NCBI RefSeq assembly: GCF_900177375.1
Contig: NZ_FWZU01000001.1
Location: 1 to 64,000 of the forward strand
DNA from: Desulfovibrio gilichinskyi
Lineage (GTDB): Bacteria > Desulfobacterota > Desulfovibrionia > Desulfovibrionales > Desulfovibrionaceae
Length of the DNA: 64,000 bases
Direction: 5' to 3'
Every line of letters starts with the position of its first letter. The first letter of the stretch is position 1. The position numbers were made by a program, and so were the translations under genes. Of the stretch, positions 1 to 64,000 are shown in pieces. Below the pieces are notes generated by a model, which was not told the DNA's origin, searched no databases, and was given only the letters and a program-made list of their open reading frames with translations.

Positions 1-65
1 GTTAAGACCTCCATCGCCGATGATACTGCTAGGTAGCTAGTGGGAAAGTAGGTCGTCGCAAGGAC
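1..65 (+). rRNA. rrf: 5S ribosomal RNA, 3' part (cut by window start)
   Basis: These 65 bases are identical to the last 65 bases of the complete 5S rRNA at 308-425, including the closing strand of the terminal stem. The 5' part lies outside the window. A hairpin terminator follows directly. It is presumably the 5S of an rRNA operon whose 16S and 23S genes lie to the left; that part is inferred. Confidence 0.9.
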
Positions 66-78
66 TTTATTTTTAAAG

Positions 79-113
79 AAACCCCGTACATAATATATGT
101 ACGGGGTTTCTTG
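79..113 (+). terminator. Rho-independent terminator after first 5S rRNA
   Basis: An AAACCCCGTACAT arm pairs with ATGTACGGGGTTT around a short AT loop, followed by a short T-rich tail. It lies 13 bases after the 5S end, as expected at the end of an rRNA operon. Confidence 0.8.
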
Positions 114-307
114 CGTTGGCGGGGGGATTTTCATCTCCCCTTTCGTTGAGGTAGAGCCCAAGTTTTTTAAAATCGGAACTGCCAGATTATATATGTTAAT
201 AGCTGTTGACAGCGCGAAGTTCTTTCTATAGACCTTTTTCTCCTGCTTCGGCATGGATTGTTCATTAAGAATTACGCTCTGAGCGAATAAAGATATTTTT
301 GATATTT
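114..307 (+). other. Spacer between the two 5S rRNA genes, with weak promoter-like boxes
   Basis: About 190 bases with no credible ORF. A TTGACA box at 206-211 and a TATAGA box at 227-232 are separated by only 15 bases, shorter than the usual 17, so this is a weak sigma-70-like candidate for separate expression of the second 5S gene. Since a terminator precedes this spacer, the second 5S needs either readthrough or its own promoter. Confidence 0.35.
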
Positions 308-425
308 GTCCTTGCGACCATTGAGGAGGGGCCACACCCGATCCCTTTCCGAACTCGGAAGTTAAGACCTCCATCGCCGATGATACTGCTAGGTAGCTAG
401 TGGGAAAGTAGGTCGTCGCAAGGAC
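308..425 (+). rRNA. rrf: 5S ribosomal RNA
   Basis: A 118-base 5S rRNA. The first bases (GTCCTTGCGACC) pair with the last (GGTCGTCGCAAGGAC), forming the closing stem. Internal signatures such as CCGATCCC, CCGAACTCGGAAG and the loop E/helix IV region are typical of bacterial 5S rRNA. It is a second copy standing about 240 bases after the end of the first, with its own terminator. Extra 5S genes behind an rRNA operon are known in bacteria. Confidence 0.95.
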
Positions 426-434
426 TTTATTTCT

Positions 435-472
435 AAAAACCCCTGTACATGTTAAATGTATAGGGGTTTTCT
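435..472 (+). terminator. Rho-independent terminator after second 5S rRNA
   Basis: AAAACCCCTGTACAT pairs with ATGTATAGGGGTTTT (one wobble), followed by a pyrimidine-rich tail. It resembles the terminator after the first 5S but is not identical, so the duplication has diverged here. Confidence 0.8.
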
Positions 473-547
473 CGTCTAAGTGAAGTTATAGAATTAACTA
501 AGGCTAGATTAAGTATGTCGATTTAACTTATCGATTCCGAGGAAATT

Positions 548-1504
548 ATGGTTACTTTGGTTATTTGCGCACTTATTCCGATCTTTTTAATGATAATCGG
601 CGGCGGTTTTGCCTATAGACGCGAAATTTTGCCTGAAAACAGTGCTGCTGTATTAAATGGATTTGTTTGCTACTTCACACTTCCTGCACTTATTTTCGGA
701 ACTCTTGCCACAACACCGGTACACGAAATAGCTCAGCTAGGATTTATCTCAGCCTTTACCGGCTCAATGGTTGTGTCCTATCTGCTGATGTTTATATTTT
801 CAAAGTATGTATTTAAATCTCATTACACAGAAAGTTCTATGCGCGCCCTGTCAGGAAGTTTCCCGAATTGTGCATTTCTAGGACTGCCTGTGATGCTTTC
901 CTTGTTCGGTAGTGGTAAGGATGTGCTTATTGCCACTACTCTCGCTATTCTCTTGCCTACTGTACTAATTATTATTGTGGTAGCTACGTTTTCTTTGCAT
1001 AGAGCAGATAAAGATAAATCTGTATTCGCAATACTATGTTCAATAATGATTTCGATGTTGAAAACTCCGCTGATTGCATCTGCATTAGTCGGCATTATGT
1101 TTTCTGTGCTGCAGATCCAGCTACCGGAATTTCTAAGTAAAAGTTTGCATAGTTTCGGAATGACTTCTATTCCGTGCGCACTTTTTGCAGTTGGAATTGT
1201 TCTTTGTAAGCAGAAAATTGAGCTTAAATGGGTAAATATATTATCGGTTAATTTTTCTAAAATGGTTTTACAGCCAGTCATAGCGGCAATTTTATTGCTG
1301 TTATTTAAGGTTCCTGAAAATATGTTTCTTATGGGAGTTGTGTTAGCAGGAATGCCCGCGGCTGCCTTAACCTGCGTATTGGCGCAGGAATATAATACAC
1401 TCGAAATGGAAACTTCTACTTTTTTATTAATTACTACATTAATCTATCTGCCATGCTTACTTGGAACTCTGGCCATTGCTAATCTCTTCGGAATTACATT
1501 TTAA
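548..1504 (+). CDS. AEC family permease (auxin efflux carrier-like transporter)
   Basis: A 318-residue inner-membrane protein with about ten hydrophobic segments. The N-terminus (LIPIFLMIIGGGFAYRR) and the following FTLPALIFGTLA stretch are typical of the AEC family, which in bacteria exports or imports small carboxylates such as malate; the substrate here cannot be read from sequence. The start ATG is preceded by GAGGAAATT, a good ribosome site. The gene stands alone between the second 5S rRNA and a shared bidirectional terminator. The minus-strand TRAP genes that converge on it suggest that carboxylate transport is a theme here, but a link is only inferred. Confidence 0.85.
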   Translation: MVTLVICALIPIFLMIIGGGFAYRREILPENSAAVLNGFVCYFTLPALIFGTLATTPVHEIAQLGFISAFTGSMVVSYLLMFIFSKYVFKSHYTESSMRALSGSFPNCAFLGLPVMLSLFGSGKDVLIATTLAILLPTVLIIIVVATFSLHRADKDKSVFAILCSIMISMLKTPLIASALVGIMFSVLQIQLPEFLSKSLHSFGMTSIPCALFAVGIVLCKQKIELKWVNILSVNFSKMVLQPVIAAILLLLFKVPENMFLMGVVLAGMPAAALTCVLAQEYNTLEMETSTFLLITTLIYLPCLLGTLAIANLFGITF

Positions 1505-1522
1505 TATTTTATTTCTCCTAAA

Positions 1523-1559
1523 AAAATCCGCATCCCATATAAATTGAGATGCGGATTTT
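1523..1559. terminator. Bidirectional terminator between AEC permease and dctM
   Basis: A perfect 12-bp stem (AAAATCCGCATC with GATGCGGATTTT) has A-runs on the left and T-runs on the right, so it can terminate both the AEC gene and the converging dctM transcript. Confidence 0.85.
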
Positions 1560-1583
1560 CTACGTTTGTATATGTGTTTAAGC

Positions 1584-2897
1584 TTAATACATAGCCTGCG
1601 GCAGGAATAAAATGATATCAGGGAATATTGCAAACAAAATTAACCCTACGATAATTGCCAGAAGAAATGGAATAGTTCCCTTGAATATCTCTTCTAAAGT
1701 TATGGATGGTTCAAACTTTTTAGCCATTCCGTAGACCACGTAGACGTTGATTCCTACCGGCGGAGTTATAACTCCGATTTGTGTGACCAATACTATAATT
1801 ATTCCAAACCATATCGGGTCGAATCCAAGTGACATCACTACAGGATAGAATACAGGGATTGTAAGCATTATCAGAGCTAAAGCATCCATGAAACAGCCGC
1901 CTATAAAATATATGGTGAGGATCATGGCCATAATGATAAGCGGATGAAGATCGAAAGAAGCAGTCCATTCTGCTACATTAAACGGGATTCTTGTCACTGC
2001 TAGAAATTTTCCGAATATTACCGCACCGGCAACGAGTAACAGAACCATGCAGGATGTACGAAGTGTTTCATAAAGTGAATTTAAAAAAGCCTGCCATGTA
2101 AGTTGCCTTTTGATGATTGCTAAAACAAGTATTCCGAGAACTCCGACTGCTGCAGATTCGTTCGGAGTGAAAAAACCGAAAAACATTCCGCCTATTACCA
2201 GGGCGAAAATTATAAATGTATCAGCAAGCCCGATCAGTGAATGCATTTTCTCGGCAAAAGTGAAGGTCTCACCTTTAGGGCCGAGATTAGGGTTTCTGTG
2301 GCACTGGATAGCAATTGCCGCAATAAAAAGAAGTGTAAGAACAATTGATGGGATTATTCCAGCCATGAATAACTCACCGATTGACTGCTCGGTTAGCACT
2401 CCGTAAACAATCAGAACTACACTGGGCGGCATTATCATCCCTAGTCCGCCGCCTGAGGCTACAGATCCTGCTGCAAGCGAATTTGAATATCCATACCGTT
2501 TCATTTCAGGAATGCCTACAGTAGCCATCGTAGCAGCTGTGGCAGGGCTTGAACCACATACAGATCCGAATGCTGTACATGCCGCAACAGTCGCCATTGC
2601 CAGTCCTCCTTGAATATTTCCAAAGAAGTGGTACGCAGTGTTATAAAGTTTACGACTTATACCGCTGTTAAAAGCGAGCTGTCCCATTAAAATAAAAAGA
2701 GGAACGGTTGCCAGACTGTACGATGAAAATGAATCGTAAAAACTTCTGGATAGTAAGTTCAGGCCGCCTTTCATAGATATTAGAAATGAAAATCCGCTGA
2801 AACCTACAAGTGTCATTACATATGCAACAGGCATGCGGGTCAGGAAAAGAGCCAGCATTACTAAAACGCCGAGGATTCCGGCAGTACTCGGTTCCAT
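1584..2897 (-). CDS. dctM: TRAP transporter large permease subunit DctM
   Basis: At 437 residues this is the usual DctM length, and it is hydrophobic throughout. It carries family hallmarks: the PVAYVM start, VPLFILMGQLAFNSG near residues 66-80, the GSVCGSSPATAATM stretch and GGGLGMIMPPSVVLIVYG. It forms the channel part of a sodium-driven tripartite transporter for carboxylates in the inner membrane, working with DctQ and the periplasmic DctP encoded just upstream. It begins one base after the dctQ stop, so the two are translationally coupled. The substrate (dicarboxylate, sialic acid, ectoine or other) is not evident. Confidence 0.95.
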   Translation of the reverse strand: MEPSTAGILGVLVMLALFLTRMPVAYVMTLVGFSGFSFLISMKGGLNLLSRSFYDSFSSYSLATVPLFILMGQLAFNSGISRKLYNTAYHFFGNIQGGLAMATVAACTAFGSVCGSSPATAATMATVGIPEMKRYGYSNSLAAGSVASGGGLGMIMPPSVVLIVYGVLTEQSIGELFMAGIIPSIVLTLLFIAAIAIQCHRNPNLGPKGETFTFAEKMHSLIGLADTFIIFALVIGGMFFGFFTPNESAAVGVLGILVLAIIKRQLTWQAFLNSLYETLRTSCMVLLLVAGAVIFGKFLAVTRIPFNVAEWTASFDLHPLIIMAMILTIYFIGGCFMDALALIMLTIPVFYPVVMSLGFDPIWFGIIIVLVTQIGVITPPVGINVYVVYGMAKKFEPSITLEEIFKGTIPFLLAIIVGLILFAIFPDIILFLPQAMY

Positions 2898-2898
2898 A

Positions 2899-3399
2899 TT
2901 ACTTATCCCCCAAAAAATGCTCGGCTACTTCTTTAAGCAGAGTCAGTGTGAAACATCCGAACCCGAAACCAAGTGTGTAGATTATCATATAAGTCGGCAG
3001 TGCTAGTGTCATGGTGACTTCACCAGCTTCTTTCAGGCTTTGCCCGTATAGAACAAGCCTCCATGCAACCACAGCGAAAAGAGCCGCGCTTATAATATTA
3101 GTTACGCATTTTATATTGTGACGAGTTCTCCGCGTAAATTTGCTGACAAGGAATTCCACTCCGATGTTGCTTTTTTGCGAGTGGGTGTAACCGAGTGCAA
3201 GCCCGGTCGTTAATACCGCAAGTACCGCAATCATTTCTTCAACTCCGAAGATCGGAGAACCGAATGCACCGCGGGATATGATATCTGCTCCCGTCAGCAG
3301 GGCCATACTGATAAGGCAAAATGCTGCAATATTTTTCAGTACGCTTTCAAGTTTGTTTATCAGGGTTGAAATTTTTAGTTCACTCACAGGTTTCTCCAT
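2899..3399 (-). CDS. dctQ: TRAP transporter small permease subunit DctQ
   Basis: A 166-residue protein with four predicted membrane helices and the DctQ pattern: a first helix near residues 23-45, then a helix carrying FGVEEMIAVLAVLTTGLALGY, then the basic TRRTRHNIK loop. It is the small membrane partner that links the DctP binding protein to the DctM channel. It lies between dctP and dctM on the minus strand. A strong hairpin separates it from dctP and probably lowers its expression relative to the binding protein. Confidence 0.92.
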   Translation of the reverse strand: MEKPVSELKISTLINKLESVLKNIAAFCLISMALLTGADIISRGAFGSPIFGVEEMIAVLAVLTTGLALGYTHSQKSNIGVEFLVSKFTRRTRHNIKCVTNIISAALFAVVAWRLVLYGQSLKEAGEVTMTLALPTYMIIYTLGFGFGCFTLTLLKEVAEHFLGDK

Positions 3400-3432
3400 T
3401 ATAGAAACGTAAGTCTGATTTTATTCTTAAAA

Positions 3433-3473
3433 AAGTTCAAGACCGCATATCTATTGTCTGCGGCCTTGAACTT
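3433..3473 (-). terminator. Hairpin between dctP and dctQ (partial terminator or mRNA stabiliser)
   Basis: A 15-bp stem with one mismatch (AAGTTCAAGACCGCA with TGCGGCCTTGAACTT) lies between dctP and dctQM on their transcribed strand, followed by TTTTTTAAG. Such hairpins commonly let the binding-protein mRNA accumulate above the permease mRNA. Confidence 0.7.
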
Positions 3474-3512
3474 ATAGCTCAGTAAATAATATTTATTTAT
3501 AATATCAGTGCG

Positions 3513-4529
3513 TTATTTGTCGTTGTACTTTGCGAGTGACTCGACAGTGAAGTCTAGGATTTCCTTGCCGTTTAATCCTTTATCGTTTGTCATTTTTACA
3601 TATTCATCCATCATAGGGGCGGCTTTTTCTTTCCAGCGGAGACCTTCAGCTTCACTTAAGGTGATGAATTTTCCACCCTTGCTCTCAAAATACTCTCTGC
3701 CGACGGCGTCGCTTTCATCCCAAGCCTGACCGTGTTTTACAGCCCATTCTTTATTGATATCTAAGATAATTTTCTGGAGGTCGGCAGGGATTGATTTCCA
3801 TTTGTTCTTGTTCATTACAACAAAAAAAGTGGTAGTATATCCAACTGGAAAATCGAGTGTGCAATAGTCTACAACTTCAGCCATTTTCCAGCCTTTATTA
3901 GTTTCCATAGGGTACATTCCGCCGTTTACAACGCCTTTACGAATGGCTTGATATGAATCTGGCATGGACATTGCGACTGGCGCAGCACCAAGAATTTGAA
4001 TTAACTTTGCGCAGTTTCCTGTGCCGCGTAATTTTAATCCCTGTATATCTTCTAAAGTTTTTACAGGCGTTTTAGCTGTGAAAAGGAGACCCGGCCCGTG
4101 TGCGTGGAAGTACATTGGAGCAACATCATCAAATTCTTCGGGTTTAAATTTTTCAAATACTTCATTTGCGACCTTTGTAGCCGCTGCGCCGGATTTATAA
4201 CCTAATGGAAGGTCAAGTGCAGCCATTGTTGGAAAACGCCCGCGTGAATACGCAAGAGCGGAAAGCCCTATATCCGAGAGACCTTCAACAACTCCGTCAT
4301 AGCATTGTTTTGCTTTGGTGAGAGTGCCGCCGGGGAAGTAGGAAATTTTGATTTTACCATCTGTGCGTTTTTCTACTTCTTTGCACCATGCTTCAGCAAG
4401 CTTTGACTGAACATGTGTAGGCGGGAAAAAATTGGAGTAGGTGAGTGTAATGGTTTCTGCTTCAGCTGAAAGAGGCATTGCGGAAAATCCGATTACGAAG
4501 GCAATGACGGTAAGAAGTAGCTTTTTCAT
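3513..4529 (-). CDS. dctP: TRAP transporter substrate-binding protein DctP
   Basis: A 338-residue periplasmic binding protein. Residues 1-24 form a clear signal peptide ending SAEA. The family signatures are LTYSNFFPPTHVQSK at the mature N-terminus, VVEGLSDIGLSAL, the GLKLRGTGN segment with the conserved Arg that contacts substrate carboxylate in DctP proteins, and VVNGGMYPMETNKGWK. It captures the solute and hands it to DctQM. It is the first gene of the dctPQM set and lies 32 bases downstream of a TetR-type regulator on the same strand, which suggests control by that regulator. Confidence 0.94.
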   Translation of the reverse strand: MKKLLLTVIAFVIGFSAMPLSAEAETITLTYSNFFPPTHVQSKLAEAWCKEVEKRTDGKIKISYFPGGTLTKAKQCYDGVVEGLSDIGLSALAYSRGRFPTMAALDLPLGYKSGAAATKVANEVFEKFKPEEFDDVAPMYFHAHGPGLLFTAKTPVKTLEDIQGLKLRGTGNCAKLIQILGAAPVAMSMPDSYQAIRKGVVNGGMYPMETNKGWKMAEVVDYCTLDFPVGYTTTFFVVMNKNKWKSIPADLQKIILDINKEWAVKHGQAWDESDAVGREYFESKGGKFITLSEAEGLRWKEKAAPMMDEYVKMTNDKGLNGKEILDFTVESLAKYNDK

Positions 4530-4561
4530 TTTCTCTCCATTAAAACGTTTGTAATTAAGTT

Positions 4562-5161
4562 TTAGCTGTTAATTTTTTTCAGTCCATTTGCCAAAGCAAG
4601 GGAGATCGCCGTTTCGCGAACATCTTTTAAGCTTACAAAACCTGTTTTAAGAGCATTTTGAACCATGAAACCTTCAAAAAGAACGGTATTGAATGCACCT
4701 AATTTTTCAGGCGGGTAGTCTGTTTCAATGAATTTGCGGACTAAGTTTGCAAAGACTTTTTCGGACAATCTGTATTGACTGAGACTGAGATCATCGCGCA
4801 ATTCCTGAATGCGTGATGCATAAACTGTAAATTCTAAAAAAACTTTTGCCCAGTTATCGTCTTCCACAATTACTTCCAGAAAATCCCAGATAATATGCAT
4901 AACTTCTGCAAGACTTTTTGCTTTATCTAGCCGCTGATCTCTGGAGTTGCGGTATGCTGTAAGTTTATTTTCAACTATTTCTAAAAAAAGTTTGTCCTTG
5001 CTCACCCAGTGCCGATAAAAACTTCCCTTTGAATAACCTGCATGAGTTGTTATTTCGGCGACAGTGGTTGCCATGTACCCATTTATGCCGAAAAGTTCTT
5101 CTGCAGAATTTATCAATTCTTCTTTAGTTTGTTTGGATTTTTCCTGTTGTTTTCTAGCCAT
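4562..5161 (-). CDS. TetR/AcrR family transcriptional regulator
   Basis: A 199-residue protein. The N-terminal HTH (residues 11-60) contains AEELFGINGYMATTVAEITTHAGYSKGSFYRHW, here cited as family pattern only, and the C-terminal half is a variable ligand-binding helical domain. The start is supported by AGGAGAAAG upstream. It sits directly upstream of dctP on the same strand, so it may be co-transcribed with the TRAP genes and control them. A palindromic site lies just upstream of its start. The inducer is unknown; the carried solute is a reasonable guess. Confidence 0.9.
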   Translation of the reverse strand: MARKQQEKSKQTKEELINSAEELFGINGYMATTVAEITTHAGYSKGSFYRHWVSKDKLFLEIVENKLTAYRNSRDQRLDKAKSLAEVMHIIWDFLEVIVEDDNWAKVFLEFTVYASRIQELRDDLSLSQYRLSEKVFANLVRKFIETDYPPEKLGAFNTVLFEGFMVQNALKTGFVSLKDVRETAISLALANGLKKINS

Positions 5162-5193
5162 TTGGCTTTCTCCTAAACAATGTTGCGGCCTAT

Positions 5194-5217
5194 GGTCACA
5201 AAATGACCGCCGGTCAT
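5194..5217. promoter_or_regulatory. Probable TetR operator: three GGTCA half-sites
   Basis: GGTCA-5-TGACC at 5194-5208 overlaps a perfect ATGACC-GCC-GGTCAT at 5203-5217. This pattern of alternating inverted half-sites lies 33-56 bases upstream of the TetR start, in the region shared with the divergent Ni/Co transporter gene. Autoregulation is likely; control of dctPQM or the divergent gene is inferred. Confidence 0.65.
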
Positions 5218-5412
5218 CTTTGCAGAGATATAACTTTGAGGTATAATACTGTCAAGATCATTCTAAATAGTAATGTGAAAGATGGTTAGGATTATAAATT
5301 ACAAATTAAAAAGGTTGCCATAGTCTTTTTAACAGGTTTCGATAATTTGATTTTCGTACTTTTGTTTGCAATGCTCAGTTCATAAATTTTGAAAAAAAGA
5401 GGCTCAAATCAA

Positions 5413-6780
5413 ATGAGATTTATTTGGCTTAGTTTAATATTGCTTGCAGTCTGTTTTGCTTCTTTTCCAGTTTCAGCACATCCGCTTGGTGAGGTTGTAC
5501 AAGAGACAACTGTTCAAAATGAAGGTGCGCGAATTCTTATTATTTACAAAACGGCTATAGGTCCATCCATAACTGCAACTCTTGTCCCGGATGCGAATCG
5601 TGATGGCAAGGTTACATCAGTGGAAGAAGCAGATCTGGCCTTGGCGATACATAAAATTCTGTACCCCAATATTGAAGTCGTTTTAGATGGTAAACCCGTC
5701 GTGATTGATCTTTATTACGACTCTGTAGCTCCGGCCGTTGGCGGTTATAATAATGGTTTACGTTTGAATCTGATTTATTCCGTCAGTATTGCGCCGGATT
5801 CAGTAAGCCACAATCTTAAAATTACTGATCATAATTTTAGAGCTGGAGAATTGAAATGGTTAAAATGGTTTGTTCAGGCAGAGCCTGGCGTAAGCAAAGT
5901 TGTGACTACAGGAAATTCCAGAACTTTGGATTATGCTTTTACAAATCTTGCTGCAGGAGCGAATAATTCTCAATCAACTTTGAGAGGTGTCGGCGGTATT
6001 GACTCAAACAACGCGCTGGCACCTGAACCTAAGGAAAATTCAAGTCAGGCCACTTTAAGGGAATACCTTTCAAGAGAAAATTTAGGAACCGGAACAGTTT
6101 TGTTTGCTTTGGGAATGGCCTTTATCCTTGGAATGGGGCACGCTTTGAGTCCGGGGCATGGTAAAGCTATGGTTGCGGCGTATCTGATCGGACGCAGCGG
6201 AAAGATTAAAGATGCATGTACGCTCGGAATAATTGTTACGATAACGCATGTATCAAGTGTTATTGTGCTGGGTGTTGTAGCTTTGTTACTATCGAGATAT
6301 TTTCTGCCTGGAGCTCTTTACCCTTGGCTCGGTGCTTTTTCCGGAGTGCTGGTTTTTTTGGTGGGATATATTATGCTCGCTAAACGTGCTTTGCATGGAC
6401 ATCATCATAATCATACACATGATCATGATCCAAGTGAGGAAAGTGGTGCGGTCTCTTGGTGGTCTATGCTCAGTCTGGGGATTGCGGGAGGAATGGTTCC
6501 CTGTCCTACTGCTCTTGTGGTTTTGCTGGCGGCGGTTGCACTCGGAAGAATTTTTTTCGGGTTTATGCTGATCCTTGCATTCAGTTTCGGCCTTGCAGCG
6601 GTTTTAATTTTAATCGGTATTTTAACTGTTCGGGCTTCAAAATTAACAGAAAAATTTTCAGGCTCACACCGCTGGATTGAAAATTTACCTGTCGCCAGCG
6701 GAGGGCTTGTTATGATTGCAGGAATTGCCATCACATTAAATGCTCTGAGCGCAGGCGGCATTTTGAAATTTTTCCCATAA
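5413..6780 (+). CDS. Nickel/cobalt transporter, NicO/RcnA family, with periplasmic N-domain
   Basis: A signal peptide (about residues 1-23, ending VSA) precedes a periplasmic domain of about 190 residues, then six or so membrane helices. NicO signatures are GMGHALSPGHGKAMVAAYLIG and a His-rich loop (HGHHHNHTHDHD) between helices, which binds Ni or Co, and GGMVPCPTALVVL. The N-domain has DANRDGKVTSVEEAD, an EF-hand-like loop. The reading frame extends to a TTG at 5389, but ATG 5413 has AAGAGG ten bases upstream and starts the signal peptide, so I use it (455 residues). Either efflux or uptake is possible; sulfate reducers need nickel for hydrogenases. No cobalamin riboswitch is apparent upstream. 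Confidence 0.88.
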   Translation: MRFIWLSLILLAVCFASFPVSAHPLGEVVQETTVQNEGARILIIYKTAIGPSITATLVPDANRDGKVTSVEEADLALAIHKILYPNIEVVLDGKPVVIDLYYDSVAPAVGGYNNGLRLNLIYSVSIAPDSVSHNLKITDHNFRAGELKWLKWFVQAEPGVSKVVTTGNSRTLDYAFTNLAAGANNSQSTLRGVGGIDSNNALAPEPKENSSQATLREYLSRENLGTGTVLFALGMAFILGMGHALSPGHGKAMVAAYLIGRSGKIKDACTLGIIVTITHVSSVIVLGVVALLLSRYFLPGALYPWLGAFSGVLVFLVGYIMLAKRALHGHHHNHTHDHDPSEESGAVSWWSMLSLGIAGGMVPCPTALVVLLAAVALGRIFFGFMLILAFSFGLAAVLILIGILTVRASKLTEKFSGSHRWIENLPVASGGLVMIAGIAITLNALSAGGILKFFP

Positions 6781-6806
6781 AAATGTTCGATATTTTCACA
6801 CTAAAA

Positions 6807-6835
6807 AACCCCTCAACAGCTAACTGCGAGGGGTT
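6807..6835. terminator. Bidirectional terminator between Ni/Co transporter and uppS
   Basis: AACCCCTC pairs with GAGGGGTT; an A-run precedes and T-rich sequence follows. It lies between two converging genes. Confidence 0.75.
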
Positions 6836-6859
6836 GTTAAAAATAAATTCAAGTAATAT

Positions 6860-7555
6860 TTAGAGCTGGTCGCCGGTTTTTCCGAAACGACGCTGTCTTT
6901 TAGTAAAGTCGGCTAAAGCTTTTTCCAATTCATCTGGAGTAAAGTCCGGCCAATACACATCAGTAAAGTATAACTCAGAATATGCAGCCTGAAACAGTAA
7001 ATAATTTGAAAGCCGCTGCTCTCCGCTGGTGCGGATAATTAAATCAGGGTCCGGCTGTCCGGCTGTATACAAATTTTCGGAAATAGCTTTCTGGGTGATC
7101 TGATCTTCCCGCAGTCCCGAAGATATTAGTTTTTTACAAGCTCGCACCAATTCATCCCTGCCTGAATAATTCAGTGCAAGGTTTAATGTCATTGAGCTGC
7201 AATGCTGAGTCTTCTTTATGGTATGGGCAACAACCTGCTTTACGCCGAATGGGAAGTCAGAAAGCTCTCCCAAAACTTTTAAGCGTATGTCCTGCTCACA
7301 CAGGTTTAGCAGTTCTTTTTTTAAAAAAACTGTCAGCAGATTGAAGAGCTGCGCTATTTCGTCTTTTGGCCTTGCCCAGTTCTCCTTGGAGAAAGTGTAC
7401 AGGGTCAAATGTTTAATACCGAGTTCACGGCTTTTTTCTACAATAGCTTTAGCTGCTTCAGTGCCGGCTTTATGACCTTCGCTGCGCGAAAGGTCTCTAG
7501 CCTTTGCCCATCTACCATTACCATCCATAATGATGGCTACGTGTCGGGGCATCAT
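6860..7555 (-). CDS. uppS: Isoprenyl transferase (undecaprenyl diphosphate synthase)
   Basis: At 231 residues it has the usual length of cis-prenyltransferases. It adds isopentenyl units in cis to make the C55 lipid carrier for peptidoglycan and O-antigen. The catalytic P-loop reads MDGNGRWAK with Asp11. SEGHKAG, LTLYTFSKENWARP, LNYSGRDEL and DLIIRTSGEQRLSNYLLFQ are all family motifs, and the C-terminal ELYFTDVYWPDF is conserved. It starts four bases after frr and is the last gene of the pyrH-frr-uppS run. Two adjacent ATGs could each be the start. Confidence 0.97.
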   Translation of the reverse strand: MMPRHVAIIMDGNGRWAKARDLSRSEGHKAGTEAAKAIVEKSRELGIKHLTLYTFSKENWARPKDEIAQLFNLLTVFLKKELLNLCEQDIRLKVLGELSDFPFGVKQVVAHTIKKTQHCSSMTLNLALNYSGRDELVRACKKLISSGLREDQITQKAISENLYTAGQPDPDLIIRTSGEQRLSNYLLFQAAYSELYFTDVYWPDFTPDELEKALADFTKRQRRFGKTGDQL

Positions 7556-7559
7556 TATG

Positions 7560-8117
7560 TTATATTTCCAGAATTTCCTTTTCTTTTGCTAAAAAGAGGT
7601 CATCACATTTTTTGATAAAGTCGTCAGTAAGCTTTTGCACATCATCTTGTGATTTATGCATTTCATCTTCGTTGATATCTTTATCTTTTTCAAGTTTCTT
7701 AAATGTATCATTCATGTCGCGGCGGACGTTGCGGATAGCCACTTTAGAATCTTCAGTGAATTTTTTAGCAACTTTTACGAGATCTTTACGACGCTCTTCA
7801 GTTAAAGGCGGAATGCTGATACGAATAAGTTTTCCGTCGTTAACCGGGTTAAGTCCTAAGTCGGATTTAAGGAGTGCCTTATCAATCAGAGCGAATGCTC
7901 CTTTATCCCATGGCTGTATAGTAATTGTGCGGGAATCCGGCACAGCAACTGAAGCCAGCTGGTTTATCGGAGTGGGAGTTCCATAGTAATCAACCTTAAC
8001 ATGATCTATCAGGCCGGTTGAAGCTCTTCCTGTGCGCAGTCTTACAAAGTCACCGCTAAGACTGGTTAGAGCTCCTTCCATTCTTTTAATGCCATCTGAC
8101 ATAACTTCATTAATCAT
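7560..8117 (-). CDS. frr: Ribosome recycling factor
   Basis: A 185-residue protein, exactly the usual RRF size, which splits post-termination ribosomes together with EF-G. Hallmarks are LRTGRAS in the first helix, [16 protein letters not shown], the ITIQPWDK segment, and the final helices with [15 protein letters not shown]. The open frame reaches 8201, but the ATG at 8117 starts the conserved [13 protein letters not shown] sequence and has GGAGGAAAGA directly upstream. From this start it overlaps the end of pyrH by 8 bases, indicating coupling. Confidence 0.97.
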
Positions 8118-8838
8118 TCTTTCCTCCATGAACAATTGTTCCGATCTTTTCACCTCTGACAACCCTTGAGATGTTACCTTCTTCAAAAAGGTTGAAGACA
8201 ATTATGGGCAGGTTGTTATCCATGGCTAATGAAATAGCTGTGGAGTCCATAACCCCGATCCGTTTTTCAAGGGTTTCAATATAAGTGATAGATTCAAATT
8301 TAACTGCATCTGAATGTTTCATTGGGTCTTTATCATAGACACCGTCGACTTTGGTAGCTTTAATAATAGCTTCGGCCTTAAGTTCCATTGCTCTGAGAGC
8401 TGCGGCTGTATCTGTTGTGAAAAAGGGATTACCTGTTCCGGCAGCACAAATGACTACGCGTCCTTTTTCAAGATGGCGGATAGCTCTGCGGCGTATGTAT
8501 GGTTCCGCAACAGCCTGCATCGGGATAGCTGATAAAACTCGTGTGTCGCAGTCAAGTTTTTCAAGTGCGTCCTGAACAGCAAGGGCATTCATCACAGTTG
8601 CGAGCATTCCCATGTAGTCGGCTGAAGATCTGTCCATTCCTTTAGCAGAAGCGGATAAACCTCTAAAAATATTTCCGCCGCCGATAACTAAAGCAACCTG
8701 TACTCCGGTTTTGGCTACAGCTGCAATTTCTCTACAGAACTTGTTGATTGCCGCAGGTTCAATACCGAACTGCTGATCCCCGGCGAGAGCTTCACCGCTG
8801 AGTTTGATCATTACTCGTGAATAGTGCAATTTGTCCAT
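8110..8838 (-). CDS. pyrH: UMP kinase (uridylate kinase)
   Basis: A 242-residue amino-acid-kinase-fold enzyme that phosphorylates UMP to UDP. Motifs: [11 protein letters not shown] at the N-terminus, [31 protein letters not shown] (the family-defining stretch) and VDGVYDKDP near the ATP site. Bacterial UMP kinases are hexamers regulated by UTP and GTP. It lies between a tsf terminator and frr. GGGGTAAACT upstream of the ATG serves as ribosome site. Confidence 0.97.
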
Positions 8839-8959
8839 AGTTTACCCCGTTTTTCCGCGGACATTGTCCGGTTATGAGTAGAAGCAGATCCGGAAAAGAT
8901 TAGCCTTGAGTCGTGGGGGATTCTCCACGCTTAAGTTTCCGGTAAGCATTAACTATTTT

Positions 8960-9094
8960 TTAAAATATATGTGAGTTTTTTGATAACAGAGAGTCTGCTT
9001 CAATGAACTCGGCATAGTAAAATCCTTCCCTAAAAAAACTCAAATTCTTACGAGTCGTTACTCCGTATTGAATCTGAGCTGAAATATTTTCCAT
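8960..9094 (-). CDS. Possible small protein of 44 residues between tsf and pyrH
   Basis: An open frame of 45 codons begins with ATG at 9094, preceded by AAGGAGACATCGCG, a good ribosome-binding site. The predicted protein is polar with aromatic residues near the middle (FFREGFYYAEF) and no signal peptide or recognised motif. It lies in the 430-base gap between the tsf terminator and pyrH, in operon orientation. I do not recognise it. It could instead be a leader segment of pyrH. The good ribosome site is the main support. Confidence 0.4.
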   Translation of the reverse strand: MENISAQIQYGVTTRKNLSFFREGFYYAEFIEADSLLSKNSHIF

Positions 9095-9230
9095 CGCGAT
9101 GTCTCCTTAAATCCGGATGTTGTTCTCTTCCGGCTCGGGTGTTTACTGCGTGGGTTTAAGGCAATATAGGGAATTTTTTTTACTTATCTCGTCCTTCGGC
9201 AGGAGAGCTGCCAAGTATCTAAAAAATCGG

Positions 9231-9260
9231 GCAAAAAAAACGGGCCTTGCGGCCCGTTTC
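9231..9260 (-). terminator. Terminator after rpsB-tsf
   Basis: AAACGGGCC-TTGC-GGCCCGTTT at 9238-9259 is followed on the minus strand by a run of eight T. It ends the rpsB-tsf transcript, so pyrH-frr-uppS must be expressed by readthrough or from a promoter in 8839-9230. Confidence 0.88.
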
Positions 9261-9270
9261 ATAATCCGTC

Positions 9271-9900
9271 TTATTCTTCTTCGGCTTCTTCTGCACCACT
9301 TGCTGCTTCAGCAAGGTTGATGCGTGCGAATCGACCGATCTGCATATTCTCACCGAGAATAGCGATGGTTTCGTTAACGAGATCTTTAATTGTTTTCTTG
9401 TCGTCTTTAATAAAAGGCTGTTCAAGAAGACATACTTCTTTGTAATATTTCTGAATACGTCCAACAACGATCTTTTCAGCAATATTAGCAGGTTTACCTT
9501 CTTCAATAGACTGCTGAAGATAAATTGCTTTTTCTTTTTCAAGAATGTCCTGAGGAAGTTCTTCAGGGCTTACACAGATAGGGTTGGTAGCAGCAATCTG
9601 CATAGCAACGTCTTTAGCAAGCTGAATGAACTGGTCGGATTTAGCAACAAAGTCAGTTTCACATTTAACTTCAACTATAGCAGAAAGCTTACCGTTGCTG
9701 TGCATGTAAGAACCGATAAGTCCTTCACTTGTAGCACGTCCGGCTTTTTTAGCAGCTTTAGAAAGTCCTTTTTCGCGAAGGTAAGTGATAGCTTTTTCTT
9801 GATCACCATCACATTCAGCGAGAGCTTTCTTACAATCCATCATACCTACGCCGGTAAGTTCACGCAGGGCTTTTACCATCTGGGCAGTAATAGCAGCCAT
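9271..9900 (-). CDS. tsf: Translation elongation factor Ts
   Basis: A 209-residue guanine-nucleotide exchange factor for EF-Tu. It has the N-terminal UBA-like module ([19 protein letters not shown]), the conserved [10 protein letters not shown] that contacts EF-Tu, and one compact core. It is the short form seen in many deltaproteobacteria and thermophiles, not the roughly 280-residue E. coli form. The acidic tail (GAEEAEEE) is usual. It follows rpsB by two bases, the universal rpsB-tsf order. Confidence 0.97.
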
Positions 9901-9902
9901 GA

Positions 9903-10685
9903 TTAATCTTCCCCTTGAGCGGTTTCTTCAGCTTCAACTTCAGGAGCAACAGCTTTTTCAGTTGCTTTGACTTTTTCTTCAACCATAGTTGTGTCTTCTT
10001 TGCGACGAGCTGCGCCTTCGATGCAAGCGTCAGCCATGTGAGCTGCGAACAGCTTGATAGCGCGGATAGCGTCATCGTTACCTGGGATGATGTAATCAAC
10101 CAGGTCAGGGTCACAATTAGAGTCAACAACAGCAACTACCGGGATACCGAGTTTGCGGCATTCAAGAATAGCAATATGTTCACGCTTGGGGTCAATGACG
10201 AATGCGACAGCTGGAGATCCGTTGAGATCTTTAATACCGCCGAGTGCGAGGGTAAGTTTTTTAACCTCGCGGCCCATCATTACGATTTCCTTTTTAGGGA
10301 AGCGTTTGATGGAACCGTCTTCGAACATTTCTTCAAGGTTTTTAAGGCGATCAATACGACGTTTGATTGTCTGGAAGTTGGTGAGAGTTCCACCCATCCA
10401 ACGATGTGTTACATGAAACATTCCTGCGCGTGCAGCTTCAGTTGCAACAGCTTCCTGAGCCTGACGTTTGGTTCCGATGAAAAGGACTTTTCCGCCTTTT
10501 GCAACAGAGTCAGAAATGAAATCGTGAGCTTTACGGAAAAGTTTAACAGTCTGCTGGAGGTCCATGATATGGATTCCGTTACGTGCGCCAAAGATGTAAG
10601 GACGCATTTTAGGATTCCATCTGCGAGTCTGGTGACCGAAATGAACGCCTGTTTCCAGCATTTGTTTCATAGTTACATAAGCCAT
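9903..10685 (-). CDS. rpsB: 30S ribosomal protein S2
   Basis: 260 residues from [23 protein letters not shown], a highly conserved S2 N-terminus; [12 protein letters not shown] and [10 protein letters not shown] are also typical. The frame continues upstream to 10739, but the ATG at 10685 has GGAG in the right place and matches the family start. The C-terminal tail is extended and acidic ([18 protein letters not shown]). It is the first gene of the operon and has a long structured leader. Confidence 0.97.
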
Positions 10686-10710
10686 AATAATTCTCCTGGG
10701 TTTTATCTTC

Positions 10711-10815
10711 CACCTCGGCATCAACAGACTCCACAACAATTGTGAAGCACCCTTATTCGACCGAGGTGTGCGAATTTAGCTACGCACAACTACGGGAAAA
10801 TTGATTTGAAATCAA
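10711..10815 (-). promoter_or_regulatory. Structured rpsB leader, possible autoregulatory element
   Basis: On the transcribed strand an outer 8-bp stem (CACCTCGG at 10761-10768 with CCGAGGTG at 10711-10718) encloses an inner 8-bp stem (CTTCACAA at 10740-10747 with TTGTGGAG at 10729-10736, one G-U pair). A further perfect hairpin, TTGATTT-C-AAATCAA, lies at 10801-10815. In other bacteria rpsB is autoregulated through S2 binding to its leader. That this structure has the same role is inferred. Confidence 0.5.
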
Positions 10816-10884
10816 CCCCGGATGCGAGCAAAAATAAAATACTTTGAAAGTGCCGTAAATCCAACTTTCGGCAGAGCCATGCTT

Positions 10885-11658
10885 CTATTGCACAGGTGTG
10901 CGGATAGATTCATAATTTATTACTGTATTGGATAAAATACCTATGCCTTCTATTTCCACCTCAACCTCGTCTCCCGGTGATAAAGGTCCGATTCCGGGAG
11001 GAGTGCCGGTCAATATAACATCACCCGGGGTGAGAGTCATGACATGTGAGATAAAACTGATAAGCTGCGCCGGAGAGTATATCATGTCGGAGGTATTACC
11101 TTCCTGCCTGACTTTACCGTTGACAATTGTTCTGAGTGACAGAGAATTGGGATCGGTAATTCCGGTTTCAATGCATGGTCCAATCGGGGCGAAAGTATCA
11201 AATCCTTTAGCTCTCGCGAAAACTTTATCTTTTTTTTGAAGATCTCTGGCTGTCACATCGTTGGCACAGGTATATCCGAAGATATGTTTTGCCACATTTT
11301 CCGGCAGTATATTTTTCCCGGTCTGACCTATTATAATTGCCAACTCACCTTCAAAATCAACATGCTCGGACATAGCGGGAATAACAATTTTATCACCGTT
11401 ACCGATGATAGCGGACGGAGGTTTAAAGAAAATCATCGGTTCTTCGGGGATTTCCATATTCAGTTCACGGGCATGCTCGTGATAGTTAAGCCCGGCGCAT
11501 ATTATTTTTGAAGGAACTGCTATAGGAAGTATTGTGCATTCCGCAACCGGAATAAGATTCTTCTTGTTATTTTTTGACAGCAGCGGCTTGAAAAAAATAT
11601 TATCCTCGATCGTTGCGTAAAAGATGGACTCGTTGTGTTTAATTCTGAAGACTTTCAT
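10885..11658 (-). CDS. Fumarylacetoacetate hydrolase family protein
   Basis: A 257-residue FAH-fold protein. The N-terminal part is short and the catalytic domain begins near residue 50 with KIICAGLNYHEHARE. Metal-binding and active-site patterns are visible: VDFEGELAIIIG (two Glu ligands), NDVTARDLQ with an Asp ligand, and LTGTPPGIGPLSPGD near the C-terminus. Family members hydrolyse, decarboxylate or tautomerise oxo-acids, for example oxaloacetate decarboxylases or homoprotocatechuate-pathway isomerases; the substrate cannot be assigned. It stands between RNase J and rpsB. Confidence 0.88.
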   Translation of the reverse strand: MKVFRIKHNESIFYATIEDNIFFKPLLSKNNKKNLIPVAECTILPIAVPSKIICAGLNYHEHARELNMEIPEEPMIFFKPPSAIIGNGDKIVIPAMSEHVDFEGELAIIIGQTGKNILPENVAKHIFGYTCANDVTARDLQKKDKVFARAKGFDTFAPIGPCIETGITDPNSLSLRTIVNGKVRQEGNTSDMIYSPAQLISFISHVMTLTPGDVILTGTPPGIGPLSPGDEVEVEIEGIGILSNTVINYESIRTPVQ

Positions 11659-11757
11659 TTTAACCTTTAAGTTTTTTTATTATAATTGGGACAACATATC
11701 ACAATTTTTTAAAAATATCATGTATTCTTTATGGCTAAATTACAGGTAGTTGCAGAT

Positions 11758-13452
11758 CTAAATTTCGCATTTGGACTCTATTTCCTGAGCTTCGTTTCCG
11801 GTCAGAGAAATAATGAGCGGGATGACCACCGGATCGCGCCCTAAAACCTTGCGGAAAAATCTTCGTAATGCAGAGCGGATTCTTTCTTTGAGTTTAACCG
11901 TCTGGCCCGGCGGAATGTTTTCAAAAACATCTAAAATTATACATTTCGCGTCTTCAAGGACATGCGAATACTGCTGCTCAAAAACAAATCCTTTAGAAGT
12001 TACTTCCGGTCCGCGAATAATTTCTCCGGTGTTAACGTCAATTACTATGGTTACGATGACGAGTCCTTCTCCGGCTAAAAGCTGCCGTTCTTTAATAACA
12101 GACTGCCCGACATCGCCGACACCTTTGCCGTCTACGAGTGTGCATTGAACAGGGATTACTTCTTCAACACGGATTCCATGAGTCAGAAAGGTGATAGGTT
12201 CGCCGTCTTCAATAACTAAAGCTTTTTCCGGAGCTACTCCTGTTTCAACTGCGAGTCTGGAATGTTTGACCAGATGTCTGTATTCACCGTGAACCGGGAT
12301 AAAATATTTGGGCTTAACCGTTTCAAGCATTGTTCGCAGCTCTTCTTTGTGAGCGTGACCTGATGCATGGATACCATGTTTCTTTTCATGAAGAACTTCC
12401 GCACCGAGCTTATAAAGTCTGTTGATGACTCGCGTTATAGCTTTCGTATTGCCCGGTATAAAGCGGGAAGACATGAGGATAAGGTCACCCTTATGTATCT
12501 TGAGTTGGCGGTGTTCTTCGGTTGAAAGCCGTGAAAGTGCGGCAAGAGCTTCTCCCTGTGAACCTGTTACCAGTATAACTATTTCGTGATCATCATAGTA
12601 GGGCAGGTCTTCTATTTCGACAATTGCAGAAGATGGAATGCGCATTTGCCCAAGATCTCTTGCCAGATCAATATTTCTGGCAAGGCTTCTGCCGCTGATT
12701 CCTACTTTTCTGCCTGTTTCAGCTGCAAGGTCGAATATTTCCTGCATCCGCTGAATGTGACTTGAAAAAAGAGTTACTAAAATGCGTCCTTCAGCTTCTT
12801 CAAAAATATTGCGCATGGCCCCTTTGATATCTCTTTCAGTCAGGGCGTATCCGTCCTGTTCAATATTGGTTGAATCTGAAAGAAGCAGGGTTATCCCTTG
12901 GCGTGAAAACTCTTTGATGGCATTTAAGTCAGTTCCATGTCCGTCAAGAGGGTTGCGGTCTATTTTAAAATCACCTGTATGTATGACCCTTCCTACAGGC
13001 GTTTCAATCCCGAGCGCAAAACCGTCTATTATCGAGTGACAGACTGGAAAGAAGTTAAAAAATAAATCACCGAACTGAACTCTGTCATAGGCTTTAACTT
13101 CGCGCAGATCGACATAATCAATGAGATTATGTTCCTGCAGTTTATTTTCAACCAGCCCCAGAGTAAATTTAGACCCGTAAACAGGTACATTAATATAAGG
13201 AAGAAGCCACGGCAACGCTCCGATATGATCTTCATGACCATGAGTTAAAACAATCGCTTTAAGGCGATCTTTCAGAGCCAGAATATGGTCAAAGCGTGGA
13301 ATGGCAACATCTACACCGAAAAGAGCATTATCTGGAAAGAGCAGTCCGCAGTCTACAATAACGACATTCTCTTCAGTACTGAACATCATGCAGTTAAGGC
13401 CGATTTCTCCAAGTCCACCAAGTGGGCATACCGTTAGCTGGTGCTCACTCAT
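11758..13452 (-). CDS. rnj: Ribonuclease J
   Basis: A 564-residue metallo-beta-lactamase/beta-CASP nuclease with 5'-to-3' exo- and endonuclease activity on mRNA and rRNA precursors. The zinc motif THGHEDHIG gives His71, His73, Asp75 and His76. Further ligands lie in CHSIIDGFA and HTGDFKID. LLSDSTN and GHAHKEEL mark the beta-CASP domain, and IPVHGEYRHL is typical. Length fits the family. It overlaps the downstream acyltransferase frame by 8 bases (that gene is upstream on this strand), so the two are probably co-transcribed. Confidence 0.95.
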   Translation of the reverse strand: MSEHQLTVCPLGGLGEIGLNCMMFSTEENVVIVDCGLLFPDNALFGVDVAIPRFDHILALKDRLKAIVLTHGHEDHIGALPWLLPYINVPVYGSKFTLGLVENKLQEHNLIDYVDLREVKAYDRVQFGDLFFNFFPVCHSIIDGFALGIETPVGRVIHTGDFKIDRNPLDGHGTDLNAIKEFSRQGITLLLSDSTNIEQDGYALTERDIKGAMRNIFEEAEGRILVTLFSSHIQRMQEIFDLAAETGRKVGISGRSLARNIDLARDLGQMRIPSSAIVEIEDLPYYDDHEIVILVTGSQGEALAALSRLSTEEHRQLKIHKGDLILMSSRFIPGNTKAITRVINRLYKLGAEVLHEKKHGIHASGHAHKEELRTMLETVKPKYFIPVHGEYRHLVKHSRLAVETGVAPEKALVIEDGEPITFLTHGIRVEEVIPVQCTLVDGKGVGDVGQSVIKERQLLAGEGLVIVTIVIDVNTGEIIRGPEVTSKGFVFEQQYSHVLEDAKCIILDVFENIPPGQTVKLKERIRSALRRFFRKVLGRDPVVIPLIISLTGNEAQEIESKCEI

Positions 13453-14152
13453 TCCTCATCTCCGCATAAGCTTTGTCCATAATATCCTGTAAATCTTCTT
13501 TTACTTTCTCTCTTTCCTTTAAGGAGTACTTGCTTGTATCGATGGGAGGGAGAGCTTTGATTTTAATTTTTTGACAGGGGTTCATTATAAGCTTGCCTTT
13601 ATATAGAACTTTTTCCGGTCCGACCATTAATATAGGAGCTATCGGTTTTTGACATTTTAAAGCCAGAATCATTCCGCCGATCTTAAAAGGCAAAAGTTTG
13701 TTCGGATTTGGATTCCGTGTTCCTTCAGGAAAGATTAATGGAGAATGTCCACTGTTTGCGACATCGACAGCATGCTGAATGTCTTTCATCCCTTTTCTGC
13801 TGTTCTCTCTATCTATTGAAATATGTTTCGCCGCAGCCATTGCATGACCGAATATCGGGAATTTAAATAAGGATTTTTTAGCTACGAATTTAAACTGCCA
13901 TGGACTTAAAAAATGGAACAGCAAAGGGATGTCGAAAAAGCTTTGGTGGTTGACCATGAAAATGTAAGTTTGCTTTTCATCAAGGGCACTGAGGTCTACA
14001 TCAAATTCGCATCCACTGTTTTTAATCATAGCCTTTCCCCAAGAGCGTTCGCACCAGTGGAAATTTTTTTGAGTTTTAGAAAAAATGATTACGAGGGAGT
14101 AAAAAATAGTCAGCGGGAAAAATAGTAAGTAGAAATATATAAGTCTTAGCAT
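13445..14152 (-). CDS. plsC: 1-acyl-sn-glycerol-3-phosphate acyltransferase (PlsC family)
   Basis: A 235-residue acyltransferase with an N-terminal membrane anchor (residues 1-24). The catalytic HX4D box is NHQSFFDIP with His69 and Asp74, and the substrate box is FPEGTRNPNP at 141-150. It makes phosphatidic acid by adding a second acyl chain to lysophosphatidic acid at the inner membrane. It is the first gene of a two-gene unit with rnj. Other members acylate different lysolipids, so the exact acceptor is inferred. Confidence 0.88.
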   Translation of the reverse strand: MLRLIYFYLLFFPLTIFYSLVIIFSKTQKNFHWCERSWGKAMIKNSGCEFDVDLSALDEKQTYIFMVNHQSFFDIPLLFHFLSPWQFKFVAKKSLFKFPIFGHAMAAAKHISIDRENSRKGMKDIQHAVDVANSGHSPLIFPEGTRNPNPNKLLPFKIGGMILALKCQKPIAPILMVGPEKVLYKGKLIMNPCQKIKIKALPPIDTSKYSLKEREKVKEDLQDIMDKAYAEMRNE

Positions 14153-14331
14153 TTTGTTATCGTTAAATATTTAGTGTTAAAAGTTTATTAAATTCAAAAA
14201 ACTACGTTTTGGAGCTTTGCGTTCTTTAACCACTAACTTGATAGTGTAATTTAGCACGGGAAACAAGAGCAGATCTTAAAAAGAAAAAGTTAGGAGTGTA
14301 AAGCCCTTGCCGTATAATGAAATAAAGGGTG

Positions 14332-14368
14332 CTCATAAAAAAGGCTGTGAGGTTAACCTCACAGCCTG
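14332..14368 (-). terminator. Terminator of the EF-G-like gene
   Basis: A perfect 26-base palindrome at 14342-14367 (AGGCTGTGAGGTT and its complement) is followed on the minus strand by a run of T. The rest of the 14153-14442 gap holds no visible ORF; it should contain the plsC-rnj promoter. Confidence 0.85.
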
Positions 14369-14442
14369 ACAATAACAATTTGAAACCGTCAACCCGTTTT
14401 AAGAGGGTTCATAAAGGCTATTAGAATCAATTTTGATCTTCG

Positions 14443-16506
14443 TTAATCCTCAACAGGAGAATCATATTCAGATATAATTTTTTCAGCTATCTGGGATGGG
14501 CATTCTTCATAATGAGAAAACTCCATGGTGAATGTCCCCTGTCCTCCGGTCATAGAGCGCAGGTCCGGTGCATATTGTAGAATTTCCGACATCGGCACAT
14601 GGGCTTTAACTTCAGTTATTCCGGCAGTTGACCCTGATCCTAGGACTTTCCCTCTGCGACTTGAAAGATCTCCTATGATATCTCCCATGAATTCATCCGG
14701 AGCTTCAACAAGAATATTCATAATCGGTTCAAGCAGGGTTACCCCGGCAGCTTCACATGCTTTTTTGAAAGCCATGGACCCCGCAACTTTGAATGCCATT
14801 TCAGACGAATCAACAGCGTGGTATGATCCGTCGTAAAGGGTGACCTGAAAATCGATAATCGGCGCACCTGCCAGTACTCCTCTTGTTGCAGCTTCCTGAA
14901 CGCCTTTATCAACCGCAGGAATGTATTGCTTAGGGATTACGCCGCCGACAATTGCATTAACAAATTTATATCCTGTACCCTTAGGTAGCGGTTCAAGTTT
15001 TATCCAGCAGTCTCCGAACTGTCCGCGACCACCTGACTGTTTTTTATAACGCCCTTGAACTTCCGCTGATCCTTTAATTGTCTCGCGGTAAGGAACTTTC
15101 GGTGTTTTTAAAATTATGTCAGTCTTATAGCGACGTTTTGCCTTTTCAACTGAAATTTCAATATGATTCTGCCCCATGCCGGAAAGGAGAATGTCTCCAG
15201 ACTCACCGTCACGGGAAAGTGTTAAATTGATATCTTCAACGAGAAGCTTCATAATGGCTTGGAAAACCTTATCTTCGTCACCTTTTTCTGCAGGAGCAAG
15301 TGCAAAGGTTATAAGTTGCGGAGCTACTTTAGGCTTTTTAAGTTCAAACCGGTTTTTCTCGTCACAAAGAGTGTCTCCGGTGAAAGTTTCTTTTAACTTG
15401 GCAAGGGTTATGATTGCTCCAGGTCCGACAGGTTCTTTAACAGCACGCTGTTCTTTTCCGTTAAGCAATTGAATTGTTCCGAGTCTTTCTTTGGAATCTC
15501 TTCCGGGATTTGTCAGGGTCAGGTCTCCGGTTACAGTTCCTGATAAAACGCGGCAGACTGTGAGTTGTCCGGCAAACGGGTCTGCCAGAGTTTTGAAAAC
15601 AAAGCATGCAACAGGTGCATCAGGCGAAGACGCTCTGGTTGAACCGTCTTCTGCTTGCCAGTCAGCGTGTTCAAGCGGAGAGGGCAGATAGGTTTGAACC
15701 ATATCCAGTAAGAAAGATCCCCCTTTGTTTTCAAGAGCTGAACCTAAACAAACAGGGAAGATTGTACGGTTTTTTACACCTGAAGAGAGCCCTTCAGTAA
15801 CTTCTTCAGCGGTCAGTTCGCCTATTTCAAGATATTTTTCCATGAGGTTTTCATCACTTTCGGCGATGTTTTCAATCATGGTTTCGCGTAGAATTTCAAT
15901 TTCTTCTGCAAGGTCGTCAGGAATATCGCTTTTGGCGACCTTACCGTTTTCTTCGAACATATATGCTGTGCCGGAAAGCATATCCACAAACCCTTTAAAA
16001 TTTTCCTTGCTTCCTATTGGATACTGGAGCAGTACGGGGCTGATACCGAGCGAAGAGTTCAGGCTGTTGAACGCGGCGTCAAAATCTGCTCGATCACGGT
16101 CCATTTTATTGATAAAAATTATTGCAGGAAGTGCAGCTTTTTCAACTGCCGCCCATATTTTGCGGGAAAGAGGCTTGACTCCGTCCACTGCGTCGATGGT
16201 AAAGATAACACCGTCAGATGCTGTCAAAGTGTATGGAAGATCTCCGCAAAAATTTGGATCACCCGGAGTATCAATAAGGTAGTGGTTGTTTTTCTTCCAT
16301 TTGTAACCGGCAAATCCCGGTTGAATTGATCCGCGGCGTTTAGTTTCTTCAGGCTCGTTATCGAGGGATGTTGTTCCTTCTTCGATTTTGCCGAGACGAT
16401 CAATTACGCCTGTGTTAAAAAGTAGCATTTCTGCGGTCGATGTTTTACCACAACCGCTATGGCCTACAAGTGCATAAGTCCGTTGGTTCTTCAAGGCTTC
16501 AGACAT
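14443..16506 (-). CDS. EF-G-like translational GTPase (EF-G2 type)
   Basis: A 687-residue GTPase with all five EF-G domains. G1 is GHSGCGKT at residues 15-22, G3 is DTPGDPNFCG and G4 is NKMDRD. Switch I has RRGSIQPGFAG in place of the classical RGITI, and the family IV motif GGRGQFGDCWI is present. These variations are typical of the paralogous EF-G-like group rather than the main FusA, which normally sits beside rpsG and tufA. Family members are ribosome-associated GTPases of unclear task. It is a single gene with its own terminator. Confidence 0.88.
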   Translation of the reverse strand: MSEALKNQRTYALVGHSGCGKTSTAEMLLFNTGVIDRLGKIEEGTTSLDNEPEETKRRGSIQPGFAGYKWKKNNHYLIDTPGDPNFCGDLPYTLTASDGVIFTIDAVDGVKPLSRKIWAAVEKAALPAIIFINKMDRDRADFDAAFNSLNSSLGISPVLLQYPIGSKENFKGFVDMLSGTAYMFEENGKVAKSDIPDDLAEEIEILRETMIENIAESDENLMEKYLEIGELTAEEVTEGLSSGVKNRTIFPVCLGSALENKGGSFLLDMVQTYLPSPLEHADWQAEDGSTRASSPDAPVACFVFKTLADPFAGQLTVCRVLSGTVTGDLTLTNPGRDSKERLGTIQLLNGKEQRAVKEPVGPGAIITLAKLKETFTGDTLCDEKNRFELKKPKVAPQLITFALAPAEKGDEDKVFQAIMKLLVEDINLTLSRDGESGDILLSGMGQNHIEISVEKAKRRYKTDIILKTPKVPYRETIKGSAEVQGRYKKQSGGRGQFGDCWIKLEPLPKGTGYKFVNAIVGGVIPKQYIPAVDKGVQEAATRGVLAGAPIIDFQVTLYDGSYHAVDSSEMAFKVAGSMAFKKACEAAGVTLLEPIMNILVEAPDEFMGDIIGDLSSRRGKVLGSGSTAGITEVKAHVPMSEILQYAPDLRSMTGGQGTFTMEFSHYEECPSQIAEKIISEYDSPVED

Positions 16507-16712
16507 TCACAACTCCGTTTCTCTGAATGTTCAATTAGCCGGGATAAAAGTCCCTGCTCCCAGTACGATTGTGCAACTTATACTTTTACAATGGTTAGCA
16601 CATATTGTGACACCATTGCCAACATGTCAAGCACAGAGAATTAATGAATGTTGTTTTGCAGATGCCCGTTAAACAAGAAAAAAAATAATGATTTTATTCG
16701 GAGGTTCTTATA

Positions 16713-17666
16713 GTGACTGATGCTCAAATATACAGTTTTGACCCGGACGAAATAGACTGTTCCGGTAGCTGGCTGCTTTATCCTTCTCTATTTGATGAAG
16801 AGTTTATCAGTTCTATAAAAACAGTGGGACAGCTTGCACCTGTTCTTCTCGCAAAGAATGGAAATAAAGTTGTTCTTGTTGCCGGACGATCAAGGGTTCT
16901 TGCAGCTGAAAGGCTGGGCCTGAACGTGTCGGGTGTTTTTGTGGACGCCAGAGAAGATATTTCACGGGCATTTGTTCATATGGAAGAGAACCGGACACGG
17001 GTCATAGATGATGCTCTTAAACTGACTGTTTTCAGATTTTTTCATAATCGTGTATCCGAAGAAGAACTGTCCAAACGAGTCGCACCTCTATTAGGTATAA
17101 AATTCAAGGATAGAGATCTGAAACTCTGGCTCGAATGGCTGTCTTTGCCGCAGGAGTTTGATGATATCCTTAAGTCCGGTAATTTCCCTCTTGCGGCGGT
17201 GTCAATCTTATCAAAACTTTCAGCTGATGATAAAAAAGCGGTTCTGCCTTATTTTGAAAAATTAGGCTGGTCCCGTTCAAATGCTGTAAATTTCTTAACA
17301 TGGCTTTATGAAACATCCAGAAGAGATAAAAAATCTGTAGCGGTTCTAATTTCAGAGCATGAGCTTTCTCCTGCAAAGGAAAACGAATCTCCTAAAGATG
17401 GTGTTGCGCGTCTTTGTAAGGCGGCAAAACAGCTTCGTTCTCCAGAATATAGTAAGCTTCTTAAAACTCAGGAAACAATTGTCTCTGAAATTTGCGCCGG
17501 TACAAAATGGCGGGTTGAATCCGTCGGTAATTTTGAAACAGGTGAAGTTCTGCTTCAAACCCGTTTCAAGTCGCGGGAAGTTCTGCAAAAGGCTGTTGAA
17601 GATTTGAATTCTATTCAGAAGTCAGACGGTTGGGGTAAGCTTTTTGAAATCGGCAGGGAAAAGTAA
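16713..17666 (+). CDS. ParB/Spo0J N-domain-like protein upstream of radical SAM gene
   Basis: A 317-residue protein starting at GTG with GGAGG upstream. Residues 20-95 resemble the ParB N-terminal (CTPase) domain: IKTVGQLAPVLLAK, AGRSRVLAAERLG in place of the usual GERRxRAA, and HMEENRTR for the ENxxR motif. The next 110 residues may be the HTH-like part. The remainder is unrecognised. It overlaps the radical SAM gene by one base (TAATG), so the two are translationally coupled, which argues for a role with that enzyme rather than in chromosome partition. Confidence 0.7.
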   Translation: MTDAQIYSFDPDEIDCSGSWLLYPSLFDEEFISSIKTVGQLAPVLLAKNGNKVVLVAGRSRVLAAERLGLNVSGVFVDAREDISRAFVHMEENRTRVIDDALKLTVFRFFHNRVSEEELSKRVAPLLGIKFKDRDLKLWLEWLSLPQEFDDILKSGNFPLAAVSILSKLSADDKKAVLPYFEKLGWSRSNAVNFLTWLYETSRRDKKSVAVLISEHELSPAKENESPKDGVARLCKAAKQLRSPEYSKLLKTQETIVSEICAGTKWRVESVGNFETGEVLLQTRFKSREVLQKAVEDLNSIQKSDGWGKLFEIGREK

Positions 17667-18766
17667 TGGAGAATAAAATACATATTCCATCACACCTTGC
17701 GGGAATTGAAAAAATTTATGTAGACCGGACTATGGCAGACGCTCCTTTGACAGAGAGAGTTACGGGACGTCTTCCTGATCTCCCGATTGAAATTGTCGAT
17801 CCTGAAAACTTTCCTCATGGATCACTCGGCGAAGGGCAGTCACTTTACCTTAAAGAGTACAAAGGGAAATTTCTGCGTTTTTGCCCCGGCACAAGTTATT
17901 ATCATTGTTGCGGATATCGCATTATTCATATCGGCGAAAACTGCCCGATGGCCTGTTCCTATTGCATTTTGCAGGCATATTTTCAGGACAAAGTTTTGAA
18001 AGTATGGGCTAATCAGGAAGATCTTTTTGCTGAACTGGGTAAAGCTTTTTCCGCTGATACCGGGGCCAGATTCCGTGTCGGAACCGGAGAATTCACAGAC
18101 TCGCTGGCCCTTGAAGCTGTCACCGGATATAGCCGCGATCTTGTTAAATTTCTGGGTGATTATCCCAATGTCTGCCTTGAACTAAAATCTAAGGTGATTG
18201 ACCTTTCGTGGATGGACAGCGTTAAAAGAACTGACAGAGTTCTGCCTGCGTGGTCACTCAATGCACCTTTTATTAATGAGCATGAAGAATTCGGCGTATC
18301 AACGCTGAAGGAAAGGCTTGAAGCCGCAAAAGTCTGCGCTGACGCAGGATTTAAAGTGTGTCTGCATTTCGATCCGATTATTCGTTTTGACGGTTGGCGT
18401 GAAGGGTATGCTGAAATTGTTGATATGATATTTGATTATCTGAAACCTGAAAACATTGCTTATTTGAGCATGGGGTCTTTCAGGCATATGCCCCATTTAA
18501 AACCCATAATTGAACGTAATTTCCCTGAAACAACTTATATTTTTGATGAATTTATTATCGGCAATGATAATAAGATGCGTTTGCTCAGGCCGCTGCGAGT
18601 GCGTCAATTTAAGTTTATAGTTGATAGACTTCGTAAACATGGGATGGATAAGCAGATATATTTCTGCATGGAATCGACCGAAAATTGGCAGGATGTGTTC
18701 GGCTACACTCCGAAAGATCTGGGCGGACTTGGAAATCATCTGATGAAACAGGCTTTCAGAGAGTAA
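17666..18766 (+). CDS. Spore photoproduct lyase-like radical SAM protein
   Basis: A 366-residue radical SAM enzyme. The cluster motif is ENCPMACSYCILQ with Cys93, Cys97 and Cys100, the CX3CX2C spacing. Surrounding segments, such as LYLKEYKGKFLRFCPGT, VGTGEFTDSLALE and the C-terminal IYFCMEST, follow the SPL family. In the Bacillus enzyme a further cysteine, about 44 residues after the cluster, donates hydrogen to the repaired thymine. No Cys is present between residues 101 and 169 here, and nothing suggests that this organism sporulates. The true reaction is therefore open. It is coupled to the ParB-like gene. Confidence 0.82.
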   Translation: MENKIHIPSHLAGIEKIYVDRTMADAPLTERVTGRLPDLPIEIVDPENFPHGSLGEGQSLYLKEYKGKFLRFCPGTSYYHCCGYRIIHIGENCPMACSYCILQAYFQDKVLKVWANQEDLFAELGKAFSADTGARFRVGTGEFTDSLALEAVTGYSRDLVKFLGDYPNVCLELKSKVIDLSWMDSVKRTDRVLPAWSLNAPFINEHEEFGVSTLKERLEAAKVCADAGFKVCLHFDPIIRFDGWREGYAEIVDMIFDYLKPENIAYLSMGSFRHMPHLKPIIERNFPETTYIFDEFIIGNDNKMRLLRPLRVRQFKFIVDRLRKHGMDKQIYFCMESTENWQDVFGYTPKDLGGLGNHLMKQAFRE

Positions 18767-18824
18767 AATACTTTGAAATACTGGTTAATTTGATGTATTA
18801 GGATTTTCAAAGGGGGATTGTTCA

Positions 18825-19295
18825 ATGTCCTTACAAGATTATCAGACTCGCATAGACAGGCTGCAAAAGGGACTTGGCAAGGCTTTTGCTGAAAGTCCTT
18901 TTATTTTTAATATTCCCGGCAAGTCAATCGCGTTAAAGGTCGACCCCTATTATTATGTGGCTTTCGAGCCTTCATTTACAGAACATTTAAGCAGATTCAG
19001 TGTAATGCTTAAGCAAAATGTTCGGGATACTCTGGTCCGTACAGGGAATCTTGTTTCAGAACCGGGTACACGTAATCCTCTGATAAAGATTAAGCTTAGG
19101 TGGGATGGGCGTACTTATGCACTGAACGGTTGTTTCGTCGAAGCCGAGTTTATTGATCAGGCTCTTAAAATGTATGGCGGAGTGGCCGGTGATATCGGGC
19201 TTTCGGAAATGCAGATTCTTTCTTCGGAACGTGAAAAGATCAATGAGTTTTTCGGCGAAAGAACTCTCCTGCAATCAGTCGCTTTTACAGATTAG
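18825..19295 (+). CDS. Uncharacterised 156-residue protein
   Basis: I do not recognise this protein. It is soluble, has no signal peptide, starts with a helix (MSLQDYQTRIDRLQKGLGKAF) and then looks like an alpha/beta domain with IKIKLRWDGRTYALNGCFVEAEF in the middle. It follows the radical SAM gene by 58 bases on the same strand and ends at a strong terminator, so it is probably in that operon. A GGGGGAT ribosome site precedes the ATG. Functional association with the SPL-like enzyme is only inferred from position. Confidence 0.75.
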   Translation: MSLQDYQTRIDRLQKGLGKAFAESPFIFNIPGKSIALKVDPYYYVAFEPSFTEHLSRFSVMLKQNVRDTLVRTGNLVSEPGTRNPLIKIKLRWDGRTYALNGCFVEAEFIDQALKMYGGVAGDIGLSEMQILSSEREKINEFFGERTLLQSVAFTD

Positions 19296-19320
19296 TCTAT
19301 CGTTATATTGTTAAAGAAGA

Positions 19321-19356
19321 CCCCGCCGGAACAATTGTTCCGGCGGGGTTCTTTTT
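19321..19356 (+). terminator. Terminator of the ParB-like/radical SAM operon
   Basis: A perfect 28-base palindrome (CCCCGCCGGAACAA and complement, 19321-19348) is followed by TTCTTTTTT. Confidence 0.92.
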
Positions 19357-19381
19357 TGAAAATATGCTGCTTAAAGATCTA

Positions 19382-19906
19382 TTATTTGCGTAGTTTGCTC
19401 TTCGGGCAATGTTCTTCAAGGTAACACACTTCACATCCGCCGGAATAAGGGTGAGGAGTGAATACAGCGTACTGCCTGTTTACAGTTCCTTCCTGATTCC
19501 ATTCCAGTCCAAGTGATTTGAATGTGTCGAGCACTGCTTCTCCAGGTTTAGGAAGCGGAGCACATTTACCTTCTTCCAGTTCTGGAAGCAGACTCTGCGC
19601 CGCGGACATGATCAGTGTTATTGCAAGGTTGTGATGAGCAAGTCCTTCGGTAGGAGTTTCCTGCCAGATTTCTTCGACTGCGTCTTCAACTTCTTTTTCA
19701 AGATATAACAGCAGAAAATCAGTTCCTTTTCCGCCTGCAGGTTTTTCAAGTTTGTAAGCTTTAAGGTGGGGCAGCCACTGGTTCCAATATTTTTCAAGGC
19801 TTTCCATGAGGGATTGTTCAATGCGGGTGGAACCGTTTAATTCTGCAAAATAGAATATGTTAAATTCCGGAGTTGCTGTGACTTCTGAAACTTTAAGAGC
19901 ACTCAT
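19382..19906 (-). CDS. Uncharacterised protein with C-terminal cysteine cluster
   Basis: A 174-residue soluble protein that I do not recognise. Its C-terminus carries GGCEVCYLEEHCPKSK, a CX2CX5C arrangement that could bind a metal or an iron-sulfur cluster, though one ligand would have to come from elsewhere (Cys near residue 118 is a candidate). The rest looks mixed alpha/beta with a Trp-rich segment (YWNQWLPHL). It is a single gene between two terminators, converging on the radical SAM operon. Confidence 0.75.
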   Translation of the reverse strand: MSALKVSEVTATPEFNIFYFAELNGSTRIEQSLMESLEKYWNQWLPHLKAYKLEKPAGGKGTDFLLLYLEKEVEDAVEEIWQETPTEGLAHHNLAITLIMSAAQSLLPELEEGKCAPLPKPGEAVLDTFKSLGLEWNQEGTVNRQYAVFTPHPYSGGCEVCYLEEHCPKSKLRK

Positions 19907-19974
19907 ATGTTATTCCTCGCTTATTTTTCAATTTGTAAGGAGTCCTTTACATGGTTCGAGCCAGACCCTCAAGT

Positions 19975-20012
19975 GTAAAAAATCCCCGAAAACCAAAACG
20001 GTTTCCGGGGAT
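19975..20012 (-). terminator. Terminator of metK
   Basis: ATCCCCGGAAACC pairs with GGTTTTCGGGGAT (one wobble) and is followed by TTTTTT on the minus strand, 30 bases after the metK stop. Confidence 0.88.
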
Positions 20013-20041
20013 CTTCAAAACAAAGTGAATTCAGATTGCTG

Positions 20042-21211
20042 CTAGATTTTGCAGGCGGTTCTGAGGTCAGCTATTGCATCGGTTTTTTCCCAGGTAAAGT
20101 TAGGGTTGTTGCGGCCGAAGTGACCGTAACAAGCGGTATCTTTATAAATAGGACGTCTGAGATCAAGTCTCTGTGAAATGTACCATGGGCGCAGGTCGAA
20201 TACGTCTTTGACTGCTTTAGTCAAAACTTCATCGGAAACTTCGCCGGTTCCGTGAGATGTTGCAAGAACGGATACTGGTTCTGCTACACCGATAGCGTAA
20301 GCAACCTGAACTTCAGCACGTTCTGCAAGTCCTGCAGCTACGATGTTTTTGGCAATGTAGCGGGCCATGTATGCACCGGAGCGGTCAACTTTGGACGGGT
20401 CTTTTCCTGAGAAAGCACCACCGCCGTGGTTACCCATTCCGCCGTATGTGTCATTGATGATTTTACGACCGGTAAGGCCGCAGTCGCCCATAGGACCGCC
20501 GATTACGAAACGGCCTGTGGTGTTGATGTAAATGTGGGTTTTTTCATCAATCATTTCAGCAGGAAGAGTTGCGAGGACGACTTGTTTTTTGATGTCGTCG
20601 TAAATCTGCTGCTGCTCGATTCCGTCATCATGCTGTGCTGCGATAACAACGTCTGCAATGCGGACAGGTTTGCCGTTAAAGTATTCGAAGGATACTTCTG
20701 TTTTTCCGTCAGGACGAAGGTAGTCAAGAACCTTGGTTTTACGGACTTCAGCAAGTTTGCGGGAAAGTTGGTGAGACCAGTAAATAGGTGCAGGCATAAG
20801 AGTTTCGGTTTCTTTACATGCGAAACCGAACATCATGCCCTGATCGCCGGCACCCTGACTTTCAGGGGAATTGCGGTCAACGCCCTGAGCGATGTCTACA
20901 GACTGTTTATCGATAGAAGATATAACTGCGCAAGTGTCAGCGTCAAAACCCATGTTTGAATTTACGTATCCGATTTCGCGGATAGTATCGCGAACTATTG
21001 CCTGAAAGTCGGCATATCCGCTTGTAGTAATTTCACCGGCGATAAAAGCCATACCGGTGGTTACCAGAGTTTCACATGCTACTCGTGCATTTGGGTCCTG
21101 TGTTAACAGGGCGTCAAGGATTGAGTCTGAAATCTGGTCGGCCACTTTATCCGGGTGACCTTCTGTTACGGATTCAGAGGTAAAAAAGTACTTGCCTTTG
21201 CTGCTGATCAT
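20042..21211 (-). CDS. metK: S-adenosylmethionine synthetase
   Basis: 389 residues. It joins methionine and ATP to make SAM, the main methyl donor, which is also needed by the radical SAM enzyme nearby. Conserved parts: [20 protein letters not shown] with the catalytic His, [26 protein letters not shown] and [16 protein letters not shown]. The frame is open to 21268, but the ATG at 21211 has AGGAGGAACTTT upstream and gives the family's normal N-terminus. No SAM riboswitch can be recognised in the leader, only the short hairpin at 21245-21263. Confidence 0.97.
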
Positions 21212-21244
21212 TAAAGTTCCTCCTGAGGTGAATAAAACGAGTTC

Positions 21245-21263
21245 AACGGAACCGTTTTCCGTT
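21245..21263 (-). promoter_or_regulatory. Hairpin in metK leader
   Basis: AACGGAA and TTCCGTT form a perfect 7-bp inverted repeat around a 5-base loop, about 35 bases upstream of the metK start. It has no T-run, so it is not a terminator. It could be a protein-binding operator or an mRNA stem. Confidence 0.4.
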
Positions 21264-21329
21264 AACACTCTTCGTAATATAAGGCTTTAGGTTCATTTTT
21301 TATTAATATGAACAAATAGGCCTTCAATC

Positions 21330-22181
21330 TTACATTTTAATTAGCAAGTTGTCTATTAATCTTGCTTTTCCTAAGCGGACAGCCACAGCGCATAATGCCG
21401 GACCGTTAACTTTATCAATTATTGAGATATTTTCTGGGTGGACTATCTGTATATAGTCTATTTCGCTGCCGGGTATCATCTCATTATAGAACTTCGTAAG
21501 TTTACCTATGAGTACCTTGGCATCGTTTTCACCCTTATCGACTGATTCTTTGATTGTCCTTAGTCCTTTCTGGAGCATAGGGGCAAGTTTTTTTTCATCG
21601 TCAGTCAGGTATATGTTGCGGGAGCTTAAAGCCAGACCGTCTGCGTTGCGGACAATAGGATGTCCGACAATTTCGACCGGAATGTTTAAATCTCTTACCA
21701 TTCGTTTAATTATAGCTAGCTGCTGCCAGTCTTTTTCTCCGAAAACAGCTATGTCAGGCAGTGCAGTCATAAGAAGTTTTGTTACAACTGTAGCCACTCC
21801 GCGAAAGTGTACCGGGCGTGATTTTGCACATAGATTTTCGGACAGTTCCGGCACTTCCACCCATGTGGAATGGTCAGGGTAGTACATTTGGCTCTTTTGA
21901 GGTGTAAAAAGGATATCAACACCTTTTTCGCGGGCAAGGTCTGCATCTCTTTTCAGGTCTTGCGGATAATTGTCTAAATCTTCACCAGGGCCGAACTGTG
22001 TGGGGTTTACGAAAAGCGAAACGATAACTTTGTCAGCTCGTTTTTTAGCCGCTTCCATCAAAGTCAGATGGCCTTCATGAAAATATCCCATTGAAGGGAC
22101 CAATGCGATGGTCTTTCCCTGCCGGCGCAGGTCCATGCTCATTTTTTGCAGTTCTTTAGGGTCAGTAATAATTATCATCAT
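21330..22181 (-). CDS. panC: Pantothenate synthetase
   Basis: A 283-residue enzyme that condenses pantoate with beta-alanine using ATP, the last step of vitamin B5 synthesis. Signatures are VPSMGYFHEGHLTLM with the HXGH nucleotide-binding motif, SLFVNPTQFGPGEDLDNYP, FGEKDWQQL and the KMSKS-like LALSSRNIYL. Length fits the family. It lies upstream of metK with about 60 bases between metK's extended frame and its stop, so co-transcription is possible. MM and the next codons leave the exact start slightly uncertain. Confidence 0.96.
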   Translation of the reverse strand: MMIIITDPKELQKMSMDLRRQGKTIALVPSMGYFHEGHLTLMEAAKKRADKVIVSLFVNPTQFGPGEDLDNYPQDLKRDADLAREKGVDILFTPQKSQMYYPDHSTWVEVPELSENLCAKSRPVHFRGVATVVTKLLMTALPDIAVFGEKDWQQLAIIKRMVRDLNIPVEIVGHPIVRNADGLALSSRNIYLTDDEKKLAPMLQKGLRTIKESVDKGENDAKVLIGKLTKFYNEMIPGSEIDYIQIVHPENISIIDKVNGPALCAVAVRLGKARLIDNLLIKM

Positions 22182-22386
22182 ATTCGGTTACCTTTTGCAG
22201 GTTGCTTAAACTAAAATTAATTTCTAAACACTAAAATGCGGAAAAATCGAGTTACTACCATCAGTTTAAGCTGTCCAGAGTTTGAGTACCATTTTATTTG
22301 ACTAAAAATAACATTTTAAAAATATTTTGCCTTACTGTTTAAATAGCTGCTTGTATTGAAGCCCTTTGCGGGTTATTGCATTTCCC

Positions 22387-24801
22387 ATGAACAAGGATAG
22401 CCTCTTTAAAGATGGAATATGTCTGACTCCGCAAGATCTGATCCGGTATGAGCATACGCTTAAGGATCTGATTAATGAGTTTCTGCCTTTTGACTCTTAC
22501 AGTCTATACTTTCCTAAGCCTGCAGGTGGAGCCGCGCCGCAACCCCTTGTTACGCGCTATAATCAGGAAGAAAAGCATCTGATGCTGCCTTTGAAGCTCC
22601 AAGGTCGTGATCTCTGCTACTTCATCGCCAGAGGCATTAACCTGAAAGCTCCTAAGACTGTGCCTCAATATCTGGAAGCGTTGGCAACAAGCGCGCTTGA
22701 AAAAATATTACTCTATAAAACCTCCATTACAGACGGTCTTACCGGAATGGCTACCCGTGAACATTTCATGGTTAAGCTTGTTAAAGAGTTGGATCTTATT
22801 CAAAACTGCATGATGCCTGCCCCGAGGGGGTGCAAAGATCCTGGAATTCCTACTTTCAGCGGTTCTGTCGGAGTAGTTGTTCTTGATCTTGATAACTTCC
22901 AGCGAATCAATGATAGGTACGGTTATACTTTAGGTGATTCTATCGTAGCAGAAGTCGGCAGAGCTGTCAGCGAAGCTGCGTTCGAATCAGTTGTCTGTGC
23001 TCGTCTTTTTGAAGATAAATTCGCATTTCTCATTCCTGACGGCAGACCCAAAGTCTGTGCACAGCTTGCAGAAAAAATGCGGGTAATTGTCGAGCGGCTT
23101 CATGTCGAGGACCCTGTGACAGGTGATACCTTAAAAATAAGCACCAGCGCAGGATTTGCAAATTATCCTCAAAGTCTGTCCGGTCCCCATTTTAAGCGCA
23201 GCGCGGCAGAACAGGGTAGAATCCTAATGCGCAAGGCGGCTAAAGCCATTGCCACTGCGAAAGATTTCGGTCGAAATTGCGTTTTCGCGTATTCAGATAT
23301 TTTACAAAAGGGCGGGAAGGTTCTTGAAGTTCTTCCGCTGCAGCGTATTGCGCTGAGCATCGGGCAGAGCGTTGATGCCAGAGAGGGCGGAAGATTTCTC
23401 GTATGGTCTCCGGATTATCAGTCCGGTACTCAGGCCAAACTTACTGAAGATGAAAGAATTTCCGGTTCTTATCCTACTATGTATAAGGCCGAAGTTGTAA
23501 TCATTGAAGTTCAGGAAGAGATTGCGTTTGCTGAAATTCTTCATTTAAGTGATACGGCGTGGCCAGTAACGGCCGGTGACAGACTGACTCTGCTTGACGA
23601 GAAAGACAGCTTTTTTGATGCACAGGCAGGTCCTGAAACTTCGGCAACTCCTCAGCGTGATATGGTGACAGGTCTTTTCCGTTATAAGGAATTTATCGGA
23701 CGATACAGCCGCCTGCGTCAAAACATGGATAAGTTTTCTGTTGCCGTGCTAAGGCTTGCAGCAGGTGTCACTGATCAGGGTGGAAATTTTCAAAAAATCA
23801 CCGACGCGGAAGTTCAAAAAATAGCATCAAGAGCTGAGAATATTTTTGAAGTTGATCATACCGGCGGAAGGTACAGTCTGAACAGTCTGATTTATTTTTT
23901 CCCGAAGCAGGATTCTGATTCTGTCATGGAAATGATTTTGAAACTTGTCAGAGAGTGCGAAGCTGATTTTGACATTGCTCTGTCTGCTGGAGTCGCTTCT
24001 TTCCCGTTTCTGAATTACAGGCGCAGTGAAATACTTGATAACTGCCGTAAGGGGCTCGATCATGCTATGATGATGGAAAAACCTATGGTCGCGCAGTTTG
24101 ACTCTGTTTCACTCAATATCGCCGCGGACAGGCTTTACGTCGATGGTGATATTTACGGAGCAGTCGAAGAATTCAGATTGGCTCTTCTGGCTGATTCCGA
24201 TAATATTTTAGCGCGTAATTCTCTAGGGATCTGCTATGCACAGCTTGGCAAGCCGGAGCAGGCCCGTAAGCAGTTTGAACAGGTTCTGGAAATAACTCCC
24301 AGTAATATAATGGCACTTTATAATCTGGGGTGGGTCTGCCAGATGCTGGGGAATCGTGAAGAAGCAAGAAATGCTTATGAACGTTGTCTTAAGCTTGAAC
24401 CGGACAATGTTTTCAGTCTTGTAAGGCTCGGAGTGCTTGCAGAGCATGACCTCGGACTTGATGAGGCGGAACAGTTTTATCTTAAGGCTTCTGAACTTAA
24501 GGGAGGTGACTCTCTTACCATGAGACATCTGGCGAGAATTTCTTACGCACGTCAGGATATGGAAAAAGCCCGCGAGTATTTGCATCTGGCTCTTAACGCC
24601 AATCATAATGATGCATATGCAATGAATCTGCTGGCCCGCCTTTATCTGGAAAGCGGTGAAGATCCGCAGATTGCCGAGGTTTTAGCCCGTCAGAGTGCAG
24701 CCCTTAAACCGGGTAAAGAGGAATTCTGGGAAACTCTTGCCACTGCTCTTGAAGTTCAAGGTAAAGATACAGAGGCTGAGCAGGTCCGCTCAAGAATTTA
24801 A
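22387..24801 (+). CDS. Tandem degenerate GGDEF protein with C-terminal TPRs
   Basis: About 804 residues. Residues 110-310 form a GGDEF fold (TDGLTGMATREHF, VVVLDLDNFQRINDRYGY), but the signature is FEDKF at 208-212 instead of GGDEF. A second GGDEF-like domain follows around residues 420-560 with SLNSL near 497-501. Both active sites look unable to make cyclic-di-GMP. About five TPRs follow (GAVEEFRLALL, KPEQARKQFEQVLEI, NREEARNAYERCLKL, and so on). It probably acts as a scaffold or sensor. The frame could begin at TTG 22366; neither start has a strong ribosome site. It heads the chemosensory block. Confidence 0.8.
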   Translation: MNKDSLFKDGICLTPQDLIRYEHTLKDLINEFLPFDSYSLYFPKPAGGAAPQPLVTRYNQEEKHLMLPLKLQGRDLCYFIARGINLKAPKTVPQYLEALATSALEKILLYKTSITDGLTGMATREHFMVKLVKELDLIQNCMMPAPRGCKDPGIPTFSGSVGVVVLDLDNFQRINDRYGYTLGDSIVAEVGRAVSEAAFESVVCARLFEDKFAFLIPDGRPKVCAQLAEKMRVIVERLHVEDPVTGDTLKISTSAGFANYPQSLSGPHFKRSAAEQGRILMRKAAKAIATAKDFGRNCVFAYSDILQKGGKVLEVLPLQRIALSIGQSVDAREGGRFLVWSPDYQSGTQAKLTEDERISGSYPTMYKAEVVIIEVQEEIAFAEILHLSDTAWPVTAGDRLTLLDEKDSFFDAQAGPETSATPQRDMVTGLFRYKEFIGRYSRLRQNMDKFSVAVLRLAAGVTDQGGNFQKITDAEVQKIASRAENIFEVDHTGGRYSLNSLIYFFPKQDSDSVMEMILKLVRECEADFDIALSAGVASFPFLNYRRSEILDNCRKGLDHAMMMEKPMVAQFDSVSLNIAADRLYVDGDIYGAVEEFRLALLADSDNILARNSLGICYAQLGKPEQARKQFEQVLEITPSNIMALYNLGWVCQMLGNREEARNAYERCLKLEPDNVFSLVRLGVLAEHDLGLDEAEQFYLKASELKGGDSLTMRHLARISYARQDMEKAREYLHLALNANHNDAYAMNLLARLYLESGEDPQIAEVLARQSAALKPGKEEFWETLATALEVQGKDTEAEQVRSRI

Positions 24802-24805
24802 GACC

Positions 24806-25408
24806 GTGTCAAGATTTTTAATCGCATTATATCTTATTGTATGCGGTACTATTACGTTCCTTTTGTTTATTCCTATTAATAAAGAAAGAGAATTTTCTCA
24901 GACTTTCAGGCATGATGTTCAGCAACGCGTGAAATTAGGAAGCAGCGAGCATGTCTCCGTGCCTCCTCTTTTTAATCAGGTAGCGCAGGAATTTGCCCTT
25001 CAACCCGAAATACTTCGCGCGATCGCTGATTATGAAAGCGGCTATAACCCGTGGGCTTTAAATATAGAAGGGCGTAGCATTTATCCTGAATCAAAAGAAG
25101 AAGCCCTTGATATTCTGGAAAAAAATAAGATTAAAAGTTTTGATATAGGTTTGATGCAGGTTAATTCTTTCTGGCTTAGAAAATTTGATCTGAATGTTTC
25201 TAAAGCTCTTGAGCCTGAAGAAAATGTCAGACTCGGCGCCTGGATTTTGCGGTATTGTCTGGATCGGTACGGGTATAACTGGCGCGCAATCGGTGCATAT
25301 CATACAGGCTCTCCGGATAAGCTTCCTGATCGATCAAAAGAATATGCTGTCAGGGTTATGCAAAAGTATAAAAAATTACTTGATAAAACTCATTCAAAAG
25401 AAAAGTGA
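24806..25408 (+). CDS. Lytic transglycosylase-like (SLT domain) protein
   Basis: A 200-residue protein, starting at GTG 24806 five bases after the preceding stop; the frame is open further back inside that gene but without a signal sequence. Residues 4-24 form a signal anchor. The catalytic domain has ADYESGYNPWALN with the expected catalytic Glu, IGLMQVNSFW, LGAWILRYCLDRYGYNW and AIGAYHTGSP, as in the VirB1/IagB-type soluble lytic transglycosylases that cut peptidoglycan to make room for envelope machines. It is coupled to the GGDEF-TPR gene; a role in inserting a trans-envelope complex is inferred. Confidence 0.82.
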   Translation: MSRFLIALYLIVCGTITFLLFIPINKEREFSQTFRHDVQQRVKLGSSEHVSVPPLFNQVAQEFALQPEILRAIADYESGYNPWALNIEGRSIYPESKEEALDILEKNKIKSFDIGLMQVNSFWLRKFDLNVSKALEPEENVRLGAWILRYCLDRYGYNWRAIGAYHTGSPDKLPDRSKEYAVRVMQKYKKLLDKTHSKEK

Positions 25409-25474
25409 GTTTATATTAGCTTTTTTGACGACAACTATAAGTTGCTGCTTAGAATCGTTGTGGAGGTATAGGCT

Positions 25475-25960
25475 ATGAACAAAAATGATTACGTTATATT
25501 TAAAGTTGACTCCTGCAAGTTCGCTGTTCCTTCTTTTCTTGTAGATAAAGTTGAGTTGGCTGTTTCACTCACGCCTGTACCTGATGCACCTTACCCTGTT
25601 TTAGGAGTTGTAAACGATGGTGGAACAATTGTTCCGGTTGTCGGAGTGCGCAGAAAGATAGGCAGTGATGAACGAGATGTTATTCTTTCTGACCGTTTAA
25701 TTTTCAGCAGGCTCGGCCACAGGAAAATCGCCATTCTTGCAGACGAAGTAAATGATGTTATTGAGATTCCTCCTGCAATGTCGCAGGATTCAAATCAGAT
25801 ATGGCCCGGTGTTTTTTATTTGAAATCTTTTTCTGGGCTGGGGGATGATGTTGTCTTGATGCAGGATCTTAATTCCATTTTCAGCAACGAACAGGAAAAG
25901 ACTTTATTTGAAGTTCTTGACGCACTGAACGAACAGGAAAAAATTGATTCGGATGAATGA
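25475..25960 (+). CDS. CheW-like adaptor protein (WspB position)
   Basis: A 161-residue CheW-domain protein: YVIFKVDSCKFAVPSFLVDKVE at the start, PVLGVVNDGGTIVPVVGVRRKIG in the position of the conserved NLRGxxVPV-LR segment, and IAILADEVNDVIEIP. CheW links receptors to CheA. GTGGAGGTATAGG gives a strong ribosome site. It is the first of two CheW proteins flanking the CheR gene, in the order of the Wsp system. The C-terminal 25 residues are acidic and extend past the CheW fold. Confidence 0.9.
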   Translation: MNKNDYVIFKVDSCKFAVPSFLVDKVELAVSLTPVPDAPYPVLGVVNDGGTIVPVVGVRRKIGSDERDVILSDRLIFSRLGHRKIAILADEVNDVIEIPPAMSQDSNQIWPGVFYLKSFSGLGDDVVLMQDLNSIFSNEQEKTLFEVLDALNEQEKIDSDE

Positions 25961-27524
25961 TTTTCTTGCTGATAATAAGATTGATCTTCTGTCCCAGCTT
26001 GTCAGAAGAATTTACGGTCTGAAATTTTCTCACGACAGGTGGGAGGATTTGAAATCCGCAATTGTAAAAGTAACAAATGCGACAGGTAAATTTAAATCAG
26101 CCGAAGAGTGCCTCGATCATCTTCTGTCGCCTCATGTTGATGAAAAAGATTTTGAGCTTTTTGTCAATCAACTGACCATCGGCGAAACATATTTTTTTCG
26201 TGATCCCGGAACTCTTAATGCCTTAGAACAGGATGTTCTACCTAAAAAAAACGGTAAGGGCAGCGGAAGATTTGGCGCCGTCCGCGTCTGGTCTGTGGCC
26301 TGTGCTACAGGGGAGGAACCCTATTCTATTGCAATAATGTGCCACCGGTCTAATGTGCGCTCCGAAATATTCGGAACCGATGTTGACAGTGAAGCTTTAT
26401 ATAAAGCGGCTGAAGGAAATTATCGCAAATGGTCTTTCCGGATAGAATCCAATAATTTTAAAGAAACTTATTTCAAATCTTACAATCCCAATTTTTTCCA
26501 GTTAGATAAAACAATTAAAGACATGGTCAGTTTTTCCAGATTGAACCTTATCGGCGAAAATCTACCTTCTTATTTGTGGGGCATGGATGTAGTTCTGTGC
26601 CGGAATGTCTTAATCTATTTTTCAGAAGAGGGTGTCCGGCTTGTTCTGGATAAAATTTGGGGAAGTCTTAATTGGGATGGCTGGTTAGTTGTCACTCCCA
26701 GTGAATCAGCGTTAATTACGGCCTATGGTAAATTTGAACCTGTAAATATAGGGTCGACCCTGATTTTCAGGAAGAATGAAAAATACAGTCCCAAAAAGTA
26801 CAATGAAACTCTGAATAATTTTTACAATAACAAATTAAATCAATTTCCAGACAGTGATATCGAAGAAGAGATTGAATTTGAAGATGATTTGAGTATTGAA
26901 AGTGATGACTTTACCTTTTGCCACCCTGATCCTGATTTATCTTATCCTAATTTCGCGGAGCCTTTTGTTTCATCTGATTCTGTAGAGATTCCATTTGAGA
27001 ATTCTTCACATTCAAAGATTTTTAATCCTGTTGACGAGGCTCAAGCTCTTAGAAAACGCGGTAATTCCGCCGCGGCTTTGTCTTGCCTGCAAAAAGCTCT
27101 TGATAGTAATTTGCCGCGCAGTGTTGCCGCGGAGGTCCTTCTTGCCGTTGCGGAAATAAAGGCAGATTCCGGTTTGCTGGATGAGGCTGTGAACTGGTGC
27201 AAAAAAGCTATTGAAGCTGACCGTGTTGCTCCTTCACCTCATTTTCTTTTGGGGCAAATCAAAATGTCTGACGGCGATTTAGATGGAGCTCAAGCTGAGA
27301 TGCGTAAAGCAATTTTTTTGGACAGTAGGTTTGTTATGGCACATTTTGTTCTGGGTAATATTTATTTGTCTCAAAAGAATAATTCTGCTGCTGCGCGTCA
27401 TTTCAGCATTTCCTTGCAAGAAATCGGGAAAATTGACAAGGATATTACTGTTCCGCATTCTGATGGAACCACCGCCGGAAGACTTGCTGAAATGATAAAG
27501 CTCGTAAAAAATAATATGATTTGA
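25953..27524 (+). CDS. CheR-type methyltransferase with C-terminal TPRs (WspC-like)
   Basis: A 523-residue protein from ATG 25953, which overlaps the preceding CheW gene by 8 bases. Residues 1-270 are a CheR domain: LTIGETYFFRDP, SAM motif VWSVACATGEEPYSIAIM, EIFGTDVDSEAL and VVLCRNVLIYF. An acidic linker (about 275-360) leads to three TPRs (QALRKRGNSAAALSCLQKAL; LLDEAVNWCKKAIEAD; DLDGAQAEMRKAIFLD). WspC has the same layout. It methylates glutamates of a chemoreceptor, but no receptor is encoded here. Confidence 0.92.
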   Translation: MNDFLADNKIDLLSQLVRRIYGLKFSHDRWEDLKSAIVKVTNATGKFKSAEECLDHLLSPHVDEKDFELFVNQLTIGETYFFRDPGTLNALEQDVLPKKNGKGSGRFGAVRVWSVACATGEEPYSIAIMCHRSNVRSEIFGTDVDSEALYKAAEGNYRKWSFRIESNNFKETYFKSYNPNFFQLDKTIKDMVSFSRLNLIGENLPSYLWGMDVVLCRNVLIYFSEEGVRLVLDKIWGSLNWDGWLVVTPSESALITAYGKFEPVNIGSTLIFRKNEKYSPKKYNETLNNFYNNKLNQFPDSDIEEEIEFEDDLSIESDDFTFCHPDPDLSYPNFAEPFVSSDSVEIPFENSSHSKIFNPVDEAQALRKRGNSAAALSCLQKALDSNLPRSVAAEVLLAVAEIKADSGLLDEAVNWCKKAIEADRVAPSPHFLLGQIKMSDGDLDGAQAEMRKAIFLDSRFVMAHFVLGNIYLSQKNNSAAARHFSISLQEIGKIDKDITVPHSDGTTAGRLAEMIKLVKNNMI

Positions 27525-27538
27525 ACAATGGCAAAATT

Positions 27539-28135
27539 ATGAAAAAGAATGATACTGCGCAATATATCCGGCAAGAAAATGACAAAGAACTGCTTAAAGA
27601 AAGAGCTGTAAAACTTGCCCGTAAGATAACTTCGGATGAAGCTGGGGCTGAAGCTGCCAGGATAGGGCGTTCCAAAGACTATGTTCAGTTCAGTCTGGGG
27701 CTGGATGCTTATGCTTTTGATACATCCGTAGTGAAGGAAGTATTGGAGACAGAAGATATTGTATCTGTTCCGTGTACTCCAGATTTTATTACCGGAGTGA
27801 TAAGCGTTCGCGGTCATATCTGTCCGGTTATTGATCTACGGGCTTTTCTTGGATTATCCGGCGGGCCTGAGCGACCTTTTTTAGCCGCCGTAAAAAAGGT
27901 ACTTGTTTTATCTTCTTCTGAAATGAAATTAGCTGTTTTGATTGATGAAGTTACGGATGTTTTTTCTGTTCAAAATGATGATATCAAGCCGCGCGCAGCA
28001 GGAAATTCCGGTTCTGACAGGTTTTCTGTAGGAACAATCAATGCGAAAGTTGTTGTGCTTGACGGTGTAAAGCTTTTGGACGCCTCTGAACTCATCGTAA
28101 ACGAGGTTGTCAACGGATCCATGAGCCTCAGATGA
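27539..28135 (+). CDS. CheW-like adaptor protein with N-terminal extension (WspD-like)
   Basis: About 198 residues from ATG 27539; a TTG at 27521 that overlaps the cheR stop is the other option, and neither has a clear ribosome site. Residues 1-45 are a charged helical extension, then the CheW domain: YVQFSLGLDAYAFDTSVVKEVL, FITGVISVRGHICPVIDLRAFL and AVLIDEVTDVFSV. The match to the CheW consensus is better than in the first adaptor. WspD also has a long N-terminal extension. Confidence 0.9.
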   Translation: MKKNDTAQYIRQENDKELLKERAVKLARKITSDEAGAEAARIGRSKDYVQFSLGLDAYAFDTSVVKEVLETEDIVSVPCTPDFITGVISVRGHICPVIDLRAFLGLSGGPERPFLAAVKKVLVLSSSEMKLAVLIDEVTDVFSVQNDDIKPRAAGNSGSDRFSVGTINAKVVVLDGVKLLDASELIVNEVVNGSMSLR

Positions 28136-28192
28136 TTTTTTGCATTTTTTAATCAGATCTATAGTAAGATCTACAAATTATTCGGATAATAG

Positions 28193-30532
28193 ATGCCCCA
28201 GATAAACGGAGATTTACGCGAAAGACTTCTTGGTGCGTTCAGAGGTGAGTGTAGAGAACGGCTTCAGGTTCTTTCTTCAGATTTTATGGCATTGGAAAAA
28301 GGAGCAGAATCAAATGATTTGGCTCTCTTGGTCGAGTCGTCATATCGTGAAGTCCATAGTTTAAAAGGGGCGGCAAGAGCTGTCGGACTTGGAGCGGTTG
28401 AGATTTTCTGTCAGACTTTAGAATCGTTTTTTTCAGTTCTCAAAAAGAACAGTCTTGTCCCGTCAAAGGATGTGGTCGGACAGATGATAGGCTGGCTTGA
28501 TATCCTTGAAAATCTTATTCACAAGGAAGACTCTTCAGAAGCTTCTCTTTCCTCCGCTCCTGTGGTTGTAGCCATTGCAAAGATGAAGGAATTTACTGTA
28601 TCTCCTGATCTTATTTCCATTTCTGTTGATTCTCAAATTTCAGATTTTGCAACTGATGCACCCGCATCTGAAGATGGTACGGATGAGACGAAAGTAAAAT
28701 CCGGCAGTTGTGTAAGTGATAGTTCCGATCCAAATCATAGCGTAAAGGACGAGGGGAGGTTTGCTGAAGGATCAACTGAATCTCATGCCGCGACGGCTAG
28801 AATGTCCATGTCTGAAACTGTCAGGATAAGTTCTTCGTTTCTTACAGGGCTGCTATTGCAGACTGAGGAGCTTCTTTTTTCGCGGAATTCTCAAAAAATG
28901 CGTTCGCAGGAAGCTGCCTTTTTAAACAGTGAATTTTTAGATTTTTCAAAAAATATTAATGTGATTATTGCCGAAGCTAAAAGCTGCGCTGATGAAAGCA
29001 AAGCTGATTTTTATGTAAAGATGGAACAGAAACTTGAATCTTTTTCAAAGCGATTAAGCCTGCTGGTCTCCGCAACTCATAAAGCCCAGTGGGAACTGGC
29101 ATCAAAAGTAGACACTCTTTTAAGTGAATTCAAAAATTCAATGCTGCTTCCATTTTCATCTTTACTGGAAGACTACCCTCGAATTGTCAGAAATCTCAGC
29201 GCGGAAACAGGTAGACAATGTGAATTTTGTGTCAGCGGTGAAAATGTTAGAATTGACCGCAGAATTCTTGATATGCTTCATGACCCTCTTATGCATATGG
29301 TTCGAAATTCGCTTGCTCACGGCATTGAATCTCCTAGGGATAGATTGGCGATAGGAAAAACAGCTGTCGGTAAAATTTCGTTTGATATTACGCAAAGTGA
29401 CCGCGATATTGTTAAAGTCGTAATCGGTGATGACGGGCAGGGGATCAATTCAGAAAAAATAATAGAATTTGCATTAAAACAGAGCATTATCAGTAAAGAA
29501 GAGGCTTCTGAGCTGGATCCTCAATCTGTTTCAGAGTTGATTTTTCTTTCCGGAATGTCTACCAGTGCGATAATTACCGACCTTTCAGGAAGAGGTCTTG
29601 GTATGGCAATAGTTCGTGACACGGTTGAATCTTTAGGCGGAAGCATCACCATTTCAAGTGTTTGTGGGCAGGGTACAACCTTTGTTCTGAATATCCCCGT
29701 TGCCTTAACGTCTTTTAGGGGGATTGTTGTTGAATCATGCGGGCAAAAGTTTGTTGTTCCCAAATCGGGGGTGAAAAAGGTTTTACTGGTCAGGCAGGAA
29801 GATATTCAATCTGTTAACAGCAGAGAGACTATTTTTTATTTAGACAGGCCGATTCCCATCATTAATCTTTCTGATGTTCTGGAACTCGATTCTGGAAAAT
29901 CTGAGAAAAAAACCTTTCCGGTTTTTATAATGGGAGAGGGATCAAATACAGTAGCAGTCAGTATGGATGAACTGCATGGCGAACATGATGTCATGGCCAA
30001 AGCTATGGGCCCTCTTTTAAAAAGAGTTCGCAATGTTTCCGGATTCAGTATGCTGGATTCAGGGAAATTAGTGCCTATTTTGCATGCTCCTGATATGATT
30101 CGCACTGCTTTCGGTGTAAGTTCCGGCGTAAAGGCTCAATCCTTTTCACATCAGAAAGGAGAAAAGGAAGTCAAAACAGTTCTTGTTGCTGAAGATTCTA
30201 TTACTTCGCGGACTCTTCTTAAAAATGTTTTAGAGGCTGCCGGGTATAGAGTTGTTACTGCCGTAAACGGTATTGATGCACTTAATAAAATTAAAGCTGA
30301 TCTGCCGGATATTCTTGTCTCGGATGTTGAAATGCCGCATATGGATGGTTTTATTCTTACTGCTGAGGTTAGAAAAATGCCCGGCAGTGTGAATTTGCCC
30401 ATAGTTTTGGTAACGTCGTTAGGTTCAGCCGAGCATCGCGAAAAAGGTGTTGAAGCTGGCGCGGACGCTTATATAGTTAAGTCCAGTTTTGACCAAGGTA
30501 ATCTGCTTGAGGTTATTCAACGTTTAGCTTAG
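28193..30532 (+). CDS. CheA-type histidine kinase with C-terminal receiver (WspE-like)
   Basis: A 779-residue kinase. The Hpt domain has the phospho-acceptor His55 in VHSLKGAARAVGL. A long variable linker (130-260) is followed by a dimerisation region, then the ATPase with N-box MVRNSLAHGIESP, G1 IGDDGQGI and G2 GRGLGMAIV. A CheW domain (about 505-640) precedes a receiver at about 657-779 with ILVSDVEMPHMDG carrying the acceptor Asp. This is the WspE/FrzE architecture. The receiver may be a phosphate sink or an internal regulator. It is the core of the chemosensory array. Confidence 0.94.
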   Translation: MPQINGDLRERLLGAFRGECRERLQVLSSDFMALEKGAESNDLALLVESSYREVHSLKGAARAVGLGAVEIFCQTLESFFSVLKKNSLVPSKDVVGQMIGWLDILENLIHKEDSSEASLSSAPVVVAIAKMKEFTVSPDLISISVDSQISDFATDAPASEDGTDETKVKSGSCVSDSSDPNHSVKDEGRFAEGSTESHAATARMSMSETVRISSSFLTGLLLQTEELLFSRNSQKMRSQEAAFLNSEFLDFSKNINVIIAEAKSCADESKADFYVKMEQKLESFSKRLSLLVSATHKAQWELASKVDTLLSEFKNSMLLPFSSLLEDYPRIVRNLSAETGRQCEFCVSGENVRIDRRILDMLHDPLMHMVRNSLAHGIESPRDRLAIGKTAVGKISFDITQSDRDIVKVVIGDDGQGINSEKIIEFALKQSIISKEEASELDPQSVSELIFLSGMSTSAIITDLSGRGLGMAIVRDTVESLGGSITISSVCGQGTTFVLNIPVALTSFRGIVVESCGQKFVVPKSGVKKVLLVRQEDIQSVNSRETIFYLDRPIPIINLSDVLELDSGKSEKKTFPVFIMGEGSNTVAVSMDELHGEHDVMAKAMGPLLKRVRNVSGFSMLDSGKLVPILHAPDMIRTAFGVSSGVKAQSFSHQKGEKEVKTVLVAEDSITSRTLLKNVLEAAGYRVVTAVNGIDALNKIKADLPDILVSDVEMPHMDGFILTAEVRKMPGSVNLPIVLVTSLGSAEHREKGVEAGADAYIVKSSFDQGNLLEVIQRLA

Positions 30533-30647
30533 TTTGCTTTTAGTTTTTTGGACAAGTGTTTACTTTTTATTGTGACTTCAAAGCATTTATTAAAATGCAA
30601 TATATTATCCAGTACGTTGATTTGTTTAATTTTAAGGTGGAGTTGCA

Positions 30648-31715
30648 GTGATTAAAATTTTAATTGTTGACGATTCAGCTTCTGTCCGGAATTTTTTTTC
30701 GGAATTTTTTTCTAATGAGCCGGATTTAGAAGTTGTCGGGTGTGCTGAAGACGGAGAAGCCGCTTTTAGGATGGTTAAAGAATTAAACCCTGATGTTGTG
30801 ACAATGGATGTGAATCTTCCTGATCATGACGGGTTTGCGGTAACCAGACGCATTATGGAAGAGAATCCTGTTCCCATAGTAATTATCAGTGCTGTGTACA
30901 GTGCTTCCGATGCGGAAATAGGTTTCAGAATGCTTGATACCGGCGCACTTGCTTTTCATAACAAGCCGTCTATAAATGATAAATTCTTTCGTGAGCGGAT
31001 GAATGAAATTATTATGTCAGTGCGTTTGATGTCCGAAGTAAGGGTTGTCCGTCGCCGGAATAGAGTGCAGAAAAATGTTGAACACCTAGATACTGAAACT
31101 ATGAAAAATTTTCGGCAGAATATGAAAAATGCAAAGGCGAAAATTGTCTGTATAGGTGCTTCGACCGGAGGGCCGCAGGCTCTCAAGCAGGTTCTGATTG
31201 ATTTGCCAAAGAGCTTGCCTGTGCCTGTTCTGATTGTGCAGCACATTTCCAGTGGTTTTTTGGAAGGTCTTGTTAATTGGCTGCACGAGAAGACCGGGCA
31301 TAATATAAAAATTGCTGCCCAAAATGAAATTTTAGAAGCAGGGGTAATTTATTTCGCACCCGAAGATAGTCATATACAGGTGTCATCTAAGAGACGGGTT
31401 ATTCTTTTACAAAACCCTGCTGTAAATGGTATCCGTCCTACAATTGCTAAATTGTTCAGTTCCATTGCCGCAAATTTCGGAGAAGGTGGTGTCGGAGTTC
31501 TGCTTACCGGTATGGGGCGTGACGGTGCGGACGGGTTGCTGGAAATCAGACGCAATGGCGGGTATACGATTGCGCAGGATAAAGAAACTTCAATCATTTT
31601 CGGAATGCCTGGTGAAGCTGTAAAGTTAGGTGCAGCCGTGTCTGTACTTCCTCTTGAAAAAATAGGACAGGATATCAACCGTTACATTCTCGACAGTTAT
31701 GGAGAAAATCTTTGA
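30648..31715 (+). CDS. cheB: Chemotaxis-type methylesterase CheB (WspF-like)
   Basis: A 355-residue response regulator and methylesterase. The start is GTG with AAGGTGGAG upstream. The receiver (1-120) has DDSASVR and VTMDVNLPDHDG. The esterase part has the catalytic triad in GASTGGPQAL (Ser), VQHISSGF (His) and LLTGMGRDGADG (Asp). It removes methyl groups added by CheR and may deamidate receptor glutamines. A 115-base gap with no clear terminator separates it from cheA, and its stop overlaps the next start. Confidence 0.95.
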   Translation: MIKILIVDDSASVRNFFSEFFSNEPDLEVVGCAEDGEAAFRMVKELNPDVVTMDVNLPDHDGFAVTRRIMEENPVPIVIISAVYSASDAEIGFRMLDTGALAFHNKPSINDKFFRERMNEIIMSVRLMSEVRVVRRRNRVQKNVEHLDTETMKNFRQNMKNAKAKIVCIGASTGGPQALKQVLIDLPKSLPVPVLIVQHISSGFLEGLVNWLHEKTGHNIKIAAQNEILEAGVIYFAPEDSHIQVSSKRRVILLQNPAVNGIRPTIAKLFSSIAANFGEGGVGVLLTGMGRDGADGLLEIRRNGGYTIAQDKETSIIFGMPGEAVKLGAAVSVLPLEKIGQDINRYILDSYGENL

Positions 31716-34180
31716 GTAATTATCATATTCTAGTGGTTGAAGACAGCCTTACTCAGGCCGTAAAACTTGAATATTTCCTTTTTGGAAAAGGTTTTCGTGT
31801 ATCTCTTGCTTCTGACGGGGAGAAGGCTCTCCGTATTCTTGGTGATAAAAAAATAGATTTGGTTATAAGTGACGTTGTTATGCCCGGTATGGACGGATAT
31901 GAGCTGTGTGAAAAAATCCGCAGTAACAGGGAGCATAAAACGGTTCCGGTTATATTGCTGACAAGTCTTTCCGACCCTGGTGACATTGTCAGGGGGCTTA
32001 AAAGCGGCGCAACAAATTTTGTAACAAAACCGTATGACGAAGCTTTTCTGTTTTCTCGAATAGAATCTGTTATCAAGCAGAGTTCGTTTGATTCTGATAG
32101 TGGAATAATGCAGGAAGTTGATTTTGAATTTCACGGTGAAAAACATTCGCTTAAGGCCGATTTCGGGCAGGTTTTTCACCTACTTCTTGCTACTTATGAA
32201 AATACACTGCTCCAATCCCGTCAACTTGATGTTGCTAATCAAAAATTAATTGCCAGAGAAGAACAGCTCAGTTCCGTCTTGGCATCCATGTCAGCTAAAA
32301 TAGCGGTTCTTGATACGGATGAAAAGTTGATTGTCGCTAATGATTCGTGGCGCGATTTGTTTGCGCCGGGACGCTCGGAAGCGGAGATTGAGGGACTTGA
32401 TTTTCGTGAAGCCGTAACTTCATCAGGGTGTCTTGTTAACGAACTCGATATATTATTTGAAGGTGTAGGTGCGGTTGTAAGCGGCAATACCGAGCGTTTT
32501 TCACTTGAGTTTGCAATTGAGGGTAAAGGAAATGGAGAAAGTTTCTGGCATATGCTGGAAGTGACCCCCATGCGTGGCAGATCCGGTGGAGCTGTGGCCT
32601 CTTTTATTGATATTACCGCACGCAAGGAAATGGAACGTGAACTCATTAAAACCCGCGATGCGGCTGAAGAAGCAAGCCGTTTTAAATCACGTTTTCTTGC
32701 CTCGATGAGTCATGAAATCAGAACTCCGTTAAACGGCATAGTCGGAATGACTGATTTGACTTTGTGGTCCGACTTGACAGAGCTACAGGCTGAAAATTTA
32801 GAAATTGTACGGCTTTCTGCTAATCAGTTACTGACATTGATAAACGATATTCTGGATCTTTCAAAGGTTGAGGCCCGTATGCTTACTCTTGAAATGAAAG
32901 AATTTCGTCTTCATGATTCGTTGCGCGGAATTGTCAAAAGTATGGAACCTCAGGCCTTCGGTCGCGGTTTGATCCTTAATATTGATATTGACGAAGAAGT
33001 TCCTGAGATTGTGTGCGGGGATGAAGCCAGACTTAAGCAGATTCTCTATAACCTTGTTGGTAATTCTGTAAAGTTTACTGAACAGGGCGGAGTTTTTGTT
33101 CAAGTTTCAGCCCTTGACGGCACTGCTGATAAAGAAAACGTTACTCTGCAGATTTCTGTACGGGATACTGGAATAGGTATCCCTGACGATAAGCAGGCTC
33201 TCATCTTTGAAAGTTTCAGGCAGGCGGATGATTCCACTACAAGAAAGTTCGGTGGATCAGGTTTGGGACTGGCTATATCGCGCGAGCTTGTGGAAATGAT
33301 GGGTGGTTTCATCACTGTCAGAAGTTCTGAAGGATACGGTAGCGTATTTACTTTTGATGTAGTTTTAAAACGTGGTGACCCTGCGAATATTACTTTGGAT
33401 AATTCAGACGAAGGTGGAAAGACTTCAGATAATTTAAGAAAATCGTATAGGATTTTAGTTGTTGAGGATAATCCGATCAACGTAAGGGTTGCTTCAAGCC
33501 TTCTGAAAAAAATGGGGCATAGTGTGTATGTCGCTTCTAACGGATTAGACGCTGTCAGACGACTTTCTGTAATGAATGTTGATCTTGTTTTGATGGATCT
33601 TGAGATGCCCGAAATGGACGGTTTTGAAGCTGCAAAACACATTCGCAGCGGTGAATCCGGTGAATTAAAGAAAAATATTCCAATTATTGCAATGTCCGCG
33701 CATGCTATGGCCGGTGTGAGAGAACGGTGTGAGCAGGTAGGAATGGATAACTATATTGCCAAGCCTGTTCAGTTTTCAGATTTAAAAGAAGTTATTTTTC
33801 AAACTGTTAATGTAAATAGTTTCCCCGCCCAAGCACAGTCGGACGACCATGTCAGTTCCGTTCTTGACAGTGATAAGGCTGTTAAAATGTATCATGGTGA
33901 TGAAGATCTCTATCATGAGCTTTGTGATATGTTTATAATTGAAGCACCGCAGGATATTAAGAAAATTTCAGAAGCTTTTACCCAAAATGATTTTGAAATA
34001 GTTAAAAGAATTGCTCACACTCTTAAAAGCAGTTGCGCCGCTATCTGTGCAACGCGCGCATATGAAGTTGCTGTACAATTGGAAAAAGCTGTGCTTGGTA
34101 AAGATTCCGAGGCTGTCTACAATCTCATGGAACAAATTTCAGCTGAGATTGAAAAAGTAAGGGCAGAGCTAAGGGATTAG
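31712..34180 (+). CDS. Hybrid histidine kinase REC-PAS-HisKA-HATPase-REC-Hpt
   Basis: An 822-residue protein with a TTG start that overlaps the cheB stop and has GGAGAAAAT upstream. Domains in order: receiver (ISDVVMPGMDG), PAS (about 185-305), HisKA with SHEIRTPLNGI, HATPase with GSGLGLAIS, second receiver (LVLMDLEMPEMDG), and Hpt with AHTLKSSCAAI. It occupies the place of the GGDEF regulator WspR in the Wsp operon. Phosphate could pass from the CheA homologue to its first receiver and on through a phosphorelay to an unknown partner. The terminator is at 34231. Confidence 0.93.
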   Translation: MSNYHILVVEDSLTQAVKLEYFLFGKGFRVSLASDGEKALRILGDKKIDLVISDVVMPGMDGYELCEKIRSNREHKTVPVILLTSLSDPGDIVRGLKSGATNFVTKPYDEAFLFSRIESVIKQSSFDSDSGIMQEVDFEFHGEKHSLKADFGQVFHLLLATYENTLLQSRQLDVANQKLIAREEQLSSVLASMSAKIAVLDTDEKLIVANDSWRDLFAPGRSEAEIEGLDFREAVTSSGCLVNELDILFEGVGAVVSGNTERFSLEFAIEGKGNGESFWHMLEVTPMRGRSGGAVASFIDITARKEMERELIKTRDAAEEASRFKSRFLASMSHEIRTPLNGIVGMTDLTLWSDLTELQAENLEIVRLSANQLLTLINDILDLSKVEARMLTLEMKEFRLHDSLRGIVKSMEPQAFGRGLILNIDIDEEVPEIVCGDEARLKQILYNLVGNSVKFTEQGGVFVQVSALDGTADKENVTLQISVRDTGIGIPDDKQALIFESFRQADDSTTRKFGGSGLGLAISRELVEMMGGFITVRSSEGYGSVFTFDVVLKRGDPANITLDNSDEGGKTSDNLRKSYRILVVEDNPINVRVASSLLKKMGHSVYVASNGLDAVRRLSVMNVDLVLMDLEMPEMDGFEAAKHIRSGESGELKKNIPIIAMSAHAMAGVRERCEQVGMDNYIAKPVQFSDLKEVIFQTVNVNSFPAQAQSDDHVSSVLDSDKAVKMYHGDEDLYHELCDMFIIEAPQDIKKISEAFTQNDFEIVKRIAHTLKSSCAAICATRAYEVAVQLEKAVLGKDSEAVYNLMEQISAEIEKVRAELRD

Positions 34181-34230
34181 CAATTACGAGCAATGAAACT
34201 GCTGTGTAAATTTTAAAAAAAATAAATGAA

Positions 34231-34267
34231 AAAGGAGCATCCTTATTAATAAGGATGCTCCTTTTTT
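34231..34267. terminator. Bidirectional terminator between hybrid kinase and pgm
   Basis: A perfect 34-base palindrome (AAAGGAGCATCCTTATT and complement, 34231-34264) is flanked by A-runs and T-runs between converging genes. Confidence 0.93.
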
Positions 34268-34292
34268 TATGAACTGTATTTTAAGTTTATTT

Positions 34293-35942
34293 TTATTTAA
34301 GAGCCTGTTCAAAAGCTTCATTAACAATTCTTCCGGCCTCTTCCTGAATAGCTACGAGATGAGCCAATCCTTTAAATGATTCCGCGTAGATTTTGTATAT
34401 TGATTCTGTTCCGGAAGGGCGAGCAGCAAACCAGCCGTTTTTTGTAACAATTTTGAGACCGCCGATAGATTCGCCGTTGCCGGGGGCAGTGGTGAGTCTG
34501 GCTTCAATGGGTTCTCCTGCGAGAGTTTTTGCCTTAACCATTTCCGGAGTCAGTATGCTGAAAGCTTTTTTCTGTTCCAAGGTTGCCGGCGCATCAACCC
34601 TTTTATAAACAGGATGTCCGAATTGACTTTCAAGATCTGTATAGTGTTCGCCTGGATCTTTATTAGTCTTGGCAGTAATTTCCGCTGCGAGAAGATTCAT
34701 GATGATACCATCTTTATCTGTAGTCCAGACAGTTCCGTCTTTTCTGAGGAAAGAGGCTCCTGCACTTTCTTCGCCGCCAAATCCGCATGCTCCTGAAAGA
34801 AGAGGTTCAACAAACCATTTAAACCCGACTGGAACTTCCATCAGCTTGCGGTCTATTGATTTTGCAATCCGGTCGATCATGGAGCTTGAAACAAGAGTTT
34901 TCCCGACAAGCAGGTCTTTTTTCCATAACGGTCTGTTGGTGTAGAGGTACTCAATTGCCACGGCCAGATAATGATTCGGATTCATAAGACCGCGGCTTTT
35001 GGTTACAATGCCGTGTCTGTCTGTATCAGGATCGTTGGCGAAGGAAATATCGTATTTATCTTTAAGTTCGATCAGCCCTGCCATTGCGTAGGGTGAAGAG
35101 CAGTCCATACGGATCTTTCCATCTTTATCCACATGCATAAATGCGAAGGCCGGATCAATTTTTTTATTAACTACGCTGAGGTTCAGTCCGTATCTTTCTG
35201 CGATAGGTTCCCAGAATTCCACAGCAGCTCCGCCAAGCGGGTCAACACCGATGCTCAGTCCTGCCGCTGCGATAGCTTCCATGTCCACGATATTACCGAG
35301 ATCGTTAATATATGGAGTTGCGAAATCATATTCATGGGTTGTATCTGCTGCAAATGCACGGTTCAGAGGGATACGTTTAATATCCTTAAGGCCGTTTTTC
35401 AGAATTTCATTAGCTCTGTTCTGAATAGTGCTGGTAGATGTTGTACCGGCAGGGCCGCCGTTCGGTGGATTATATTTGAATCCGCCATCACGTGGAGGAT
35501 TATGAGACGGTGTGATTACAACTCCGTCTGCCCAGCCGTCTTTTCTGCCTTTGTTATAAGCAAGAATAGCGTGAGAAATTGCAGGAGTCGGCGTGTACCC
35601 TTTGTCGTTTACAAAGACGGTGACGCCGTTGGCGGCAAATACTTCAAGAGCGGAGCTCTGTGCAGGCTCAGAGAGTGCGTGCGGGTCTTTTCCTATGAAA
35701 AGGGGGCCCGTGTATCCCATTGACGCTCTGTACTCGCATATAGCTTGCGCAATGGCCCAAATGTGTTCCTGATTAAAAGAACCGTCAAGTGAAGAACCGC
35801 GATGGCCGGATGTACCGAAAGCTACCAGCTGTGAATGGACGGACGTGTCCGGTCTGATAGTATAGTAAGCTGATACAAGTTTAGGTATATTTTCAAGTAT
35901 TTCAGGTGGAGCTAGTTGTCCGGCAAGATTACTGAGTGACAT
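34293..35942 (-). CDS. pgm: Phosphoglucomutase, alpha-D-glucose phosphate-specific
   Basis: A 549-residue enzyme interconverting glucose 1-phosphate and glucose 6-phosphate, feeding glycogen and surface-sugar synthesis. Hallmarks: [12 protein letters not shown], the phosphoserine loop [14 protein letters not shown], the Mg loop [11 protein letters not shown], the sugar loop GGEESAG and the phosphate-binding [14 protein letters not shown]. The length matches the E. coli Pgm type and is longer than PgcA/ManB types. The ATG at 35942 has GGAGG five bases upstream; the frame extends four codons further to TTG. Confidence 0.96.
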
Positions 35943-36064
35943 TTCGTCCTCCAAGTTTTTATATGTAGCTGAAGAATATCAAAGAAATATAAAAAAACAA
36001 CCGTTAAGAATTATTTTTAAATATCTTTACTAGATTGTAATGGTAAAAAAAATGTAATCAGCAT

Positions 36065-36565
36065 TTAAGGATACCTTGGTTTTTCTGCTGACATTGTAAT
36101 ATATTTATCGATGCCGATACTTTTCATGAGTTTATTATTTTTCTCCCATCGTTCCAATAGAGCACCTGTCAGTCCTGTTTTTTCGCAGTCAGGAAATTTA
36201 TCGCATTCAAAACAGAATTCAATGTGTTGTTTCTGTACGCACTCGGCAACTTTGCATGACGGTAGGCATGTTCTATTATCGGAACGGCAGCCATCACATT
36301 TCGGGCTTGCAAGAGAATCCAGTAAAGAACGGAATGCCGGATACTCATTCATGGCAGGATTAAAATCTTTCAAACGGTCGGCATAAGTTTGAAAATTATC
36401 ACCCATTGTTTTTGCAATAGCGCGGGCATGTATTGCCACGCTTCCTCCTGTGCAATTCAGGCATCGTGAGCAATCAAGACCGCATGGAGCCATAAGATTT
36501 TTTTGTATAGTCTGATTACTAACGTTATCTTGTGTTTTAAAATCCAGTGATTTTTTTGATTGCAT
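36065..36565 (-). CDS. Cysteine-rich protein, DUF3795-like
   Basis: A 166-residue protein with at least eleven Cys in pairs: MAPCGLDCSRCLNCTGG, KCDGCRSDNRTC, LPSCKVAECV and FCFECDKFPDC. The pattern of CGLDC near the start and repeated CxxC resembles DUF3795, small predicted zinc-binding proteins of anaerobes with no known task. The family usually starts near MAPCGLDC (residue 25), so the N-terminal 24 residues may be untranslated or an extension; upstream ribosome sites are weak. It is a single gene. Confidence 0.7.
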   Translation of the reverse strand: MQSKKSLDFKTQDNVSNQTIQKNLMAPCGLDCSRCLNCTGGSVAIHARAIAKTMGDNFQTYADRLKDFNPAMNEYPAFRSLLDSLASPKCDGCRSDNRTCLPSCKVAECVQKQHIEFCFECDKFPDCEKTGLTGALLERWEKNNKLMKSIGIDKYITMSAEKPRYP

Positions 36566-36689
36566 TTGATGTATTTTCTAGCGGTTACAGTCAAAATATG
36601 ATTGGTACCAATCTCTTCATAAATTCTATAGCACAGATTGTTCTGATTTTCGAGTTTGACTCTACTTCTAAAAAAAAAGTTCTGCAAAT

Positions 36690-36721
36690 AAAAAACCTTC
36701 CGCCCAATTAAGGGCAGAAGG
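36690..36721 (-). terminator. Terminator of the TPR protein gene
   Basis: CCTTCTGCCC pairs with GGGCGGAAGG (one G-U pair) followed by TTTTTTATTTG on the minus strand. Confidence 0.85.
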
Positions 36722-36749
36722 CATTTTATGAATATTTTATAAGCCGTAA

Positions 36750-37370
36750 TTAACGGTGCGAATTCACTTCAGCCAGAAAATCGGCAGGGACCTCGAATCC
36801 GGTTGCGATAGCTTTATCAGTGTATTCAATCGCTTTAGCGTAATCGCCTTTATCTGCGGCGCAAAGAGCAAGATTGTTCCATGCTGGTCCGAAAGTGTCG
36901 GCAAGCTTTACTGCTTTTTCGCAAACTTCGATGCAATCTTCAATTTCACCCTGATGGTAGTATGCACTTCCGAGTGTCGCAAGAGCCTGTACAAAATTGT
37001 GATCGTATTTGATAGCGCGTTTCAGAGCAGAAATAGCTTTTTCAACATCACCCTGCTGCATGTATACGAATCCGATGTTACCCCAAGGAACTGCAAAGAA
37101 AGGACGCTGCTGTGTTGCTGCGATGTTATAGCTCAGGCAGCCTTTAAGGTCATCACGTTGAAGAGCAATTCCGCCGAGCTGGACATATGCTTCAGCCATT
37201 TTGGGGGATTCATCAATTGCGGCTAAAAATTCACGCTCAGCTTCCATGAAGTCTCTTTTGGAAAGGTAAGCAACTCCGAGGTTGTAGCGTGTGTTACTGC
37301 AATTGGGGCTTTTGGCCTTTTGAGATTCAAGGTCGGCAATATAGTCATCAAGATTATCAAATTTCTGCAC
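36750..37370 (-). CDS. TPR repeat protein
   Basis: A 206-residue soluble protein built of about five tetratricopeptide repeats: NTRYNLGVAYLSKRDFMEAEREF, then AEAYVQLGGIALQRDDL, AVPWGNIGFVYMQQGDVEKAI, VQALATLGSAYYHQGEIEDCI and GPAWNNLALCAADKGDYAKAI. TPRs bind partner proteins; no enzymatic domain or signal peptide is seen. It is the last of three minus-strand genes (YkgJ-like, 115-residue protein, TPR), 44 bases after the previous one and just before a terminator. Confidence 0.88.
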   Translation of the reverse strand: MQKFDNLDDYIADLESQKAKSPNCSNTRYNLGVAYLSKRDFMEAEREFLAAIDESPKMAEAYVQLGGIALQRDDLKGCLSYNIAATQQRPFFAVPWGNIGFVYMQQGDVEKAISALKRAIKYDHNFVQALATLGSAYYHQGEIEDCIEVCEKAVKLADTFGPAWNNLALCAADKGDYAKAIEYTDKAIATGFEVPADFLAEVNSHR

Positions 37371-37414
37371 AGGAGTATCCTCTTAGTTGAGAAAAAGGTT
37401 TGAAATTGGGGAAA

Positions 37415-37762
37415 TCAGGCCTTTTTTCCTTCTTTTTCAAGAAGTTCGTTGTACCAAACACAAAAGTCAAAAATAGGTCTGACTCGTTCGAAGTTCATAA
37501 CCAGAGTTACGCCGAATTCAGAAGCCGCCTGCGCGTATTCGGAGTTTCTGCTGGCCATAACATTCTGCAGGAACTCTTCGCAAAGTTGCTGAGAAGTTCT
37601 GCCGGTGATGTCTTTGCGTAAGTCTATCGGGTCAAGCGGGAGTTGAAAAGGGTCCCATTCATTATATCCGATCTTGTCGACAAATCTGCGTCTGCGCGGC
37701 GAAAGTTTGTCGTACATCATTTTTTTTTGTACTTCTACTTCTTCAAGCGTCATGTTGCTCAC
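37415..37762 (-). CDS. Uncharacterised 115-residue protein
   Basis: I do not recognise this protein. It is soluble and charged, with a helical basic N-terminal half (KMMYDKLSPRRRRFVDKIGYNEWDPF), a Pro-rich centre (LPLDPIDLRKDITGRT) and a helical C-terminus. It lies 29 bases downstream of the YkgJ-like gene and upstream of the TPR gene, so the three are probably one operon. GAGGAGGCTAG upstream of the ATG is a strong ribosome site, which supports it as a real gene. Confidence 0.8.
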   Translation of the reverse strand: MSNMTLEEVEVQKKMMYDKLSPRRRRFVDKIGYNEWDPFQLPLDPIDLRKDITGRTSQQLCEEFLQNVMASRNSEYAQAASEFGVTLVMNFERVRPIFDFCVWYNELLEKEGKKA

Positions 37763-37791
37763 TGTCTAGCCTCCTCGTAATCGTAAATGAA

Positions 37792-38568
37792 TTATTCAGA
37801 GTCTGGTGTGCCGCCCAGCGAAACTGTATAATTACAGTTGGCACAGGCACTTTTATCTTCAGAACATGTGGAACATGCTTCGGATGGGGCTGCAACAGGG
37901 ACTTCAATTTCTTCTTTGGCTTTGCCTGTATTTTCTCCCAAATATTCAGGAGTATAGTCGGTGATAAGAGCCGTCGATACAGGTATTATCATTTCCGGAA
38001 GTTCTATGAGCTTGGAATTGATACTTTCTGTCAGTTCATTACTCAATTTAATGAGTTTAGTCTGAAGAGTATCCATATTGATTGTAGGGTAGGACTTGCC
38101 GGATGAGAACCCGGATTTTGTACATGAATGTGCTTCACCGCCGATATTCATCGGTACTCCGTAAATGCGGCAGGTGAGAGGTCTGAATTCATAAAGTCCG
38201 CAGAGATTGTCATCGCCGAGAAGAGGGCACCTGACGCGGGCAAGTGAAATTTCTCTAATAATTTCCTGAGCAGATGTTCCTGCCTGACTGGCTTTGAAAG
38301 CTCTTCTTTTTATTTTATTGATCTCTCTGTCAGAAACATCTGCGCGCTGCATAATTATTGAGCGCGGCATTCCACGGAAGGTTTCATTAAATTTGCGGTT
38401 CAGGTAAATAGCTTCTACCAGAGTAAGATCAAAAAGAGCATGGCAGCAGTCACTGCAGCCTTTTCCACATTTGATGCCGTCATCTGTCTGTTCGGATACT
38501 GTTTTAAAAGCCTTGTCCACTTCTGCAACAAGAGCTTCATATTTTTCGAAAATATTGGTGAAGTCCAA
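37792..38568 (-). CDS. YkgJ family cysteine-cluster protein
   Basis: A 258-residue protein with the YkgJ (zinc/iron-chelating) pattern: CGKGCSDCCHALFDLTLVEA, then CPLLGDDNLCGLYEFRPLTCRIYG. The long C-terminal tail adds a second cluster, CSTCSEDKSACANC. The first in-frame ATG is at 38598, but GGAGG stands six bases before a TTG at 38568, so I take TTG as start. YkgJ proteins probably bind an iron-sulfur or zinc centre; their role is unknown. It is the first gene of a three-gene operon. Confidence 0.82.
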   Translation of the reverse strand: MDFTNIFEKYEALVAEVDKAFKTVSEQTDDGIKCGKGCSDCCHALFDLTLVEAIYLNRKFNETFRGMPRSIIMQRADVSDREINKIKRRAFKASQAGTSAQEIIREISLARVRCPLLGDDNLCGLYEFRPLTCRIYGVPMNIGGEAHSCTKSGFSSGKSYPTINMDTLQTKLIKLSNELTESINSKLIELPEMIIPVSTALITDYTPEYLGENTGKAKEEIEVPVAAPSEACSTCSEDKSACANCNYTVSLGGTPDSE

Positions 38569-38780
38569 AGCTAAACCTCCGTAGAATATATTAATCAAAG
38601 AGTTACGAAGTTAATTTCGTGTAAACTCGTATTAACTAAGTCTTTAATTCATGCAGTCAATCTTTTGGCTGAAAAAATGTATCGATAATCCGTGTGCGGT
38701 GAAATTAGAAGGAGCAAAAAAGAAATTTAAGCCCCGTCGAGAGGATATAAACTGGGCGCGCCGTAAATGCAGGACTATCT

Positions 38781-38821
38781 AAAAAGCAGGCGGGAATCTG
38801 GGTAAACCTAGACTCCCGCCT
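38781..38821 (-). terminator. Terminator of the ferredoxin gene
   Basis: AGGCGGGAGTCT pairs with AGATTCCCGCCT (one wobble) followed on the minus strand by GCTTTTTAG. The remaining 38569-38780 stretch shows no ORF. Confidence 0.85.
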
Positions 38822-38848
38822 TAAAGACTTCTCTAAACAGATAAATGT

Positions 38849-39037
38849 CTACTGTTCTTCAACAGTGAGAGCGCCCTGTTCGCAAACTTCGATGCAGGAT
38901 TCGCAACCGAGACATTCTTCTTCGTTTACTGCTACAGCTTTGCCGTCCTGAAGTTCGTAAACTTCGGTAGGACATACATCAACGCATTCGCCGTCGCCAT
39001 TACATTTGTCTGTATCAACAGTGATAGTATAACCCAT
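38849..39037 (-). CDS. Ferredoxin, D. africanus FdIII type (Asp replaces one Cys ligand)
   Basis: A 62-residue electron carrier starting MGYTITVDTDKC. The first cluster motif is CNGDGECVDVCP, in which the second cysteine of CxxCxxCxxxCP is Asp. The second, CLGCESCIEVC, is complete. This is the pattern of Desulfovibrio africanus ferredoxin III, which holds a [4Fe-4S] cluster plus a [3Fe-4S] cluster that can take up a fourth metal using the Asp. GGAGGG is well placed before ATG 39037. It is monocistronic with its own terminator and acts in cytoplasmic electron transfer. Confidence 0.94.
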   Translation of the reverse strand: MGYTITVDTDKCNGDGECVDVCPTEVYELQDGKAVAVNEEECLGCESCIEVCEQGALTVEEQ

Positions 39038-39052
39038 GGTGTTACCCTCCAA

Positions 39053-39400
39053 AAGATTGATTTTTAGCCACTGATAGCCTGCACAAAAAAGCCTGAAAGG
39101 CTGTGCATGCTTTTACATTATGGTCGAGCTGAATGTAAACATTCAACTTACACCCCGAGACAGGGCTTGTGAAATTTGGATATCCACAAGCAACTCCTGT
39201 GTCAAGGAGCCAGTGAGGAAAAACGGAAGAAACATTGTTATTGATTCAATTTAATTCTGTTTCGCTTGATAAAAATTTAAATGTTATTGCTTTTTTATTT
39301 AATGTAATTACCATTGAAGAAGTGCCCTTAAGTGTGATTAAACACAGGGATTTGATTTGCTGCCGACATAAAATATTTAGTAAAATAATCAGGAGATATT
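39053..39400. other. Intergenic region between ferredoxin and aminopeptidase genes
   Basis: 348 bases with no credible ORF; it must hold two divergent promoters. Two hairpins are visible: GCACA...AGCCT/AGGCT...TGTGC at 39081-39106 in the ferredoxin leader, and GCTTGTG/CACAAGC at 39165-39191. Their roles are unknown. Confidence 0.4.
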
Positions 39401-40600
39401 ATGCTGACTGAAAAGCAACTTGAAAAATATGTGGAAGCTTTGTGGTGGGGGCTAACTACCGCCAGAACCAAACCCTATGAAAAGGGTGACGTTATTATGA
39501 TCCGCTATGAGGCTGAGGCTCTGCCTTTAGCTGAACTTGTTTTTAAAAAGCTTATAGACGAAGGGATGAATCCTGTTCCCCGGCTGAGTCTTACTCCTTC
39601 CATGGAGAAAAGTTTTTACGGGTCCGGAAATGATGACCAGATTACTTTCATCACTCCGGGTGATGAAGAATTAAATAAAAAACTTAACGGGCTTATTGCG
39701 CTTCTCGCTCCTTCTTCGCTTACTCACCTTGCGGACGTAGACCCTTCGCGCATCGGTAAGTCTGCCGTGGCAAGAAAGTTTATTCGCGATATTATGGAAG
39801 TGCGTGAGCAGGAAGGCGAGCTTGGCTGGACGCTTTGTTCTTATCCTACTAAAGCAATGGCCGAATCTGCCGGGCTTTCGATCGAAGAATTTTCAGCGCA
39901 GATAGTGAAGGCTTGCTATCTTGATGATGAAGATCCTGCGGCCCGTTGGAATGATGTTTTTAATAAGGCTACTGAAGTTAAAGATTGGCTTAACGGCCTT
40001 GATATTGAATCCTATCACATTGTTTCCGATGGAATGGATCTGACAGTTCTGCATGGTGAAATGAGACAGTGGATAGGTGTTTCCGGGCATAATATCCCGA
40101 GCTTTGAACTGTTTATTTCTCCGGACTGGCGCGGAACAACCGGAGTTTTTTACGCCGATCAGCCATCATTTAGATCAGGTAATTATGTTGAAGGGGTTAA
40201 GCTTACTTTTGAAAATGGTATTGTAACCGATATTTCAGCCAAACAGGGTGAAGAGTTCGTTAAAAAACAGCTTGCAATGGACCCCGGCGCATCACGCCTT
40301 GGAGAATTTTCACTGACTGATCGTCGCTTCTCCAGAATTGACAAGTTTATGGCTAACACTCTTTATGACGAAAACTATGGCGGAGAGTTCGGGAACAGCC
40401 ATGTTGCCGTCGGCGCGTCATATGCGGACACTTATGCAGGTGATCAGACTAAGCTTAACGCCGAGCTTAAAGAAAAACTGGGTTACAATACATCTGCGTT
40501 GCATTGGGATTTAGTAAATACTCTTGATAAAACAGTATACGCCAAGCTTAAAGACGGACGCGAAGTAATTATCTATGCTAAAGGTGAATTTCAGCTTTAG
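39401..40600 (+). CDS. Aminopeptidase, M29 family (AmpS/PepS type)
   Basis: A 399-residue metallo-aminopeptidase of the M29 clan. Typical parts: the N-terminal KGDVIMIRYEAEALPLAELVFKKL, SDGMDLTV in the metal region, the NIPSFELFISPD segment with the catalytic-site Glu, and the C-terminal GNSHVAVGASYADTYAGD and HWDLVNT motifs. Members release N-terminal residues from peptides in the cytoplasm using two Co or Zn ions. AGGAGATATT precedes the ATG. It is a single gene ending at a strong terminator. Confidence 0.88.
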   Translation: MLTEKQLEKYVEALWWGLTTARTKPYEKGDVIMIRYEAEALPLAELVFKKLIDEGMNPVPRLSLTPSMEKSFYGSGNDDQITFITPGDEELNKKLNGLIALLAPSSLTHLADVDPSRIGKSAVARKFIRDIMEVREQEGELGWTLCSYPTKAMAESAGLSIEEFSAQIVKACYLDDEDPAARWNDVFNKATEVKDWLNGLDIESYHIVSDGMDLTVLHGEMRQWIGVSGHNIPSFELFISPDWRGTTGVFYADQPSFRSGNYVEGVKLTFENGIVTDISAKQGEEFVKKQLAMDPGASRLGEFSLTDRRFSRIDKFMANTLYDENYGGEFGNSHVAVGASYADTYAGDQTKLNAELKEKLGYNTSALHWDLVNTLDKTVYAKLKDGREVIIYAKGEFQL

Positions 40601-40626
40601 AGATAACTTATAGTTTTTGTATGCAG

Positions 40627-40664
40627 AAAGTCCCTTGCAAAGTTTTTATTTGCAAGGGACTTTT
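40627..40664. terminator. Terminator between aminopeptidase and outer-membrane protein genes
   Basis: A 15-bp perfect stem (AAAGTCCCTTGCAAA with TTTGCAAGGGACTTT, 40627-40663), T-run following. Confidence 0.9.
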
Positions 40665-40717
40665 GAGTTTATGAGTATGTTTTAAACAGTGATTGAAGTA
40701 AATATTTCGAAGTCTGC

Positions 40718-41527
40718 TTAAAATTTTAAGTAAACTCTCAGGCCTGACATATAAAATTTATTTTTAGGTTCAACCACGTTTCGCATTGATCCGCCGTAAA
40801 GAACATTGTCGCTTTCTGATTTAGCGAACTGCCAATAGCGTAAATACGGTTCAATACCGACGGAGTAAGAATTGAAATCATACTCCATGAACATGGAAAC
40901 TCTTCCACCTCCGCCATTCATGAACTCTTGAGTGTTCTTGGCGTCTGAGTATCCTGAACCGGCTTGAGAAAGTTTGCTTTTAACTTCTCCGCCTAGGAAT
41001 AAATCGCCTTCTAAAGTTCCTCCGACAGACCAATTGTCATCCATTTTTGCTACAACATTCAGTCCAAGAGGCATATAGAGCTGTTTAATTTCTCTTTCGT
41101 AACCGCCGCTGGTTTTAATTTTGTCGTACCAGTATCTGCCGCCGATTCCTGTATATGGTGTCAGGCCGATATTTCCGAAATCGAATCCTTTCCCTATAGT
41201 TGCTCTGGCGCTGATGAAGTAATCGTCGTTATCACATTTTACTTTGGTTCCGTCACTGTACTGCCCGTCATAGCGTAGTGAGCCGATAACTCCTTCAGCT
41301 TCGACATTGGTCATAATGTTGTACTGAGTAAAATACCCGGTCCATGAACCGAATCCCCCGTTCATAATGCCTTTTTCATGCATTAAATCAGGTTCATCGT
41401 AGTACATGTACATTCCCTGATAGCCTAGTTTGAATTCGCTTGCAGGGAACAACTGTTTATCTTCGCAACTTGCGGAAGTTGCGATTAACAGGATGAAAAG
41501 AGAAAAAAATAGTATTAATTTTCGCAT
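40718..41527 (-). CDS. Putative outer-membrane beta-barrel protein
   Basis: About 269 residues. A signal peptide (MRKLILFFSLFILLIATSASC) is followed by alternating amphipathic strands rich in Gly, Tyr and Trp (LGYQGMYMYYDEP, LTPYTGIGGRYWYDK, VGIEPYLRYWQF) and a C-terminal Phe (LRVYLKF), the usual barrel signal. No OmpA peptidoglycan-binding domain. Start is either this ATG or one two codons earlier, both overlapping the TetR gene end, so the two are coupled. The Cys at the end of the signal could also make it a lipoprotein. Function unknown. Confidence 0.75.
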   Translation of the reverse strand: MRKLILFFSLFILLIATSASCEDKQLFPASEFKLGYQGMYMYYDEPDLMHEKGIMNGGFGSWTGYFTQYNIMTNVEAEGVIGSLRYDGQYSDGTKVKCDNDDYFISARATIGKGFDFGNIGLTPYTGIGGRYWYDKIKTSGGYEREIKQLYMPLGLNVVAKMDDNWSVGGTLEGDLFLGGEVKSKLSQAGSGYSDAKNTQEFMNGGGGRVSMFMEYDFNSYSVGIEPYLRYWQFAKSESDNVLYGGSMRNVVEPKNKFYMSGLRVYLKF

Positions 41528-42132
41528 ATGCATGAGTGTAAAAACATGTTTATGAACGAATCAATTTCTTTATTGATATCAAGTTCGTTTTTAAAAAATA
41601 GGGAATACTGCGCCAGTCCGAAAAGGCTTGAGTAGTAAAAAGACGAGGCCACCGCAGGCTTTAAATCTTTGCGGAATGCTCCTTCCTTGATTCCATTCTC
41701 AAAAATCAGTTCAACTTTTTTAATAAATCTTAATTCTTCGTCTTTATATTTAAGTTTACAGGGCATCAGTTCTTCGGACCACTCAGTTTTATTGAAAATT
41801 ATTTCAAAAGCTGTACGAAAGTTCTGATCTGAAGTTACATGGTGAAGCCATATTTTCATCAAAGTTACAAGAATCTCTTGAGGCGAGGATGTTTCCTCAA
41901 ATTTTGAAAAAAGAATATTCCGAACGGGAAGAAACGCATGATCGAGAAGTTTTTCAAACAGATCGATTTTATTTTTGAAATGCCAGTATACTGCTCCGCG
42001 GGTTACTCCGGAATCCTCGGCAATATCCTGCAGGGTCGTTTTAGCATATCCTTTGGTGCTGAATACTTTAAAAGCAGATGCCAGCAGAGCTTGTCTGGTT
42101 TTTTCTGCTTCTTCTTTAGTTTTACGTGCCAT
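41515..42132 (-). CDS. TetR/AcrR family transcriptional regulator
   Basis: A 205-residue regulator. The HTH spans residues 12-58 (FSTKGYAKTTLQDIAEDSG, RGAVYWHFKNK), very close to the AcrR/TtgR subgroup that controls efflux pumps, and the C-terminal domain (WLHHVTSD, IFENGIKEGAF) also fits AcrR-type proteins. No pump genes are adjacent; instead it overlaps a beta-barrel gene downstream, which it may control. A tandem 10-base repeat lies 42 bases upstream. Confidence 0.9.
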   Translation of the reverse strand: MARKTKEEAEKTRQALLASAFKVFSTKGYAKTTLQDIAEDSGVTRGAVYWHFKNKIDLFEKLLDHAFLPVRNILFSKFEETSSPQEILVTLMKIWLHHVTSDQNFRTAFEIIFNKTEWSEELMPCKLKYKDEELRFIKKVELIFENGIKEGAFRKDLKPAVASSFYYSSLFGLAQYSLFFKNELDINKEIDSFINMFLHSCICEN

Positions 42133-42174
42133 AATTACTCTCGTTTGTATGTAAAATAAAATTCGCTATTGATA

Positions 42175-42194
42175 TAATTATTACTAATTATTAC
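42175..42194. repeat. Tandem 10-base repeat upstream of TetR gene
   Basis: TAATTATTAC occurs twice in direct succession about 42 bases upstream of the TetR start. It might be the operator or simply AT-rich promoter sequence. Confidence 0.4.
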
Positions 42195-42275
42195 AAATTT
42201 GAATGGTTTTGTCATCATGCAGAATATTGTAATAGCACTGAAGGGGTGTTAAGTTTCTTTACAGCTTTTTTTAAC

Positions 42276-42312
42276 TAAAAATGCCCGTATGGAAAATTCC
42301 ACACGGGCATTA
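42276..42312 (-). terminator. Terminator of the thrS-pheT operon
   Basis: AATGCCCGTGTGGAA pairs with TTCCATACGGGCATT (one mismatch) with TTTTTAG following on the minus strand. Confidence 0.88.
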
Positions 42313-42334
42313 ATTTCAGATTTATGTTGTCGTC

Positions 42335-44734
42335 TTAGAAGCGGATAGGAAGAGTTGCTTCCAGCGCGGCAAGAACTTTTGCATGTTCTTTATCGACTTC
42401 TTTATCTTTAAGAGTCTTATTGGCATGACGGTAGGTCAGGCGGAAAGAAATATTGCGTTCTTTTTCCTGTCCTTCCGGGGTAAAGACTGTCACCAGCTCG
42501 ATTGATTCAAGCAGTGGCAGTTTCAGTGCGTAAATTGTCTTCTTGATGGTTTCAGCATGCAAGGAGACAGGTGCTATTGCAGTTATATCTCTTCTTGATG
42601 GAGGAAATACAGGCAACTGCGCAAACTGAATTTTATGATTCATAACTTTTTCACGCAGGAGGTCGGCATTAAGGTCGGCCATCCAAATATCTTTTCTTGC
42701 GTGATATTTGTTTGCAATTTCCGGTTTGATCATACCCATGAATCCAACTTCGTCAGTGCCGCACTCAATCTTGATGCAAGGTTCAAGATATGTATGACCT
42801 TCGACAAGAGATACTTCCGGTTTCTCAAGCTTCAGTTCATTTAGAAGGTGTTCAACAAGACCTTTAACATCAAGGTAGTCCGCATCTCCGTGCTCATGAG
42901 GCCATTCGGCATCGTTTCGCTGACCGGTGAGCATAAAGCCTATTCTGGTCTGTTCAAAGGTATTTGTGGCTGAGGTTGTGTCTTCAACAAAATTTTTAGC
43001 AATTTCAAAAATTCTGATGTGAGTGTTACCCTGTGCCAAGTTGTGACGTACTGTGTTCAGCATTCCAGGAGCGAGCGCAGTACGCATAACGTTCTGATCT
43101 TCGCTGAGAGGATTTGCTATGTGAACACGTCCTTCAGTGGGCAGTCCTAGAAGATCAAGATCTTCATCACCTACAAAGCTGTAGTTGATAGCTTCGTGTA
43201 ATCCTACGCCGCATCCCCAGTATTTGAGGCGACGGTAGAAACCGTATGGAGTATCGGCGGTAACTGCTGATTCAAAATTTTTGGAAATACGTGGAAGTAC
43301 AGAAGGGATTTTATCCATTCCGAAGTAGCGTGCCACTTCTTCGTAAAGGTCGGCTTCACGTTCGAGATCGAGTCTGAATGAAGGAGTAGTGACTTTCCAC
43401 GAGTTTGCGTCAGCGTCATTAACTTCCAGCCCCATAAGAGTGAAAGCGTTTTTGCTGAATTCCGGTTCAAGGGCAAGGCCGAGACGTGCATTGCAGCGAG
43501 CATGACGGTATGTGTGAGTACGAGTCTGCCAAGGAGCAGGTTCGTTTTTAGAAATACCTGAAATAACTTTTGCGCCGGAAAGTTCGCTCATAAGCTGAGC
43601 GGCTCTGTCCATGGCATAAGTATTAAGCTGCTGATCTACGCCGCGTTCAAATCTGTATGAAGCTTCAGAAGGCAGAGACAATCTGCGAGCAGTTTTGCGG
43701 ATAAGGCCCGGTTTGAAAACTGCGCTTTCAAGAACAATGTTCTTGGATTCATCGCTGATTTCAGAATTCATGCCGCCCATAACTCCGGCAAGAGCAACTG
43801 GACGCTGTGCATCCCATATAAGCAGATCGGAATCTTTAAGTGTGCGTTCCTGTTCATCAAGAGTTGTGAACTTCATGTTGTCGGAAGCAAATCCGACTCT
43901 GATGGAATCACCTTTCAGCTGATCACGGTCAAATGCGTGCAAGGGCTGGCCAAGTTCAAAAAGAATATAGTTTGTAACATCGACAATGTTGCTGATAGGG
44001 CGGACCCCGACAGAAAGAAGACGGTAGCGCATCCAATCAGGGGACGGTTTGATTACAGCTCCTTCGAGAATTCTGGCCTGGTAAAGAGGGCAGATCTCAG
44101 GAGAATCAATGTTAATCTTCAGCATATCTGCTGCATTGCCGCCGGATTCAATAAGATTCAGTGTAGGCAGTGTCAGTGGTAAGTTAAAACCTAGGGCTGT
44201 TTCACGGGCAATTCCTAACATTGAAAGGCAGTCAGCTCTGTTAGGAGTAACGCCGAGATCAAGAATTGTTGTTTCAAGGTTCATAGCCTCAACAAAATTC
44301 TGACCGGGTTTCAATGTTTCAGGCAGGACCATGATGCCTTCATGGGCGTCAGAAAGCTTCAGCTCTCTTTCTGAGCAGATCATACCGAGTGATTTTACGC
44401 CGCGAAGCTTGGCCTTTTTAATCTTAAGGCCATCGGGCATAGTTGCACCGACTTTTGCTACGGGGACGTTTAGTCCTTTGGCAATATTAGGTGCTCCGCA
44501 AACGATGTCCAGCAGTTCGCTTTCGCCAACGTCTACTTTGCATATGGATAGCTTTTCTGCTTCCGGATGGCGTCCACATTCAACTACGTGTCCGACAACT
44601 ATGGGAGCGATTGCTTCAAAGGGATTATAAATTTCTTCCAGCTCAAGACCGAGCATAGTCAGCCTGTCGCCAAGCTCCTGAATTTCGCCTTCGTAAGGTA
44701 CGAAATCGCGTAGCCATTGCATGCTTAAAAGCAT
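42335..44734 (-). CDS. pheT: Phenylalanyl-tRNA synthetase beta subunit
   Basis: A 799-residue beta subunit with the full bacterial layout: the N-terminal tRNA-binding EMAP-like domain (VVGHVVECGRHPEAEKLSICKVDVG), B3/B4 editing domain (residues about 210-400, SYRFERGVD), B5, the catalytic-like core and the C-terminal anticodon-binding FDX-ACB domain (LPVFPPSRRDITAI, VFTPEGQEKERNISFRLTY). It pairs with PheS as an alpha2-beta2 enzyme. A hairpin in the 146-base gap separates it from pheS. Confidence 0.97.
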   Translation of the reverse strand: MLLSMQWLRDFVPYEGEIQELGDRLTMLGLELEEIYNPFEAIAPIVVGHVVECGRHPEAEKLSICKVDVGESELLDIVCGAPNIAKGLNVPVAKVGATMPDGLKIKKAKLRGVKSLGMICSERELKLSDAHEGIMVLPETLKPGQNFVEAMNLETTILDLGVTPNRADCLSMLGIARETALGFNLPLTLPTLNLIESGGNAADMLKINIDSPEICPLYQARILEGAVIKPSPDWMRYRLLSVGVRPISNIVDVTNYILFELGQPLHAFDRDQLKGDSIRVGFASDNMKFTTLDEQERTLKDSDLLIWDAQRPVALAGVMGGMNSEISDESKNIVLESAVFKPGLIRKTARRLSLPSEASYRFERGVDQQLNTYAMDRAAQLMSELSGAKVISGISKNEPAPWQTRTHTYRHARCNARLGLALEPEFSKNAFTLMGLEVNDADANSWKVTTPSFRLDLEREADLYEEVARYFGMDKIPSVLPRISKNFESAVTADTPYGFYRRLKYWGCGVGLHEAINYSFVGDEDLDLLGLPTEGRVHIANPLSEDQNVMRTALAPGMLNTVRHNLAQGNTHIRIFEIAKNFVEDTTSATNTFEQTRIGFMLTGQRNDAEWPHEHGDADYLDVKGLVEHLLNELKLEKPEVSLVEGHTYLEPCIKIECGTDEVGFMGMIKPEIANKYHARKDIWMADLNADLLREKVMNHKIQFAQLPVFPPSRRDITAIAPVSLHAETIKKTIYALKLPLLESIELVTVFTPEGQEKERNISFRLTYRHANKTLKDKEVDKEHAKVLAALEATLPIRF

Positions 44735-44827
44735 TGGGGGCCTCCGGCGGTCCGATTTTGCCTGATTAAGGTGTTCGGACCAGAAAACTTTTATGAATGT
44801 GTTCGTGAAAGGGGAACAGCCTTAAAA

Positions 44828-44866
44828 AATAATATTGCAGGGCAGAATAAATATCCTGCCCTGCAA
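44828..44866 (-). terminator. Terminator-like hairpin between pheS and pheT
   Basis: TTGCAGGGCAG pairs perfectly with CTGCCCTGCAA (44835-44866), followed on the transcribed strand by TATTATTTTTTAAG. As PheS and PheT are needed in equal amounts, it must be leaky or act on mRNA stability. Confidence 0.7.
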
Positions 44867-44880
44867 CCCCTTATCAAGGG

Positions 44881-45930
44881 TTAGGAAAACTGTTCTAAAA
44901 ACCGGATATCGTTTTCAAAAAACATACGCAGATCGCCGATGCCGTATTTCAGCATAGCTACGCGTTCGATACCTAGCCCGAATGCGAAACCGGAATATTT
45001 CTCGGTGTCGTAGTCGACGGATTTCATGACGTTAGGGTCCATCATTCCACAACCCAGAATTTCCACCCAGCCGGTCTGTTTGCAGACTCGGCAAGGCTGT
45101 CCGTCTATATGTCCTTTGCCGCCGCACATAACGCAGGAAATATCTACTTCCGCGCTTGGTTCTGTGAACGGGAAGAAACTTGGACGGAAGCGAACTTCGG
45201 TTTTCGGTCCAAACAGCTGATGGACGAATGCGGTAAGTGTGCCTCTAAGGTCTGCCATACTGACATTCTCATCAATCAGAACGCCTTCGATCTGATGGAA
45301 CATCGGTGTATGGGTAATGTCTGAATCCCGGCGGTATACTTTACCCGGTGCGATTACTGCGATTGGAGGAGTTTTTTCCTGCATTGAGCGAATCTGCAAA
45401 GGTGAGGTATGTGTACGCAGCAGAAAAGATTCTGAAATATACAGAGTATCCTGCATGTCCCTTGCGGGGTGATCAGGAGGCATATTCAAGGCTTCAAAGT
45501 TATACCAGTCGTTTTCGACTTCCGGACCTGTTACGACTTCAAAGCCGAGCCCTACAAAAACATCACAAATCTCATCCATCACCAGTGAAACAGGGTGGAG
45601 TGAGCCTTTGTGGGGAGTGCGGCCTGGCATTGTCGGGTCGAAACGGGATAAGCTCTCGGTTATGGCAGCTCTTTCAAGCTGGGACTGCCTTCCCTCGATC
45701 AGTTCTGTGAGAGCTGTCTTGACTTCGTTGGCTTTTTTTCCTGCGACAGGTTTATCTTCATTGGAAAGGGAGGGGAGGCCGGACATAATCTTGGCAAGGC
45801 GACCCTTGCGACCAAGATATTCAATCCTGAGTTCTTCCAGTTCAGATAAAGAAGAAGCCTGGTCCAAACGAGCTTCACACTCTGGGACCAGGCCTTCAAG
45901 TTCCTGTAACAGGGACTTTGCGTCCGACAT
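44881..45930 (-). CDS. pheS: Phenylalanyl-tRNA synthetase alpha subunit
   Basis: A 349-residue catalytic subunit. The N-terminal coiled coil (residues 1-85) binds tRNA. Class II motifs are [19 protein letters not shown] (motif 2), [19 protein letters not shown] and [17 protein letters not shown] (motif 3). An insertion with [22 protein letters not shown] has two CxxC pairs and could bind zinc; a Cys-rich insert here is known in some bacterial PheS. It starts one base before the rplT stop region and follows rplT in the operon. Confidence 0.97.
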
Positions 45931-45931
45931 T

Positions 45932-46285
45932 TTAGCTTACCTGAGCTCTAGCTGTCTCAGCGAGCTTGGCGAAAGCGACAGTGTCGCAAACGGCCAGGTC
46001 AGCCAGGATCTTACGGTTGAGTTCAATACCGGCCTTAGAAAGACCGTTAATGAAGCGGCTGTAAGACATGTCATTTAGACGGGCTGCAGCGTTAATACGC
46101 TGAATCCAAAGTTTACGCATTTCACGTTTGCGAACTTTACGTCCTACATAGGCCATGCAAAGTGAACGTTCTACACGTTCTCTGGCGGTGCGGTACAATG
46201 AGCTACCGGAACCACGAAAACCTTTGGCCATCTTCAAATATTTTTTGTGACGCTTATTAGCGGCAATACCACGTTTTACTCTCAT
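45932..46285 (-). CDS. rplT: 50S ribosomal protein L20
   Basis: 117 residues from [23 protein letters not shown], the normal L20 start, with GGAGGATTTCGG just upstream; the open frame reaches back to 46315. [24 protein letters not shown] is a family signature. L20 is needed early in 50S assembly and represses rpmI-rplT translation in E. coli and Bacillus. Confidence 0.97.
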
Positions 46286-46354
46286 CCGAAATCCTCCGAA
46301 GCCACCCGTATGCATCTAAGCACGGGCAGGAATACTATTAATTAAAAAAGAGCC

Positions 46355-46552
46355 TTAGGAATAAGGGAGCATGCGTTTGACTTGGCCTAAATTGGCTGAA
46401 TCAACGAGTGCGCTCTGACCTAGTCTGCTCTTACGCTTTGCGCTTTTCTTTGTCAGAATATGACGAAGACCTTGCTTACGGCGTTTGAATTTTCCGCTAC
46501 CAGTTTTAGTGAAACGCTTTGCAGCGCCTCTTCTAGTTTTCATTTTTGGCAT
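46355..46552 (-). CDS. rpmI: 50S ribosomal protein L35
   Basis: 65 residues, the usual L35 length, very basic: [20 protein letters not shown] and [13 protein letters not shown] are conserved. It lies between infC and rplT in the standard operon order. GGAGGATAG precedes the ATG. Confidence 0.97.
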
Positions 46553-46603
46553 TTCTATCCTCCTTCGGGATATAACCGACTACTTAGAGCGTCGGACAAA
46601 ACC

Positions 46604-47152
46604 TTATTTTTTTATGGGAGCTAGCATCATGTTCATGGTACGTCCTTCAGATCTAGGGGCCTGGTCCATTTTGGCCAAATCCTTAGTATCTTCTTTGACG
46701 CGTTCCAAAACAATCAACCCTCTGTCCTTGTGGACGATTTCTCGTCCCCGGAAAAATATGGTGACCTTGCATCTGTCGCCGTCATCAAGGAAGCGACGAA
46801 TATGCTTGAGCTTTGTCTGGTAATCGTGCTCATCGGTTTTTGGTCGAAACTTTACTTCCTTGATCTGGATGACAGTTTGCTTCTTTTTGGCTTCCTGCTT
46901 GCGCTTCTGCTGCTGATATTTGAACTTACCATAGTCCATAATCTTGCATACAGGTGGATCTTCCTTTTCTGCAACTTCTACCAAATCAAGTCCTCTGCTC
47001 ATAGCTAGTTCAAGCGCATCAGTAGTTGAAATTACTCCCAACTGTTCGCCTTGATCATCGATAACTCTAACCTGAGGAACTCGAATACGTTCGTTTCGTC
47101 TGGCTCCGTCTTCCCTACGAAAGGGACGCCTGCCGTCTTTATTAAAAGCTAT
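46604..47152 (-). CDS. infC: Translation initiation factor IF-3, probably starting at ATA
   Basis: The C-domain and linker are obvious ([53 protein letters not shown]). No ATG, GTG or TTG gives a complete N-domain: the first is a TTG at 47041 inside it. Reading upstream in frame gives [17 protein letters not shown] and [13 protein letters not shown], the normal IF-3 N-terminus, back to a stop at 47158. The only codon placed correctly is ATA at 47150-47152, with GGAGG eight bases before it. The protein is then 182 residues. E. coli infC uses AUU for autoregulation. The start overlaps the thrS end by 11 bases. Confidence 0.9.
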
Positions 47153-49067
47153 AGCTCATGCCTCCGCGTTTGAATGGTTCGTTGATGGCGGTCGAAATAA
47201 GCTCAGCCGCTTCATCAAGAGGCTTGAGTCCCGGGTCTTCCCCGTCGCGGGCCCTTACATTGACCGACTCCGCTGCGACTTCGTTGTCGCCGATTATCAA
47301 CATGTACGGGACCTTCTCCAATTGAGCTTCCCGTACTTTGTAGCCCAATTTTTCGTTGCGTATATCAACCTCAGCACGAATGCCCTTTTCTTGCAAAAAT
47401 CGCAAGACTTTTTCAGCGTATTCGTTCTGAGTGTCAGTAACAGTAAGAATTTTTGCCTGAACAGGAGATAACCAGGCGGGCAGCGCTCCACCTGTGTGTT
47501 CGAGCAGTACTCCAATGAACCTTTCAATGGAGCCGAGGATGACGCGATGCAGCATTACTGGTCTGTGTCGTTCACCGTCATCGCCCACATATACTAAGTC
47601 GAACCTGTCTGGCAAGGTAAAATCACACTGAATAGTAGCACACTGCCAGCGACGGTCAAGTGCATCTTTGATAATAATGTCGATTTTGGGGCCGTAAAAA
47701 GCTCCATCACCTTCATTAATAGAATACTCCATGCCCATGGTTTCTAGCGCATCTTTCAGTGCAAAAGTTGCTTTTTCCCAATCTGCTTCGGAACCGATAG
47801 CCTTTTCAGGCTTGGTGCTGATTTCAGCTTCATAGCTGAATCCGAAAAGATTCATTATATCACCGACGAATTTTGCTACGCCGATAATTTCATCTCTGAG
47901 TTGATCCTGACGGCAAAGAATATGTGCATCATCCTGAGTAAAGGAGCGCACTCTCATGAGACCGTGCAGAACACCTGATTTTTCGTGGCGGTGAACGACT
48001 CCAAGCTCAAAATAACGCTGTGGAAGGTCACGGTAGCTGCGAATTCTGGATTTAAATACCAGCATGTGAGACAGGCAGTTCATCGGTTTGATGCCGTATG
48101 CCTGATCATCAATCTCAGTAAAATACATATTTTCACGATAGTTATCATAATGTCCTGACCGTTCCCAAAGTTCTCTTTTGAGAATAAGCGGTCCCTGAAC
48201 AAAGTTATAACCACGTTTCAGATGTTCTTTGCGTTCGAAGTCTTCAAGGATTGCTCTGACGAGAGCACCTTTTGGATGCCAGATGATCATGCCGGCGCCG
48301 ACTTCATTGCTGATTGAAAAAAGATCCAGCTGAGTTCCGAGCTTGCGGTGGTCACGTTTCTTGGCTTCTTCAAGTCGATTAAGATGCTTTTTCAGCTCTT
48401 TGGCATCCGCAAAAGCGGTCCCGTAAATACGCTGAAGTTGAGCACGTTTTTCATCACCGCGCCAGTAAGCACCTGCTACAGACAGAAGCTTGAAAGCTTT
48501 AAGCATGCCTGTACGGGCAACGTGAGGTCCACGGCAAAGGTCACAGAAGTCGCCGTTTGTATAGATAGAAACTGTTTCAGCTCCGAGGTCGTCAATAAGT
48601 TCGACTTTGTAGGCTTCGCCCATTTTGTCAAATTTTTCTCTGGCTTCTGCGCTGGTAAGTTCCATTCGTGAAAATTCTTCGTTAGCACCTACGCGACTGA
48701 GCATTTCTGCTTCAATTGCTTCTAAGTCTTCAGGTGTAAAAGGACGTTCGTATTCGAAGTCGTAGTAAAAACCGTTAGCAATAGAAGGCCCGATGGTCAC
48801 TTTTGCTGTCGGAAAAAGTTTTTTTACAGCTTCAGCCATAAGGTGAGCTGTGGAATGGCGGATTATTTCTAATCCTTCATCAGATGTTTCCATGACAGGT
48901 TCGAGCGTTGTGCAGTCCGCAGGAACGGTGGATGAAAGGTCAATGAATGTATCGCCGCATTTGGCAGCAACTGCACTCTTGAATTGTTTTTTCGACAGGG
49001 CTTCTTTAAGCACCTCGCCGACAATGGCGCCTTGCTCTACTTCAAGCTCATTTCCTGCTACTAGCAT
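47142..49067 (-). CDS. thrS: Threonyl-tRNA synthetase
   Basis: A 641-residue class II synthetase: a TGS domain (residues 1-60), the editing domain with [11 protein letters not shown] and CRGPHV (zinc-type HxxxH...C pattern), then the core with [24 protein letters not shown] (motif 1-2 area, where most enzymes have MNCPGH), [27 protein letters not shown] and [11 protein letters not shown], and the anticodon domain ([13 protein letters not shown]). It leads the operon thrS-infC-rpmI-rplT-pheS-pheT. No T-box leader is apparent. Confidence 0.96.
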
Positions 49068-49312
49068 AACAACTCTCTCTCTAACGGAAGACGTTTTATA
49101 TTGATCCCGTTTGGCGGGGACAAAATCTTAATTCTAAACCCAAAATGTTCTGCATTTTGCAACACACTGTTTTCATTGAGTTCAGTATAAGAAAAAGTAG
49201 AAATATTCTCTGTGTTAATCATAAATATTTCTATTTTATATTACATAGAAGGCAGTTTTTTTATCTAATAAAATCTTATAAGTCAAGCCGTAAGCGGTAC
49301 ATTATAAGGTTT
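49068..49312 (-). promoter_or_regulatory. thrS upstream region with a possible sigma-70 promoter
   Basis: 245 AT-rich bases without a gene. On the minus strand TTGACT (about 49281-49286) precedes AT-rich TAGATAAAA, a weak promoter candidate for the whole thrS to pheT operon. No terminator for the upstream thioesterase gene is clear. Confidence 0.3.
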
Positions 49313-50038
49313 TCATTGAACCTGAAGAGCAAACGAATTTTTATTATTTGATTCGTTATGGCCCAGTAATTCAAAACCTTGTGGAGTTTTTTCGCAATTC
49401 ATAAGCCTGATTGTATTACCCTCAAACACTTCCGATAGAAAAGCTATGCGAATCGAGCTTATATCTTCCGGCACTGCTGCTTGCATTCTGAGCGCGTCCA
49501 TGCCCCAGCGCAGGTATTCGGTATTATTTACGTGTCCGCTTGCATCCAGTGAACTGTAAGGGACACGGAAAGTTCTGATCTCATCTTCCGGTTTGCCGGG
49601 ACGGATTCTTTTAATTTTTTCTGAAAATAGCGATTTTGTCTTCGGCAGCAGGTCTATCCCTAATGATTCTATGTTCAGCGGTTTTCCTGATTCAGAATCA
49701 AGCACCATCCATTCCGAGCTTGCACGGACAATTATGTTTCCGCTTTCATCACAGCCTTCAAATTCACGAAGAGCTCTTAATTTTTTAGCTCCCCGTGACC
49801 ATGTGGTAAGAGAAAATATATCATTACGTTTAGGAAGTTCGCTAATTTCTATGCACATGGAAGTCAGTATCCAGAAACAGTTTTTGGCGTCTAACTGCTC
49901 AGCTCCGAATCCTTCACGATTGGCGTGCATGGTTGCAGCTTCCTGCAATCTCCACATCAGCCAATGATAGTGCATTCTATCGTTCGGTCCTGTTTCATAT
50001 GCCGGGACCACAGAGCTTACATTCATGGTATCATTCAT
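49313..50038 (-). CDS. Acyl-ACP thioesterase family protein
   Basis: A 241-residue double hot-dog protein of the FatA/bacterial acyl-ACP thioesterase family. Landmarks: a start domain with YETGPNDRMHYHWLMWRLQEAA, LTSMCIEISELPKRND and TTWSRGAKKLRALREFE, and a second hot-dog with SSLDASGHVNNTEYLRWGMDAL, in which Asn and His of HVNN are the family's catalytic-site residues. It releases free fatty acids from ACP. It follows the hopene cyclase gene by 7 bases, so the two form one operon. Confidence 0.85.
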   Translation of the reverse strand: MNDTMNVSSVVPAYETGPNDRMHYHWLMWRLQEAATMHANREGFGAEQLDAKNCFWILTSMCIEISELPKRNDIFSLTTWSRGAKKLRALREFEGCDESGNIIVRASSEWMVLDSESGKPLNIESLGIDLLPKTKSLFSEKIKRIRPGKPEDEIRTFRVPYSSLDASGHVNNTEYLRWGMDALRMQAAVPEDISSIRIAFLSEVFEGNTIRLMNCEKTPQGFELLGHNESNNKNSFALQVQ

Positions 50039-50045
50039 AATATGC

Positions 50046-52178
50046 CTACCACTTCTTACCCAGGTCCAGCGGAGAAGGGCGGCGCATCAGTATTTGCTGA
50101 GAATCTTCGCCTGCTGAAAACCTTTCGTACACGCCCAGTGCCCACATGGGGAAATACTGGCTGTATCCGTGGTAGCGAAGGTAGAATACTTTTGGAAATC
50201 CGGTTCCAGTGAAATATTTTTCATCCCAGCTTCCGTCTTTTTTCTGATTCTCTAACAGGTAACGGATACCTCTGCTTACGGCTTTGCTGTTTACTCTTTT
50301 TGCCGCCATCAACCCGAGTAAAGCCCATGCCGTCTGCGACGGAGTGGATTCTCCTTTTCCTGCGTAGTATTTATCATTATAGCTCAGGCATGATTCGCCC
50401 CAGCCACCATCTCTATTTTGATGATTTTCAAACCATTCAACAGCTTTGCAGACATATGAAGAGTTCATGTCTTCGCCGACCTGACGCAGTCCGCAGAGAA
50501 CCGACCACGTTCCGTAAATATAGTTTACGCCCCAGCGACCGAACCATGATCCGTCGTCTTCCTGTTCTTTTTTAAGGAATTCAATTCCTTCTTTGATCGG
50601 GCGGAAACTTTTATTATACCCGATAACACCGAGTAATTCGATTACGCGGGCTGTAAGGTCTGACGTAGGAGGATCAAGCAATGCTCCATGATCCGCAAAT
50701 GGAATATCATTTAAATATAAGGCGTCGTTATCAATATCAAAGGCCGCGTAGCCTCCGCCTGTGCATTGCATACCGATAAGCCAGTTTACAGCTTTGACGA
50801 AATTCTCGCGGTGTTCTTCCATTTCCAGAACGCCGGCACGGGCCATAGCCATGAGCACCATAGCAGTGTCATCAAGGTCTGGGTAGAAAGTGTTCTCAAA
50901 CTGGAAAGCCCAGCCTGCACCTTGAAGGGTCGGTGCTTTGGAAGCCCAGTCCCCCTGAACAAATATCTGTTGCTCGAATAGCCAGTCGACAGCTTTTTTT
51001 ACCAAGCCGCTGTCTTTGTCTTCTCCGGCTTCAAGTATTGCGGAAAGGGCCAAGCATGTATCCCAGATAGGGGAGTTGCAGGGCTGGCACATGCACTGTT
51101 CCATGTTTTCAGCAGTCCCTTTTTCCGCTGAAATATCCAGTTCCGGTGCTGCGGAAAGCTCACGCCCTCCGGTTACGACAGTGAATTCAGAAGGAGATTT
51201 TTCACTGACCTGAAATCTGTCTACTATAAGGTCATCAACCGCCTGCAAGCCTCGCGCGTAATCCGGGTCTGACTCGTCATAACCGGACAGGCTGAGAGCT
51301 GTGACTGCATTTGCCATAGCAGGGAAAATCGCACCGATTCCGCCGCGTCCGGCCATATGGTCACGGGTCCACTTTTCAGCGAAGTTAACCGCTTTTTTAT
51401 GAATGGAGTCCGGTATCAGATGTATTGTCCTTTTCAGCACTCTATCCAATAGGATGAATAAATTTTTGCGAAGTGCTTTGTCTCTATACCTGTCTATATG
51501 AACCAGTTCTTCTTGCGGTTTACAGAAAAGTTCAGGAATAGACTCGTCCACGCGCAATGAGCAGACAGGTTTCTTTTCATAAATAAGCAGCAGCGGATAG
51601 ATAACTGATCTTGACCAGTATGAAACCTTATCTAAATGGAAGAAAAACCATTTCGGCAACAGCACTATTTCAATAGGCATTGCTGGAGGGCAGTGCCACG
51701 GAATCTGGCCGAAAGTCGCAAGGCATATGCGTGTGAAAACATTTGCGGATTCTGCTCCGCCTTTTGCCAGAATTATCTGACGGGCACGCACCATGTGTTC
51801 ATCATTTTTGTCATCGCCCAGTATTTTAAGAGCCATGTAGGCTTTAACTGATGCGCTGATATTTACAGGGCCGTCGTGGTCATGGAGAGGCCAGCCGCCG
51901 TCAGGCATCTGTTTGGAACGAATATAGTTGCCGAGTCTTTCAGCAACCTTCGGGTCCATTTCACGGTTTAAGAACCGCTGAAACATTATATATTCTGATG
52001 GAATAGTTACATCAGCTTCAAGAGCAAAAACCCAGTAGCCTTCAGGACTCTGTAGTGTGCGGAAGCGGCTGACAACCTTTTTGAGCGCATCTTTAGGCTG
52101 TAATAACGCTACAACTGAGTTGCTGTTTCTATCTTTTTTCTTGTTAGCGTTGGTTTTTGCAGTCTTTGTATTGTTCAT
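50046..52178 (-). CDS. shc: Squalene-hopene cyclase
   Basis: A 710-residue terpenoid cyclase that folds squalene into hopene, the parent of hopanoid membrane lipids. The acid motif is YPDLDDTAMVLMA (DxDDTA type). Several QW repeats are visible, for example QSPEGYWVFALEAD, KQMPDGGWPL, GGGYAAFDIDND, EDDGSWFGRWGVNYIYGTW, NRDGGWGES and QKKDGSWDEKYFTGTGFP. The N-terminal 20 residues are Lys/Asn-rich linker. It is probably membrane-associated. It is preceded by a TetR gene and followed by a thioesterase gene. Confidence 0.95.
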   Translation of the reverse strand: MNNTKTAKTNANKKKDRNSNSVVALLQPKDALKKVVSRFRTLQSPEGYWVFALEADVTIPSEYIMFQRFLNREMDPKVAERLGNYIRSKQMPDGGWPLHDHDGPVNISASVKAYMALKILGDDKNDEHMVRARQIILAKGGAESANVFTRICLATFGQIPWHCPPAMPIEIVLLPKWFFFHLDKVSYWSRSVIYPLLLIYEKKPVCSLRVDESIPELFCKPQEELVHIDRYRDKALRKNLFILLDRVLKRTIHLIPDSIHKKAVNFAEKWTRDHMAGRGGIGAIFPAMANAVTALSLSGYDESDPDYARGLQAVDDLIVDRFQVSEKSPSEFTVVTGGRELSAAPELDISAEKGTAENMEQCMCQPCNSPIWDTCLALSAILEAGEDKDSGLVKKAVDWLFEQQIFVQGDWASKAPTLQGAGWAFQFENTFYPDLDDTAMVLMAMARAGVLEMEEHRENFVKAVNWLIGMQCTGGGYAAFDIDNDALYLNDIPFADHGALLDPPTSDLTARVIELLGVIGYNKSFRPIKEGIEFLKKEQEDDGSWFGRWGVNYIYGTWSVLCGLRQVGEDMNSSYVCKAVEWFENHQNRDGGWGESCLSYNDKYYAGKGESTPSQTAWALLGLMAAKRVNSKAVSRGIRYLLENQKKDGSWDEKYFTGTGFPKVFYLRYHGYSQYFPMWALGVYERFSAGEDSQQILMRRPSPLDLGKKW

Positions 52179-52199
52179 TTAATAAATCCTTTTAATTCT

Positions 52200-52808
52200 T
52201 TAGACTATTGCGTCTACTGCTGAGTCGATGACTTGTTTTTTCAGTTTAGCAACTGGGCCCCACTCAAAGTGAGGATAGGTTACAAGCAGGGAAGTAAGCC
52301 CGTGCGCCGCTGCTATGACTGAATTTGATGTTACAAGAATATCTTCATCAGATGAGTTCGGCGGCATACATTTTTTTACGCATGATTTGATGCGTTCATA
52401 CATGGTTTTGCCAAGTGGATTCTGCTCAAAATGTGAGTTGCCGGCATTCCACATGTCTGTTTCCATCATAAATCCGACTCTGTAAGCATTGGGGTTTTCA
52501 AGTCCCATGGTTACAAAAGTATATAAAATATCTTTTAAAGCACCTTTTGGAGATTTGGAGACAGAAAGAATTTCGTTAATTGCTTGCAGAAAGTCCCGAT
52601 ATGTTTCTTCTGTCAGGCAAAGAAATAATTCCTTCTTATCTTTGAAATGGTGATATATAGTAGTCGGCGAGTAACCGATGGTCGTCGCTAACTTGCGCAT
52701 TGATACCTGCGCATAGCCGTGCTCGGCAAATAATTTGCGCGCAGCATCAAGTATCAGCATCTTTAATGGAAGCTGAGGGCTGTCTAATATTGTAGCTTGT
52801 GTAATCAT
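52200..52808 (-). CDS. TetR family transcriptional regulator
   Basis: About 202 residues from ATG 52808, with GGTGGAGAT upstream; an in-frame GTG at 52826 lies inside the operator and is less likely. The HTH covers AARKLFAEHGYAQVSMRKLATTIG and SPTTIYHHFKDKKELF, and a C-terminal ligand domain follows. It lies 21 bases upstream of shc on the same strand, so it probably controls itself and the hopanoid/thioesterase genes. A perfect palindrome lies just upstream. Confidence 0.9.
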   Translation of the reverse strand: MITQATILDSPQLPLKMLILDAARKLFAEHGYAQVSMRKLATTIGYSPTTIYHHFKDKKELFLCLTEETYRDFLQAINEILSVSKSPKGALKDILYTFVTMGLENPNAYRVGFMMETDMWNAGNSHFEQNPLGKTMYERIKSCVKKCMPPNSSDEDILVTSNSVIAAAHGLTSLLVTYPHFEWGPVAKLKKQVIDSAVDAIV

Positions 52809-52825
52809 GTAATTAATCTCCACCA

Positions 52826-52840
52826 CTTAACAGTGTTAAG
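52826..52840. promoter_or_regulatory. Palindromic operator for the TetR-shc-thioesterase operon
   Basis: CTTAACA-G-TGTTAAG is a perfect 15-base palindrome, within a longer imperfect CCAC...GTGG frame. It lies 17 bases upstream of the TetR start, a typical autoregulatory place. The 52841-53070 stretch upstream has no ORF. Confidence 0.65.
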
Positions 52841-53070
52841 CTGTGGCTTTCTTTTGCATGAAAGTATACGACTGTCAACAAATTGTAACCTAAAGAATTA
52901 CTTTTTTTATGCGAGAACTGCGTAAAAATTATGAGCTAATCAACGGAATTGAAGCTGTGCAGAGCATATTTGAATTATCAGCAGAAAAATCTTGCAATAG
53001 AAAACCGACTTGTATATATGTTCTCAGCTCAGGCGGGTAATTCATTATCCAGCTTGTTTTTATATAAAGT

Positions 53071-53147
53071 GGCCCCGTAGCTCAGTCGGATAGAGCACAA
53101 GATTCCTAATCTTGGTGTCACAAGTTCGATTCTTGTCGGGGTCACCA
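53071..53147 (+). tRNA. tRNA-Arg (anticodon CCT)
   Basis: A 77-base cloverleaf with encoded CCA. Acceptor GGCCCCG pairs with CGGGGTC (one G-U). D-arm AGCTCAGTCGGATAGAGC; anticodon stem CAAGA/TCTTG with loop TTCCTAA gives CCT at 53105-53107, reading AGG (Arg); T-arm ACAAG-TTCGATT-CTTGT. Its last 47 bases are repeated exactly at 62641-62687, so it is the integration site of the island to the right. A terminator follows. Confidence 0.97.
53101..53147 (+). repeat. att site, left copy (tRNA-Arg 3' end)
   Basis: The 47 bases from the anticodon stem to CCA are identical to 62641-62687. The bases on the left side differ (a before this copy, g before the other). This is the usual footprint of tyrosine-recombinase integration into a tRNA gene that leaves the tRNA intact at one end. 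Confidence 0.93.
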
Positions 53148-53155
53148 AGAATATT

Positions 53156-53190
53156 AAGGGTTTACGTCAATATTGATGTAAACCCTTTTC
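53156..53190 (+). terminator. Terminator after tRNA-Arg
   Basis: AAGGGTTTAC pairs with GTAAACCCTT around an inner TCA/TGA, followed by TTC. The stretch 53183-53216 matches 62729-62762 after the second att copy with two mismatches in 34. Confidence 0.8.
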
Positions 53191-53218
53191 TGCGTTTTAC
53201 GGGGTTGTTTTTGGGGGA

Positions 53219-53608
53219 TTACCCAGCCACTTCCATATTCAGTATCTGGTTATCCTCGAATTCATATTCTGTAGATAGTTTCAGGCTGCGCCCGTTCTTT
53301 AGTTTCACCAGAAAGGTTTCCACATAATTCGATGAATCAGGAATTTCACTGGTTATTGAGATCGTTCTGGTCGCAGGGGAGTATATGATCTTCTGGAATC
53401 CTTTTCCTGTACTGATTTTGATTTCGTTGTCATTGGGGAGTACCTCTATGGTTTGGGATTCAGCTGCGGTTGTTACTGCTAACTCCAGAAACTGTTCTCT
53501 GATCGTGTTATGGATTACTTCTTCGATGGTTGTTGCTCCTGCGGTGATGGCTATAAGGATACAGCTCAAGACTAATGCTATTAGAATTATTGATTTTATG
53601 ATTCTCAT
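53219..53608 (-). CDS. Small secreted protein of unknown function (island left end)
   Basis: A 129-residue protein with a signal peptide (residues 1-24, ending TAGA). The mature part is acidic, beta-rich and has no Cys: ESQTIEVLPNDNEIKISTGKGF and TRTISITSEIP. I do not recognise it. It is the only minus-strand gene in the island, next to the tRNA and divergent from the eight-gene operon. GGAGAAATC upstream of the ATG is a good ribosome site. It could be an immunity or accessory protein of the adjoining system, but nothing in its sequence shows this. Confidence 0.72.
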   Translation of the reverse strand: MRIIKSIILIALVLSCILIAITAGATTIEEVIHNTIREQFLELAVTTAAESQTIEVLPNDNEIKISTGKGFQKIIYSPATRTISITSEIPDSSNYVETFLVKLKNGRSLKLSTEYEFEDNQILNMEVAG

Positions 53609-53745
53609 TTGATTTCTCCTGTGATGGTGACGTTCGGTTGATCTAAGTGAATAAATATTCCTTTATGAAGACGAAGTGTTACTATTGTATTGAGTAGAAT
53701 TTATCGAAATTTGTGGCGAATATCTAAAAATTTAACAATCAGTTA

Positions 53746-53774
53746 TTGCTCAAATTGATGTTTCTTATTATAAA
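53746..53774 (+). promoter_or_regulatory. Promoter of the island operon, apparently giving leaderless mRNA
   Basis: TTGCTC (53746-53751), 17 bases, TATAAA (53769-53774). The first ATG of the operon is at 53781, where transcription would be expected to begin, and no ribosome site precedes it. The mRNA would then start at or near its initiation codon. Confidence 0.5.
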
Positions 53775-53780
53775 TTTCAA

Positions 53781-56099
53781 ATGTACGAATACGATCAGCA
53801 TATAAAAGATATTTTGGGTGAGCAGCAGAAAGCTGTTATCTCTGTTGTTTGTGATGTCGAAGCTGACATCTATGTAGACAAAAAAATTCAAAAAAAAAAA
53901 GTTGACCATTACAAGACAGTGGCTTTGCCGTTTGGTCAGTATTTTGTTGAGGCTAAGACTGATGTTCCAAATCGATATGACAGCGCTGTCGTTACTTTGT
54001 CTCAAGAAGGGACTCATGTTTGTGAATTAAAACTTTCTGATAAGAAGTATGCTAAATTAACTATTGTTTGCGATACAGTTGCCGATTTTTACGTAGATAA
54101 AAAGCCGATAGCTATATCTAAATCTTTAGTTACTCATGAAGTTTCTCTCGGTGAGCATTTTGTTGAGGTTAAGACTTCTGATCCAGATCAGTATGAAAGT
54201 GCTATTGTCAATTTGACCCAAGAAAGTGGTCATGTCTGTGAATTCAAATTTTCAAATAAAGACTTTTGTTCTGTAACCTTTGTTTGCGATATAAAGGCTG
54301 ATTACTTTGTGGATAAAGAATTAGTCGCAAATTCTGTGGAAAGAGCATTCACTCACAAACTTCCTGTTGGTGAGCATTTTGTTGAAGTCAAATCGTATGA
54401 TCCTCCCAAGTATGATAGTAGAGTCATAAGCGTTGCCCCTGAAGGTAAGCTCGTTTGTGAGTTTTTTTTGAAGAAACAGATGCCGGGACTTTTTGTTGAA
54501 AAAGGTGTTCCTGTAAGCATTAATTTTACAGAAGATTGTTCTCTTGAACTCAATGGTGTTGATGTTGGAAATTTTGAAAAAGGTGTCTCTGAGCATTTTG
54601 CTCTGCCTGTTGGGAAAAATAGATTTAAGTTTGTCTCTGTTCATCTTGAAAATGTCTCAGAATCCATTGAATTAAATTTGAAAGACATTGGCCAAGAATT
54701 TGTTGATTCTAAGCTTGATTTAGTTGTTCAAAAACGTATTCGAGAACAGCTACAATTTTACGTAATGAAGTTAAAGGATCTTGTTGGAAGTATTAAAGGT
54801 AGATATTCGGTAGCAAAACTTCAGAAACTTATGAGTCGTCTTAGATTAGTTGCTCAGGACCGGATTTTATATTTAACCCTTGAGTCGAGAGTAAATTTAG
54901 CTATTTCAGCTGTTGATAGTGCTTTAAATGCATATTCTGCTATGGAGCCTGCTCTTGATCATGTTTTGATCTTACCAGAAAATATAACTGGCCATGACTA
55001 TAAAAAAATATGTGCTGAAATTGATGAACGAATAGAGAAATGGGAGAGAAAGAAAAGCGTTTTTTTCTCATTGGCTCAGGATGCTGAGACAAAGAGTGGT
55101 TTGGTTGAGAATGATTATGATAAATTGGAGCAAATAATTAAAGCAAAGTTATTGGGTATTGAGAGAGTCTTTGAAGAGGCTCAGGATAGGTTTGAGGGCT
55201 TAAATCTTGAATCACTATGTACAGAAATGCAGAAAGCCGCAGGGAAGATTCCGTTGACCGGCTCCGTACAGATATCTGTTGATGAGACAATGAGGGATAT
55301 TCAGAAAGCTACACATGACTTTCGTGCGTTTATGGACTTAAAATCTAGTGCTTCATCAATCAGTCCCGGTGTACGTGGATTTGATGCGATACAAATAGAC
55401 TTGAATAAAAAACTTGAAGATGTTCAAAGTAATAAAAATAATGTTTTATATTTTTGCGAGACTGCAAAAAATAAAATTATTAGCTGCAACATACAGTTAA
55501 ACGAGTTGCAAAAACTGTTAGAGGATAAAGAAAAATACCGTAGAAAAATAGTTGTAATTTTTTCCGTTGTTACTGTCTTATTCTTAGTATGTATAGGGGG
55601 CGGGATAAAACTTTACCTTGATCAAGAAGCTAGGTTTCAAAGAGCTAATAATCAAAGATCCAATAGGCAAACAGAGATTTCTGCAAAAGATGTGAAGCAA
55701 CCATCTGTAAAGAATGTTGAAAATAGAGAACCGAAAGAGCAAGCAAAAGTTGTGGAAAGTCCGTCCGTTGTTTCGCAGCAACAAATTAATATACCTGCCA
55801 AGCCACAGCTGTCTTCTCTTGAGCAAGGTAAAATATATATGAAAAAAGGTGAATATGACAAAGCTGAAAATTCTTTAAGGGGCGCGATTGAATCCTATAA
55901 GAATGCGCCAGCTAGCAAGAAGGACATATATATATGCAATACAATGGAGGCTATGTTCTATCTTGCAAAAATTCCTGGGAATGAAATGGAATTTGACCAA
56001 ATGTTGAAATACTATAGTCAGCATAGACAGGTGGTTAGGCATAATCTTCCAGGAATATATGGCGTAATTGAGCCGCTGGCACTGGGATTGGAAGAGTAA
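53781..56099 (+). CDS. Transmembrane protein with repeated PEGA-like domains and periplasmic TPR-like end
   Basis: A 772-residue protein. Three clear repeats of about 70 residues, at 19-86, 92-157 and 163-230, share VCDxxADxYVDK, LPxGEHFVEVK and YDS, and a fourth diverged copy is at 236-295 (LELNGVDVG, LPVGKNRFKF). These resemble PEGA domains. Long helices (about 310-585) may form a coiled coil. One membrane helix (about 590-612) follows KYRRK, so repeats face the cytoplasm and the C-terminus the periplasm. After a Gln/Pro-rich linker, LEQGKIYMKKGEYDKAENSLRG suggests TPRs. It could connect the ATPase encoded next to the envelope lipoproteins. Confidence 0.8.
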   Translation: MYEYDQHIKDILGEQQKAVISVVCDVEADIYVDKKIQKKKVDHYKTVALPFGQYFVEAKTDVPNRYDSAVVTLSQEGTHVCELKLSDKKYAKLTIVCDTVADFYVDKKPIAISKSLVTHEVSLGEHFVEVKTSDPDQYESAIVNLTQESGHVCEFKFSNKDFCSVTFVCDIKADYFVDKELVANSVERAFTHKLPVGEHFVEVKSYDPPKYDSRVISVAPEGKLVCEFFLKKQMPGLFVEKGVPVSINFTEDCSLELNGVDVGNFEKGVSEHFALPVGKNRFKFVSVHLENVSESIELNLKDIGQEFVDSKLDLVVQKRIREQLQFYVMKLKDLVGSIKGRYSVAKLQKLMSRLRLVAQDRILYLTLESRVNLAISAVDSALNAYSAMEPALDHVLILPENITGHDYKKICAEIDERIEKWERKKSVFFSLAQDAETKSGLVENDYDKLEQIIKAKLLGIERVFEEAQDRFEGLNLESLCTEMQKAAGKIPLTGSVQISVDETMRDIQKATHDFRAFMDLKSSASSISPGVRGFDAIQIDLNKKLEDVQSNKNNVLYFCETAKNKIISCNIQLNELQKLLEDKEKYRRKIVVIFSVVTVLFLVCIGGGIKLYLDQEARFQRANNQRSNRQTEISAKDVKQPSVKNVENREPKEQAKVVESPSVVSQQQINIPAKPQLSSLEQGKIYMKKGEYDKAENSLRGAIESYKNAPASKKDIYICNTMEAMFYLAKIPGNEMEFDQMLKYYSQHRQVVRHNLPGIYGVIEPLALGLEE

Positions 56100-56104
56100 T
56101 TGTT

Positions 56105-57817
56105 ATGAATTGTCATCCGTCAACAGATTGTTCTCGTTTAAGCTCAATTTTAAGCAATGGTCATATAGGTTTTTTTTGCAGTCGCGAGAGAACCCCCGCT
56201 TATACTAGGTTTGCTCAGCAATTGGTTGTTCAATTTATTTCTGATAATTTTGTTGAATATAGTAAATTGGAGATAGTTGTTGCTGACTACTATGATCGTG
56301 GTCGACATTTCGCTGAAATACTACCTGCTATCTCAAAGATAATAACTGACGAAAGCTTGTTGCAAGATAAAGTGCAAGAGCTTGTTAATGTATGCGATCG
56401 TCGATTCAGGGAAGATGATGTCCAAAAGGAAAAGACTTTCAGCTTTACTCTAAAGAATACATTTCTGTTTTTATCTGGCGATTGCTGTTCGATATTAGGA
56501 ACAACTGAATTTTCCCATCTCTTGCGCTATGGTCGCGAGGTGGGAATTTTTATTGTTATGGTCTTTTCTGATGTGCAGTTGTTTCATGTATATAATCAGT
56601 ACGGCGATGTGTTTTACCAGCAGGACAGTGTCCATTGGGATACGCTTTGGTCTGCTAAGCGTGATTTTAAGCGTTTTGGTGAGAAGCCAGTTGCTCTCGG
56701 GCAGATTGATCTAGATTCAGATAAGGAAATATTAAAATTCTTTACTGATAAAATTTTGGAAGAAAGAGAGAAGTATAAGGCGTCGAATACGCTAACAAAT
56801 CTACTTAAGGATGCAGAACGTCATAAGTCTGCAGTAACAGGGATTAAGGTCCCTATTGGACGTGATGAGGATGGAGAGACTTGTTATTTTGAATTAGATA
56901 AGCATCCTAAGATTCACACAATGGTTTCTGGCACAACAGGGGCAGGTAAAAGTAATTTTTTTAAAACGCTAGTGAGTAGCTGTATACATTCATATTCTCC
57001 TGATGAACTGCAACTTGTTCTAATTGATTTGAAGCAAGGTGCTGCGTTTAATCCTTTTAAGCTAGAAGAGAATATATGGATGTATTGTGATACGAATCCA
57101 GAATCAGTTCTTTTTAACGACGAGAATATAGTAATAAATGAAGAGTGCAATATTCCTCCGGTTGGTGCTGATGAAAAGGATACACCGACTAATGATAAGA
57201 TAATTTCTGGCGAAGATTTATCATCTATATTGGATAAAGTTTTAACTTCCTTTGAGAAAAATTATAAAGAAGGAATGACCGAAACAGTTGGTGAAGATAT
57301 TTCAAGTCATGAGATTTTGTCTGTATTGGATATTTTTTCAAATTTGCATATTGAATTTGAAGAAAGAATTAGATTGTTTACTAAATATTCATTCGATAAT
57401 TACCAAGATTTTCGTGAGGGATATATAGTAAATGAAGTTGGTCGTAATTTACCGAGGATTTTGATAATTATTGATGAAGTGCAAATTCTTTTTGATAAAG
57501 ATAATACGAGAGATAGTCTTTTAAAATGTGCAGGTTTACTCAGAAGATTGTTTGCCGAAGGAAGAGCTGCCGGATTTCATTTTATTCTTTCGACGCAATC
57601 TTTTGATATTAGTAGAGGGTTTACTCTTCCTGAAGCTGTTGAACAAAATAGTGGGGTTAGAATTTCTTTTAGCGCAACAGAAGATGAGGATAGTTCTGCT
57701 GTGTTAGGGCGATACAATTATTCTGCTGTGGGTTTGGATATCGGAGAGTGTATACATAATCTTGGGAAGAGAATAGAAACAAATAAGAAAATGACAGTAG
57801 CCTATTTTGATAAATAG
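56105..57817 (+). CDS. FtsK/SpoIIIE-type ATPase, apparently with a degenerate first ATPase domain
   Basis: A 570-residue soluble protein. The active domain (about 240-570) has Walker A GTTGAGKS at 276-283, LVLIDLKQGAAF as in FtsK, Walker B LIIIDEVQ with Asp457-Glu458, GRAAGFHFILSTQSFD and the late RISFSATEDEDS. An acidic insertion of about 90 residues follows LIDLKQ. The first 210 residues follow the same order without a Walker A: LEIVVADYYDRGRHFAEILPA for the DxK strand, ITDESLLQ...VNVCDRRF, TFLFLSGDC for Walker B and GREVGIFIVMVFSD for the sensor strand. Tandem FtsK domains with dead members are known in EssC/EccC of type VII secretion. No membrane segment. Confidence 0.85.
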   Translation: MNCHPSTDCSRLSSILSNGHIGFFCSRERTPAYTRFAQQLVVQFISDNFVEYSKLEIVVADYYDRGRHFAEILPAISKIITDESLLQDKVQELVNVCDRRFREDDVQKEKTFSFTLKNTFLFLSGDCCSILGTTEFSHLLRYGREVGIFIVMVFSDVQLFHVYNQYGDVFYQQDSVHWDTLWSAKRDFKRFGEKPVALGQIDLDSDKEILKFFTDKILEEREKYKASNTLTNLLKDAERHKSAVTGIKVPIGRDEDGETCYFELDKHPKIHTMVSGTTGAGKSNFFKTLVSSCIHSYSPDELQLVLIDLKQGAAFNPFKLEENIWMYCDTNPESVLFNDENIVINEECNIPPVGADEKDTPTNDKIISGEDLSSILDKVLTSFEKNYKEGMTETVGEDISSHEILSVLDIFSNLHIEFEERIRLFTKYSFDNYQDFREGYIVNEVGRNLPRILIIIDEVQILFDKDNTRDSLLKCAGLLRRLFAEGRAAGFHFILSTQSFDISRGFTLPEAVEQNSGVRISFSATEDEDSSAVLGRYNYSAVGLDIGECIHNLGKRIETNKKMTVAYFDK

Positions 57818-57833
57818 TATATGGAGGAATGTT

Positions 57834-58127
57834 ATGGCTGAAGTCGATGCAAATCTGAGGGCAATAGAAAAAGGGTATGCAAAATTTAGGGAAAAGCATG
57901 AAGAACTTGTTGCAAAACTTGATCAGTTAGAAAATGCGACTAAAGATTTAGAGAATATTAATTTAGGGGCCTTTTCTATTCAATTTAGTGATCTTTTACT
58001 GGATACAATTGGTAAGCATAAGTCTTTATTGCTTAACGCAAGGGATGGAATTGATGTGAGTATTTTAAGTTATACTGATGAAGTGAGTAGCCTGTATCGC
58101 AAAATGATGAAAATGGTAAAGGTGTAG
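57834..58127 (+). CDS. Small helical protein, length of WXG100 proteins
   Basis: 97 residues from ATG 57834 (GGAGG seven bases upstream; the frame continues back into the ATPase gene). It is all helical: AIEKGYAKFREKHEELVAKLDQLENATKDLEN forms one heptad-like helix, a short break (INLGAFSIQF) and then a second helix to the end. Size and two-helix layout match WXG100 substrates of type VII systems, but the Trp-x-Gly turn is absent; LGAF stands there. No signal peptide. Its place directly after the FtsK-like gene is what makes the idea worth testing. It might equally be a structural coiled-coil subunit. Confidence 0.75.
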   Translation: MAEVDANLRAIEKGYAKFREKHEELVAKLDQLENATKDLENINLGAFSIQFSDLLLDTIGKHKSLLLNARDGIDVSILSYTDEVSSLYRKMMKMVKV

Positions 58128-58130
58128 GGT

Positions 58131-58712
58131 ATGCGATTTATAAATTTTATAAAAAAAGCTAAGAATAGAACTTTTGATGTTGACCCACATGGAGATTCTT
58201 CTTTTAGCGGAATCAATGAAGGGAAACAAGCTTTTGATAGTATGAATGAGCGCTCAAAGAATCCAGAAGCACCATTTAAAGGGATAAACCCTAATTATCC
58301 GCCAGCGAAAGATAGTGCTTTGTTAGGTGAAAAGGTTCTGTCAGAGAAAATGAGCAATGTAAAATTTGGTTTTGAGCTTAGAGCATTAGGGGACACAATC
58401 GAGGACGCTATTACAAATTCTCTTCGAAATATTATCAAAGAAATTGATCCGAAGATATATGTCCATAGCATTGATGTTGAAAAATTTACAACTAGATTAT
58501 CTATCATAATTGACGAATTTTCCCAAACAAAGTCGGAAATGGAAAGTATACTCTCATCTACTGCACTAGGCTGGCGTGATTCAGGGCATACTGAATTAAA
58601 AACTATGGTTAAGCAATATACTAAGACAATAATTTTATTGTCAGATTCATTGCAAATTTTCAAAGAGGTTTTGGATGCTCTGAATGAGAATGTAAAAAAA
58701 ATGGATAAATGA
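58131..58712 (+). CDS. 193-residue protein with helical hairpin and W-containing turn
   Basis: The N-terminal 75 residues are polar and probably unstructured. Residues 80-193 look helical, with LGWRDSGHTELKTMVKQY at 146-163: helix, turn with Trp148, helix, which recalls the WXG turn of type VII substrates without being a match. No signal peptide or membrane helix. It starts three bases after the preceding gene and overlaps the next by four (ATGA), so it belongs to the operon. I do not recognise a family. Confidence 0.75.
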   Translation: MRFINFIKKAKNRTFDVDPHGDSSFSGINEGKQAFDSMNERSKNPEAPFKGINPNYPPAKDSALLGEKVLSEKMSNVKFGFELRALGDTIEDAITNSLRNIIKEIDPKIYVHSIDVEKFTTRLSIIIDEFSQTKSEMESILSSTALGWRDSGHTELKTMVKQYTKTIILLSDSLQIFKEVLDALNENVKKMDK

Positions 58713-59284
58713 ATGTAATGAAAATTTTTTTTCTGAAGATTATAATGGGGTTAACGTTGTGTTGCATCTGTTTCTGTTCATCTGTCTTTGCCGCAGAAGT
58801 ATCAATGAGAACAGAAACACAAAAGGGAGTCCATCCGTTTACTGCAACACAGCAAGGAATATTTGAAGGGTTATTGAGTTCTAAACTCAATGGCTTGAAT
58901 GGCGGCAAGGCAATGTCCTTCAAAAATGTGGTCCTCCTGAATAGTGCTGAAAATGATTGTAGAAGAATCCCAAATACAGAAAATATTTATGATTGTACTA
59001 CAAGTCTGACTCTTAACGTTGAAACTCAGCTTACAGATGAACGTGGTAAGTCTGTTCAGCTGCGTGTGTCAGCTATCAATAGTTCTGAGTGGACAAAAAG
59101 ATTGAAAGGAATAAATCCTCCTGTGCCGGTATCCCAGTTCAGAAAGGTAGCTGATAATATTTCTTCGACAATTGCTAAGAAAATGAAGACTGCTATTAAT
59201 CAACGTAATGCCGCCATTCAGAGGAAGAAGGAAAAACGTGCTAAGGCCTTAAAAGAGTTTCAACAAAATAATGCTTTACCGTAG
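58709..59284 (+). CDS. Secreted (periplasmic) protein of unknown function
   Basis: A 191-residue protein with a signal peptide of about 28 residues (KIFFLKIIMGLTLCCICFCS, cut near VFAAEV). The mature domain is alpha/beta: FTATQQGIFEGLLSSKLNG, then strands around CRRIPNTENIYDCTTSLTLNVETQL with two Cys that could form a disulfide, and a very basic C-terminal helix (QRKKEKRAKALKEFQ). The first half, which pairs a helix of an N-terminal type with VADNISSTIAKKM, vaguely recalls CsgG/LpoB-like folds, but this is not secure. It is translated with a 4-base overlap to the previous gene. Confidence 0.72.
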   Translation: MNVMKIFFLKIIMGLTLCCICFCSSVFAAEVSMRTETQKGVHPFTATQQGIFEGLLSSKLNGLNGGKAMSFKNVVLLNSAENDCRRIPNTENIYDCTTSLTLNVETQLTDERGKSVQLRVSAINSSEWTKRLKGINPPVPVSQFRKVADNISSTIAKKMKTAINQRNAAIQRKKEKRAKALKEFQQNNALP

Positions 59285-59317
59285 CAATATAGAAATTAAA
59301 GAATAGGAGTTTTTAGG

Positions 59318-61492
59318 ATGTTGTCGGGGAAAATGCGTAACTTATTGTTTGTTGGGGTATTAATTCTTTTTGTTGTAGGGGGATGTATTCCTCATAAATC
59401 TAAAGATTCTGGAGCATATGGTTCAGCAAAGAAAGTAGAAAAAAAAGTTTCGACTCAAGTTGCTGGAATTGCTGTATCTGATGTCAATATGAGGCAGAAT
59501 CCCGGGAAATCGGGGAAGAAGCTCGCTGCCCTTCGTAAAGGCGAAAAGGTCGTTGTTTTAGGACGAAAAGGGAATTGGTATAAGGTTAATCAGCAATCTA
59601 GCGGAAAGATTGGGTACGTTTATTATCCTTATATTGATGTTCAGTTTTCTGGAGTGGATTCGATTACTGGACAAATTATTAAGTCTACAAAAGTATACGC
59701 ACAACCCAATTTAAAAAATGCAACAAAGGTTTCTTTTCGACCTGGGAAAAAGATAACAGCTCTTGCTAAGCAGGGAGCTTTCTACACAATTAAGCTCGAC
59801 GGGAAAAACAGTTTTGTTCCAGTTAAGAGTTCTATTTTGGACTTGGAGAAAGTGACTCCCCCGTTTCATGTTGTTTATGTTGACGCGCCGGCTGCACCTG
59901 TTGCTGTAAAGTCAAAACCTAAGGGCAAACCCAAAAAGACTGTAGCTAAAAAGAAAGAGACTAAGAAATCTGTCGTAGATTCATCAGAGGAATCAAAAGA
60001 GAGTTCTTTTAGTCTTTCGAGCTTGTGGGGTGATGACGAGCCTAGATATTCAGATAAATATCGAGAAGAAAAGGAAGTCGATCCAGAAGAGATGCTTGAT
60101 ATTGTTCGGCCAAGCCTGACAGGTTATGCTGACGAATTTGCGCCTGTTCGTAGAGCATGTATGGCCAAGGATTATAGGGCAATTTGTGAGCTCAGTAATG
60201 ATTACGATGGCGAGTCTTACAAGGATTATAAAAAAGCAATAGATTTTGCTCATGAAATTGGTTGGTTGAGAACAGTTGAGCGAGCAACTCTTGCTCTGGA
60301 TAATGGTGATTTTGATAAAGCCAGCAAGCTCTTTGGCGCATCTGAAAAGCTTGCAGATGAAAGAGATGTTCGAACTGGGGATGCAGACGCATTACAAACA
60401 GGATTGTCTTTCTTGGGAACTGTTTCTGGACAGGAAGGGATTGGTGAATATGAAATCCTAGGATATGAAAGAGTCCTTTCTTTGAATTATAAGGCTCTTG
60501 CTGAAATTTTATCAGGTAAGAAAGGTGCTTATAATATTGCTAAACGTTCTATTGCTCTCCAGAACAGAGAACGTGATGAGTTTGAATCGATGATCAGGGA
60601 TTTGGAGATAAAGGAAAGAGAGAAGAAGAATAAGATAGGTGCAAACGATCCTTTGAAAGAGTTCTATTCTAAAGTCGACATGACTTTATTTGAACCCAAA
60701 AACAAAAAAGAAAGATCTGCTGTCTTACGTCAGACGTCAAATGCATTTATCAACCCATTTGGTGATTATCTCCATGGTCTTATTCTTGAGTGTGAAAGCT
60801 ACTATAAGCCATCGTTAAGAAGCAATGCAGCTATCGCTTACCGTAAAGCAGCTAAGCTTCAGCCTAAAGCAAAGAAAATGCTGTTGCAGGCAAAAAGTGA
60901 TATGGGTAAACCTGCGAAGGCTTATTCAAACAAGCGATTGGTGCATGTAATAGTGTCCGAGGGTTTTGCCCCCCAAAAGTGGACAAAAAATATAATGCTT
61001 CCTGTTACAATTCCACCTATGCAGGTGAAAACTACTGAGTTGAGGACTGTTTCGTGTGTAGCTGGTACACCGAAAGTCTCATTTAAAGGTTCACCAACTC
61101 GTTCTCTGTCTGAAATCTCCAACATCGAAGCTATCTCATTTAGGTATGATGAAGATTGCTCATTTGTGAGAACATCAAATCTTGTGTGGAAGATTGGTCA
61201 ATCCTATGTTGAGAAACAGATGAATATTTTGGTTTCAGGTCTTAGTTTTGCAAAAGAACTTTTAGCAGAGCCTGATAGTAGAGCTTGGCTTTCCTTGCCA
61301 AAAAAGGTTTATGCGACTAGGATTTTTGTAAAAAATGATACTTCAAGTGCAACGATCACCATTACAAAGCCGAATGGAAAAATTTTGACACGATCTTCGG
61401 TTAAGCTTCCTAAGGGCAATGCTCCTGTAATTATTTATGGTCGAGCAAATGATGATGGTGTTCAGCTTTATGCTTCAGCTTTTAACAAGTAG
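59318..61492 (+). CDS. Lipoprotein: two SH3b domains fused to a COG3014-like domain
   Basis: 724 residues. A lipobox (VVGGC, Cys about 23) ends the signal. SH3b domain one (about 50-108) has VNMRQNPGKSGKKLAALRKGEKV and WYKV; a second follows to about 175 (KVYAQPNLKNATKVSFRPGKKI). A Lys-rich linker (about 195-235) leads to a helical part that follows the COG3014 pattern: ALDNGDFDKASKLFGASEKL, ILGYERVLSLNYKALAEILSGK, NPFGDYLHGLILECES and AAIAYRKAAKLQPKAKK, then a beta-rich end. COG3014 proteins are lipoproteins encoded with LpoB and YcfL in many bacteria, as here. SH3b suggests binding to peptidoglycan. Confidence 0.78.
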   Translation: MLSGKMRNLLFVGVLILFVVGGCIPHKSKDSGAYGSAKKVEKKVSTQVAGIAVSDVNMRQNPGKSGKKLAALRKGEKVVVLGRKGNWYKVNQQSSGKIGYVYYPYIDVQFSGVDSITGQIIKSTKVYAQPNLKNATKVSFRPGKKITALAKQGAFYTIKLDGKNSFVPVKSSILDLEKVTPPFHVVYVDAPAAPVAVKSKPKGKPKKTVAKKKETKKSVVDSSEESKESSFSLSSLWGDDEPRYSDKYREEKEVDPEEMLDIVRPSLTGYADEFAPVRRACMAKDYRAICELSNDYDGESYKDYKKAIDFAHEIGWLRTVERATLALDNGDFDKASKLFGASEKLADERDVRTGDADALQTGLSFLGTVSGQEGIGEYEILGYERVLSLNYKALAEILSGKKGAYNIAKRSIALQNRERDEFESMIRDLEIKEREKKNKIGANDPLKEFYSKVDMTLFEPKNKKERSAVLRQTSNAFINPFGDYLHGLILECESYYKPSLRSNAAIAYRKAAKLQPKAKKMLLQAKSDMGKPAKAYSNKRLVHVIVSEGFAPQKWTKNIMLPVTIPPMQVKTTELRTVSCVAGTPKVSFKGSPTRSLSEISNIEAISFRYDEDCSFVRTSNLVWKIGQSYVEKQMNILVSGLSFAKELLAEPDSRAWLSLPKKVYATRIFVKNDTSSATITITKPNGKILTRSSVKLPKGNAPVIIYGRANDDGVQLYASAFNK

Positions 61493-61499
61493 AGGAATT

Positions 61500-61937
61500 A
61501 TGGTTACTTTGAGAGGAATAGCGGTATTTTTGCTTTTGAGCGTCTTGATGGTCTGTATGACAGGTTGCGTGATTGAGGGGAAGACGCACAGTTCAGATGT
61601 TAATACTAATTCTAACGTATACAAACTCTCTCCACGGGCAACGGTTATATATGCTGGTAAATATTTGCCAGAAGACATTACTGTTAGTGTTCCAGCGTTT
61701 GAAAAATCAGGAGCCTTAACCAAGGCCGTTTTTGTTTTGCAGAACTTGACAGATGGTAATATAGTTCTTGAATATCGTGTCGAGTGGAAAAAGGAGTCCG
61801 GGTTTCCTATGAGAATTACGGATGCATGGGATATTGTACATATTGCTCCTGCAAGTATTGCGACGTTAGCAAGTGTTGGTGACGATGCTGAAGCGTATAG
61901 TGTAATAATTAAGATTAGATATCCCGAAAACAATTAG
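61500..61937 (+). CDS. YcfL-like (DUF1425) lipoprotein
   Basis: 145 residues from ATG 61500, which has AGAGGAATT upstream; the longer frame from 61437 overlaps the previous gene and would bury the signal peptide. Lipobox VCMTGC, with Cys near residue 23. The mature domain follows the YcfL pattern: YKLSPRATVIYAGK, KAVFVLQNLTDGNIVLEYRVEWKKESGF and then a hydrophobic end. In E. coli ycfL lies next to lpoB. A secreted Ig-like fold is expected. Position between a COG3014-like and an LpoB-like gene supports the call. Confidence 0.75.
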   Translation: MVTLRGIAVFLLLSVLMVCMTGCVIEGKTHSSDVNTNSNVYKLSPRATVIYAGKYLPEDITVSVPAFEKSGALTKAVFVLQNLTDGNIVLEYRVEWKKESGFPMRITDAWDIVHIAPASIATLASVGDDAEAYSVIIKIRYPENN

Positions 61938-61945
61938 GAGCTCTC

Positions 61946-62473
61946 ATGTTTAATCGTATTTTTGGGTTAGTGCTTATTGGATTAATAGTTTTGCCTGGAT
62001 GTATTGGTAAGAGGAACTACACTCAGGGTAATGTCTCTATAGGTGAGGTTGGTACGACTAGGCATTTGGAAGCTAAGCTTACATTTTCTGATTTTTCGAA
62101 GCTTGCTAAAGATGTAACAAATAAGATGGTTGATTCAAAACGTATACAGTGGTTTGATGCAAACGATAAGCCTAAGAACCTCGTTTTATGTGTAGCTACT
62201 CCTATAAATAAAACCGATGATGAAAATTTTGAAATGGATGCTTTGCAAGATAAGATCGATGAAAGGCTTCTGCAACGAGAAATGGCTATAATAACAACAT
62301 CTCCACCTTTTGATTACATTATTCGACCAACGTTGTATGCTAATCCTCCTCAGAGAGGAGAGGGAGGAAAGTTGCAAATTCAGTATACCTTGCAGTATAA
62401 GCTTTATGACGATAAAGATCGTAAACTTGGTCAATGGTCCTCAGAGATGGTTTTGAACCGCGATCCTAGTTAG
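61946..62473 (+). CDS. LpoB-like lipoprotein
   Basis: 175 residues with lipobox VLPGC (Cys about 19). The mature part: FSKLAKDVTNKMVDS, VLCVATPINKTDDENFEMDALQDKIDERLLQ, IRPTLYANPPQRG and IQYTLQYKLYDDKDRKLGQWSSEM. LpoB, the outer-membrane activator of PBP1B in E. coli, has the same order (DL..A..M...L, I.NrT...ID...L...I...L, F..L.L.D..tg...W). A direct role on a penicillin-binding protein is not shown. It is the last gene of the operon; no strong terminator is visible between it and the second att copy at 62641, though one follows at 62702. Confidence 0.75.
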   Translation: MFNRIFGLVLIGLIVLPGCIGKRNYTQGNVSIGEVGTTRHLEAKLTFSDFSKLAKDVTNKMVDSKRIQWFDANDKPKNLVLCVATPINKTDDENFEMDALQDKIDERLLQREMAIITTSPPFDYIIRPTLYANPPQRGEGGKLQIQYTLQYKLYDDKDRKLGQWSSEMVLNRDPS

Positions 62474-62640
62474 GTTGTTGAATGTGTCATTTGGATACTA
62501 AATTTTAAATGTTGTCACCCGCAATAAAAAAGTACATTCATGTCAACCAAATGCCAACCAACTTAGAAATAAAGGTTGATATTGTTACTTTTTTCACAAA
62601 ATAAATATAATTATTTCAAGTAGTTAAATGTAAAGCATCG
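62474..62640. other. AT-rich stretch between last island gene and right att copy
   Basis: No ORF, tRNA or recombinase remnant is visible. An ordinary island would carry an integrase near one end; nothing of this kind is seen here or at the left end. Confidence 0.4.
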
Positions 62641-62687
62641 GATTCCTAATCTTGGTGTCACAAGTTCGATTCTTGTCGGGGTCACCA
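62641..62687 (+). repeat. att site, right copy (tRNA-Arg 3' fragment)
   Basis: An exact 47-base copy of 53101-53147 (anticodon stem to CCA) without the acceptor and D-arm half, so it is not a working tRNA. It marks the right end of a 9.5-kb island. The downstream stretch also resembles the post-tRNA terminator. Confidence 0.93.
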
Positions 62688-62701
62688 TATTGAATTATAT
62701 T

Positions 62702-62737
62702 AAAGGGTTAACTCATGTTTTGAGTTGACCCTTTTCT
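62702..62737 (+). terminator. Terminator after right att copy
   Basis: AAAGGGTTAACTCA pairs with TGAGTTGACCCTTT (one mismatch) followed by TC. It is analogous to the terminator at 53156 and probably the original tRNA-Arg terminator of the chromosome, or that of a further element. Confidence 0.75.
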
Positions 62738-62762
62738 GCGTTTTATGGGGTTGTTTTCGGGG

Positions 62763-63123
62763 TGCTGCCAACCGGATATGCCAACCTGTTTAGATGAGTA
62801 TTGTTATGATTGTTTGTATAGTTTTTTTGATGTGTTGACTTATGATGGGTGGGATCGGTTGACCGAATGTATTTATATGATTTAAATAGTGTACATTGTT
62901 CTTTTAGATTTCTATTTTTGAAAGTCGATTAGTTGAGGTATGGAAAGCAGTGTGAAAAATATTAGTGACAATTCCGTTGGAAGACAGATGATATATAATA
63001 CATAGTCTCGCTTCAATAATTTTTAGTTTCAAATATGATAGGGAATTGAAAATCTTAAAATAACCACTCGTAAGATTGAAAGATATGGGCTGAAGCATAA
63101 ACGATGTACGGGGAAGTAAATTA
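62763..63123. other. AT-rich non-coding region before the glycosyltransferase gene
   Basis: About 360 bases with no convincing gene; a 64-codon minus-strand frame at 62904-63098 has no ribosome site and no recognisable content. The promoter of the next gene should lie here. Confidence 0.35.
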
Positions 63124-64000
63124 ATGAAATCGAGTCAACATTTCAGTGTAGATGTTTGTGTGAACGTTTTGGGAAAACCGTATCAAACCGCACTAAGCAT
63201 TTTGTCGTTGTTAAAATACTCCGCGACACATATTTCTAAAATATATATCATATTAGAAAAAAACAACAAAGCTAGCCATGTAAAGCAGATTAAGTCATTA
63301 TTAGATCATTTAAAAGTTGATATTGTGTATTATACTCCGAAAAATTGGTACTGGGTCTATCCTCTTGATAGGCGAGGTTTTAAGCAGGAAGACATACGTG
63401 ATGGATTAAGATATCAATTCGCATTCGAAAATTCAGACTCAAAACTCATTTATGTAATGCATAATGATGTTGTTCATTATACAGATGTTTTACAAATCTA
63501 TCATAGTGCTATCAAAGGGCATATAGCTGTTGGTAATATTGGGATGTGCCATAATTGTCCTGCATTTTGGTCAAAAAAGTGCTCGAAAGACAAATATATG
63601 TCGTATCAGCCTAGAATTGATGAGTTGCGTAAAATATACAATGAAGCTGATCCTCCTAGCGGCTGGAAAGGGTTTATGTATCATCTTGAAGATTTTTGTG
63701 AAGAATTCAGAGAGAATCCATGGCCATTACCATGTTGTCGGGTCAATGAATTTTCGTGTTTAATTGACTTAGATAAATATAGAAGCACTACAACTCCGTA
63801 TGGTGACTGTCATCCTTTCGGAGCGTATGGATCATGTGGAGGATACTTGTTAGATATAGGGTGTAATTGGTTTCATGATGTGCATTTACGTGGCTTCACA
63901 TGTAAAAATATTACTCTTTCGCAATCAGAATTTATACATATAGGTGGACATAGCGCGATGTTTAGCAAGGATTTGTATTTTCAAAATGAACTGAGAGCTT
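63124..64000 (+). CDS. Glycosyltransferase-like protein (cut by window end)
   Basis: An open frame of at least 292 codons runs from ATG 63124 to the window edge without a stop; GGGGAAG lies upstream. The N-terminus, FSVDVCVNVLGKPYQTALSI followed by YSATHISKIYIILEK, looks like a GT-A glycosyltransferase start. SKLIYVMHNDVVHYTDVL, around residue 110-125, may be the DxD-like metal site with HND. It is rich in Cys and Trp. No signal peptide. It may belong to a surface-polysaccharide region or to another accessory segment beyond the island. The acceptor and donor are unknown. Confidence 0.65.
   Translation, partial: MKSSQHFSVDVCVNVLGKPYQTALSILSLLKYSATHISKIYIILEKNNKASHVKQIKSLLDHLKVDIVYYTPKNWYWVYPLDRRGFKQEDIRDGLRYQFAFENSDSKLIYVMHNDVVHYTDVLQIYHSAIKGHIAVGNIGMCHNCPAFWSKKCSKDKYMSYQPRIDELRKIYNEADPPSGWKGFMYHLEDFCEEFRENPWPLPCCRVNEFSCLIDLDKYRSTTTPYGDCHPFGAYGSCGGYLLDIGCNWFHDVHLRGFTCKNITLSQSEFIHIGGHSAMFSKDLYFQNELRA

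What the first reader, a model, noticed from the sequence alone, without database searches (positions are those of the whole stretch)
53781..62473. Candidate undescribed envelope-spanning, FtsK-ATPase-driven system of eight genes
The operon combines a cytoplasmic FtsK-type motor, a transmembrane PEGA-like/TPR protein, two small helical proteins, a secreted protein and three lipoproteins, one with SH3b domains. It covers cytoplasm, inner membrane, periplasm and outer membrane. All spacings are short or overlapping. It sits on an island, which suggests defence, competition or export. I know no named system with this set.
Basis: partly seen in the sequence, partly recalled or inferred. Interest (0 to 1): 0.78.

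Follow-up and report, generated by a model that had tools for sequence, protein, structure and literature searches.

The report
Type-VII-like secretion motor with lipoproteins
Eight genes on a small mobile island join a motor related to a protein-export machine best known from Gram-positive bacteria with three outer-membrane lipoproteins of a separate conserved cluster; the combination was seen in this genome only, and whether the two halves work together is untested.

Summary
The eight genes are real, tightly packed and co-directional. They fill a 9.5-kb island between tRNA-Arg(CCT) and a perfect 47-bp copy of its 3' end; no integrase was found inside. The ATPase (g2) is not an ordinary FtsK: profiles built without it give 151 and 126 bits for motors encoded beside WXG100 proteins, 61 for FtsK and 44 for mycobacterial EccC. 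Zhang et al. 2012 noted that class outside Gram-positives as apparent "mobile versions of T7SS". g4 ends in a WXG-like helical hairpin (suggestive only, P 0.0007-0.005); g3 gave no signal. g1 carries three predicted beta-sandwich repeats, one transmembrane helix and a periplasmic tail. g6-g8 match a conserved lipoprotein cluster (COG3014-like/DUF1425/LpoB-like) found without the motor in seven other genomes of the family. The genome searches found no second copy of the motor half, and the halves were not seen together elsewhere. Best reading: a divergent T7SS-like module, shortened to one active motor domain, coupled to an outer-membrane lipoprotein module, exporting or displaying helical proteins. 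That two unrelated cargoes merely sit in tandem is not excluded. Verdict: new variant of a known kind; function inferred.

The parts
53071..53147 (+). tRNA-Arg(CCT), insertion site of the island
   Evidence: ARAGORN
53101..53147 (+). left copy of the 47-bp repeat (3' end of the tRNA)
53219..53608 (-). g0: 129-aa secreted-looking protein; relatives lie in other islands at the same tRNA
   Evidence: hits in L047, L048, L059; weak in L064
53781..56099 (+). g1: 772 aa, N-terminal beta-sandwich repeats, coiled coil, one TM helix, periplasmic tail with a weak TPR
53829..54482 (+). three 72-73-aa repeats of g1, PEGA-like in layout, predicted beta-sandwich (pLDDT 91 for the middle one)
55548..55607 (+). 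single TM helix of g1 (about residues 590-609), positive residues before it (N-in)
   Evidence: read by eye
56105..57817 (+). g2: 570-aa FtsK-superfamily ATPase, WXG-linked/EssC-like class; one active domain, degenerate N-terminal region, no third domain
56930..56953 (+). Walker A of g2 (residues 276-283)
   Evidence: invariant columns
57834..58127 (+). g3: 97-aa helical protein (by sequence); no WXG signal
   Evidence: negative
58131..58712 (+). g4: 193-aa helical protein with a C-terminal WXG-like hairpin
58572..58574 (+). codon of W148, the only Trp of g4, in the hairpin turn (GWRDSGH)
58709..59284 (+). g5: 191-aa Sec-type secreted protein, overlaps g4 by 4 bp
   Evidence: no significant family match
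59318..61492 (+). g6: 724-aa lipoprotein, SH3_3 domain plus COG3014-like C-terminal part
61500..61937 (+). g7: lipoprotein, DUF1425 (YcfL-like)
61946..62473 (+). g8: lipoprotein, LpoB-like
62641..62687 (+). right copy of the 47-bp repeat
62702..62734 (+). terminator-like hairpin beside the right repeat, in a 66-nt stretch 79% like the one beside the tRNA

Best explanation
The operon is an island-borne, divergent type-VII-like (WXG-linked FtsK/EssC-like) module joined to an outer-membrane lipoprotein module. Shown by sequence: g2 is closest to ATPases that are encoded beside WXG100 proteins; g1 is a single-pass membrane protein with repeats on the predicted cytoplasmic side; g6-g8 match a conserved lipoprotein gene cluster. 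Suggested: g4 carries a WXG-like helical hairpin. Inferred: g1 anchors the soluble motor g2 at the inner membrane, taking the place of the membrane-embedded part of EssC/EccC; g2 recognises the g4 hairpin (perhaps paired with g3) and drives it, alone or with a partner, across the inner membrane; g5 and the SH3/LpoB-like lipoproteins g6-g8 hold or open the peptidoglycan and outer-membrane side of the path. No toxin gene was recognised in the operon, so the cargo would be g3/g4 themselves, g5-associated material, or a protein encoded elsewhere.
For: g2 class: profiles made without g2 give 150.7 bits (8 proteobacterial/plasmid/phage WXG-linked motors), 126.2 (11, mostly planctomycete/verrucomicrobial), 61.0 (18 FtsK rows of this genus) and 43.9 (4 mycobacterial EccC); the WXG-linked rows had been found with g2-based queries, which favours them somewhat. 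Best solved relative is 4nh0 at E 1.6e-19, deposited as 'Cell division FtsK/SpoIIIE' (I recall it as an EccC); YukB E 1.5e-10, EccC5 3.7e-10; FtsK 2ius 4.6e-8. NCBIfam EccCa 89.8 and EssC 80.9 bits against FtsK 30.5. Neighbours of that class: 42 of 61 motor loci have a WXG-type small protein within 3.5 kb on the same strand, 33 of them by a hit not itself in the profile; of ten such neighbours tested, three pass Pfam's WXG100 cut-off, two match below it, five do not match. g4: hhalign to the WXG profile P 0.0049, 0 of 200 shuffles as high; of 250 randomly drawn ORFs from the motor loci the 11 that outscore it are all WXG or W-x-D small neighbours; with a 39-sequence profile P 0.0021 and 0 of 150 shuffles; Pfam WXG100 on the C-terminal 93 residues E 0.15, collinear over profile 10-85 of 86; predicted hairpin H116-144/H150-191 with W148 in the turn. 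Lipoprotein half. Overlap of g4 and g5.
Against: In the same profile test FtsK (61 bits) beats mycobacterial EccC (44 bits), so g2 is not specifically close to canonical T7SS motors there, although solved-structure and NCBIfam rankings point the other way. g3 gives no WXG signal. The g4 match is weak: whole g4 shows no Pfam WXG100 match even at E 10, and against the second small-protein family it is not significant. The g4 model has mean pLDDT 59 (other models 37-49) and no WXG structure is among the 50 rows listed in either fold search. The degenerate first domain of g2 scores only 2.7 bits, just above the best of 300 shuffles (2.0), and the third domain is absent. The nearest proteobacterial motor loci carry VWA, PP2C, kinase and CARF genes and, in the L021 annotation, no evident membrane protein, so that branch may not secrete at all. 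The motor half and the lipoprotein half were never found together elsewhere, and the operon is known from one genome.
Confidence: 0.45

Rival explanations
1. Two unrelated cargo modules in tandem: a T7SS-like or WXG-linked ATPase module (g1-g5) and a copy of the COG3014-like/DUF1425/LpoB-like envelope cluster (g6-g8), joined by insertion into the same island and merely co-transcribed.
For: Each half has relatives without the other: no ORF called in 61 motor loci hits the g6, g7 or g8 profiles and none in 11 fetched loci (10 with a g6 homologue) hits the motor profile. In L145 a CsgG-family gene, not a motor, stands upstream of the same SH3-bearing g6 homologue. The widest gap in the operon, 33 bp, lies between g5 and g6. 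Islands at this tRNA hold mixed cargo in relatives.
Against: All eight genes are co-directional with gaps of 33 bp or less and no terminator-like site between g5 and g6. The secreted g5 overlaps the cytoplasmic g4, so the first half already reaches beyond the inner membrane.
Confidence: 0.3
2. An envelope-linked anti-phage or stress module: the FtsK/HerA-type ATPase acts inside the cell (on DNA or on a signalling complex) and the membrane and lipoprotein parts sense envelope damage or phage entry.
For: PADLOC models mad8 (57 bits) and SspH (49 bits) match g2. The closest proteobacterial motor loci carry kinase, PP2C, VWA, CARF-nuclease and helicase genes. The G008 island at the same tRNA carries an NTPase that looks NACHT-like and a zeta-toxin-like pair (by eye).
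Against: No nuclease, kinase, toxin or other effector was recognised in the operon. The mad8 and SspH matches cover the shared ATPase core and also appear in the four other WXG-linked motors scanned. T7SS models score higher than the defence models, though in different libraries.
Confidence: 0.15
3. A DNA-transfer apparatus of the element itself: an FtsK-like pump moving the island's own DNA.
For: FtsK superfamily; mobile island; FtsK profile gives 61 bits, more than EccC's 44.
Against: No relaxase, replication or integrase match among the nine proteins of the island that were scanned. WXG-linked motor profiles score twice as high.
Confidence: 0.05

Closest known systems
'Mobile versions of T7SS' (Zhang et al. 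2012, PMC3482391, Table 1 note 6; passages read)
   Same: EssC/YueA-like FtsK/HerA ATPase beside solo WXG proteins, patchy and mobile, in proteobacteria, planctomycetes, verrucomicrobia and others.
   Different: The paper describes three FtsK/HerA domains with only the middle one active; g2 ends after the active domain. The WXG-like protein here is divergent and follows the motor. No g6-g8 profile hit was found in the 61 motor loci examined.
T7SSb/T7SSa (EssC, EccC, EsxA)
   Same: Motor superfamily and, tentatively, a WXG-like hairpin; a separate single-pass membrane protein (compare EssB, recalled).
   Different: No FHA or transmembrane part in g2; no other T7SS component recognised by Pfam/NCBIfam among g1-g8; no LXG or other toxin recognised.
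COG3014-like / DUF1425 (YcfL) / LpoB lipoprotein cluster (COG3014 and YcfL names recalled or from the finding; no call gave them)
   Same: Gene order g6-g7-g8 and, in L145, the same SH3 plus C-terminal layout of g6.
   Different: Elsewhere seen without the ATPase half. A CsgG-family gene is upstream in L145; other secreted CsgG/LpoB-like genes (by eye) are beside it in L148 and L149.
MADS mad8, SspH, DndH, HerA of defence systems
   Same: ATPase core only.
   Different: No partner gene of these systems was matched in the operon.

Membership tests
Mobile T7SS-like modules (Zhang et al. 2012) | YueA/EssC-like FtsK-superfamily ATPase of the WXG-linked class | tested here: met
   150.7 and 126.2 bits against 61 (FtsK) and 44 (EccC) with profiles built without g2; tree puts g2 with the 51 WXG-linked/Ecc rows, apart from the 5 FtsK rows (100/100), but on a very long branch with no sister resolved
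Mobile T7SS-like modules (Zhang et al. 2012) | Three FtsK/HerA domains, only the middle one active | tested here: not met
   One active domain; a degenerate first domain only weakly supported (2.7 bits against a best shuffle of 2.0); no third domain, g2 ends at residue 570
Mobile T7SS-like modules (Zhang et al. 2012) | Solo WXG protein next to the ATPase | tested here: inconclusive
   g4 C-terminal hairpin P 0.0007-0.005, PF06013 E 0.15 below cut-off on the C-terminal piece and no match for whole g4; g3 negative
Mobile T7SS-like modules (Zhang et al. 2012) | Carried by mobile DNA | tested here: met
   tRNA-Arg island with a 47-bp perfect repeat; the 16 other genomes of the genus show only weak FtsK-like matches to g2
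Canonical T7SSb/T7SSa | Membrane-embedded multi-domain EssC/EccC | tested here: not met
   g2 has no TM helix (by eye) and 570 aa; NCBIfam EssC/EccC scores far under their cut-offs (81 of 778, 90 of 509 bits)
FtsK/SpoIIIE DNA translocase | Closest to FtsK translocases in the motor domain | tested here: not met
   61 bits against 151 for WXG-linked motors; the genome has an FtsK-like motor elsewhere, at C1:760 kb
LpoB | Pfam PF13036 / TIGR02722 | tested here: inconclusive
   g8 alone: no Pfam match, TIGR02722 E 2e-4 below cut-off; 6 of 7 rows of its alignment match PF13036, best 5e-41
DUF1425 (YcfL) | Pfam PF07233 over cut-off | tested here: met
   42.8 bits, cut-off 28.3
PEGA domain | Pfam PEGA model match | tested here: not met
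   No PEGA match for g1, its N-terminal part or its repeats (HMMER filters may drop weak hits); a beta-sandwich is predicted
Known anti-phage systems (MADS, Ssp, Dnd) | Partner genes of the system present beside the ATPase | tested here: not met
   Only g2 matches (ATPase core); the only other hit is a chance-level one of g7 to an unrelated model

The most novel reading that the evidence does not exclude
A type-VII-like secretion machine adapted to a two-membrane envelope: a soluble, shortened motor docked on a separate membrane anchor, with a co-inherited peptidoglycan- and outer-membrane-facing lipoprotein set (SH3, DUF1425, LpoB-like) that carries the cargo past the outer membrane.
Probability: 0.2. 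Interest if true: 0.85.

Novelty: new variant of a known kind. Interest (0 to 1): 0.5.

Why it matters
T7SS is textbook Gram-positive and mycobacterial. How its cargo passes an outer membrane is, as I recall, unsettled; the title and start of the abstract of PMC10597459 (seen in a listing) treat it for mycobacteria. A WXG-linked motor in a diderm, operonic with outer-membrane lipoproteins and small enough (8.7 kb) to clone whole, would give a compact test of whether such motors secrete in diderms and what the outer-membrane part is. The survey also shows the WXG-linked motor class, which I found described only in one table note of 2012, in many planctomycete and verrucomicrobial genomes. If the rival of chance tandem cargo is right, the value falls to one more island annotation.

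Tried and rejected
Close relatives of g1, g2 and g4 in viral contigs: none confirmed. g2 in plasmids and phages: 15 and 59 records, none covering 80% of it. Plasmid searches with g1, g3 and g4: no match; with g6: 2 SH3-type hits only. Motor in 395 genomes of the phylum and 347 of the order (the samples overlap): only the window's own genome at E 1e-9 and 1e-8. g1 in 347 genomes: itself and one weak hit, E 8.5e-4, coiled-coil-like.

WXG test of g3 against two small-protein families: negative. g4 against the second family: not significant. Fold searches with the g4 model listed only generic helical bundles; no WXG protein is among the 50 rows shown, which proves nothing. Repeats of g1: best matches 9k1u chain B (Foldseek E 9e-5) and 6hif chain Y (Z 10.1, rmsd 1.8 over 70), with many beta-sandwich proteins just below; not used for function. 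g5 against secreted CsgG/LpoB-like neighbours (3 sequences): no match. Solved structures for g8, g6 and the g1 repeats: nothing of use.

The tree of motor domains used 57 of the 76 rows found: I dropped 2 fragments, 4 near-identical mycobacterial rows and 13 same-genus FtsK rows before building. It leaves g2 on a very long branch, and the program warns of long branches meeting; I use it only for the split from FtsK. Comparing the first genes after the tRNA in 13 related genomes found no common occupant; 2 of 13 had matches to genes further downstream in the window's genome. An empty site was not demonstrated.

Literature searches for this class outside Gram-positives; for the lipoprotein triad. 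I read passages of PMC3482391, PMC11217815 and PMC7159879 and otherwise saw only listings; beyond PMC3482391 I saw no description of it there. Subscription papers and preprints are not held.
Full report
What is there. The window holds eight co-directional genes, 53781-62473, with gaps of 33 bp or less and one 4-bp overlap. They lie between tRNA-Arg(CCT) (53071-53147) and a perfect 47-bp copy of its 3' end at 62641-62687. The stretch after the tRNA and the stretch after the copy are also alike (66 nt, 79%), and the latter includes a 14-pair terminator-like hairpin. G+C is 0.34-0.40 inside, 0.43-0.49 in the 9 kb before it and 0.39-0.46 further upstream. Besides the operon the island holds one short gene on the other strand (g0, 53219-53608); none of these nine proteins matched an integrase. 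The 16 other genomes of the genus show only weak matches to g2 (E 2e-5 to 2e-7) of the FtsK type.

The insertion site is a hotspot. A further copy of the tRNA end lies in tandem with the tRNA in G008 (14.7 kb away), G016 (7.1 kb) and G013 (two copies, 47 and 76 kb away), and on other contigs in G003. The cargo differs: the G008 island holds an NTPase, a zeta-toxin-like pair and glycosyltransferases, the G016 island small enzyme and transporter genes (read by eye). Relatives of g0 sit in L047, L048 and L059. Integrase genes lie about 1 kb from such copies in G003 (C17) and G013 (C1), so such islands could be moved by enzymes supplied by neighbours (inference).

The motor. g2 has the FtsK_SpoIIIE domain and an intact Walker A, DE and TQ set (invariant columns). 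Its best solved relatives are 4nh0 (E 1.6e-19), YukB and EccC5, ahead of FtsK at E 5e-8 or worse for the named translocases (4n1a, deposited like 4nh0 under an FtsK/SpoIIIE name, gives 1.6e-10). Together with two plasmid loci and a gut phage contig that makes 61. Of these, 42 have a WXG-type small protein within 3.5 kb on the same strand, in 33 cases by a hit not itself used in the profile; the 12 hits counted as 'far' overlap or abut the motor reading frame. Ten of the neighbours were tested with Pfam: three pass the WXG100 cut-off, two match below it, five do not match. Profiles built without g2 assign it to this class: 150.7 and 126.2 bits against 61.0 for FtsK and 43.9 for mycobacterial EccC. 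Two cautions: the WXG-linked rows were themselves found with g2-based queries, and FtsK beats EccC in this test, so g2 is a relative of the WXG-linked class rather than of canonical T7SS motors in particular. A tree agrees on the split from FtsK but cannot place g2 further.

This class is in print. Zhang et al. 2012 (PMC3482391; [quoted passage not shown] g2 differs: it stops right after the active domain, and its N-terminal 230 residues resemble the degenerate first domain only weakly (2.7 bits, best shuffle of 300 at 2.0). I therefore call it a variant, not a member.

The small proteins. g4 has a single tryptophan (W148), in GWRDSGH, which aligns with the WRDQEH turn of the WXG neighbours. 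hhalign gives P 0.0049 to the 12-sequence profile and 0.0021 to a 39-sequence one; the C-terminal piece alone gives 0.0017 and 0.0007. No shuffle reached its score (0 of 200 and 0 of 150), and the 11 of 250 randomly drawn ORFs that outscore it are WXG or W-x-D neighbours, several of them members of the profile. Pfam's WXG100 model gives E 0.15 on the C-terminal 93 residues, not significant but collinear over almost its whole length; whole g4 gives no WXG100 match. The predicted structure, without an alignment and with mean pLDDT 59, has helices 116-144 and 150-191 with W148 in the turn between them. With two proteins and two profiles tried, this is suggestive only. g3 is negative in every test.

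The membrane protein. g1 shows no signal peptide by eye, three repeats of 72-73 residues (42-46% identical to the middle one), a coiled-coil stretch, one hydrophobic helix near residues 590-609 preceded by positive residues, and a C-terminal tail with a weak TPR. That puts the repeats in the cytoplasm (inference). The middle repeat is predicted as a beta-sandwich at pLDDT 91, best matching 9k1u chain B and 6hif chain Y among many beta-sandwich folds. The layout recalls PEGA domains, but no PEGA model matched.

The lipoprotein half. A search with g6 matched 33 of 347 genomes of the order. In 15 other genomes of the genus the hits cover mainly the N-terminal SH3 region; seven other genomes of the family match the C-terminal part at E below 1e-16, three more weakly, and seven show SH3-type hits only. 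Of the 11 loci fetched (ten with a g6 homologue, one with the weak g1 hit), g7 homologues lie beside the g6 homologue in six and g8 homologues in four, with weak g8 hits in three more; three of the loci are cut by contig ends. Six of seven rows of the g8 alignment match Pfam LpoB, the window's own does not. In L145 the g6 homologue has the same SH3 plus C-terminal layout and a CsgG-family gene upstream. No significant relative of g1-g5 stands beside any of the g6 homologues, and no g6-g8 profile hits the ORFs called in the 61 motor loci.

How it may work. A soluble EssC-like motor (g2) anchored by g1, with a WXG-like protein (g4, perhaps with g3) as substrate or adaptor, exporting helical proteins, and with g5-g8 on the periplasmic and outer-membrane side. 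Shown: motor class, gene order, lipoprotein family, island. Suggested: WXG-like hairpin in g4. Inferred: anchoring, export, and use of the lipoproteins by the motor. The chief rival is two cargoes in tandem: it explains why the halves occur apart, but not the gene packing and the g4-g5 overlap. A defence reading has support from the neighbourhoods of some relatives, but no effector was recognised in the operon.

Limits. The eight-gene set is known from one genome. No metagenome scan was available.

Noticed in passing
window 53071-62734; L047, L048, L050, L059: tRNA-Arg(CCT) is a hotspot in this genus: islands with different cargo end in a copy of the tRNA 3' end. No integrase was recognised in the window's island, while integrase genes lie about 1 kb from such copies in G003 and G013. 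The islands may be moved in trans.
   Followed up: partly
window 53219-53608 (-); L047:11180-11562 and 14031-14285, L048:3493-3870, L059:6628-7011: g0, a 129-aa secreted-looking protein without a Pfam or NCBIfam match, recurs (63-90% identical over the matched parts) in other islands at the same tRNA, twice in one of them.
   Followed up: partly
L020, L021, L022, L065-L122: WXG100-linked FtsK/EssC-like motors appear in many planctomycetes and verrucomicrobia, often as small WXG protein, coiled-coil protein of about 190 aa, second small W-x-D protein, then a motor of about 1300 aa; function unknown.
   Followed up: partly
L021, L068, L072, L074, L085: A conserved proteobacterial cluster joins such a motor and a WXG protein with VWA, PP2C, kinase, CARF-nuclease and helicase genes (annotated in L021, similar ORFs in the others) and no evident membrane protein: possibly a cytosolic, non-secretory use of the WXG/FtsK pair.
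   Followed up: partly
window 62688-64000 and L023:1124-2406: Right after the island lie a glycosyltransferase-like gene and a short ORF (DPLFNLIYAYTRKQAVED) resembling ORFs in the G008 and G016 islands, perhaps a relic of an earlier insertion (by eye).
   Followed up: no
G001-G007, G009-G016: 15 of the 16 other genomes of the genus have a protein of about 600 aa resembling mainly the N-terminal SH3 region of g6; G008 and (apart from g6 itself) the window's genome showed none.
   Followed up: no
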